Shown in pieces: positions 1 to 32,051 of a stretch of 32,051 nucleotides of DNA (positions are counted from its first letter, which is position 1; each line of letters opens with the position of its first letter). This DNA comes from a virus. The notes under the pieces are model-generated. The model searched no databases, was not told the origin of the DNA, and worked only from the letters and a program-made list of their open reading frames with translations. A program made the translations under genes and the position numbers. The stretch is from IMG/VR virus record IMGVR_UViG_3300021425_000107, positions 1 through 32,051 of that record. One strand, written 5' to 3'.

Positions 1-40
1 GCACGAATTACCCACATGGGGCATGTGCCAGAAGGAACCA

Positions 41-766
41 TTACCTTATTTTCGCTGTTGCAAGCGCCCTCTTCATAGCTGACTGTAGCCGTTTGGGATA
101 TATTGTACGACCATACAGCGCCATGCGGTCATCAAACCTAAGCCTTGGCCTATATGTAATATTGCGATCAATGAAGTTAAACATCTTCTGAATACTCCTT
201 GAACCTTCTTTTCGTTTGTATATACCAGCCTTGCGACCAAAAGATTTTGGCGAAAAGTATACATCTTTCCCACGCTTAGGTCTTCCGCGTTTAGGGCTAT
301 TAGCTGCAGGATCTTGCTGCACTTGCATAGCTGCCATAATTTTATTACGCTCGCCAGGTGAGATTACACCTGACTTAATGCGTGGAAAATTACTGGTTGG
401 TGTCATGTGTCTAAAGACACCAGCATATGGCAGCCTGTATTGAAATGCTTTCTCTATCCCTGTCTGTGGTCTAGCTCCGCCATCCTCTTGCACTTCAAGG
501 TAATGCTTACCTCGTTGCATATCCTTTCTGCGAAGCATGACTGATGTATCACCTTTGCGTGCAGGTTTGTAAAAGAATGCGTTGCGAGTAAATGCTACAG
601 GTCTACTAAAAATCTTGTTCATGTCCTGCTTATTCTTAGCAATCATTGTTTTTGCAGTATTGTTTAGCGCCAATGAGATTGCAAATGGCATTTGCTTAGC
701 CACCATGTTCGACATCTTAGCATTCACAATTGAAGCATTCGACTTGAATTTAAAATCCATCACCAT
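41..766 (-). CDS. gpZ-like minor tail / neck protein
   Basis: A 241-aa basic protein. Its N-terminal half has the pattern of the lambda gpZ-like family: residues about 25-45 hold a run ending in ALNNTAK, then a 'SRPVAFTRNAF' block, and a 'YLEVQEDGGARP' block lies near residues 89-100. The C-terminal half is rich in Lys and Arg. In lambda, gpZ acts at the head-proximal end of the tail during joining. The ATG at 766 follows a GGAGG (774-778) with 7-nt spacing. The gene stands alone downstream of a promoter and terminator, instead of between the FII-like and U-like genes where lambda Z lies. Family recognition is from sequence pattern and memory; a generic neck protein is the alternative. Confidence 0.7.
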   Translation of the reverse strand: MVMDFKFKSNASIVNAKMSNMVAKQMPFAISLALNNTAKTMIAKNKQDMNKIFSRPVAFTRNAFFYKPARKGDTSVMLRRKDMQRGKHYLEVQEDGGARPQTGIEKAFQYRLPYAGVFRHMTPTSNFPRIKSGVISPGERNKIMAAMQVQQDPAANSPKRGRPKRGKDVYFSPKSFGRKAGIYKRKEGSRSIQKMFNFIDRNITYRPRLRFDDRMALYGRTIYPKRLQSAMKRALATAKIR

Positions 767-807
767 TGTAAAGCCTCCACTTTATAAATTAACACGATGC
801 ATAAAAG

Positions 808-836
808 AAAAAACCCCCACCTTTAAAAGGCAGGGG
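808..836 (-). terminator. Intrinsic terminator before the gpZ-like gene
   Basis: On the minus strand an 8-bp stem, CCCCUGCC pairing with GGUGGGGG (two G-U pairs), closes a short U/A loop and is followed directly by six U residues (808-813). It sits 42 nt upstream of the gpZ-like start and downstream of both the early operon and the promoter at 903-931. It can therefore end early-operon read-through and also any RNA started at that promoter. Confidence 0.85.
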
Positions 837-897
837 TAAGGTGGGCGATCTCGGGAGGATCACTCTGGGAGGAGGTATATGGAGCAGCATGTACCTC
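808..897 (-). ncRNA. Putative anti-Shine-Dalgarno small RNA or late leader RNA
   Basis: The predicted transcript of about 90 nt starts 6-7 nt after a TAATAA -10 box and ends at an intrinsic terminator. It folds by eye into three hairpins. Hairpin 1 (872-897) has a GAGGUA/UACCUC stem, an A-C mismatch, an inner AUG/CAU stem and a hexaloop. Hairpin 2 (845-863) has a GUGAUC/GAUCGC stem with loop CUCCCGA. Hairpin 3 is the terminator. CCUCCUCCC (867-875) lies across the end of hairpin 1 and the next single strand, and CUCCC recurs in the loop of hairpin 2. This CCUCCUCCC motif names the CcsR/Cuckoo small RNAs of Alphaproteobacteria. A lambda-6S-like leader of the late operon is the alternative, and both could be true. 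Confidence 0.55.
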
Positions 898-902
898 ACA
901 CA

Positions 903-931
903 TTATTACAGCATCATATTGTGTATGTAAA
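903..931 (-). promoter_or_regulatory. Sigma70-like promoter, leftward
   Basis: On the minus strand, TTTACA (926-931) and TAATAA (903-908) are separated by exactly 17 bp. This is a near-consensus promoter reading toward the small RNA, the terminator and the gpZ-like gene. The predicted start is near 896-897. If the genome is circular, this is the best-placed promoter for the whole late operon. Confidence 0.6.
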
Positions 932-941
932 GAGTAATTAA

Positions 942-1112
942 TCAATATATCTTCCCTTGCTGCAGCTCATACTTTCTCACCAAGATTAAACGTTTTTCTT
1001 CCTCACTCCATTTAGGCAAATCAACCTTCAATACAGATCTGCGATTAGCAAATCCTTCAAGCTCATCAAGTGATAAAATAGTCTTTAATTTCTCTTCTAA
1101 AGTCACGGACAT
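942..1112 (-). CDS. Small charged protein of unknown function (56 aa)
   Basis: The frame runs from ATG at 1112 to TGA at 942 and encodes 56 residues beginning MSVTLEEKLK and ending ELQQGKIY. It is preceded by AGGGGA. The protein is rich in Glu, Lys and Leu and probably helical, with no cysteines and no membrane segment. It is the last gene of the leftward early operon, after the primase-helicase, and its leader is filled with the TGTCC/GGACA repeats. That placement would suit a protein that binds those repeats or whose expression they control, but nothing in the sequence shows DNA binding. I do not recognise the family. Confidence 0.6.
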   Translation of the reverse strand: MSVTLEEKLKTILSLDELEGFANRRSVLKVDLPKWSEEEKRLILVRKYELQQGKIY

Positions 1113-1214
1113 TTCCCCTGCTTGGACATTTGGACAACCCTAAGGGTTTGTCCTGTCTGTCCAAAGTATGCTAATTTAGGACAACATTTGTCCAAACCTT
1201 GTCCTAACTTGTCC
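1107..1214. repeat. Cluster of nine TGTCC/GGACA repeats (iterons or operators)
   Basis: Nine copies lie within 108 bp. On the plus strand GGACA occurs at 1107, 1124, 1132 and 1179, and TGTCC at 1149, 1158, 1189, 1200 and 1210. The wider consensus is close to TTGTCCWA. One pair forms a near-perfect inverted repeat at 1132-1153, and another a perfect 6-bp inverted repeat with 3-bp centre at 1179-1193. The copies at 1189, 1200 and 1210 are spaced 11 and 10 bp, one helical turn. The cluster begins at the 3' end of the primase-helicase gene. An origin (iterons) or a multi-site operator fits best. Confidence 0.7.
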
Positions 1215-2973
1215 AAGCTTTTGCTAAGGTATTCTTTTCAATAGTAAAATCTTGGACATCTATCATTGCCTTTATGTCCCGATCAACTGTTCTAGCTGAC
1301 TTACCTGACTCAATTGCAACATTTGCTTTTAGCTTACTTCTGGACACATATTCGTCACCCTCTTGCTCTACTAGTTTCTCATATTCCTGCTTAATAATCT
1401 CTTGCATATTGCCTTGTTTTGACTTCGGCATATCCACCTTTTCAAGCACAATAGAGCTAAGCTCATCCATATCTTTTGTCATCAATGGCACATGCACTTT
1501 AAGGAATGCAATGGGATCTGGTTCTTGTGCATCTTTCATTTTCGTGAATGTGACGGTGGTTGTAGTATCACTAAAGCGCTCAATCTTAAACTCACAATCT
1601 AATGCACCAAGTAATGCTGAAGAGCCTCTAGCTCTGTCTTTAGTTGCTACGCCTGTATGATGAGCAAGTAATACTGTGCAGCCATGCTCATCTTTAATCT
1701 TGTCGATCTGCTTAATAAACTCACCCATATCTTTGGTGCTATTCTCATCACCGCCCATTGATCTTGCCACTGTGTCAATACAAACAATACTTGGTTTACC
1801 ATATTGCGAGCTTAGCTCTTTTATTGTTTGGTGCATCAATTCTACAGATGCAGCTTCGTTCATAACTATCGCTTTGTTAGATTTAAAGAAAGGCACTTGC
1901 TTCAGATCAACGCTATGATTATTAGCCCATGCCATGCATCGTCTAGCAAAGCCATTATGTCCTTCACCTGCTATATAGAAGCAAGTCCCCTGTTCAACTT
2001 TATGCCCATGATATTCAATACCTGATGCAACTGATAAAACCATATCTAATAATACAAATGTTTTACCGGCTGCAGGTGCGCCAAAGCCAGCAGCTAGTGC
2101 ATGCTTTTCTAATATGCCTTCAATATGCCATTCTGGCTTTTTTAGCTGCAAGTCACCAACATGACTAAATAGTGATTTAGGTTTAACAACATTATTCAGC
2201 CCTGACTTAACTGCATCGATGCCATCTTCAAGATGTACGTCATTCCAGTCACGCTTTTCATAGCCCTGAGGTATTGCATATTTAACACCTGAACTAACAG
2301 CAGCGCTTAATCCAGGACCGTCATTATCTGCGGCAACTATAAGTTCTATTTGTGGTGCAGCTGATTTAATTGCCTTGACAACATGAGGAAGATTAGACGA
2401 GTTTAATGCAAATACAGCTGGCCTGCCTGTAGCCTGAGATACAGATGCTGCCGTTGCCCAACCTTCAGCAACATAACATAATCCTTTAAGTGGACCTTTT
2501 ATAACACTGAAGGCCGCTTCAAGCTGCATGCCTTCATTAAACTTCTTAAAGCCATTAGGCGCTATTGTTTGAGTTCCTACATTATCTCCATTGGCATTGG
2601 TTATGCGTATAACAATATTCTTGCCATCAATTACAGCACCATTTAAAGCTACGCCTTTTCTATCATGATAAAGTGTTTCTTCTTTGCTGGTGAAGGGATT
2701 TACCTGATCCACGTGATGGCTCTCCTGTTTTTTATTGTCAGGCCAAAGACCTTTTGATTTAAGCTCATCTTGAATATCTTGAAAGCTACATCCATGACGG
2801 CAGTGAACCTTTACTTCGCCAAGATGTTCATTAATCCAAAATCTGTCATTGCCGCCACAAACTGGGCATGGCCCTTTCCACTCCCTGCTGTGCTTCTTCA
2901 TATTAAATGCATCAATGATACCCGACGACCACTCATGCCAATGCACCTTTTCAAATGCTTTGCTCTGCTCCAT
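1204..2973 (-). CDS. Primase-helicase (zinc-ribbon, Toprim, RepA-like ATPase)
   Basis: This 589-aa protein should prime and unwind DNA at the phage fork. An N-terminal zinc ribbon uses C36-x2-C39 and C58-x3-C62. A Toprim-like domain follows, with E170 (in VAEGW) and an acidic DND at 216-218. The C-terminal part is a RecA-fold hexameric helicase of the RSF1010 RepA type: Walker A G298-T305 (GAPAAGKT), the block 'FYIAGEG' near 333-338, Walker B ending in D400 (VCID), then 'LLAHHTG'. The last 70 residues look like a helical winged-helix tail. There is no phage DNA polymerase in the window, so host polymerase III is probably used. The final codons overlap the first TGTCC repeats, which supports an origin beside the gene. 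Confidence 0.9.
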   Translation of the reverse strand: MEQSKAFEKVHWHEWSSGIIDAFNMKKHSREWKGPCPVCGGNDRFWINEHLGEVKVHCRHGCSFQDIQDELKSKGLWPDNKKQESHHVDQVNPFTSKEETLYHDRKGVALNGAVIDGKNIVIRITNANGDNVGTQTIAPNGFKKFNEGMQLEAAFSVIKGPLKGLCYVAEGWATAASVSQATGRPAVFALNSSNLPHVVKAIKSAAPQIELIVAADNDGPGLSAAVSSGVKYAIPQGYEKRDWNDVHLEDGIDAVKSGLNNVVKPKSLFSHVGDLQLKKPEWHIEGILEKHALAAGFGAPAAGKTFVLLDMVLSVASGIEYHGHKVEQGTCFYIAGEGHNGFARRCMAWANNHSVDLKQVPFFKSNKAIVMNEAASVELMHQTIKELSSQYGKPSIVCIDTVARSMGGDENSTKDMGEFIKQIDKIKDEHGCTVLLAHHTGVATKDRARGSSALLGALDCEFKIERFSDTTTTVTFTKMKDAQEPDPIAFLKVHVPLMTKDMDELSSIVLEKVDMPKSKQGNMQEIIKQEYEKLVEQEGDEYVSRSKLKANVAIESGKSARTVDRDIKAMIDVQDFTIEKNTLAKAWTS

Positions 2974-3010
2974 TATATTTCCCTAATTTAATGATTTCCC
3001 GATAGTGTAA

Positions 3011-3036
3011 TGGCTCCGCTATATATCACGGAGCCA
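3011..3036. other. Intercistronic stem-loop between the SSB-like and primase genes
   Basis: A perfect 8-bp stem (TGGCTCCG / CGGAGCCA) has a 10-nt AT-rich loop and begins 8 nt after the SSB-like stop codon. On the minus strand no U-tract follows, so it is probably an mRNA-stabilising or processing hairpin that lets the SSB-like protein be made in excess of the primase. On the plus strand a T6 tract at 3041-3046 follows at a distance of 4 nt, so it could instead end antisense transcription. Confidence 0.55.
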
Positions 3037-3044
3037 CTTGTTTT

Positions 3045-3671
3045 TTAAAACGGTATTTCATCATCAAAATCAGGAGCTTTTGTATTTTCTTCTTTTGCTG
3101 CCTGAGTTAATGTGTTGCCAAAAGGATGCTCTACCTCTGGCGGTGATGCAATATCAATACCGCTATAACCTGGTACAGTAGAAAACGGATTAGCATCTTC
3201 TACTTCCTCCAATCTCAATACTTGAACTGCCCTCAGCCTGAGAGATACACCTGCTTCGCGCATATTATATGGCACGCATGTTACTGCTATATTTACCATA
3301 CTTCCCGTAGTGAGCATGAAGTCGTCAGGTAATAGCTTTCCCTCAGCATCCCATTGATTTGGCTTCTTAGTAAGCTCGCCGTTATAATTACCTTTAAGCT
3401 TTGCCTTGCCTGTAAAGAAACCATCACCATCATCTTTAAATGGATTTATTGGTGCTGCTGGCCATGATGGATCTGCTTTTGCCTTATATGCTTCGCACAT
3501 TTTTTTCCATAAGTCTCGAGCTTGCTCTTTGCTCAAGCGAAATGAAATATCATAAGCTGCTAATGGATCTAAGGGATCACAGGGCATAGATTTGCGCTCA
3601 TTAGCGTCAAATTTATATGTGCGATTAATACGAGGCCAACGTGCCTCAACGTTTTCTATATTATGCTGCAT
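3045..3671 (-). CDS. Single-stranded DNA-binding protein (DUF2815-like)
   Basis: This 208-aa protein matches the phage SSB-like DUF2815 pattern: 'YDISFRLSKEQ' near residue 40, a central 'DGDGFFTGKAKLKGNYN' region (residues about 85-101) and 'GSMVNIAVTCVPYN' near 125, consistent with an OB fold. The C-terminus is acidic and ends DDEIPF, nearly the DDDIPF tip of bacterial SSB that docks host replication and repair proteins. The ATG at 3671 follows AAGGAG with good spacing. It lies between the RecE-like nuclease and the primase-helicase, as expected for a protein coating the ssDNA those enzymes make. The function is inferred from family and tail; I am fairly sure of it. Confidence 0.8.
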   Translation of the reverse strand: MQHNIENVEARWPRINRTYKFDANERKSMPCDPLDPLAAYDISFRLSKEQARDLWKKMCEAYKAKADPSWPAAPINPFKDDGDGFFTGKAKLKGNYNGELTKKPNQWDAEGKLLPDDFMLTTGSMVNIAVTCVPYNMREAGVSLRLRAVQVLRLEEVEDANPFSTVPGYSGIDIASPPEVEHPFGNTLTQAAKEENTKAPDFDDEIPF

Positions 3672-3676
3672 GTATA

Positions 3677-4468
3677 TTACTCCTTATCATCATGCTTCAT
3701 CCACTCTGGCAAGCGGATTATATTTATTTCTGGCCAATCAGTTGAATAAACTCCTTCCTTTTCTGCCTTGGCAATGCGCCTTAAAATGTTCATCATTTTC
3801 TCATGCGCAAATTGTAAAACTTCTTCATCAACCATATGAAGACACGTTGCATATGGTGAAACCTTTTCAGTAGCTGCAAAGCAAAAATAAGCTACAGGCA
3901 AACCTGCAAGCTGACAGCAATGCCTATAAAATGCAGCCTGCAGATCATATTTATACTTCCAAAGCTGGGCTGGGAAGTCACGATCTCCTGGACCTGCATC
4001 AACAGTGCTTTTTAAGTCCAGGCAAACTTTTTTGCTTTTTACATAGCAATCAGGTCTAGTTTTTAGCTGCAGCCCAGTTTCAGGATCTTGTACAAAAATG
4101 CTTGCTTCTATCAATGCATCATCAGCATAAATTAAATCAAATAGCTTTTGATTGCTAAGAGCTGCTTCAGACATTGCTTTTGCTTTATTATAATCGCCAG
4201 ATGTTAATAATAATTGACCGGCTGCATCAGCTTCTTCTTTAGCTTCTTTCCATCTTTTGCCGAGCCTATTTTCAGGGCCGCATATAATGCTCTTCTTATG
4301 AGGTTCTAAGCAAAGCTCATGAAATGCAGTTCCTATATCAAATGCGGTTGTTTCTTTACGCTCTGCCCCTTTCCAATGCGCAAGTGATTTAGCTGCAGCC
4401 TTCACATCTGAAGAACTTATTGCAGGTCTATCCCGATATTCTTTATTACTGATGTCTAGCTCAATCAT
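3677..4468 (-). CDS. RecE-like PD-(D/E)XK exonuclease
   Basis: A 263-aa protein of the PDDEXK_12/RecE C-terminal type. The N-terminus (ISNKEYRDRPAISSSDVK) is the usual family opening. The nuclease core shows 'GTAFHELCLEP' (His near residue 50), 'TRPDCY' near residue 130, then 'CLDLKST' giving the D...D-x-K metal site, then 'YDLQAAFYRH'. It should resect double-strand ends 5' to 3' for single-strand annealing or recombination-dependent replication. I choose ATG 4468, which overlaps the upstream stop as ATGA; an in-frame start at 4498 would overlap more. No Redbeta/RecT/Erf annealing protein is evident next to it, so the SSB-like neighbour may fill that role. Confidence 0.8.
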   Translation of the reverse strand: MIELDISNKEYRDRPAISSSDVKAAAKSLAHWKGAERKETTAFDIGTAFHELCLEPHKKSIICGPENRLGKRWKEAKEEADAAGQLLLTSGDYNKAKAMSEAALSNQKLFDLIYADDALIEASIFVQDPETGLQLKTRPDCYVKSKKVCLDLKSTVDAGPGDRDFPAQLWKYKYDLQAAFYRHCCQLAGLPVAYFCFAATEKVSPYATCLHMVDEEVLQFAHEKMMNILRRIAKAEKEGVYSTDWPEINIIRLPEWMKHDDKE

Positions 4469-4869
4469 GAGTTCATTATCTCCCTGCATATGTAGCAAAA
4501 TCCTTCTAATGACAGATCAACGAGAAAATGGCCGTCATCTTCTGATCCATATACTTTCGCTATTGCCTCAAAACTAACAACTGCCCTGGGTTTATAATTG
4601 TTATATTTATAAATAACGCAAGGCATTTTATTTGTAAGAAGCGCAGCCTTTTCTGATTGTTTCCACCATTCATCTTTGCAGCCACGACCAGAAGCATATG
4701 CTTTTGCCTCTATAGAAAACGGAAAATCCGTATTATCTGCTATTAAGTCGCCTTCGGCAGCGGTACGATATTGCTCCAAATTACGGGAAAACTTGCATCC
4801 GAGCTCTAACTCTAAAATCTTAGCAAGCTTTCTCTCCCAATCCGCTCCTTTTGTACGACTATTAACCAT
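4465..4869 (-). CDS. PD-(D/E)XK nuclease, Holliday-junction-resolvase-like
   Basis: A 134-aa protein with the pattern of small phage resolvase-like PDDEXK enzymes: 'KGADWERKLAKIL' at the N-terminus (conserved Glu), 'RNLEQYRTAAEGDLIAD' with the metal-binding Asp, 'FSIEAKAY' carrying the E-x-K pair, and later 'WWKQSEKAALL'. The role is probably cleavage of branched DNA before packaging. It lies between the HTH regulator and the RecE-like gene in the recombination block and its stop overlaps the next start. The exact substrate cannot be read from the sequence. Confidence 0.75.
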   Translation of the reverse strand: MVNSRTKGADWERKLAKILELELGCKFSRNLEQYRTAAEGDLIADNTDFPFSIEAKAYASGRGCKDEWWKQSEKAALLTNKMPCVIYKYNNYKPRAVVSFEAIAKVYGSEDDGHFLVDLSLEGFCYICREIMNS

Positions 4870-4870
4870 A

Positions 4871-5080
4871 TTATTCTTCCATCACCTGTTTCAATGTTTC
4901 CTCCATATCCAAGAAGCTTGTCATAGCAATCATAGTGCTCATGCGAAAATCCTTTTTAGTGCCTCTAGCTAAGGCATAAATTGTAGGATATGATATGCCG
5001 GTCTCCCTAGAAACTTCCTTCAAGTTCCTGTTGTATAGCCTTCGTTTTATCTCATCAAGTGAGTACAATTGAATTTTCAT
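4871..5080 (-). CDS. Small HTH DNA-binding protein (Cro-like)
   Basis: The 69-aa product carries a helix-turn-helix near residues 20-48 (NLKEVSRETGISYPTIYALARG), followed by a short C-terminal helix, so it is essentially a single-domain Cro/CI-type regulator without a cleavage or dimerisation domain. ATG 5080 overlaps the upstream deaminase stop as TGATG; a GTG codon one position earlier is less likely. It sits inside the early operon. Likely targets within this genome are the dyad at 7241-7260 and the TGTCC cluster at 1107-1214, but that is inference. No integrase or partner repressor is seen. Confidence 0.75.
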   Translation of the reverse strand: MKIQLYSLDEIKRRLYNRNLKEVSRETGISYPTIYALARGTKKDFRMSTMIAMTSFLDMEETLKQVMEE

Positions 5081-5484
5081 CACATCTCCAATACTTCAAC
5101 ACCTAGTTTTTGAAGCAGCTCAAGACCATATGGGTCTCTATATTGCGTCTTATAGAAAACCCTTTTAATACCGGCAGCTGCTATCATTTTGGCGCAACTA
5201 GGGCATGGCGATAATGAGCTATAGAGATCGCATCCTTCTGTTGCTAATCCATATTTTGCGCAAAATATTATTGCGTTTTCTTCTGCATGCAATACTTCTG
5301 ATATTGTATTGCCATCACAATCTTCACAGCAATTATCATATCCTGGTGGCGTTCCATTATAGCCTGTAGCAATCACTCTACCATTTTTAGCTATAATTGC
5401 TCCCACCTTGCTACGCTTGCAATATGACATATCAGCCCAAAGCTGCGCTGTTTTCATCAGCGTAAAATCTTGACGCTTTCTCAT
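5080..5484 (-). CDS. Deoxycytidylate (dCMP) deaminase
   Basis: A 134-aa zinc-dependent deaminase that converts dCMP to dUMP. The active site is clear: His66-Ala-Glu68 (HAEE) and PC94-P-S-C97. 'GYNGTPPG' near residues 41-48 and a second Cys/His-rich segment (CCEDC, 52-56) are typical of the phage T4 and ComEB-like dCMP deaminases. It starts by ATGA overlap with the dCMP hydroxymethylase gene, which uses the same substrate. Together they set the fate of dCMP: hydroxymethylation, or deamination toward dTMP made by the host thymidylate synthase. Confidence 0.93.
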   Translation of the reverse strand: MRKRQDFTLMKTAQLWADMSYCKRSKVGAIIAKNGRVIATGYNGTPPGYDNCCEDCDGNTISEVLHAEENAIIFCAKYGLATEGCDLYSSLSPCPSCAKMIAAAGIKRVFYKTQYRDPYGLELLQKLGVEVLEM

Positions 5485-6152
5485 GATGCATCACCTAATA
5501 AATGAAAGTGCCGAGGATATACGTGAAGTGAGCATGCATTCCAATAAATATCAGTTTGCTCTAGCTCATAGAATTTACGCAATACTTGCATACAGCGGCT
5601 ATAAACTGATTTATGCCAAGCAAGATCATTGTTAAAACCATAGACGACATCATTAGACCTCATGTTAACATGGTATTCTAGTTTGCCATTGCGAATTAAT
5701 AGCTGAACTGTATTTGTGCATATAAAATCACTCATGCCATCTTTTCTTGCATCTTCATGCATTGTTGGCCTTGTATAAATCATCAAAGCCTGTCGGCTAA
5801 ACTGATCCTTTACAAGCTGCACTATAGCTTTTGCAAATTGGTGGTTATTTTCTTCGCTATAAATGCACCAGCCATAATTGCTATTAATAAAACCCTTTTT
5901 GCTAGCTACTTGCTTCCATATTGCAGGAATATTAGGCTCCAGGCCTGATATGTTAAGATCCTGTGATTTATACCAAGCCAGTTCACGATCAATATATTTA
6001 AGATTAGGAGTGCCAAATATTGCATCTTCATCTGCAATAAATGATGCTCCTGTAATCTCTATGGTGCCATTTTCGCAAAATTGCTTGTCATGATACAGGC
6101 GGACAAAAGCCTTTCTAATGTCCGCCACATTGTTTCTGCAAAGATTATTCAT
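5481..6152 (-). CDS. dCMP hydroxymethylase (T4 gp42-like)
   Basis: The 223-aa product belongs to the thymidylate synthase fold and would add a hydroxymethyl group from methylene-tetrahydrofolate to dCMP. Blocks shared with T4 gp42 (recalled) include 'GASF.ADE', 'NSNYGW', 'MIYTRP', 'KDGMSDF.CTNTVQ', 'NMRSNDVV.GF.ND.AW' and 'SLHVY.RHF'. The nucleophile is Cys145 and the specificity residue is Asp176, where thymidylate synthase has Asn; the two keep the same 31-residue spacing as T4 Cys148 and Asp179. The protein ends about 20 residues earlier than T4 gp42. I choose ATG 6152; a TTG at 6167 is also in frame. The prediction is 5-hydroxymethylcytosine in phage DNA. Confidence 0.92.
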   Translation of the reverse strand: MNNLCRNNVADIRKAFVRLYHDKQFCENGTIEITGASFIADEDAIFGTPNLKYIDRELAWYKSQDLNISGLEPNIPAIWKQVASKKGFINSNYGWCIYSEENNHQFAKAIVQLVKDQFSRQALMIYTRPTMHEDARKDGMSDFICTNTVQLLIRNGKLEYHVNMRSNDVVYGFNNDLAWHKSVYSRCMQVLRKFYELEQTDIYWNACSLHVYPRHFHLLGDAS

Positions 6153-6420
6153 CTTCACGGCTTTCAATATATTGCTCTAGCAAGGTTGCGTATCCAGCAA
6201 TATCATGCGCATTATCTGCATAATAAGGATCGCCAATGCACATGCGCGATATTTTGTGAAATATCATATGCAAGCATTCTTTATGAACATCGCTCAGCTT
6301 ACCTTTAAAGGTATGAGATGTTACAACATCCATTAAAGCTTGCGTCATAACAGAGTTATCCTCAATGCTGCCGTATTTATTTCCACGTTGCTCAACCGTG
6401 CTTTGAATATTACTTTTCAT
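6145..6420 (-). CDS. DUF6378-like phage protein
   Basis: This 91-aa protein matches the DUF6378 pattern seen in many phages: 'RGNKYGS' near the start, a central 'HMIFHKISRM', then 'ADNAHDIAGYATLLEQYI'. The pattern is all-helical and includes acidic and His residues. No biochemical role is established to my knowledge. Such genes often sit with nucleotide metabolism genes, as here between MazG and dCMP hydroxymethylase. ATG 6420 is preferred over an upstream GTG at 6429, and the 3' end overlaps the hydroxymethylase start. Confidence 0.75.
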   Translation of the reverse strand: MKSNIQSTVEQRGNKYGSIEDNSVMTQALMDVVTSHTFKGKLSDVHKECLHMIFHKISRMCIGDPYYADNAHDIAGYATLLEQYIESREDE

Positions 6421-6598
6421 CTTCTGCACGTCTCAATTCTGATAATGCAAAAGCAATAGCAATAGTTGCACGCTCACACTGCTCTCGTGTAAGCTTTTCG
6501 CCCTTAGTTCTCCCAATGTCACGAAATACTGATTTAGGTGACGTGTTGCTTGTATCTTTGCGGCCAAGCATAAAATCCAGGGTTTCTTGTATTCTCAT
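6410..6598 (-). CDS. Small hypothetical protein (62 aa)
   Basis: A 62-aa product starting MRIQETLDFMLGRKD. ATG 6598 overlaps the MazG-like stop as ATGA, which is the common coupling in this operon; a GTG at 6607 is also in frame. The C-terminal half is a predicted amphipathic helix rich in Ala, Arg and Glu (ERATIAIAFALSELRRAEDEK). There are no cysteines and no membrane span. I do not recognise it; co-transcription with the nucleotide enzymes is the only functional hint. Confidence 0.6.
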   Translation of the reverse strand: MRIQETLDFMLGRKDTSNTSPKSVFRDIGRTKGEKLTREQCERATIAIAFALSELRRAEDEK

Positions 6599-6963
6599 TG
6601 TATCCACTCCACTAAGTCTGATAAATCTGCGGGTTTGAAGTCATCACCTTTAACAAGATCGATCTTGAAAGATCCTCTTTTATTATTGGCGCCTAGGGTT
6701 TTCGTCATATTAGAATGCATGACACGTTTAAATGCATCTTCATATATTTCCGAAAAGCCCATACGTTCTGCAGTGCCTAATGCAAAGACAACTAGATCAA
6801 CAAGTGCATCCAGTTCATCTTCTCTTGTTTGCGCTGATGTAAATTCGCTAAGCTCTTCTAGCATAGCTGCAATGCGAAACCTTCGCTCTGCATCAGTAAA
6901 TTCTGGCAAATCACTATGCGATATGCCGAATTGCTCATGCATTTTACGTAACAAGTAAATCAT
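6595..6963 (-). CDS. MazG-like nucleotide pyrophosphohydrolase
   Basis: This 122-aa all-alpha NTP pyrophosphohydrolase has the phage MazG / phosphoribosyl-ATP-PPase pattern: 'MHEQFG' near residue 8, 'LEELSEF' with the E-x2-E metal site near 35-41, 'DELDALVDLVVFALGTAERMG' with D-x3-D near 50-70, and 'VMHSNMTK' near 85-93. The family hydrolyses NTPs or dNTPs to NMP and PPi, and the same superfamily includes dCTPases. Its place upstream of dCMP hydroxymethylase makes dCTP to dCMP, the job of T4 gp56, an attractive but unproven role. Confidence 0.85.
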   Translation of the reverse strand: MIYLLRKMHEQFGISHSDLPEFTDAERRFRIAAMLEELSEFTSAQTREDELDALVDLVVFALGTAERMGFSEIYEDAFKRVMHSNMTKTLGANNKRGSFKIDLVKGDDFKPADLSDLVEWIQ

Positions 6964-6966
6964 GCT

Positions 6967-7158
6967 TTACGCTCCTATTATATTGTTTTGCAGATCTTCT
7001 AAGTTCTGCTTTGATTTTGATGAGAACAAATAAAGAGGATTACCTCCTGCTGGTCCATATTCTTGCAGCAAAGTGCAGCTGCAGTTGTATTTATCAGCAA
7101 ATTTCATCACATCTGATCTCGACACTTCATGACTGATGTCAAGTTCTTTATGGTACAT
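6967..7158 (-). CDS. Small hypothetical protein, first gene of the early leftward operon (63 aa)
   Basis: A 63-aa product starting MYHKELDISHEVSRSD. An AGGAG Shine-Dalgarno lies 7 nt upstream of ATG 7158. It has a helical N-terminal part, two close cysteines (CSCT, near 27-30) and a short beta-like 'GNPLYLFSS' segment near 39-47. I see no known domain. It is the first gene read from the divergent control region, so it should be among the earliest made. Confidence 0.65.
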   Translation of the reverse strand: MYHKELDISHEVSRSDVMKFADKYNCSCTLLQEYGPAGGNPLYLFSSKSKQNLEDLQNNIIGA

Positions 7159-7281
7159 GAGTTGCTCCTTTTGTAACCATATCTGACGATTACCAAATAA
7201 AATATGAAGTGCAAATGCTTTTTTTGTTTACAGTGTTTTTATACTTATGATATAAAGTATGTATAAAGAGGAGATAAACAA
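7159..7281. promoter_or_regulatory. Divergent early control region
   Basis: This 123-bp AT-rich gap separates the leftward and rightward early operons. The rightward promoter is TTTACA (7227-7232), 18 bp, TATAAA (7251-7256), leading to an AGGAG at 7268-7272 and ATG 7282. An inverted repeat, ATACTT (7241-7246) and AAGTAT (7255-7260), overlaps the -10 box and could be an operator. A leftward promoter must also lie here, but I see only weak candidates, such as TATACA and TATAAA within the same dyad. Confidence 0.6.
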
Positions 7282-7440
7282 ATGAACGATGCAGAAACAC
7301 TTTTCGAGTCTTGGGTTGAATTTCTTGAGAAGCAAGGTCTTGATATTAATTTATATCCAGAAGAGGCAATGGAAATCGATCTTACTGATGAGCAACGTCA
7401 GTCTGTACAATCTTTTGTGCAAAAGTGGGAAGAAGCATAA
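7282..7440 (+). CDS. Small acidic protein (52 aa), first rightward early gene
   Basis: The frame starts at ATG 7282 behind a good AGGAG and ends with TAA at 7440. It encodes 52 residues starting MNDAETLFESW and ending QKWEEA. The protein is strongly acidic and helical, with no cysteine and no membrane span. As the promoter-proximal gene it is probably the most highly expressed early product. Small acidic phage proteins in this position are sometimes DNA mimics or host-enzyme inhibitors; that is only a suggestion. The next gene starts at its stop codon (TAATG). Confidence 0.65.
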   Translation: MNDAETLFESWVEFLEKQGLDINLYPEEAMEIDLTDEQRQSVQSFVQKWEEA

Positions 7441-7667
7441 TGTCTGACTACTTATGGCCAGTATCTGTTGACATGCTTGAAATCACAGATGAATTTAGGA
7501 TCAACAAAGTCAACTATGTTGTTTGCACAGAACCTAGGGTTGGCAGAGATGTCACTAAATTTTCCGCCGCTAGACAAGTAAAGCCAAATGAAAATGCTCC
7601 AACTGGTTGGGTCATTGAAGATGTAAAATTTCACAATAGTACTCTAGTTAAATGGAAGAAAATATGA
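7440..7667 (+). CDS. Small hypothetical protein (75 aa)
   Basis: A 75-aa product starting MSDYLWPVSVDMLEI. ATG 7440 overlaps the preceding TAA as TAATG, which favours it over an in-frame start at 7425. The sequence alternates charged and hydrophobic residues in a beta-rich pattern ('NKVNYVVCTEP', 'GWVIEDVKFHNSTLVKWKKI'), suggesting a small globular fold. I do not recognise a family. The stop overlaps the next gene by ATGA. Confidence 0.65.
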   Translation: MSDYLWPVSVDMLEITDEFRINKVNYVVCTEPRVGRDVTKFSAARQVKPNENAPTGWVIEDVKFHNSTLVKWKKI

Positions 7668-7801
7668 AACAAGTGCAAAAATTGCGTGATCTAATCCGCG
7701 ACTTTGAAGATAATTTAGGCATTGTAGGCGATATTATAGGAGCTCTGTCATTATTTGGCATCTTCTTCCTTTGCTTATTCTTTGTCGGAGTGTTTCAATG
7801 A
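7664..7801 (+). CDS. Small single-pass membrane peptide (45 aa)
   Basis: The frame starts at ATG 7664 (ATGA with the previous stop) and ends with TGA 7799-7801. It encodes 45 residues: a charged helical N-terminus (MKQVQKLRDLIRDFED) followed by one long hydrophobic segment (residues about 19-44, with GIFFLCLFFVG) reaching the C-terminus. The topology should be N-in with a C-terminal anchor. An early, tiny inner-membrane protein could take part in exclusion, host takeover or replication anchoring; the sequence does not say which. It is too coupled to its neighbours to be a chance frame. Confidence 0.6.
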   Translation: MKQVQKLRDLIRDFEDNLGIVGDIIGALSLFGIFFLCLFFVGVFQ

Positions 7802-8094
7802 CTGAAGAGCAATATGCTATTGCCTGGATGCAATTAGCAAAGGAAGAACGCAAAAGAGCCATGCAACGCGATGGTAAATTGCAGTTCTTAAAGCAAAACA
7901 TGTCAATGGATTATCTTGCAGGCGGCCGTGATATGAAGCCTGAAACTAGGCAAATAATCGAAATGGCAAAACAAGGAAAGGAGCGCGAAACTATATTTAA
8001 AACAATGGCCTTCAAAGGCATGACTAAAAATTCTGTGCAAAGAGTATTATCAAGGCACAAAGAGAAATGGTTTCGTGAGGCCAGCCGAAGCTGA
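7798..8094 (+). CDS. Small basic protein with possible HTH (98 aa)
   Basis: A 98-aa product starting MTEEQYAIAWMQLAKEERK. ATG 7798 overlaps the previous stop as ATGA. The N-terminal 50 residues are helical and basic. The C-terminal part, with 'KERETIFKTMAFKGMTKNSVQRVLSRHKEKW', looks like a helix-turn-helix with a Ser-Val-Gln-Arg recognition helix. A DNA-binding or transcription role is plausible, but no family is recognised. Confidence 0.6.
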   Translation: MTEEQYAIAWMQLAKEERKRAMQRDGKLQFLKQNMSMDYLAGGRDMKPETRQIIEMAKQGKERETIFKTMAFKGMTKNSVQRVLSRHKEKWFREASRS

Positions 8095-8131
8095 CCCCAT
8101 GAATATAAATCATATAAAAAAGGAAATCGAA

Positions 8132-8668
8132 ATGGATAAAACAACTTCAACTGAATTTGTTATCACTCATATTACTGAAAGCGGAACTGCTTTTGGTGTC
8201 AGAACTGATAATGGTGAGAGCATACATATATCACCAAGATTATTAGAGCAAGCTAATGCTGACATAGATCACTTATGCGATGGCATTGTTGTTCCTAATA
8301 CTGTTGAGCTTCAACGAGAGCGCACTCCCTGGGTAGCAGTTTATGTGCGAAAAACTTCTCATGCGATTAATATTTTAGAGCCGCATGCATTAAAACAGGC
8401 TCATCAGTTAAAAAACACAAGCAATAATGAACGAACATGGCAGGATATTAGTCAGGAGGTTATTGCATTTTTGCAAAGTAAAGAAGTAACATATTGCGAG
8501 ACTGCAGATATTAGCGAAGCAGTTGATATGGAAAGTCGAAAATTAAGTAATCTGCTTGAGCATATGCATAGTCAGGGTAAAATATGCAAAGCAGAAGTGC
8601 GCCAAAAAGCAGATCAGGACCGAGTATCTATGGCACTCTGGTCTATTGATATAGGGGTTTATCAATGA
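8132..8668 (+). CDS. Putative regulator: beta-barrel-like N-domain plus winged helix
   Basis: A 178-aa protein. Residues 1-75 look like a small beta-barrel: 'FVITHITESGTAFGVRTDNGESIHISPRLL' followed by 'GIVVPNTVEL' and 'PWVAVYVR', reminiscent of cold-shock or OB-like strands. Residues about 100-178 read as a winged helix ('VIAFLQSKEVTYCETADISEAV', then 'SRKLSNLLEHMHSQGKICKA'). ATG 8132 has AAGGA about 8 nt upstream. An in-frame ATG at 8099 would add 11 residues but lacks a good ribosome site. Binding to RNA or DNA is inferred; no exact family is recognised. Confidence 0.65.
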   Translation: MDKTTSTEFVITHITESGTAFGVRTDNGESIHISPRLLEQANADIDHLCDGIVVPNTVELQRERTPWVAVYVRKTSHAINILEPHALKQAHQLKNTSNNERTWQDISQEVIAFLQSKEVTYCETADISEAVDMESRKLSNLLEHMHSQGKICKAEVRQKADQDRVSMALWSIDIGVYQ

Positions 8669-8817
8669 GCGATTGTAAATCATGTGATGGTACGGGCCTT
8701 GTTGAGCGCACTAGTTTTAATCAAAATGCTGAAAAAGCTTCGTGGACTTCCTGGACAGAACCATGTGAATATTGCGCAGATGAAGATGATTATGATTGGC
8801 GTGTGGAGGAAGATTAA
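8665..8817 (+). CDS. Small zinc-knuckle protein (50 aa)
   Basis: The frame starts at ATG 8665 (ATGA overlap) and ends with TAA 8815-8817. It encodes 50 residues with two CxxC pairs, C4-x2-C7 (CKSC followed by DGTG) and C34-x2-C37 (CEYC), and then a very acidic tail (DEDDYDWRVEED). The CxxCxGxG-like first half recalls a DnaJ-type zinc finger cut down to one site. It probably binds a single zinc. The partner and role are unknown. Confidence 0.65.
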   Translation: MSDCKSCDGTGLVERTSFNQNAEKASWTSWTEPCEYCADEDDYDWRVEED

Positions 8818-8993
8818 TGACAAAAACAACATGGATAGCCCTGATGGTATTTTCATCGCCGCATGAATGTGCAGATTTTATCGAAAAGTACAAAGCAAAT
8901 CTATATGGCCCTGTGCAATGCGTCATTCAGCATGAAGAAACAAACACCGTGCGCCCCAAGCGCAAGCCTATACAGGAGAACAAGGATGGCTAA
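8817..8993 (+). CDS. Small hypothetical protein (58 aa)
   Basis: A 58-aa product starting MTKTTWIALMVFSSPHECADF. ATG 8817 overlaps the previous stop (TAATG), so the in-frame start at 8796 is not needed. The pattern is a beta strand, a helix (ECADFIEKYKAN) and a strand (VQCVIQHEE), then a basic tail (RPKRKP). It could be a small alpha/beta protein; no family is recognised. Its end overlaps the next start by 8 nt. Confidence 0.6.
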   Translation: MTKTTWIALMVFSSPHECADFIEKYKANLYGPVQCVIQHEETNTVRPKRKPIQENKDG

Positions 8994-9216
8994 ATGGGAT
9001 TTATCAAAGATCGAAAACTGCTCAACAGTGGGCGATTATCTTGATGAAGATGATACGCGGCCAGATCAGCCAACGCCGCTCATGATTGTGCGCTCTATTA
9101 GTCGCAAGGCAGATATTTTGCGTATGGATGCTGGACGTGGGCCAGAGCGCCCAACAATCAAGCAACGCGCTGAAGAAATCATAGCGCTCTGCGATATGTT
9201 GGAGAAGATCCTATGA
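8986..9216 (+). CDS. Small hypothetical protein (76 aa)
   Basis: A 76-aa product starting MAKWDLSKIENCSTVGDYLDEDD. ATG 8986 is 8 nt inside the end of the preceding gene, and a GGAG lies upstream at 8976-8979 (in CAGGAGAAC). The N-terminal part is acidic. The C-terminal part is a Lys/Arg-rich helix pair ('SISRKADILRMDAGRGPERPTIK' broken by Pro, then 'RAEEIIALCDMLEKIL'). No known domain. The next gene overlaps its stop by ATGA. Confidence 0.6.
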   Translation: MAKWDLSKIENCSTVGDYLDEDDTRPDQPTPLMIVRSISRKADILRMDAGRGPERPTIKQRAEEIIALCDMLEKIL

Positions 9217-9542
9217 ATGAACAGATGACGCTGCTAGACCGATGGAAGGAAATGGCCATTATAGAAAACGCAAGGATGCACCGCCGCATGATCGGGCGAG
9301 ATGATATGCATGCTTATATGCATAAACCTTGGCCAATTGAGCATGTCAGGAGAGCAATAGAAGAATGCCTTGAGAAACATGGTGAATTATCTATTGGTGA
9401 CTTATGTAGCATGATTAAGCAAGATGTCTCTCATATAGATGTTGGCGTGAAGTCTATGAAAGAGCGTAAGACTATTATACGCACTGGCAAGATTGAAGGT
9501 CAATCTTTGTATCGCCTAAGGCTTAAAGGCGAGTTTATTTAG
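9213..9542 (+). CDS. Winged-helix-like protein (109 aa)
   Basis: The 109-aa product starts MNEQMTLLDRWKEMAI. Its second half has the rhythm of a winged helix: 'VRRAIEECLEKHGELSIGDLCSMI', then 'VDVGVKSMKER'-like helix residues 'IDVGVKSMKERKTI' and a wing 'GKIEGQSLYRLR'. It may act as a small transcription or replication factor in the rightward early operon, but no family is recognised. ATG 9213 is coupled to the preceding stop. Confidence 0.6.
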   Translation: MNEQMTLLDRWKEMAIIENARMHRRMIGRDDMHAYMHKPWPIEHVRRAIEECLEKHGELSIGDLCSMIKQDVSHIDVGVKSMKERKTIIRTGKIEGQSLYRLRLKGEFI

Positions 9543-9552
9543 GTGATACAAT

Positions 9553-10569
9553 ATGACGTATAAAGCAGTTGGAATTCATGTTTTTGCTGGATTATTCACT
9601 GAGGGCGTAAAAGAGCATTTTGAGGTGCCTGCAGTTATTAATGATGGCTATGGCGATGACATACATATCGCCAACCATCCAGAAGCTAAACTTTTTAAGA
9701 GTGCAGAATTCAATCCAGGAGAGTTTAACAATATTGACTTCGTATATTCACAACCTCCATGCGCTCCATGGTCTGTGTCAGGGAATAAAAAGGGATTAGA
9801 TGATCCTCGCATAAGCATGACAAGTGACGCGGTCAAAATTGGCTTAAGCCTAAAACCTAGATTTTTTGCGCTTGAAAGCGTTGTTCCTGCTTTTACAAAA
9901 GGAAGAGCTTATTATGATAAGCTTGGTGATTTATGGCGTGAATGTGGTTATAATGTCACGCACATGCTCATTAATGGTATTTACTCTGGAACGCCACAAA
10001 TAAGGCATAGATATTTATTTATCGCACATCAGGGAAACTTAGATTTCCCTGACTTTACTAAACCAAAAACAGTAAATGAAAGCTTTATTGATATTAAGCC
10101 AGGAGGATATGAGATTTGCGGACCTGGAGTAAAAAAGACACTTGATGAATTTGGCTACAAGGGAATATCACAGGGTACTAATTTATTTAAGTGGTTTACT
10201 AGGATAAATAAAAACCCTCAATATAAACCTAATGGACATATGCTTGGCAGGCCTGCAAGATCTTCAATTAGGTTAAATGGACTTAAGCCAGCTCCTGTGT
10301 TTTTTGGTGATTACTCTTGGCTTCACCCGACTGAAGATAGACCAATTACAATGAATGAACTTAAAGCATTATGTGGTCTTCGTCAAGATTATAACTTATT
10401 AGATGAAGGTAGAGCAGCATCGCAAGTTTTGTTAGGTAAATCAGTCATGCCAAAAACAGGTGCCTGGATAGCTCAGATGGCACTGGGAACAATTAATAAT
10501 AAGACGAACATTATTTATCCTGAAGTGATAGATTTGCGTAATGGTGAATTTGAACCCTTAATGATTTAA
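9553..10569 (+). CDS. Divergent DNA cytosine-C5 methyltransferase homologue
   Basis: A 338-aa protein with the C5-methyltransferase motif order. Motif I is altered (VFAGLFTEG near 10-18, lacking the usual FAGxGG). Motif IV PPC70APWS carries the catalytic Cys70. Motif VI reads E108-S-V rather than ENV. Motif VIII is QIRHR at 149-153. The last third has a motif IX-like 'RPARSSIR', then 'LHPTEDRPITMNELKALCGL', and motif X is GKSV rather than GNAV. It should flip cytosine and attack C6, but the changed SAM-binding motif leaves the cofactor uncertain. No restriction enzyme is adjacent. The phage also encodes dCMP hydroxymethylase, so its substrate may be unusual. Confidence 0.8.
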   Translation: MTYKAVGIHVFAGLFTEGVKEHFEVPAVINDGYGDDIHIANHPEAKLFKSAEFNPGEFNNIDFVYSQPPCAPWSVSGNKKGLDDPRISMTSDAVKIGLSLKPRFFALESVVPAFTKGRAYYDKLGDLWRECGYNVTHMLINGIYSGTPQIRHRYLFIAHQGNLDFPDFTKPKTVNESFIDIKPGGYEICGPGVKKTLDEFGYKGISQGTNLFKWFTRINKNPQYKPNGHMLGRPARSSIRLNGLKPAPVFFGDYSWLHPTEDRPITMNELKALCGLRQDYNLLDEGRAASQVLLGKSVMPKTGAWIAQMALGTINNKTNIIYPEVIDLRNGEFEPLMI

Positions 10570-10581
10570 TAAATATCATAA

Positions 10582-10618
10582 AAATACCGCCTACTAAGTT
10601 ATTGGTTTTGAGGTATTT
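10582..10618 (-). terminator. Possible weak leftward terminator
   Basis: AAATACC (10582-10588) and GGTATTT (10612-10618) form a 7-bp stem with a long 23-nt loop. On the minus strand the stem is followed by a T-rich stretch (TTATGATATTTATT). It is the only candidate stop for the late operon, about 360 nt beyond the endolysin gene, after antisense passage through the PD-(D/E)XK gene. The long loop makes it weak. Confidence 0.3.
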
Positions 10619-10624
10619 AGCATT

Positions 10625-10987
10625 GTGGCCAACAGCAATGACATCGGACGTGCAGGCGAGTTTCTCGTGGCAGCCGAATTGGAACAGCGTGGAATACGCT
10701 GCCATAGGGTAGATTTAAAAGACGACGACCTTTGGGTTAAGTCTGCCCTCGGCAAATTACTGACACTGCAAATTAAAACTACAATGAAACCAAGTCAAGA
10801 TCGTGGCCGCCCATTATGCTATGCATTCACACGGGTAAACGGTAATGCGCAAATATTTGCTTATGTAGCTTTAGATCTGCGTTTATTTATTTTACGTAAC
10901 CCGCCAAAAGGAAAAACTGTCAGAATAAAGCCTTTTGAGTTTACTCATCAGGCTATGGAAAGCAGTATAAATAAGATGATTTGCTAA
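10625..10987 (+). CDS. PD-(D/E)XK nuclease-like protein
   Basis: The 120-aa product resembles short PD-(D/E)XK proteins of the intron-endonuclease/resolvase type: 'DIGRAGEFLVAAELEQRGI' (conserved Glu near 12), an Asp-rich strand 'HRVDLKDDDLWV', then 'LTLQIKTT' supplying the Q-x-K pair, and a late 'AQIFAYVALDL' strand. It is probably a DNase or resolvase. The start is GTG 10625, with GAGG about 12 nt upstream; this is the weakest point. Its last 4 bases overlap the end of the convergent endolysin gene. Confidence 0.6.
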   Translation: MANSNDIGRAGEFLVAAELEQRGIRCHRVDLKDDDLWVKSALGKLLTLQIKTTMKPSQDRGRPLCYAFTRVNGNAQIFAYVALDLRLFILRNPPKGKTVRIKPFEFTHQAMESSINKMIC

Positions 10988-11448
10988 ACCATTAGTTCAA
11001 AGTGAGGGCCATCGATAAATGGTCTTCTGCCCTGACTTCTTCGCAAATCCACATATTCAATCATAGCATCTTCCATAGATCTACCTTGGCTCTTCCATGT
11101 GCCAATACAGTCTATCTGCCATGCCGCACCCCAGCGCACCTTAATACCGAGTGAATTAGCAGCTTCAGCCATTGCATCAGCGAGATCATCATAAAGATTA
11201 AGCTCCCATGATCCCCTGCCAGAAATGTAAGCCATCAGATCAACAGCTAATCCGTCCAAATGCTTGCTTTTCATTGTTTGGCTGGCACCTTTTGCAACTA
11301 ATGCTTTTTGCATTTCTAATGTGCGCATTCCCTGGACGACACCAAAGTCAGTCTTAGTTAAATTAATCGCCATCTTGACGACAGCAACCATGCGTGTATC
11401 AACGCCTTCTAACCGATCAAGGCTGCGTTGAGATAGTTTAAACGTCAT
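10984..11448 (-). CDS. Endolysin, M15-type D-Ala/L-Ala-D-Glu peptidase
   Basis: A 154-aa peptidoglycan peptidase of the M15 (VanY-like) family. It has the zinc site S61-K-H63-x6-D70 (SKHLDGLAVD) and a C-terminal His149 in DGPHFEL, with GMRT near residue 40 as the usual upstream element. It has no signal peptide, so release needs the holin encoded just upstream. It is the last late gene and its start overlaps the holin stop by ATGA. Full length for a one-domain M15 lysin. Confidence 0.9.
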   Translation of the reverse strand: MTFKLSQRSLDRLEGVDTRMVAVVKMAINLTKTDFGVVQGMRTLEMQKALVAKGASQTMKSKHLDGLAVDLMAYISGRGSWELNLYDDLADAMAEAANSLGIKVRWGAAWQIDCIGTWKSQGRSMEDAMIEYVDLRRSQGRRPFIDGPHFELMV

Positions 11449-11834
11449 TTGCTTCCCCTAAAGAACTTTGTTGCCGATCTTACACCAAAGCTTGCTGCAA
11501 CTATAACACCTAAAGTATATTGATACCAATCAGGCATTGCTTCCAACGCAGTAAATCCTTCCTGAACAGATTTTCTACCCCACTCACCACAGAATGAAAG
11601 CACCAATGGCACAGAAAACAAACCCACAAGCCATTCATCCTTAAAACTGTTCTGCGAGCCTTCAGCCATGATGCGCTCCCAATCGGCAACGCTGGTCTTT
11701 TCAGACAACATGATTTTAGCTTTCGCCTCTGCCTCAGTCAGCTTTAGCTTAGCAGCTGCTGCATTGCTATCAGCCTTGCCTTGCAGCCATGATCCAGCAA
11801 GATTTGCTATTGGTCCTATAAATGCTTGTATCAT
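11445..11834 (-). CDS. 3TM holin (GTA-type)
   Basis: The 129-aa protein has the arrangement of the 'holin of 3TMs' family known from gene transfer agents: an amphipathic N-terminal segment, a charged helix rich in Ala, Glu and Lys ('KLKLTEAEAKAKIML'), then hydrophobic spans near 73-88 (GLFSVPLVLSFCG) and 105-120 (YTLGVIVAASFGV). It should open the inner membrane for the endolysin that follows. Start and stop are both coupled by ATGA overlaps with lysis genes. Confidence 0.75.
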   Translation of the reverse strand: MIQAFIGPIANLAGSWLQGKADSNAAAAKLKLTEAEAKAKIMLSEKTSVADWERIMAEGSQNSFKDEWLVGLFSVPLVLSFCGEWGRKSVQEGFTALEAMPDWYQYTLGVIVAASFGVRSATKFFRGSK

Positions 11835-12031
11835 TTCTCAGACCCCAGCCAAACCGCAAATGCGCCAGTCATAGCGCCACTAACAACACTAATTAGCGCA
11901 CTCTGCTGCGTACTAAGGTCAGGCTGCTGAAGCGCCCATTCTATGCAGCGTATATACATCACCGTCATAACCAGCATCATCAGACGCGGCATAAGCTTGT
12001 ATTTAAGTATCTTCTCAAAAGTATTTGACAT
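11831..12031 (-). CDS. Small two-span membrane protein, holin-like
   Basis: This 66-aa protein has two hydrophobic stretches, residues about 14-34 (LMPRLMMLVMTVMYIRCIEWA) and about 45-62 (LISVVSGAMTGAFAVWLG), joined by a short polar turn. The topology fits a class II holin or an antiholin partner. Similar short proteins occur beside lysis genes in marine phages, from memory. It overlaps the 3TM holin start by ATGA, which supports a joint lysis role. Confidence 0.65.
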   Translation of the reverse strand: MSNTFEKILKYKLMPRLMMLVMTVMYIRCIEWALQQPDLSTQQSALISVVSGAMTGAFAVWLGSEK

Positions 12032-12032
12032 G

Positions 12033-12287
12033 TTAAACCTCTATGTTGATGTTTGTGCCTTGCGGCCTGTCAGCAGTAGTCTTAGTGCCAAACCTATCAT
12101 AAGCCTTGCCTAAGTCCAACTTCTGCTCCCTGAGCGCGTCCAGATGCGTGTGGTTAGCCCTATGCTCCTTAGCCACCCTCTGCTCTACCAGGTGCGCTTC
12201 TATGCGCTCACGCGACTGCGTTTGCTGGTGTATGTCCGATTGCACGTTAAACGGTGCGCTGCCTATGCCTGATACACCATCAGCCAT
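12033..12287 (-). CDS. Small polar hypothetical protein (84 aa)
   Basis: An 84-aa hydrophilic protein starting MADGVSGIGSAPFNVQ, rich in Gln, Glu, His and Arg, with a central predicted helix ('ERIEAHLVEQRVAKEHRANHTHL' broken here by His) and a Gly/Asn-rich end. No cysteine and no membrane span. It lies between the membrane protein genes of the lysis/virion-end cluster and abuts both neighbours. No family is recognised; a structural or spanin-partner role would be a guess. Confidence 0.55.
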   Translation of the reverse strand: MADGVSGIGSAPFNVQSDIHQQTQSRERIEAHLVEQRVAKEHRANHTHLDALREQKLDLGKAYDRFGTKTTADRPQGTNINIEV

Positions 12288-12770
12288 TCACCACCACCCT
12301 GCGCCTAAGCCAGTTAGCCATGTGCCTCCTCCTATAATAGCAGCCAGCATCACAAGCAATAATATCAGCAGTAGCATTTCAAAGAAAGCTGCTTTGCGCT
12401 CCTGCTGGCGATATAGCGTCTCTTCGCGCTCTTTCTTAATCTTGCGCCGTAGCTCCACCATCTCACGCCAAGTGCCATAGCCAAATCTATTATTCAGCAA
12501 CTGTTGCAAGTCTTTTTCCTGCTCAGCCAGCTTCTTCTGGTGGATTATGATTTGAAGCGCCTCTTGCTCCACAGACCCTGATGAAAAAAGCTTAGTGAAG
12601 ATTGGCGGGTTTTTACGCTGCTGCTCTGCGCGACCCAGATCCGCTGCTGCGCCATACCACTTGCCTAGCTGACCAGCCACGTCTTCTAGCTCACGCCCAG
12701 CGTAAACCAGCTTTTTCACCATATTATAGGCTTGTGTGGCCCCAGCAATGGCTGTGATTGGATCTATCAT
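12288..12770 (-). CDS. Coiled-coil protein with C-terminal membrane segment (160 aa)
   Basis: The 160-aa product starts MIDPITAIAGATQAYNMVKK. ATG 12770 overlaps the preceding TGA as TGATG and has AAGGTG upstream; an in-frame start at 12806 would read through the small gene before it. It has a long charged helix ('HQKKLAEQEKDLQQLLNNR' then 'RRKIKKEREETLYRQQERK') and a strong hydrophobic span near residues 134-152 (LLLILLLVMLAAIIGG), ending GWW. The 'DPITA' opening is shared with several marine phage proteins of unknown role. Internal virion or lysis functions are both possible. Confidence 0.6.
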   Translation of the reverse strand: MIDPITAIAGATQAYNMVKKLVYAGRELEDVAGQLGKWYGAAADLGRAEQQRKNPPIFTKLFSSGSVEQEALQIIIHQKKLAEQEKDLQQLLNNRFGYGTWREMVELRRKIKKEREETLYRQQERKAAFFEMLLLILLLVMLAAIIGGGTWLTGLGAGWW

Positions 12771-12943
12771 CAGGCACCTTTGCCCACCTTTGCAACTGGT
12801 GGACACTTAAAGTTATACGGTATTCTTATAACATATGGATAGTGATAATAAAATCCGGTTGGGCATCTGTATATACAAGCGTTATACAGCACATGACCTT
12901 CCACAATAACGCCAACCGCTATACCGGCCAGCGCACAGATCAT
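12770..12943 (-). CDS. Small Cys/Pro/Tyr-rich membrane or exported protein (57 aa)
   Basis: The frame starts at ATG 12943 (ATGA with the upstream stop) and ends with TGA 12770-12772, which overlaps the next ATG. It encodes 57 residues: a hydrophobic N-terminus (MICALAGIAVGVIV), then a Cys-, Tyr- and Pro-rich region with C23, C27 and C47. It lacks a proper lipobox, so it is not a convincing outer-membrane spanin, yet its place directly after a membrane/coiled-coil gene and its Pro-rich tail resemble one. Coupled at both ends, so a real gene is likely. Confidence 0.6.
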   Translation of the reverse strand: MICALAGIAVGVIVEGHVLYNACIYRCPTGFYYHYPYVIRIPYNFKCPPVAKVGKGA

Positions 12944-13173
12944 CTTTCCATCAGCCTATCTATTTTTTCTTCTATGCGATCAAATCGCGCCACAATTTGG
13001 CTCATTACAGTAGAGCTATCAGTTTTCGTGACATATTCCCGCGCCATTTCTTCGCGGGTTTTGTTTAGCAATATGCTAATGCGCTGAACTTCAGCATACG
13101 CACTGCGAAGCAGCCATCCCATTAAGCCTAAACCAGCAGTTAGGGCAATGCTCCACAGTGCGTCCATTTCCAT
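12940..13173 (-). CDS. Membrane-anchored coiled-coil protein (possible i-spanin)
   Basis: A 77-aa protein with an N-terminal hydrophobic segment (residues about 5-25, LWSIALTAGLGLMGWLL) and a charged helical tail ending 'RFDRIEEKIDRLMER'. Short phage proteins of this kind are common near lysis genes and have the topology of an inner-membrane spanin. The overlapping small downstream gene would then be the outer partner, though it lacks a clear lipobox. A holin accessory is the alternative. Confidence 0.6.
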   Translation of the reverse strand: MEMDALWSIALTAGLGLMGWLLRSAYAEVQRISILLNKTREEMAREYVTKTDSSTVMSQIVARFDRIEEKIDRLMER

Positions 13174-13376
13174 TAGTCCATGCTCTCCAAATGCGCTTTT
13201 AGATCCGCAAAGAAAGCGTCACGCCCTCTTTGGATTTCTATCACATTTAGTTTAGCAGCATTTAGCTTACCATCCAATCGACTAATGTGATTTATACAAG
13301 CCTTTGCTTCATCGCTCAGTTGATCTTCAGTGTATTCCACATCGTCAATCGTAATGACCTTTTTTTCTTCAGTCAC
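13173..13376 (-). CDS. DUF6447-like protein
   Basis: This 67-aa protein starts MTEEKKVITIDDVEYTEDQLSDEAKACI. The 'ITID..EY....LSDEAK' opening followed by one long helix is the DUF6447 pattern, common in cyanophages and other marine phages. Biochemical role unknown. Its stop overlaps the next start (13173). The small size and helix suggest a virion accessory or chaperone-like helper for the neighbouring tail genes. Confidence 0.7.
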   Translation of the reverse strand: MTEEKKVITIDDVEYTEDQLSDEAKACINHISRLDGKLNAAKLNVIEIQRGRDAFFADLKAHLESMD

Positions 13377-13393
13377 GTTGATCTCCTTTCAAG

Positions 13394-13705
13394 TTATGCT
13401 GCCCACGGCACTCCGTCAGCAGTCGTTGGATTTACCATTGCGTCAATTTTCGATGCTATGGCAGCTTCAGTATCAGCTTGTGATACATGACCCCAGACCC
13501 AGCCTTGAGCTTGAGCCTCAGTAATATCTGCATAAGGTGTAAAGTCAGGCGCAGAGGCATCGTAGGTTAAGCCACAAGTGCCATATGAGCTTGCTGTGTT
13601 GCCATCATCATCAACGCCTGTGCAGCGCCAATGTGCAATATAAACGCCACCATCTGATGTGTGACGCTCGAGGGTTGGAATAGTCCAAGTGTAAGTGATA
13701 GCCAT
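13394..13705 (-). CDS. Small tail-fibre-associated protein (103 aa)
   Basis: A 103-aa protein starting MAITYTWTIPTLERHTSDGGVYIAHWRCTG. The first half is beta-rich with 'HWRCTGVDDDGNTASSYGTCGL'-like turns broken by Gly and Asp. The second half has 'DFTPYADITEAQAQGWVWG' and 'ALEAAIASKI'-type helix residues 'DTEAAIASKIDAMVNP'. Similar short proteins occur next to tail fibre genes in many marine phages, so a small virion or fibre-linked component is likely, but its job is unknown. A strong ribosome site (GGAG) precedes ATG 13705. Confidence 0.6.
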   Translation of the reverse strand: MAITYTWTIPTLERHTSDGGVYIAHWRCTGVDDDGNTASSYGTCGLTYDASAPDFTPYADITEAQAQGWVWGHVSQADTEAAIASKIDAMVNPTTADGVPWAA

Positions 13706-13718
13706 TGTCGTTTCTCCT

Positions 13719-15884
13719 TTAGGCGTTTTCTAAGGCAGTAATTCGTGCCTCTAGTTCTTTGATTGTAGCAACTAACAGTGGCACTAGCTTGCTTTGGTCA
13801 ATGCCTTGGTAGTCTGGAACGCTGCGTGTACCCATAACTGCCTCAGTAACAACATTGCCATCATCATCTAATACTGCTGGTGTAACCTCATATTCCTCGT
13901 CACGCATTGCATCTTTAGCACCAGTAACTGCCTCTGGAACAACCGCTTGTGCTTCGTGCGCTAAGAAGCCATCGACTCTAGTGCCATCTGCAATCCACTC
14001 AAAGTTTACAGGGTTAAGCTGTTTAAGGCGGTCTGTTGCACCTGTCATTGGTTGTGCGTCAGTCTTTAGTCGGTAGTCGGAGGATGTGTTGTAGGATGTG
14101 GATGAGCCGCTGGTTTGAATAGTGCCTACGCTACCATTAGGGTTTCTAAATGTGTAGTGTGTTCTACTTGCTGTGCTGTCTTTTGAGCTATCTTGTGTTC
14201 CATCAATACTAGACCAACCCTGCGAGTATGTATTGTCTGGTTCTGTGCCGATAATAACTTTGCCGCTGCTGTCGATGCGCATGGCTTCTGTGCTAGTGTT
14301 ACGTCCAAATAATAAATTGAGTCCAGTAATCCATAAATCTTTTTGATTTACTCCAGATTCATCGCAATTGATTTGCCCGTAATCTCCAGACTCATTATAC
14401 AAAATTGAAACATTATTATTGGTATTGGCTGTTCCTTGCAGACGCAAATGATCACTTGCGGCTTCTATAGTAAGTTTTGTGACTGGCGAACTCGTCCCAA
14501 TCCCAACATTACCTGAATTATCAACAGTCATAGCAGTAGTCCAGCTTATTGCAGAGTCTGCCGTCCCAGACGGTGCTACTTTAAAAATATGAGTGCCAGC
14601 GTTTTGAAAATACTGAGATGCTTCATCTGTTGCAATGTATGACTCTTGATTGCTTGAGTTTATGTAATAGTTGGCACTGAGATAGACGCGCGAAGGGTTT
14701 GTTGTATTTCCTGCAAATGATGCACCCAGACCAACTTGTAATGCATCAATAGTTGATAGCCAAGTTTCAGGAATGACACCAATACCCACATTACCGCTGC
14801 TGTCAATGCGCATGCGTTCTGCTGATGCAGTGTTGTCTACAATTCTAAACGCTTGGGTAGCACCGTCAATCTGAACGTCATACCGCTGAGAGCCATTCTC
14901 AAATTTAAGATTAGGATAGCCAGACGCAGAGGATGACTTCAGCATTAAAGCGCCGTCAAGAACCTCTAGCTTATCACTTGGCGAAGTCGTCCCAATCCCC
15001 AAACTCTCAGCACTCGCATCCCAGAAGAACTTTGCCGTGGTGCCTGTGTCCTCGTAAAAGCTGATGTCGCCTGTGGTGTGATTTATATTGATGCGGTTAG
15101 AGCCAACGCTTTTTTCATCATTAATTGTTTGAACAAATAATTGACCTGCTGACTGTCTAAACCTTGTGTTTAAATCCGTTGTATCTGTTTCATCTAAATC
15201 AAAGTTGACCGCTGTTCCACTAAGGTTTGCATCCCCATCCACAGTCAGCCCATCGCTGGTCAAAGTACCCGTGATGTCTACGCCTGTGCTGGTGGTGGTG
15301 AGTTTGATGGCGTTGTCGTGGTAAAGTTTAACTGCGGCGTCTCCTGTGCCGTCAAGTAATCTTTCACCAGTATATTTTTCTAGAACAATAGCGTTGCCCC
15401 TAATGTACAAAGCACCCGTTCCAGCATCATCAATATAACTAGCAGACCCATCGTGGTAAATCTGTAGGTCAGACCCTGCGCCGAAGATGGCTTTGTCGTT
15501 GTCGCCAAACGTAATATCTGCGGATGTACTTGCGCCAGCCAAGGTTGTCGTGCCTGTGGCTGTTAGATTGGCTGTCGTAAGTGTTCCCGTGAATGTAGGA
15601 GAGGCAGTGCCAGCCTTACCATCTAGCTGCGTCTGGATATTGGATGTAACGCCATCTACATAATTTAGCTCAGTACTGGTAGCTGTGATGCCAGCCGCTG
15701 TGAGAATACTGCTGGATGTAACGTTATCCATATCAGCCCTAGCAGCCTCAAAGCCGCCAGCAGTGACGTTATCATGCACATGAACTGATTTATTAGTTGT
15801 GTTGACTGAAAGCTCGCCTTCAGCGCCTGTAAAGGACGTATGTTGTGTTGCTGTGCCTCTGCGGCGCTGTACCTGTTTAGTCAT
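13719..15884 (-). CDS. Tail fibre with S74 self-cleaving chaperone domain
   Basis: A 721-aa receptor-contact fibre. Residues 1-50 (QRRRGTATQHTSFTGAEGELSV, with internal His/Thr turns) match the N-terminal head of Mtd-like fibres. The middle consists of beta-helix-type repeats built on 'SGNVGIGT..P' and 'MRIDSSG' modules. Near residues 600-715 lies a peptidase S74 intramolecular chaperone with the Ser-Asp-Tyr-Arg-Leu-Lys motif carrying the Ser/Lys dyad, 'DGFLAHEAQ', and a last coiled coil 'LEARITALENA'. The S74 domain trimerises the fibre and then cuts itself off. It follows the J-like and chaperone genes, as expected of a distal fibre. Confidence 0.88.
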   Translation of the reverse strand: MTKQVQRRRGTATQHTSFTGAEGELSVNTTNKSVHVHDNVTAGGFEAARADMDNVTSSSILTAAGITATSTELNYVDGVTSNIQTQLDGKAGTASPTFTGTLTTANLTATGTTTLAGASTSADITFGDNDKAIFGAGSDLQIYHDGSASYIDDAGTGALYIRGNAIVLEKYTGERLLDGTGDAAVKLYHDNAIKLTTTSTGVDITGTLTSDGLTVDGDANLSGTAVNFDLDETDTTDLNTRFRQSAGQLFVQTINDEKSVGSNRININHTTGDISFYEDTGTTAKFFWDASAESLGIGTTSPSDKLEVLDGALMLKSSSASGYPNLKFENGSQRYDVQIDGATQAFRIVDNTASAERMRIDSSGNVGIGVIPETWLSTIDALQVGLGASFAGNTTNPSRVYLSANYYINSSNQESYIATDEASQYFQNAGTHIFKVAPSGTADSAISWTTAMTVDNSGNVGIGTSSPVTKLTIEAASDHLRLQGTANTNNNVSILYNESGDYGQINCDESGVNQKDLWITGLNLLFGRNTSTEAMRIDSSGKVIIGTEPDNTYSQGWSSIDGTQDSSKDSTASRTHYTFRNPNGSVGTIQTSGSSTSYNTSSDYRLKTDAQPMTGATDRLKQLNPVNFEWIADGTRVDGFLAHEAQAVVPEAVTGAKDAMRDEEYEVTPAVLDDDGNVVTEAVMGTRSVPDYQGIDQSKLVPLLVATIKELEARITALENA

Positions 15885-15911
15885 GTTCTGTCACTCCTTG
15901 AAGCGTTTATA

Positions 15912-16301
15912 TCACGAATTTGGCTCTACAGGCCATTGTATATTAAAGATGTCGCTAATATTATCAGGCAAGTCACGCAGAGCTTGGCGATAAACTCTCC
16001 ACTCCTGTTTTTGCTCAGATGTAAAAGGAGCGTCTGGTACTTGCGTAAAATCAGATGCGTTAAGAAGCATATCTCTCTGCATCTTCATATGCACAGTCGC
16101 TCGCTCTGTAGCAATAGCATCTAAATCTGCTTGCGGCTTCTGCTGAGCCACTCCATTTACGACAATATGAGTTTCATCAGAGTATTCGCCCTCAATGTAA
16201 TCTTCCCCGTCAAAGACGTTTATTAAAATACCTTCTTGAGTAGTAGAAAGGCGTCTTTTGATTTCACCAGTCGCAACATCATATACCGTAAAGGCCATCA
16301 T
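15912..16301 (-). CDS. Tail fibre assembly-chaperone-like protein
   Basis: The 129-aa product ends with the pattern of the phage tail assembly chaperone-like family (APC type): 'RDMLLNASDFTQVPDAP', then 'EQKQEWRVYRQALRDLPD'. The N-terminal half (VYDVATGEIKRRLSTT) is a small beta domain also common in these proteins. It probably assists the neighbouring fibre rather than the tail tube, or is a minor virion component. It starts by ATGA overlap with the stop of the J-like gene. Confidence 0.75.
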   Translation of the reverse strand: MMAFTVYDVATGEIKRRLSTTQEGILINVFDGEDYIEGEYSDETHIVVNGVAQQKPQADLDAIATERATVHMKMQRDMLLNASDFTQVPDAPFTSEQKQEWRVYRQALRDLPDNISDIFNIQWPVEPNS

Positions 16302-19300
16302 TTCTTTAACTCCAAATAACTAATGGCTGGCTGTAAAACCAAAATTCTTGCTGCTGAGCTAGTGGTTTCACGCTTGACCTGTAGATAGAATGTTCTGGAG
16401 CCTGTGTAGGTTGTAAGTTTTGGCAAGATTACTGCGCCAGCGTTTATACCACCTACATAAGTGCCTATAAACTCTATCAATGAAGTACCAAGGCTATCTA
16501 ACAATCTTATAGAAAAAACGCCGTATTGGTTTCCTATAGTCTGGGCAGAAGTGTTAGTATGAGTAACCGTTGTCATACCTAATACCTGTGCTGGCGCACC
16601 TGACTGTGTTGTCGTTAAAGTTGCCACAGTTTGATAGGTGCTGCTGGTAACTATAATATTTGCTTGCCCTGTTACAAACTCAGGCAGGGTAACTTGGTTG
16701 TCGCCAATCTTAGCTGTTGAAATCGCCGCATTAGCGATATTAGCTGTATCAACTTGAATAGTACCAAGATCAGCAGAGATAGCTGATAGCTCACTTACGC
16801 TTATCTTGGCTGCTGTAACGGCTCCTGTGGCTATCTTAGACGTAATGATAGATGACGCAGCAATCTTATTCGCTGTAACCTGATCTGTGCCGATCTTAGC
16901 TGAAGTAACCGCATCTGCCGCAATGCTTTCCGCTACAATAGCACCAGCAGCTATTTTATCTGAGGTAATAGCATCAGCAGCCAATTCAGATGTGCTAACT
17001 GCACCAGCAGCAATAATACCAGCAGTAACACTGTCTGCTATAAGCTCAGACGTTCCTACAGCGTTAGCTGCAATAGCATCTGCTGTGACTGCATTGGTTG
17101 CTATCTCTGATGCTGTAATAGCGTTAGCTGCTATTTCATTCGCTGTAATCGCATCTGCTGCTATCTTACCAGTAGTAATAGTGTTAGCGGCTATTTCATT
17201 CGCTGTGACTGCACCAGCGGCAATCTCAGTAGCAGTAATAGTGTTAGCTGCAATCTCGTTAGCTGTAACTGCCCCAGCAGCAATCTTACCTGTAGTAATA
17301 GAACCAGCAGCAATTTCTGACGCCGTTACAGCACCAGCATCAATCTTAGCCGTTGTGATGGCGTTTGATATGATTTTATCAGATGTAATCGCATCCGTTG
17401 CAATCTCTGAAGCGGTAATCGCACCAGCTACAATCTTAGGCGTTGTAATAGCGTCAGAAGCTATCTCAGTAGATGTAACAGCAGAAGCTGCAATAAGATC
17501 TGACGTTATAGCGTCATTAGCAATCTTAGCTGTTGTGACTGCATCAGCGCCAATCTTAGTAGCTGTAATAGCAGCATCTGCAATCTGGCCACTGTTTACC
17601 TGACCAGTTATGTCTGTTGATGGTACAGCAGATGTCCACTCATTGCCCGTGTACCGATACATCTTGTTATCGGTAGTCAGCAGAACAATGCGACCCTGAG
17701 TTAAGCCAGTGGTTGGCAGTGCCGATACCCTCTCAACTGGTCTAAGATCATCACTAAAGAGATTTTCACCAATAGTGCCTGTGATGTCAGTGGTTGGCAC
17801 TGCTGTTGTCCAAGCGCCGCTGTCTAGCCGATACAGTTTGTTGTCAGTTGTCAGTAAGACTACCTTTGGCCCTGTGTAACCTGAGACGGTGGGCAAGCTA
17901 GAGACAATGCTAATCGGCTCAATACCTGATGCGAATGAAGCAAAGGTTACATCTCCAGCACTGACAGAGCTTTCTGTATATATCTCTGTTGACCAAGAGG
18001 AAGTAGCGTCATCCCATCGGTAAATAGTAATGTCTGATAAAAGCAAAACCAGTTTGCCATCGAATGCACCTGATGCTGGCAAAGAAGATACTGGCTCAAT
18101 ACCATATGCGCCACTCTCGCTGAACAGATCATTGACTGCATCATTAAAGTCATTAGGCGTGACCAGAAGCGTTGTTGCATTAACGCTAGAGGTAAAGCCA
18201 GATTTATTCAGTGATAAGTCTACAGCCCGCACCCAATAATATCTGGTTATGTTGTTTGCCAGATTAGGGCGCATAAAGTTACTGCTAGAGCTTTCACCAA
18301 CAAGAGCAGCAGTATTTAGGTTGTCTGTGTCGTTTTCCCAAACCTCAACATGGCTAAGATCCTGATCGGCAGGGTTTGTCCAAGTGATTGTAATGTACTT
18401 AGAGCCACCGACAGCCGATAGGTTAGATGGTGTAGTCGGTGGAGTAGTATCACCCTGTGAAGCAAGCTGTGCTGTGGCAAATGGTGATCTTACACCCAAA
18501 GCAGATATGGCTCTGACCTTAACCTGATAATCATAGCCATTTAGTACAGGCTCAATGGTAAATGAGTTAGATGAACCAAAGATTGATGTGAATGCAGCAT
18601 CTGGCGTTAGAATTGGCTCATTGGTTAAGCCATAGTCTTCTGCTGTTTGCGTTGGGGTAACTGTAATGCTTCCCCAGTTTTCACTTTCAGTATGAGCATC
18701 GGCAATGCTGTCATAATCTTCTTCGCCGCCTAAGCGCTTATATTGTATTTCATAATACTGAACAAAAGCATTTGCCGAGGCATCCCATGACGCCTTAATC
18801 GCTGGAATGGTAATCCCGTCATCGTTAATAACAGCAGTTGCTGAGAGCGTAAGGTTTGTTGGTGCGGCAACAGATGTAAATGTTGGAAGCGTAGAGTTAT
18901 TGCTAATGATGTCAGTTTCTTCAGCATTCCAGTCAAATGCAGATTGTGATGTTTCCCTAAGCGTAAGATTAACACGCAAGTCACCAGCGTCTTGATCCGA
19001 TGCAAACCGCCAGCCAATGACCTCAAACTCTTTAGCACTGAAGCCGTATCTGCTGTTGGTAAATGCAATAATGTCACCAACTTCAATCTGGAATGCCTCA
19101 AGTCCAAAGTCTGCACTCAAGGTCATTTGCTCACGACCTCGATAGAGCGTTAGCTTGGCAAGCCGCTGGGCTGTTGCTGAACTTGTGGTGAAGGGTAGCT
19201 GTAGGTCTAGTAAAGCCTCTTCGCCATTGTCCTCAGTTTTAAATGTTGCGCTGGTTATTTCTGGATAATCAGCAGTAATCCAATCTTGCTCTGCATCGTT

Positions 19301-20359
19301 AAACGTACCACGAACAGTATTGAAGTTATCCTGCATACTGATGCGGGTCTGTAGATTTATAGGCCCACGCAAGTCATCTAGTGTAAGGGTCTTAACTGGC
19401 GATGAATACGCACCAGCCTTTAGTTTCCAATAACCTGATCCCCAGAATAACGTACCAGCACAAGCTGTAACCATATCCCCTAAGACATCACCAAGCGATC
19501 TATCGGCTTTGACTATACCGTTTAACGTATATCTCTTTTCTGTGCCGCTACCAGCTAGAGTTACGTTTTCATCACATTCGTTAGCAGCAGAAGCAAAGGA
19601 TATATCGTCAATGGCGCTATCAGATAAGCCATAAGAAGATGTTAGGAAGTCACGAATACACAGAGCAGCGTTGTTGCTATATGAAGTTGTGGCTGTTCTA
19701 GGATCATATACTTTCTTACCTTCAACCACAGCCGTTATAAGCGGCACACCGTTAGCAAATACATCTTGGTCATATTCATACCTGACGTATAGGTAGGCTA
19801 TTCCAAGACCCTTAAAATTGCTGTCTACGCTGGTTTCAGATACAAGATCACTATCTGCTGTAGTCTGTGACCCATCATGCTTCTTAATGCGGATCTTATT
19901 CTGCCAAGTATCGCCAGTGACAAGATTGTTACCATCAATACTGACAACCTCATCATTTATGTAGATGTCGCCAATGCTGTTTACTTCGTGACCAGCAAGC
20001 ACAATAACCTGATGTAGGTATGTGTTATCTGTGCCAGTAGCTTCATAAAAGGTAACAATACCACCCTTACGAACTTTACCATATACAAAGTCTTGTGGAG
20101 CAGCAGCTTCACGGCTGTTGACTAGGATACTGCCAGAGCTTCCCTGTCCTAAGTCTGGCTTAGGCATCAAGGACATATATGCCCAAGAGGTTACTGCACT
20201 TACAGCTATATAAGTTCCAACTGTAATCGCTGCCGCTGTTAAACCCGTAGCACCAGTTGCAGCTATTATATAAGCAGCTATGGCATCTGGCATTCTAGGA
20301 ACTCTATCCCAGCTATTCCAGTTTTTTACTGTGTAGTCACCTAGCCTGTATTTGCTCAT
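16298..20359 (-). CDS. J-like tail tip / host specificity protein
   Basis: A 1353-aa tail-tip protein. Residues 1-60 hold a hydrophobic stretch (AAYIIAATGATGLTAAAITVG). Residues about 60-480 carry the gpJ-type core ('VNSREAAAPQDFVYGKVRKGG', 'ALCIRDFLTS', 'LTLYRGREQMTLSA'). Two fibronectin-III-like domains follow near 490-740. Three related modules of about 50-60 residues then occur near 745-925, each with 'SLP', 'VLLT.D' and 'YR....W'. The next 260 residues (about 927-1188) are 26 tandem 10-residue repeats, and the last 130 form a beta-rich tip. In lambda, J binds the receptor. The start overlaps the DUF6950-like gene by ATGA. Confidence 0.9.
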   Translation of the reverse strand: MSKYRLGDYTVKNWNSWDRVPRMPDAIAAYIIAATGATGLTAAAITVGTYIAVSAVTSWAYMSLMPKPDLGQGSSGSILVNSREAAAPQDFVYGKVRKGGIVTFYEATGTDNTYLHQVIVLAGHEVNSIGDIYINDEVVSIDGNNLVTGDTWQNKIRIKKHDGSQTTADSDLVSETSVDSNFKGLGIAYLYVRYEYDQDVFANGVPLITAVVEGKKVYDPRTATTSYSNNAALCIRDFLTSSYGLSDSAIDDISFASAANECDENVTLAGSGTEKRYTLNGIVKADRSLGDVLGDMVTACAGTLFWGSGYWKLKAGAYSSPVKTLTLDDLRGPINLQTRISMQDNFNTVRGTFNDAEQDWITADYPEITSATFKTEDNGEEALLDLQLPFTTSSATAQRLAKLTLYRGREQMTLSADFGLEAFQIEVGDIIAFTNSRYGFSAKEFEVIGWRFASDQDAGDLRVNLTLRETSQSAFDWNAEETDIISNNSTLPTFTSVAAPTNLTLSATAVINDDGITIPAIKASWDASANAFVQYYEIQYKRLGGEEDYDSIADAHTESENWGSITVTPTQTAEDYGLTNEPILTPDAAFTSIFGSSNSFTIEPVLNGYDYQVKVRAISALGVRSPFATAQLASQGDTTPPTTPSNLSAVGGSKYITITWTNPADQDLSHVEVWENDTDNLNTAALVGESSSSNFMRPNLANNITRYYWVRAVDLSLNKSGFTSSVNATTLLVTPNDFNDAVNDLFSESGAYGIEPVSSLPASGAFDGKLVLLLSDITIYRWDDATSSWSTEIYTESSVSAGDVTFASFASGIEPISIVSSLPTVSGYTGPKVVLLTTDNKLYRLDSGAWTTAVPTTDITGTIGENLFSDDLRPVERVSALPTTGLTQGRIVLLTTDNKMYRYTGNEWTSAVPSTDITGQVNSGQIADAAITATKIGADAVTTAKIANDAITSDLIAASAVTSTEIASDAITTPKIVAGAITASEIATDAITSDKIISNAITTAKIDAGAVTASEIAAGSITTGKIAAGAVTANEIAANTITATEIAAGAVTANEIAANTITTGKIAADAITANEIAANAITASEIATNAVTADAIAANAVGTSELIADSVTAGIIAAGAVSTSELAADAITSDKIAAGAIVAESIAADAVTSAKIGTDQVTANKIAASSIITSKIATGAVTAAKISVSELSAISADLGTIQVDTANIANAAISTAKIGDNQVTLPEFVTGQANIIVTSSTYQTVATLTTTQSGAPAQVLGMTTVTHTNTSAQTIGNQYGVFSIRLLDSLGTSLIEFIGTYVGGINAGAVILPKLTTYTGSRTFYLQVKRETTSSAARILVLQPAISYLELKK
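16795..17580 (-). repeat. 26 tandem 30-bp repeats inside the J-like gene
   Basis: The encoded consensus is A-[IV]-T-x-x-[KE]-I-A-A-[DNG], repeated about 26 times without interruption, with codon-level variation, so the DNA is a degenerate 30-bp tandem array. Regular small and hydrophobic residues suggest an extended, fibrous stalk between the tail-tip core and the C-terminal tip. Such a tract can gain or lose units by slippage or recombination. Confidence 0.9.
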
Positions 20360-20763
20360 ATCTCTTTAACCCATGCTTGGTGAATATAATCTAAGGGCAA
20401 ATATAGCACACCTTCCTTTGATAAGAAAACAGCCTTAGTGCCTGTGCATATTCCCATTGCTACACCTATAATCCATCTACTAGCTTGCTTAGTTGTAACA
20501 AGCGCCCCCAATGGCGGCACATACTCTACTCTTTTCAACTTACTATCTACTGCTTCCGTAAATGTCGAAAAGCCAAACTCCTTTTTAAGCGTGTCTCTCT
20601 TAGGGTTCTGTGAATATCTCCCCAGCCAATCGTCAGCCCAGCCTTCATTATACATGGCTTTGTAAGCGTTGTTGGTAAAGGTAAGGCAATCGTTCTTGCC
20701 CCATTCAAAAGGAATATCACTTACTGACTTCAAGTAGCGATTTAAGCTCTCTCTCTGCCCCAT
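20356..20763 (-). CDS. DUF6950-like tail-tip protein (NlpC/P60 type)
   Basis: This 135-aa protein opens with 'FEWGKNDCLTF' (Cys26), the pattern of the DUF6950 family, which replaces the NlpC/P60 K-type protein in many tails. A later 'GALVTT' and 'IGVAMG' pair of strands follows. A cysteine peptidase would need a His near the second strand pair; I do not see a clear H-x-G, so peptidase activity is uncertain. It lies between the L-like and J-like genes where lambda has K and I, and overlaps both. Confidence 0.75.
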   Translation of the reverse strand: MGQRESLNRYLKSVSDIPFEWGKNDCLTFTNNAYKAMYNEGWADDWLGRYSQNPKRDTLKKEFGFSTFTEAVDSKLKRVEYVPPLGALVTTKQASRWIIGVAMGICTGTKAVFLSKEGVLYLPLDYIHQAWVKEI

Positions 20764-21293
20764 ACGACATCCTTATCTTGTAGGTCAGCAACAAATGAAA
20801 AGAACGTATCGCCAGAATGGCGGGAAATATGGTTTTCATGGGTATATCTGCGATTGCTGGCCTTCTCCAAGCGTATCAACTTGCTTTCGACAGCTACAGT
20901 TATAACACTTGTTTCACCACTATCCTCAATGCTCATGGTGTTCATAACACCGCTAAACACCTCTATAGGTGATGATGTATCTGTAGTGCCAAAATAAACC
21001 TTAGCTTCACGCCTTTGATATGGCTCAGTCAGGGCAATAGAAACCAAGCTGGAAGGTACACCAGATAACGTCAGAGTTATGTTTTTCGCTGATAGATCAT
21101 TGACCTCTTCAAGCCCACCAATGGAAAGCAAGTTTCCCGATCCAGTATATGTATCAACGCCAATGGTCAGATCACCATAACCCGTCCAAAGACGAACTGG
21201 TGACGTATCAAAATCAAGCTCAACCGCATAATATGGCTGAACCTCTGGCTGATTAAGCGCCGTAAGGAGCGCTGATGGTACTGTGCGGCTCAT
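20742..21293 (-). CDS. Tail-tip hub protein (gpL/DUF2163-like)
   Basis: A 183-aa beta-rich protein: 'VELDFDTSPVRLWTGYGDL' near residues 25-42, 'YTGSGNLLSIGGLEE' near 48-62, 'NITLTLSGVP', 'YFGTTDTSSPIEVFSGVMN' and a C-terminal 'RRYTHENHISRHSGDTFFSFVADLQDKDV' broken by turns. This set is typical of phage proteins that end with a hydrolase-like 'W.....' motif and form the tail-tip hub. The order tape measure, this pair, DUF6950, J matches lambda H, M, L, K, J. Overlaps the next gene by 22 nt. Confidence 0.72.
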   Translation of the reverse strand: MSRTVPSALLTALNQPEVQPYYAVELDFDTSPVRLWTGYGDLTIGVDTYTGSGNLLSIGGLEEVNDLSAKNITLTLSGVPSSLVSIALTEPYQRREAKVYFGTTDTSSPIEVFSGVMNTMSIEDSGETSVITVAVESKLIRLEKASNRRYTHENHISRHSGDTFFSFVADLQDKDVVWGRERA

Positions 21294-21916
21294 ACTGCTT
21301 CTATCGCTCCAAATGTTATGCCGTAAATGCTGGCTTCATTTATGCTAAACGATTGCTCATTGCTTGCCAGCCTGAAGATCCCCTGTGCGCTCTGCACAGT
21401 AACAGCAGCATCATCTGCTATACTGGTGCGCACATTAGGCCAAACGTCTACTGTAGCGCTTCCTGTGCCATCCGTATCAACATCATTCAGCACCTTGAAC
21501 AACTGACGATTTACGCCCGTGCCAATCTCCATATAATCGCCAGCCTTTAGGTAATCAGTCTGACTTGCAGGTGCGCTATCTATTGAAATCGTATCACCAG
21601 ACGATACAGCGCCATCAACTAAGATCGTATCAGTATCCCTGGCTGATCCCAGTGGCGTAGTAGCCGCTGGATCACCCAGATAAAACGTGCCTAACTGACC
21701 CTTCAGCGAAATAAGCCAAGCCACCCATCTCTCCGCATCCTCGCGCTTCATCGATGGCAGTGTAACATCAGCCTGCCAAGCCTTGCCAGTATAAGCATGA
21801 GCCTGACCCGCAAAGGTAAAGGGCGATCTGCTATAGGCAACTGCATTCGTCGCCCTTAACTCGATCTGAGCTATGCCCGTATGCGTAGGCAGCGCTAAAG
21901 GATAACTGATAGCCAT
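21290..21916 (-). CDS. Tail-tip protein, distal-tail-like (gpM position)
   Basis: A 208-aa beta-rich protein starting MAISYPLALPTHTGIAQIELR. It shows 'SPFTFAGQAHAYTGKAWQADVTLPSMK', 'WVAWLISLKGQLGTFYLGDP' and a C-terminal 'GIFRLASNEQSFSINEA' region, the usual pattern of proteins encoded directly after the tape measure. It probably forms part of the ring joining tube to tip. The stop and start overlap its neighbours by 4 and 1 nt. The exact lambda counterpart (M or L) is not certain. Confidence 0.68.
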   Translation of the reverse strand: MAISYPLALPTHTGIAQIELRATNAVAYSRSPFTFAGQAHAYTGKAWQADVTLPSMKREDAERWVAWLISLKGQLGTFYLGDPAATTPLGSARDTDTILVDGAVSSGDTISIDSAPASQTDYLKAGDYMEIGTGVNRQLFKVLNDVDTDGTGSATVDVWPNVRTSIADDAAVTVQSAQGIFRLASNEQSFSINEASIYGITFGAIEAV

Positions 21917-23346
21917 TATGCAAATGCCCTTCCATATGATCCACCACGCCGCTTGGCGTCTACTACAGCAGCCTTAGCGCTGTCTGCTATCTGTGGCATT
22001 AACTGCTTAATTTCAGCACGTACGGTTTGCTGTACGCCTGTGGTGACGTTGATGGTTTGGTTGACCACTACGCCGCCACCACCGCCAAGCTGATTGTTTG
22101 ATATGACTTGAGCGTTACGGCTTGGAACCACAAGCTCTGGGCCACGCTCCCCAACCATGTAAGGCTTACCACCAGAAACAGGGCCGCCCATTGCTCTCTT
22201 GCCGAAAAGGCCCATTATTCCACCAACAATACCAGTTCCCTTTCCAGTTGCAGCATCGAAGCTGCCAACCATTTGCTGCACTACAAGCACTCTATACAAT
22301 TGCCGAATAATGTCAGTAGCCATCGCCCTGAATGCGTCTTCAACTGTTTTAGTCCTGTCAGCTATACCCATCAAAGCATCTTCCATGCTTGTTTTCATAG
22401 TATCTGCTATTGATTGAGTAGCTTTGTGAGCGTCTTTTAATGCTTGGGCAACTTCTTCTGTTGTGGCTGCAGTTCGTGTAAAATAGTCATTTATGTCAAT
22501 GAATTTAATATTATTCATGGCATCTGACATAACTTTCAAGCCAGTATTAGCATTTTCAATTCTTTTACCAGTAAAATGTATCGCGCTATTTAAACTTTGT
22601 ATGAGCACTTCATAATCTTGAACAGCTGTTGTAGGATCATCACCAGGAACAGGAGCTAGAAATCCTGGTGCAGCGCTTCCTGATGTTAAGTCCTTCATTT
22701 GCTGAAAGGCTTTTTGTATCTGTCTAACGCCTTTCTCGACATTTAAATTGAATAAGTGGAAACGCTCTCCCATCACATTAAGCTCTGCAGTAAATGCAGT
22801 GCCTAAAGCTCCAATGCCAGCAACTAAATACTGAAACCCATTGATTATCTTATTCGCACCAAAAATAAGACCATCAACCAATAGACCGAATGCATACTTA
22901 ATGCCATCAAACAAAGGTTGAAGAGGCTTGAGCGAAACCAAAATATCAGAACCAAACTTCTTAAAATCAAATGAGGTCTTTGAGGCTCCTTTACCCATCA
23001 ATGCTATTGCACCAACAGTTGCAACTAAAGCACCTACAATCATTCCTTTTGGTCCAAATATAGATGCAAGTTGTGGTCCTTGCATTGTCATGATGCGAAG
23101 AGCATTTGTGCCCATACTTGCTTGAACTGCAATATCTTGAAATTGCAACGACGCCATACCAAGCGTTCTTGTTAGATTTCTATTGGATTTAGCAATGTTA
23201 GTATTAGCAGCACTGTAACGCGTCATGTTGCTAGTAGCTTGCTTCATGGTCTTATCAACCCTACCAAGCTGCTGCTGCACTTTCTTCATCTCAGGAACAG
23301 CATTCCCGACAGCATTCATCTCAAACGTGAGCTTTTCAACTGCCAT
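21916..23346 (-). CDS. Tape measure protein
   Basis: A 476-aa protein, short for the family. The N-terminal 60 residues are helical (KKVQQQLGRVDKTMKQATSNM). 'LQFQDIAVQASMGTNALRIMTMQGPQL' near residues 68-94, broken by small residues, is the common tape measure motif. A hydrophobic segment follows at about 98-117 (GPKGMIVGALVATVGAIALMG) and another region near 145-185. The C-terminal part has 'GGPVSGGKPYMVGERGPELVVP', typical of tape measures. At roughly 1.5 angstrom per residue a tail near 70 nm is expected. It overlaps the frameshifted chaperone product by 11 nt. Confidence 0.9.
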   Translation of the reverse strand: MAVEKLTFEMNAVGNAVPEMKKVQQQLGRVDKTMKQATSNMTRYSAANTNIAKSNRNLTRTLGMASLQFQDIAVQASMGTNALRIMTMQGPQLASIFGPKGMIVGALVATVGAIALMGKGASKTSFDFKKFGSDILVSLKPLQPLFDGIKYAFGLLVDGLIFGANKIINGFQYLVAGIGALGTAFTAELNVMGERFHLFNLNVEKGVRQIQKAFQQMKDLTSGSAAPGFLAPVPGDDPTTAVQDYEVLIQSLNSAIHFTGKRIENANTGLKVMSDAMNNIKFIDINDYFTRTAATTEEVAQALKDAHKATQSIADTMKTSMEDALMGIADRTKTVEDAFRAMATDIIRQLYRVLVVQQMVGSFDAATGKGTGIVGGIMGLFGKRAMGGPVSGGKPYMVGERGPELVVPSRNAQVISNNQLGGGGGVVVNQTINVTTGVQQTVRAEIKQLMPQIADSAKAAVVDAKRRGGSYGRAFA

Positions 23347-23829
23347 TTTTTTCGCGCTCCTGCTTTATATTAAAGTATGCGATCCATTCATAATACTCTG
23401 AAAGGCTTATTTCTTCAACCTCTGAAATAGTCTTGTGTAAGTGTTCAGCGAGATTGATCAGACTATATCTAAATGGATCGCTTCTTAGTTTTTTTCATGT
23501 TCCTCTGCAGACATAGTCTCGAATATTGATCCAAAGACCTTAGCGATAACGTTAATTGTTTCTCGCATTAATATAGGCTTGTCTTCCAGAGTGAAGGCAC
23601 TATCACCTTTTTGATCTTGACATTTCTCTATTATCATGTCAACCATGCCAGACATTGTTGGGGTATTCAAAAAGTCCTTATGCTTTCGCTGAACTTTTTC
23701 AATGTCTTTAGCAGATACCTCGTGGAAATAAAGGCGAAGAGGATTATCCTCATCGCCCCATTCGTCCACATCAACAAAGCCTCGCTTTTTTTCTGCACGT
23801 TTGGCCGCAATGCGTTTTGCTAGTGACAT
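23336..23829 (-). CDS. Tail assembly chaperone GT fusion by -1 frameshift
   Basis: After the slippery A AAA AAC (23488-23494), slipping back one base continues into a second frame of about 50 codons that ends with TGA 23336-23338, inside the tape measure start. The added sequence begins LRSDPFRYSLINLAEHL and contains 'SEYYEWIAYFNIKQE', the 'EWxAYF' pattern usual at the end of T-domains. Lambda G and GT are made the same way; GT brings tail tube subunits to the tape measure. The frame has no start codon of its own that is well placed, so frameshifting is the simplest explanation. Confidence 0.85.
23485..23829 (-). CDS. Tail assembly chaperone, gpG-like (unshifted product)
   Basis: The 114-aa unshifted product: basic N-terminus (AKRIAAKRAEKKRG), 'NPLRLYFHEVSAKDIEKVQRKH' near residues 28-49, broken by Glu and Asp, and a helical C-terminal half ending EEHEKN. 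It lies between the tail tube and tape measure genes, the fixed place of chaperone G. It is not part of the virion in lambda. Termination at TAA 23485-23487 directly follows the slippery heptamer. Confidence 0.82.
   Translation of the reverse strand: MSLAKRIAAKRAEKKRGFVDVDEWGDEDNPLRLYFHEVSAKDIEKVQRKHKDFLNTPTMSGMVDMIIEKCQDQKGDSAFTLEDKPILMRETINVIAKVFGSIFETMSAEEHEKN
23488..23494 (-). promoter_or_regulatory. Slippery heptamer A AAA AAC (programmed -1 frameshift)
   Basis: On the coding strand the zero-frame codons GAA AAA AAC TAA contain the heptamer A AAA AAC just before the stop. Slippage to AAA AAA enters the T frame. A short AGCGA/UCGCU pairing downstream could stimulate it but is weak. Confidence 0.85.
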
Positions 23830-23832
23830 ATG

Positions 23833-24222
23833 TTACACCGTTGATGCTGTTAATGCACCTGAGCCTTGAACAGTGATAGATGCTTCAACAAGTCCATCAA
23901 ATGACGATGAGCGTGTAACACCTGTTACAATGGCAGAGCCACTATAATATGTGTCGCCAGCAGTATCACCTTCAGGATAAACATTTAGCGTTACAGATGC
24001 ACCAATAGTTAAAGCTCCCTGACCAGTAGTATCTGTTTCATCCCAGAAAACATCAACTGATCCAGTAAAAGTTGTCAAAGAGGATTTATATGTGCGAGCA
24101 GTGTCGCCCATCGTAGTGTCCTCAAGAGTATCCGCTGTTTCTTCTAAACTGAAAGAACGAATTTCTGCAATTGCGTCAGAACCGACCTTCACAGTTCCTT
24201 CGCTACCCGCGTGAGTTGCCAT
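23833..24222 (-). CDS. Major tail tube protein
   Basis: This 129-aa beta-rich protein starts MATHAGSEGTVKVGSDAIAEI and has 'SFSLEETADTLEDTTMGD', 'FTGSVDVFWDET', 'YYSGSAIVTG' and 'EASITVQGSGAL', the pattern of siphovirus tube proteins (lambda gpV N-domain type, without the extra Ig-like domain). It polymerises into the non-contractile tube around the tape measure. It sits between the terminator-like and chaperone genes, in lambda order. A good ribosome site (AAGGAG) precedes ATG 24222. Confidence 0.85.
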   Translation of the reverse strand: MATHAGSEGTVKVGSDAIAEIRSFSLEETADTLEDTTMGDTARTYKSSLTTFTGSVDVFWDETDTTGQGALTIGASVTLNVYPEGDTAGDTYYSGSAIVTGVTRSSSFDGLVEASITVQGSGALTASTV

Positions 24223-24234
24223 AGTAAAGTCTCC

Positions 24235-24678
24235 TTATCTGGCCGTTTCTACATCATTAATAGCCGTATCATATCGCACATCAAATGTAAGCTTAGCAGA
24301 ACCAATAGGTTGCTCAGCTTCTCCTGAAAAATTAATTTCAGTATTTACTAGCACGGCTGACTTTGCAAGACCATTGACGTTAAAGTCATTGGCTATTGCC
24401 TCCTCGATCTGAACAGCTATTGCGTCCACATCATTATCAAAATTACTTGTCCCTCGTACATATGCATCAACCTCGATAGATACTACACGAGCAGAAGTTT
24501 TCAAACTCACTGTTTGAAGTGCAGATGTTTCTGAACCAGCATATACAACAACTGCAGGCAAGTCTGCTTCAGTCAGAGAATAAACCCTAGTGCCATATAC
24601 GCGATTACTGACCAACGTGACATTAGTGTTAAGCACAGAAACAATGCGCTCTCTTATCTGCTGCCTAACATGAGCCAC
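24235..24678 (-). CDS. Tail terminator (gpU-like)
   Basis: A 147-aa alpha/beta protein: an N-terminal helix 'HVRQQIRERIVSVL', 'RVYGTRVYSLTEADLPAVVVYAG' near residues 27-50, broken by turns, 'SIEVDAYVRG', a helix 'DAIAVQIEEAIAND', and 'AKLTFDVRY' near the end. This order is typical of gpU/minor tail proteins that cap the tube. Position directly before the tube gene fits. Its ATG overlaps the stop of the FII-like gene by one base. Confidence 0.75.
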   Translation of the reverse strand: MAHVRQQIRERIVSVLNTNVTLVSNRVYGTRVYSLTEADLPAVVVYAGSETSALQTVSLKTSARVVSIEVDAYVRGTSNFDNDVDAIAVQIEEAIANDFNVNGLAKSAVLVNTEINFSGEAEQPIGSAKLTFDVRYDTAINDVETAR

Positions 24679-24974
24679 TATGATTTCTCCAACTGAACAA
24701 CAGTTACGCCAGTTCCATCATGTATCCAGGCGCGAACATAATATGTTACAGCATTAACAACCATAGTCTGATTGTAAGCTATGCTCGAAATATCTGTTGT
24801 TCTGCATGTTAAACGTGGCTGCTCTTCATGAACAGAAACATAACCACCTGTATCAACAGGGATAGTCTCGTTGTCAAAGATGCCATTGATCGTACCACCA
24901 TCATAAGTGACCGCAGTGGCAAATTCATCAACGTCGAATATATTTGCTAGATCATCAGCTAGTGGCAGCGCCAT
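24678..24974 (-). CDS. Head-tail joining protein (gpFII-like)
   Basis: A 98-aa beta protein starting MALPLADDLANIFDVDEFATAVTYDGG. 'EEQPRLTCRTTDIS' near residues 49-62 and 'VVNAVTYYVRAWIHDGTGVTVVQLE' at the end, broken by Gly, are the family pattern of FII-like attachment proteins. It provides the joining surface between capsid and tail. It overlaps the preceding 54-aa gene by 20 nt and precedes the U-like gene without an intervening Z gene. Confidence 0.75.
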   Translation of the reverse strand: MALPLADDLANIFDVDEFATAVTYDGGTINGIFDNETIPVDTGGYVSVHEEQPRLTCRTTDISSIAYNQTMVVNAVTYYVRAWIHDGTGVTVVQLEKS

Positions 24975-25119
24975 TATCTTCAGCCTTCTCTTCTACATAG
25001 GGCTTTGCATATCCGCGTTCTATCAACTTCTGAGCAACCTTATCATCCACAGTGTGGCTAGCGTTAGCTTTACCACGTTTCGATCCCCAGGATGCATCTT
25101 TTAATAGCGTAATCTTCAC
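24955..25119 (-). CDS. Small head-completion-like protein (54 aa)
   Basis: The frame starts with GTG 25119, which overlaps the upstream stop as GTGA, and ends with TGA 24955-24957, inside the FII-like gene. It encodes 54 residues beginning MKITLLKDASWGSKRGK and including 'DDKVAQKLIERGYAK', the small 'fold with Ala/Lys loop' pattern also seen in short head-tail region proteins. It has no cysteines and no membrane span. Translation is probably coupled. A role in head-tail linkage follows from position only. Confidence 0.6.
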   Translation of the reverse strand: MKITLLKDASWGSKRGKANASHTVDDKVAQKLIERGYAKPYVEEKAEDNGAATS

Positions 25120-25310
25120 TTTTTGGCTCTCGTTGCTTTAGGCTTTGCAGCCCGATCAGTAGGAGCCTTAACAGGCTTAGGCTCAGGAGCATTATCAATG
25201 CGCCCATATCCCTTTAACGCAGTCGCTTCATCTGCGCCTAACTCAACTATGTCGCCAGCTTTTCTAGCTTGACCAGCAGCGACACAGGATTTCAGGATAA
25301 TATATTTCAT
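25116..25310 (-). CDS. Small head protein with basic tail (64 aa)
   Basis: A 64-aa product starting MKYIILKSCVAAGQARKAGDIVELGADEA. It has a small beta domain ('AGQARKAGDIVELG' with Gly turns, then 'ALKGYGRID') and a Lys/Pro/Ala-rich basic tail (PEPKPVKAPTDRAAKPKATRAKK). ATG 25310 follows AAGGGG; the longer frame to 25361 would run through the hairpin after the capsid gene. Its location fits a decoration or FI-like accessory protein. The family is a common small one downstream of capsid genes, function unknown. Confidence 0.65.
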   Translation of the reverse strand: MKYIILKSCVAAGQARKAGDIVELGADEATALKGYGRIDNAPEPKPVKAPTDRAAKPKATRAKK

Positions 25311-25330
25311 CTTTCGCCCCTTATTGGAAA

Positions 25331-25350
25331 GGAGGGCCAAGTGGCCCTCC
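25331..25350 (-). terminator. Stem-loop after the capsid gene
   Basis: A perfect palindrome, GGAGGGCC / GGCCCTCC with a 4-nt loop, begins 14 nt after the capsid stop. On the minus strand it is followed by TTTCC. It is probably a partial terminator or a 3'-stabilising hairpin that lets capsid mRNA exceed downstream tail mRNA. Confidence 0.6.
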
Positions 25351-25363
25351 CAAGTTAGCACTC

Positions 25364-26608
25364 TTATGCACCGTCATTGTTGAATGCAAAGCTTACTGCG
25401 TGACGTACAGCTACGTCTACAGTTTGCAATGCAACAATCCGTACTGTGCCTGAGCTAGACGCAGTGTATGGATCTACAACAATGTCCAAACCGCCATACA
25501 TGCCGATCAGCAAGTCAGCAAAGTTGCCGAAATACAAATCACCAGCAGTAACTTGGTTTGATACGATTGCATTGTAGCCGTTCATTGATCCATCTGGAGC
25601 AACTACAAACTGGCCTGAACCAGCGTCTTTTGCAGTTGTTTTCAACGCACCGTACATGCTGGCTGGCAGAATGTAAGCCAAGTTGCCTTGCAGAGCGTTG
25701 TCTTCTGCTACCGCAGTTTCCATCGCTACAACTTCAGCAAATGTTGGGTTAGCTGCCGCAAAGTTAGTTGGTGTGTTGATGCCAGATGTGTTCTGAACAC
25801 CAGTTGGCTGACCAGATGAACCTGAACCAGCCAGTGCACCCAGATCAATCGCCAGAGCGATAGAAGCTGTCAGATCATTACGCACCAATGCTTCAACATC
25901 CAAAGATGATTGCTGCATCATAAGGCGTGTAATGTCTGTATGAGCGCCAAGCACTTTCGGCGTCATGGTGACTTGACCAACAGTAGGCTCGCTTTCGCCA
26001 GATGCGCCACCCTCAGATGAAATCCAACCAGCAGATGATGCGGCTGTTTTCTTTGGGATCTTCACGTTGCCTGACAAGCCTGTCAGCATTGTTGCACCGG
26101 CTTGCATGACTGATGAAGCATTCCGCAATACGTCGATGAAATCGCCGCCACGGAAATCGTCAGCAATGATGCCAGCATCGTCAGTTGTATTCATGTCGCG
26201 CACTTTCCAGCTACGCAATACATCTGCTGGGATCATAATACCTTGTGCTTCAACACCCATCGCGTCTGACGCAGCAGCAGCAGCTTCTAATTCAAAAGCA
26301 GCAGCTTTTTGTGCAGAGCGATCAGTTGGGTTTGCATGGGCGCGGATAGCCCGAAGCAATGAGAACTGACGGGCCTCTTTCGGGGCAAGTCCGATTTCAT
26401 TTGGCGTATCCAATGGTGCATTACCGATTACATCTAGCAATTCACCGCGAAATTCTGCGAGTGAGCGGCCTTCTGATACGGCTTTGTCTGCCAAATCACG
26501 CTTGTTGTGCTTTGCAGCCAAGCGATACATTTCAGCAGTATCTTTTGCGGCAGCGCGAGTAGCTTCGGCCTTTACCGCATCGATGTCGATTTTGTTTTCT
26601 TCCGACAT
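25364..26608 (-). CDS. Major capsid protein from a nested internal start
   Basis: ATG 26608 lies in frame within the polyprotein gene and has a strong GAGAGGA 7 nt upstream (26616-26622). It gives a 414-aa protein, the normal length of an HK97-fold capsid protein with delta domain. Residues 1-90 are helical (VKAEATRAAAKDTAEMYRLA and further). The mature part has 'QFSLLRAIRAHAN', 'GGDFIDVLRNASSVMQAGA', 'TRLMMQQSSLDVEALVRNDL' broken by Ser, and ends 'VRHAVSFAFNNDGA'. This would supply free capsid subunits in large excess over the protease fusion. Confidence 0.75.
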   Translation of the reverse strand: MSEENKIDIDAVKAEATRAAAKDTAEMYRLAAKHNKRDLADKAVSEGRSLAEFRGELLDVIGNAPLDTPNEIGLAPKEARQFSLLRAIRAHANPTDRSAQKAAAFELEAAAAASDAMGVEAQGIMIPADVLRSWKVRDMNTTDDAGIIADDFRGGDFIDVLRNASSVMQAGATMLTGLSGNVKIPKKTAASSAGWISSEGGASGESEPTVGQVTMTPKVLGAHTDITRLMMQQSSLDVEALVRNDLTASIALAIDLGALAGSGSSGQPTGVQNTSGINTPTNFAAANPTFAEVVAMETAVAEDNALQGNLAYILPASMYGALKTTAKDAGSGQFVVAPDGSMNGYNAIVSNQVTAGDLYFGNFADLLIGMYGGLDIVVDPYTASSSGTVRIVALQTVDVAVRHAVSFAFNNDGA

Positions 26609-27811
26609 GATAGTTTCCTCTCTAATAAGAGTTTCAGTGATAGGTTGAGCGGGTGGCTTCTCTGCTGCACGGCCTACCCCGACTGTCCTGTCTGCAGGTA
26701 TGCTCACAACTGATACTTCCATTGGAAGCCAAGACTTTACGCGGTAGCTATCCGCATCTTGACGCTCCATATCGTTGACATGATAGCCAACGCTGATGTT
26801 GCTTCTGATACCATCCACAACATCGTCGAAAACCTCTTTGGCAAGTCCATTTCTTCCGAAACGAACAGTCGCTCGCAATCTACGAGCCGATCCATCAAGG
26901 TTCACGTTCTCTACCACACCTATTTGCTGGCGTGGATCATGATCTAACAATAGAGGCATGCGACCTGATTTAGCAAAGCTAAGATCTATACTGCGCTCAT
27001 CGTGATCTAGTATTTCATTACCAAAGCTGCGCTCTACTGGCTCCTCGCTAGATACAGCAATGCGAACAGTGCGAGTATCTTCATCAACAACATTACCATC
27101 AAAAGCAATGCCGCGAGTTTCCATGTTTTCACGGCTCAAGCGCTCATCTTTTTTCTTATATCCACGCTCGTCAGTTTTAGTAAGCGTTGAGAACCTGTGG
27201 CCAGCCATGATACCTGAGCCTTCATAACCCTCTTCACCTTCGCGATATATTTCGATTAATGCAGCTGGATCTTCAGGGTCACCATTTATAGTAAAATCAG
27301 TGTCAGGGACATCAATTGAACCATCACGCTCAATTCTCTCAATCTTACCATAAGCTTCGCCGCCTGAACTATTCCAACTGACAAAATCGCCTACACTTAG
27401 CTCATCTGGTTCGGCTCGAGCCTCATTGTTCATGATTTCTTCCTCTGCGTTTTGAGGCACTGTATCAGATTTTTTAATATCTTGCATAGTACGATCCTCT
27501 TCCTGCAATCTCTCTGCTATTTTACGACTCCATGAGAAGCCAGCATCTCCGCCCCAAAGCGCCCATGCTATTCTTCCATTAGATGGATAACCTTTTTCGC
27601 CTACGCGAAATCCCTCTGCCTTTTTATCGACTTCATGCCGACTAAAAAAACTAAACATACGCTTTACAGTATCTTCTGACAAGTTTCTGCCATTAGAAAT
27701 GTCACGAGCTCTAGCTATGCCAACTTCTGTGCCACCACGACCAAATTCACGCCGCCATGCAAGCCCACGATCTGCCTCCTCAACCATGCCATTAGTCGGT
27801 TTGTACGGCAT
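25364..27811 (-). CDS. Prohead protease-major capsid polyprotein
   Basis: An 815-aa fused head protein. Residues 1-105 form a module with 'RREFGRGGTEVGIARARDIS' and 'RIAWALWGGDAG', often found on phage head proteins. Residues about 137-215 form a small Tudor/SH3-like module (VGDFVSWNSSGGEAYGK). Residues about 230-380 are an S78 protease, with His291 in LLLDHD, Ser340 in RSNISVGY, and 'MEVSVVSIPAD'. Residues 402-815 are a helical delta/scaffold region plus HK97-fold capsid. ATG 27811 has GGAGG 6 nt upstream and overlaps the portal gene by 20 nt. The fusion should target one protease into each prohead. Confidence 0.88.
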   Translation of the reverse strand: MPYKPTNGMVEEADRGLAWRREFGRGGTEVGIARARDISNGRNLSEDTVKRMFSFFSRHEVDKKAEGFRVGEKGYPSNGRIAWALWGGDAGFSWSRKIAERLQEEDRTMQDIKKSDTVPQNAEEEIMNNEARAEPDELSVGDFVSWNSSGGEAYGKIERIERDGSIDVPDTDFTINGDPEDPAALIEIYREGEEGYEGSGIMAGHRFSTLTKTDERGYKKKDERLSRENMETRGIAFDGNVVDEDTRTVRIAVSSEEPVERSFGNEILDHDERSIDLSFAKSGRMPLLLDHDPRQQIGVVENVNLDGSARRLRATVRFGRNGLAKEVFDDVVDGIRSNISVGYHVNDMERQDADSYRVKSWLPMEVSVVSIPADRTVGVGRAAEKPPAQPITETLIREETIMSEENKIDIDAVKAEATRAAAKDTAEMYRLAAKHNKRDLADKAVSEGRSLAEFRGELLDVIGNAPLDTPNEIGLAPKEARQFSLLRAIRAHANPTDRSAQKAAAFELEAAAAASDAMGVEAQGIMIPADVLRSWKVRDMNTTDDAGIIADDFRGGDFIDVLRNASSVMQAGATMLTGLSGNVKIPKKTAASSAGWISSEGGASGESEPTVGQVTMTPKVLGAHTDITRLMMQQSSLDVEALVRNDLTASIALAIDLGALAGSGSSGQPTGVQNTSGINTPTNFAAANPTFAEVVAMETAVAEDNALQGNLAYILPASMYGALKTTAKDAGSGQFVVAPDGSMNGYNAIVSNQVTAGDLYFGNFADLLIGMYGGLDIVVDPYTASSSGTVRIVALQTVDVAVRHAVSFAFNNDGA
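26616..26622 (-). promoter_or_regulatory. Internal Shine-Dalgarno for the nested capsid start
   Basis: GAGAGGA on the coding strand lies 7 nt before ATG 26608 (MSEENK). It is one of the best ribosome sites in the window, placed exactly at the protease-capsid boundary, which chance would not favour. Confidence 0.75.
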
Positions 27812-29279
27812 CATCAACCTCCGCTGGTACTGGCTGCTTCGCGCCAAAGGGTTGATAAGCCATCGATAAGCCAAATTGTTCAGCTAATTCCTTGTCGCGC
27901 TCAATCTGCGCAAATGTATCCTCAGCATCACGACCATATGTAGCTGCGATATCTGAATGGCTCAAAATACCATTATTCAACCCCACAACAGCAGCATTCA
28001 TTTCCTTCAGCGGATCAACCCACTGAAATCCTCTACCGCGCCAAGTAACGTCCTGGCTAAACTTCATAACCTTATTCTCTCCAGAGATAGGAATAAAACC
28101 ATGGTCCATGACATGATCGAGCCAAATACGATAAAATGGATCGAGGAAGTGGTCTATAACAAACCTATGTAAAGTGCGATAAAAATCACGCTCCTCCAAG
28201 GCTCCCTGGCGTATAGATGAATAGCTTGTGCCCTCAAGATCATTAGCAAGTGAGGTATAACTCACACCCAAGCCACCAGCTATGCCACGCAGAACTGCCT
28301 TCTCAAAGTCGGCAAATGCAGATGTTGGATGCGTTGGATCAAATGGCGTAAAGTCAACGCCAGCAGGAAGTTGATGGAACGTGCCAGCTTCGGCGTCATA
28401 TATGGGAACAGATTGCCCCTCATCATCAAACCCGTCAGCAGTAAAGCCATCCCCAGCAGGGCTAGTAAAGAAGCCCATTTTTGCTGCTCCAGTCCTAGCA
28501 GCAATAAGTTCAGCTTCACGGTAACCATGCAGCATCTTCAATGATGCAATAGCAGCAACTGACCAAGGTACACCTCTAGTTTGGTCTGCACGCTCAGGGC
28601 GGTAAATATGCATCATCTCATCAGCAAGAACGCGTGTATATTTACGCTCTGCAGCTGGTGTCATATAGTCATAATCGCCTTTATGATAATTTAGCACATA
28701 ATATGCAATCGGGCGCTTTGTTTTGCTATCAAGCTCAACGCCCATGCGTACCTGATTGCCATTAGCAGCAAGCTCGTTTTTCTCTTCGTCTACTAAATCA
28801 GGTTCAATAAGTTGAAGAGCAATACCATAGCGCAAGTAGTTGCCTTTAACCACCTTTAAGAATACTTCACCATCACGAGCAACACTTGATATTATGTGAT
28901 TGCACAAATCAACCATTGAAAGGCAACCATCTATTGTTGGTCCTCCATAACGGGAAAAATCACGCCAAGCGCCCTCAATTATGTTGTTCCCAGCGCGATC
29001 TAGCGAATTATCTGGGTTTCTGCCCCTAATTTGTAGGTTAAACCCGTTTTCCCCAACAACATTGACCCGCAAAAGCTGCAAATAGCGCCGAAAATACTCG
29101 TTATTGCGCTCTAAATCACGGCTGCGGTTGCGTAAATCACGCAATGCCCAACGTATTTCACTGTCAGCGCTGCGATTTGATGCGTGGAAATCAGCAAAAA
29201 GCCGCCCTTTCGAAGCTGCTTGATAATTGCGACGCTGCGGCTTTTTCTTTGAGCGGCTAAAAAAATCCATTAAGCCCAT
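27792..29279 (-). CDS. Portal protein (lambda gpB-like)
   Basis: The 495-aa product matches the lambda portal family: basic N-terminus (FFSRSKKKPQRRNY), 'WALRDLRNRSRDLERNNEYFRRYLQLLRVNVVGENGF' near residues 43-80, broken by repeats of Arg and Asn, 'SVARDGEVFLKVVKG', 'RPERADQTRGVPW', 'GLGVSYTSLANDLEGTSYSS' and 'GFQWVDPLKEMNA'. It forms the dodecameric channel for DNA and anchors packaging and the connector. It starts at the stop of the gpW-like gene and overlaps the protease-capsid gene. Confidence 0.92.
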   Translation of the reverse strand: MGLMDFFSRSKKKPQRRNYQAASKGRLFADFHASNRSADSEIRWALRDLRNRSRDLERNNEYFRRYLQLLRVNVVGENGFNLQIRGRNPDNSLDRAGNNIIEGAWRDFSRYGGPTIDGCLSMVDLCNHIISSVARDGEVFLKVVKGNYLRYGIALQLIEPDLVDEEKNELAANGNQVRMGVELDSKTKRPIAYYVLNYHKGDYDYMTPAAERKYTRVLADEMMHIYRPERADQTRGVPWSVAAIASLKMLHGYREAELIAARTGAAKMGFFTSPAGDGFTADGFDDEGQSVPIYDAEAGTFHQLPAGVDFTPFDPTHPTSAFADFEKAVLRGIAGGLGVSYTSLANDLEGTSYSSIRQGALEERDFYRTLHRFVIDHFLDPFYRIWLDHVMDHGFIPISGENKVMKFSQDVTWRGRGFQWVDPLKEMNAAVVGLNNGILSHSDIAATYGRDAEDTFAQIERDKELAEQFGLSMAYQPFGAKQPVPAEVDDAVQTD

Positions 29280-29866
29280 CAGCTAAACCTCACTTTAATC
29301 GTATTTGGGCTTGGCTTGCCCCTCTTCACCGCCTCATTTGATTTCTCACGGTTATAGATGCTCATATATTTATCTCTGGCTTCCTCTAACTCAGCAAAAG
29401 TCATCTTCGTTAATGAGCGGCCAGCGATTGAATAACTGCCAACATCACTGTCAGCCTTACCCTTTAATATGGTTTCAATCTTATTAACCATAATCTCAGC
29501 AAATGTACGCGGATCTGTACCATTTACGTCAATATCTTCGTTAAGATCCCAATGACCCTGATCTATAACTATCCGCTCACTATCGCTATTTCTAACTATC
29601 TCTAAGTGCCAATGATGATGACCCGCATCAAAAGCGCTGGAAGCTGTACCCAATATGGTAAATAAGTAATCATCCCCACTAGCAGTTCCAGTTACTTGAA
29701 ACTCGTGACTTCCACCAGCCGCATCCCTTGATATGTAAGTAGCCGTATATGCAGTATTTGGATAATCATCACTTAGGTCTGTGCGCTTCCATTGTACGAA
29801 ATCACCAACCACAAATTCTGCGGGTTCAGTAGTCGGTGCGTTTGCTGCGTCGAATAAATTAGCCAT
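29279..29866 (-). CDS. gpW-like head-tail connector with N-terminal beta domain
   Basis: A 195-aa protein. The last 65 residues (ILKGKADSDVGSYSIAGRS, then LTKMTFAELEEARDKYMSIY) have the gpW pattern: a helix, a beta hairpin with GRS, and a second helix. The first 125 residues form a beta domain with 'FVVGDFVQWKRTDLSDDYP', 'GHHHWHLEIVRNSDSERIVIDQGHW' broken by polar turns, and 'DPRTFAEIMVNKIE'. Such long gpW fusions occur in many phages. Lambda gpW (68 aa) seals the filled head and gives the site for FII. The place between terminase and portal genes is as in lambda. Confidence 0.72.
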   Translation of the reverse strand: MANLFDAANAPTTEPAEFVVGDFVQWKRTDLSDDYPNTAYTATYISRDAAGGSHEFQVTGTASGDDYLFTILGTASSAFDAGHHHWHLEIVRNSDSERIVIDQGHWDLNEDIDVNGTDPRTFAEIMVNKIETILKGKADSDVGSYSIAGRSLTKMTFAELEEARDKYMSIYNREKSNEAVKRGKPSPNTIKVRFS

Positions 29867-29869
29867 CTA

Positions 29870-31717
29870 TCACCTATAACCGTGGACGAACGAATTGCGG
29901 CGCGGCAATGCTGGACGCCTATATTGCTGAGGTTTGTCGGATTGTACCTTGTTTTGCTGCCGCTTTTCAACCGCCTCTATATTTATTCCCATAACCTGTA
30001 ATGCGGCCATAGCATAGACCCTACAATCAAGTGCCTCATTGCGCTGCCGTATCTTCACCCATTCGCGTCTAGCACGGCCTTTAAAATAACGTATTACCTT
30101 TTTTTCCGCTGTAAGCATACGAAAATACTCTTCACTTCGATCTAGCGGAAAGTGACAGTAACCTGGACCGCTTTGCGTTATTTTTAATCTAGCAAATAAA
30201 AGCTCTTTTGCTGTATCTGTGCCAACAGGGAAAAGATTGATTTTACCTATATTGTTTTTGCTTGGTCGCCCAATAATAGGTTTACCCTCTCCGCCCATGC
30301 CTTTAATTGCATATATGCGCTTACCACTTCTATGCTTCACATAGTTATAAACTTGCTGCGTATAATGGCCACCACTATCGATGCAAGTTGACCTGATAAT
30401 CATGTCTCCATGTTTTGGATGTTCAAATGTTTGAGATAATACAAAATCTAAGTCTTGCCAGATTTCACTACCCGAAGGATCGCCATATATTTCTTCATAA
30501 TATATAGACCAACTTTCTTCTCCTGACCCATATGCAACAATTTCACACGCCAAACGATCATCCTGGACGTCCACACCAGCCACCAAAACCACAGCTTTTT
30601 CAGGTAGCATGTGCCCATAATCTTCTTTTCTATCAAAAAGATCATATTCATCAATTCTCTCGCCATCTTCCTCATAGGTTTCACCTAATGTAGTGTTGAT
30701 CCATGCTTTTAATCGCATCGGATCTTTCTTAGCAGATAAGAAATCCCTTACAACATCAGCCAATGCAGTCCAGGGTGAATAAAGTGCAGATAAGTGAAAG
30801 CCAGCAGTTTTACCATCTCCCGCAGCAGTAGCTTCCCATTTGCCATATCTTATTGCCTGAAACCGCTTAGCATCTCCCCAACAGCTACCACAATGCTCGC
30901 AAATATATTCAACAGTGTTGGGATCGTTATCTTTCCACCTTACATTAGCCCATTGTAAAACTTGAGTTTCATTACAATCAGGACATGGAACAAAATATTT
31001 TCTTTGATCGCTTTCATTATAAGCAGCTTCAATACGCGAAGAACCTTTGTCTGTTGGAGTGCTTACCAAAATAAGCTTTCTATTCCAAAATGTAGCAGAA
31101 CGCTTTTTTGCCAATGCTACAGGATCTCCTTCAGTTCCTGCCGATATAGGATAACGATCAACCTCATCGCAAAGAATAATTCTACAAGGTCTTGACGCAA
31201 GCGATGATGGTGAATTTGCACCACATGCAGTAACATGACCACCAGGGAAAACTTTATGAAGTGTTGTGTTACCACTATCACGAGAACGAGGATTTTTAAT
31301 CTTCTCACTCAAAGCTGGAGTATCTCTAATAGCAGGCGCCAACCTATCCTTTGACCAAGTTTGTGCCATCTCCAATGTAGGCTGTACTACAAGCAGCGGA
31401 GCTGGATCTTGCGCAATATGAAAACCAACAACATTATTGACAAGCTCAGTTTTACCGATTTGAGCTGCAGTCATTAAAACAACAGTCTCAATAGATTTAT
31501 CAGAAACAGCATCCATCATGCCCCGCTGATATTCCGCCCTGGATGTTGACCATCTGCCAGCTTCTGCAGAACTTTCGCTAGATAACTGACGATATTGGTC
31601 AGCCCACTCGCTAATAGTTAGCTTTGGTGGAGGCTTCATAGTCTCGCGTAAAGCCTTTTCTAATGCGTTACGCAGCTTCTTCTTCTGAGCCCTTAGCTCT
31701 GTAGCCGATAAGTTCAT
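29870..31717 (-). CDS. Terminase large subunit (gpA-like)
   Basis: This 615-aa packaging motor belongs to the lambda gpA family. 'LTISEWADQYRQLSSESSAEAG' occurs near residues 33-54. Walker A is TAAQIGKT (83-90). Walker B is IILCDEVD (Asp184-Glu185). Two CxxC pairs (CPDC, CEHC) follow between the ATPase and nuclease. The nuclease domain begins near 'VLVAGVDVQDDR' (about residue 378) and includes 'CIDSGGHYTQQVY'. The length is near that of lambda gpA (641 aa). The start at 31717 overlaps the small subunit gene by 50 nt; no strong ribosome site is seen, so coupling is likely. Confidence 0.94.
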   Translation of the reverse strand: MNLSATELRAQKKKLRNALEKALRETMKPPPKLTISEWADQYRQLSSESSAEAGRWSTSRAEYQRGMMDAVSDKSIETVVLMTAAQIGKTELVNNVVGFHIAQDPAPLLVVQPTLEMAQTWSKDRLAPAIRDTPALSEKIKNPRSRDSGNTTLHKVFPGGHVTACGANSPSSLASRPCRIILCDEVDRYPISAGTEGDPVALAKKRSATFWNRKLILVSTPTDKGSSRIEAAYNESDQRKYFVPCPDCNETQVLQWANVRWKDNDPNTVEYICEHCGSCWGDAKRFQAIRYGKWEATAAGDGKTAGFHLSALYSPWTALADVVRDFLSAKKDPMRLKAWINTTLGETYEEDGERIDEYDLFDRKEDYGHMLPEKAVVLVAGVDVQDDRLACEIVAYGSGEESWSIYYEEIYGDPSGSEIWQDLDFVLSQTFEHPKHGDMIIRSTCIDSGGHYTQQVYNYVKHRSGKRIYAIKGMGGEGKPIIGRPSKNNIGKINLFPVGTDTAKELLFARLKITQSGPGYCHFPLDRSEEYFRMLTAEKKVIRYFKGRARREWVKIRQRNEALDCRVYAMAALQVMGINIEAVEKRQQNKVQSDKPQQYRRPALPRRNSFVHGYR

Positions 31718-32051
31718 CTGTTGCTTCTTTTATTGCTGCTTCTATTATTTCCTGCACTTCACTTATACTTGCAGCTGCGTGAGCTTCTGCAGCTACTTTA
31801 CTTGGTGCAGCCCAAAGTTTTGTCTTGCATTTTCTAAGCTGATCAGAAAATTGCTCAACTATTTCGCTTATGTAAACAAGATCACCGCGCTCAATAGCAT
31901 TTTCCATCTCTTTTGCATCAGCCTGCTCTTTTGCTAAACGAGCTCTTTCTTTAGCAAGGTCAAGATTGTTTTGTGTACCCGCGGCATTACGCATATGAAG
32001 GATGTATTCTTTGCGAACTGCTTTTAAATCATATTGTCCACGCTCCTGCTT
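31668..32051 (-). CDS. Terminase small subunit (Nu1-like), 5' end cut by window edge
   Basis: The frame is open from the stop at 31668 to the window end, giving at least 127 residues. The first 19 visible residues (KQERGQYDLKAVRKEYILH) and the next 'DLAKERARLAKEQADAKEMENA' are the conserved part of Nu1/DUF1441-type small terminases, so a start at ATG 31994 would lose real domain sequence. The winged-helix N-terminus lies outside the window or across the join with base 1. The protein recognises the packaging site and guides the large subunit, encoded next. Confidence 0.82.
   Translation of the reverse strand, partial: KQERGQYDLKAVRKEYILHMRNAAGTQNNLDLAKERARLAKEQADAKEMENAIERGDLVYISEIVEQFSDQLRKCKTKLWAAPSKVAAEAHAAASISEVQEIIEAAIKEATDELIGYRAKGSEEEAA

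Follow-up and report, generated by a model that had tools for sequence, protein, structure and literature searches.

The DNA analysed here, a virus record of 32,051 bases (the window), belongs to a siphophage that infects marine Roseobacter-type bacteria. Near its beginning, an intergenic region separates the end of a replication cluster (SSB, primase-helicase and a 55-aa ORF) from a minor tail gene, and the gene order from the latter toward TerS/TerL is also seen in L022. The features of this part of the window are as follows:

945..1112, minus strand: 55-aa ORF, upstream of the RNA, last gene of the replication cluster
903..931, minus strand: putative promoter, with -35 TTTACA at 931-926, a 17-nt spacer and -10 TAATAA at 908-903
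808..898, minus strand: predicted small RNA of about 90 nt with a stable fold, invariant from the -10 box to the terminator
872..897, minus strand: hairpin 1, GAGGUAC...AUACCUC (stem GAGGUA/UACCUC)
867..875, minus strand: anti-Shine-Dalgarno (aSD) motif CCUCCUCCC, extended to the 13-mer ACCUCCUCCCAGA
845..863, minus strand: hairpin 2, GUGAUC[CUCCCGA]GAUCGC, with the loop CUCCCGA at 851-857
808..837, minus strand: intrinsic terminator, with a hairpin at 813-837, ACCCCUGCC...GGUGGGGGU, followed by U6
41..766, minus strand: minor tail gene (phrog_1924), downstream of the RNA, opening the late cluster toward TerS/TerL

A promoter, three stem-loops, the motif, a second CUCCC in a 7-nt loop and a U6 terminator had been reported in the preliminary description, and each of them was recovered where it had been placed, on the minus strand. 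Reading the plus strand as CsrB-like, on account of its GGA motifs, was rejected, since promoter and terminator both lie on the minus strand. With AATAAT as an alternative -10 box and an 18-nt spacer, the promoter matches the consensus at 10 of 12 positions and is TG-extended. As promoter-like sites in the scanned region are not above chance (36 found vs 41 in shuffles), the promoter call is based on conservation: both hexamers are unchanged in six contigs, and substitutions of the sister phages near the promoter are confined to the spacer (920, 921 and 923). The RNA would start at about 898, and its 3' end is placed at the U tract. The fold has a predicted energy of -31.8 kcal/mol (z = -2.95), with one of 200 shuffles being equally stable. 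The 3' arm of hairpin 1 overlaps the beginning of the aSD motif, such that in the predicted fold the opening nucleotides of CCUCCUCCC are paired while the remainder (CUCCC) is open. The loop of hairpin 2 is part of a second C-rich site, UCCUCCC, and the two CUCCC segments are predicted to be unpaired, with means of 0.82 and 0.87. CCUCCUCCC occurs once in the whole window, where 0.11 copies are expected. Of the 16 terminator-like sites listed for the first 16 kb, the terminator ranks first and has the longest stem.

The neighbouring region at 1107-1260, beside the primase gene, contains GGACA repeats of iteron type together with inverted repeats that surround AACCCTAAGGGTT, and is, judging from these repeats, a candidate replication origin with clade-specific iterons. 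Relatives retain an AACCCT-AGGGTT core of this region with different repeats, namely TGTAGT in CRP-811/823, TATAC in CRP-821/831, CTGGAA in CRP-406 and CGGACA in L117.

Five sister contigs share 93-95% identity across the intergenic region. Between the -10 box and the terminator, none of 101 sites is variable among the six contigs, whereas the flanks have 386 variable sites out of 2831 (P 4.9e-7), and no other stretch of the aligned 3 kb stays invariant for as long as 804-919 (116 nt). At the level of the sequence, the RNA block is thus under strong purifying selection.

More diverged phages, including L110, L113-115, L116, L117-119, CRP-406 and the L067/L070/L072/L057 group, have an RNA at the orthologous position, in which the stem sequences are rewritten yet still pair, while a C-rich loop, ranging from UCCC to UCCUCCCAGAC, is retained together with the terminator and its elements CCCCUGCC/GGUGGGGG; in L111 and L112 the minor tail gene is present and the RNA is absent. 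For 25 contigs the loop and the terminator were set by the search pattern, so that their invariance is by construction and the stems alone were free to vary, whereas L057, L067, L070 and L072 were found without this pattern. The loop of hairpin 2 contains UCCC(U/G)A in the orthologues and is closed by stems that differ but pair, such as GAGCAC[AAUCCCUAA]GUGCUC in L110, AGGGC[CAUCCCUA]GCCCU in L113 and GAGG[UCCUCCCUAGU]CCUC in L116. RNAalifold applied to four orthologues recovers this hairpin unaided, with double-sided changes. Compensatory changes had been anticipated in two stems, and they are present in the 845-863 stem, but the 872-897 stem of hairpin 1 is not column-conserved in the diverged orthologues. 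In the L067 group the stems around UCCUCCCAGAC read AGCGC/GCGCU, AGAGC/GCUCU, AGCAU/AUGCU and AGUAUG/CAUGCU. RNAalifold recovers the terminator alone from the alignment of this group, since the register of the aSD stem shifts from member to member, and the evidence for the stem comes from manual reading and from a stem test. In this test, shuffling the flanks of TCCC loops in 18 representatives gave weaker enclosing stems than the actual ones (Fisher P 1.4e-8, combined over lineages that are not fully independent); several lineages, including L116, L117, CRP-406, L072 and the CHUG phages, were not significant individually.

The expectation that the motif itself would be conserved in relatives held in part. 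L110, L113 and L116, the nearest of the diverged orthologues, have lost the 9-mer CCUCCUCCC, and their aSD sequence is weaker (UCCC to CUCCUC): L110 has CUCCUCUCCC and L113 has CUCCUCUCUC in its place, and L116 retains the second site only. The UCCC loop is nevertheless kept in these phages, and the 9-mer itself is retained in L067 and L072. L203, L179 and the window RNA are all matched by a covariance model built from the L067 group alone, the last of them with 26.1 bits (E 7.6e-5 over 538 kb). The reverse direction is weak, with a model of the window type reaching L226 and L072 only at E 0.03-0.08.

Similar aSD RNAs are found at other loci in other phages. In the Roseobacter isolates CRP-811/821/823/831 (CHUG phages) the RNA occupies the space between primase and SSB, on the opposite strand, and in L179 and L201 it is placed where the replication cluster ends, facing a convergent gene. 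That the locus is more than a chance arrangement is borne out by the block being invariant in six contigs and by an excess of aSD 6-mers ahead of the terminators of related phages. Among terminators from contigs picked by protein homology, CCTCCC is present in 9 of 83 clusters, compared with a mean of 1.74 in dinucleotide shuffles, and 0 of 400 shuffles were as high. The complementary controls GGGAG and GGAGG were at expectation upstream of terminators. Neither the DNA nor the RNA of the locus had a match in the phages and plasmids searched. L027, which has an orthologous RNA at 8682, carries a second aSD hairpin at about 1095-1165, GTGGC[TCCTCCCA]GCCAC, inside a long-range stem and with no T run, as does L029. 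In L204 (524-598, minus strand), a contig with capsid genes, a tRNA gene lies directly downstream of the aSD RNA. In the main text of the paper on the CRP isolates the words "small RNA", "ncRNA" and "intergenic" are absent (PMC12629253), and no published phage-encoded aSD sRNA was found among the papers searched in open-licence PubMed Central.

Regulators of the aSD sRNA class are widespread in Alphaproteobacteria. The window RNA is built like those of Rhodobacterales (CcsR/cuckoo, alpha-r14, SorX and mmgR), but by test it is a member of none of them; an Rfam search of the window at gathering thresholds gave no match. With CcsR1-4/cuckoo (CIN1), which occur in Rhodobacterales and other Alphaproteobacteria, it has in common aSD sequences in hairpins, an intrinsic terminator, the host order and ACCUCCUCCCAGA, which is identical in Rhodobacterales loops. 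In the predicted fold the aSD sequence lies in an unpaired region, as is characteristic of CcsR/cuckoo. However, CcsR/cuckoo are marked by repeated CCUCCUCCC hairpins, at least two of them with identical loops, whereas in the window RNA there is a single 9-mer, part of which lies in a stem, and a single 7-mer, UCCUCCC, at a loop. Furthermore, CcsR/cuckoo are processed from the 3'-UTR of a DUF1127 mRNA, while the window RNA is phage-borne with its own putative promoter and has no DUF1127 gene directly upstream: the 55-aa ORF at this position has no Pfam match (E up to 0.1) and no PHROGs match, and a link to DUF1127 was rejected on the Pfam result. For CcsR, interaction with Hfq and maturation by RNase E have been described (PMC8307010, PMC8625941), and both CcsR and SorX are 3'-UTR-derived (PMC8625941). 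Alpha-r14 (NfeR1, RF02344) resembles the window RNA in its unpaired CCUCCUCCC, its freely varying stems and its terminator, and its aSD motifs silence ntrB by covering the ntrB ribosome-binding site (PMC10746234). By contrast, alpha-r14 has three hairpins, each bearing the full 9-mer (PMC10746234), and the window RNA reaches 17.0 bits vs a gathering cut-off of 58.8 with a model that does detect the host arrays. SorX (RF02784), SorY (RF02651) and mmgR/alpha-r8 (RF00519) share a layout of hairpin, CUCCCU segment and terminator; the window RNA has no match to these up to E 10, and L203 scores 29.2 bits against SorX (cut-off 46.6) and L179 23.7 bits against mmgR (cut-off 41). The best sub-threshold match of the window RNA is anti-hemB of Burkholderia (RF02837; 21.1 bits vs a cut-off of 49.5), with which it shares CUCCUCCC and a terminator, but the match disrupts the model's first stem.

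On the host side, CIN1 arrays in genomes of the order containing G137, which would be Rhodobacterales since the 16S is 94-95% identical to Sulfitobacter, consist of DUF1127-like genes, recognised by eye, and, after them, as many as 8-9 hairpins whose loops carry CCUCCUCCC. Some of these loops read ACCUCCUCCCAGA, identical to the 13-mer of the window; 48 of 196 genomes from the order contain this sequence, and the reversed control is clearly less frequent. Rhodobacterales-type arrays of about 8-9 tandem aSD hairpins are also seen in L272, L273, L275 and L278, where the last hairpin doubles as terminator. No RNA of the phage type was recognised in 293 genomes of the order containing G237, and the L067-type model gave weak, mostly terminator-type matches in 299 Pseudomonadota genomes and the 293 genomes of the order, of which those inspected had no aSD hairpin like the phage one. 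A pattern of aSD and CCCCUGCC terminator produced 14 matches in 84,980 bacterial genomes, none of them in Rhodobacterales, which were set aside as apparent tRNA or coding-end coincidences.

The RNA had initially been described as CcsR/cuckoo-like. That it is itself a CcsR/cuckoo RNA is not supported, in view of the sub-threshold scores with alpha-r14 and every other Rfam family, the single 9-mer and the lack of DUF1127 upstream. That it is a phage aSD RNA working like CcsR/cuckoo is, on the other hand, well supported by its conservation, by the re-paired stems around kept C-rich loops, by the recurrence in many Roseobacter-type phages and by the 13-nt ACCUCCUCCCAGA in common with CIN1 loops. 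By analogy with these systems, masking of Shine-Dalgarno sequences in trans is the most likely action of the phage RNA, and we consider it probable, with some room for doubt, that the locus is a stand-alone, trans-acting aSD sRNA gene masking ribosome-binding sites mainly of host mRNAs. A sigma-70-type promoter would drive transcription of about 90 nt, up to the intrinsic terminator of the RNA itself, and the product would expose one or two C-rich segments, CUCCC following hairpin 1 and UCCUCCC at the loop of hairpin 2, copying the anti-Shine-Dalgarno tail of 16S rRNA. These segments would pair in trans with the purine-rich ribosome-binding sites of selected mRNAs and thereby block initiation, probably assisted by Hfq via the U tail of the terminator, as with the aSD sRNAs of the host order, and the RNA would serve host take-over during infection. 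No phage gene start has extended complementarity to the RNA, so that host mRNAs are the likelier main targets. Among the self-targets considered in the phage, the longest exact complement is 10 nt, and the best duplex was rejected, being a terminator-like hairpin after the capsid gene and no start site. This hairpin, GGAGGGCC-ACTT-GGCCCTCC followed by TTTCC, is located between the capsid gene and the next ORF (25320-25355, minus strand), and its calculated pairing with the RNA loop is strong.

Short terminated transcripts upstream of phage late genes, as predicted for the window, are known as the late-leader RNAs StxS and lambda 6S, and we know of no aSD hairpin in them. A late-operon leader like lambda pR'-tR' would likewise consist of a promoter and a short terminated transcript followed by the late genes, with a phage antiterminator allowing passage and the short RNA being a by-product or, as StxS, a secondary regulator. 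The RNA does lie immediately upstream of the minor tail gene opening the late cluster in the window, in CRP-406 and in the L067 group. This placement is not kept in all phages compared, and the convergent next gene in L179 and L201 and the opposite strand in CRP-811/821/823/831 argue against a pure late-leader role. Since, moreover, the invariance extends beyond the terminator to the entire RNA, and an aSD loop and stem unnecessary for a leader are maintained across lineages, we regard this explanation as rather unlikely. Many of the same observations weigh on the idea that the element only terminates the replication cluster, as a 3' UTR whose spacer is C-rich by composition. The RNA is often found at the end of that cluster, and CcsR and SorX themselves have a 3'-UTR origin (PMC8625941), but the invariance of RNA and -10 box, an aSD enrichment that exceeds dinucleotide shuffles and the stand-alone opposite-strand copies in the CHUG phages make it improbable.

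The loop of 13 nt shared with the CIN1 arrays of Rhodobacterales would also fit a mimic or sponge that competes with host aSD sRNAs of the CcsR and SorX type for Hfq or targets and so alters host stress regulation, and phage sponges such as AgvB and AsxR exist (PMC12559287, PMC12197685). The motif has the same sense as in the host sRNAs, which speaks for imitation and not for pairing and leaves competition for Hfq or targets as the mode of action; we think this unlikely. Control in cis, in which the aSD segment would pair with the Shine-Dalgarno sequence of the minor tail gene in read-through transcripts, could draw on a GGAGG shortly before the start of this gene and a duplex energy of -11 kcal/mol. 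Yet extended complementarity is absent, several other gene starts pair equally well or better, and the RNA is placed elsewhere in relatives, which renders such control very improbable.

If the proposed masking of ribosome-binding sites in trans is true, a single gene of 90 nt would let a 30-kb phage disturb many host messages with no protein. More tentatively, and at somewhat less than an even chance, marine Roseobacter-type phages may have repeatedly acquired or evolved sRNAs that mimic the ribosomal tail, at several positions and in several lineages, as a general tool for redirecting host translation, which would constitute a viral branch of aSD sRNAs. Two isolates were purified with their hosts, CRP-406 with FZCC0037 and CRP-822 with FZCC0197 (PMC12629253), and such host-paired phages make the idea of a viral aSD sRNA directly testable.
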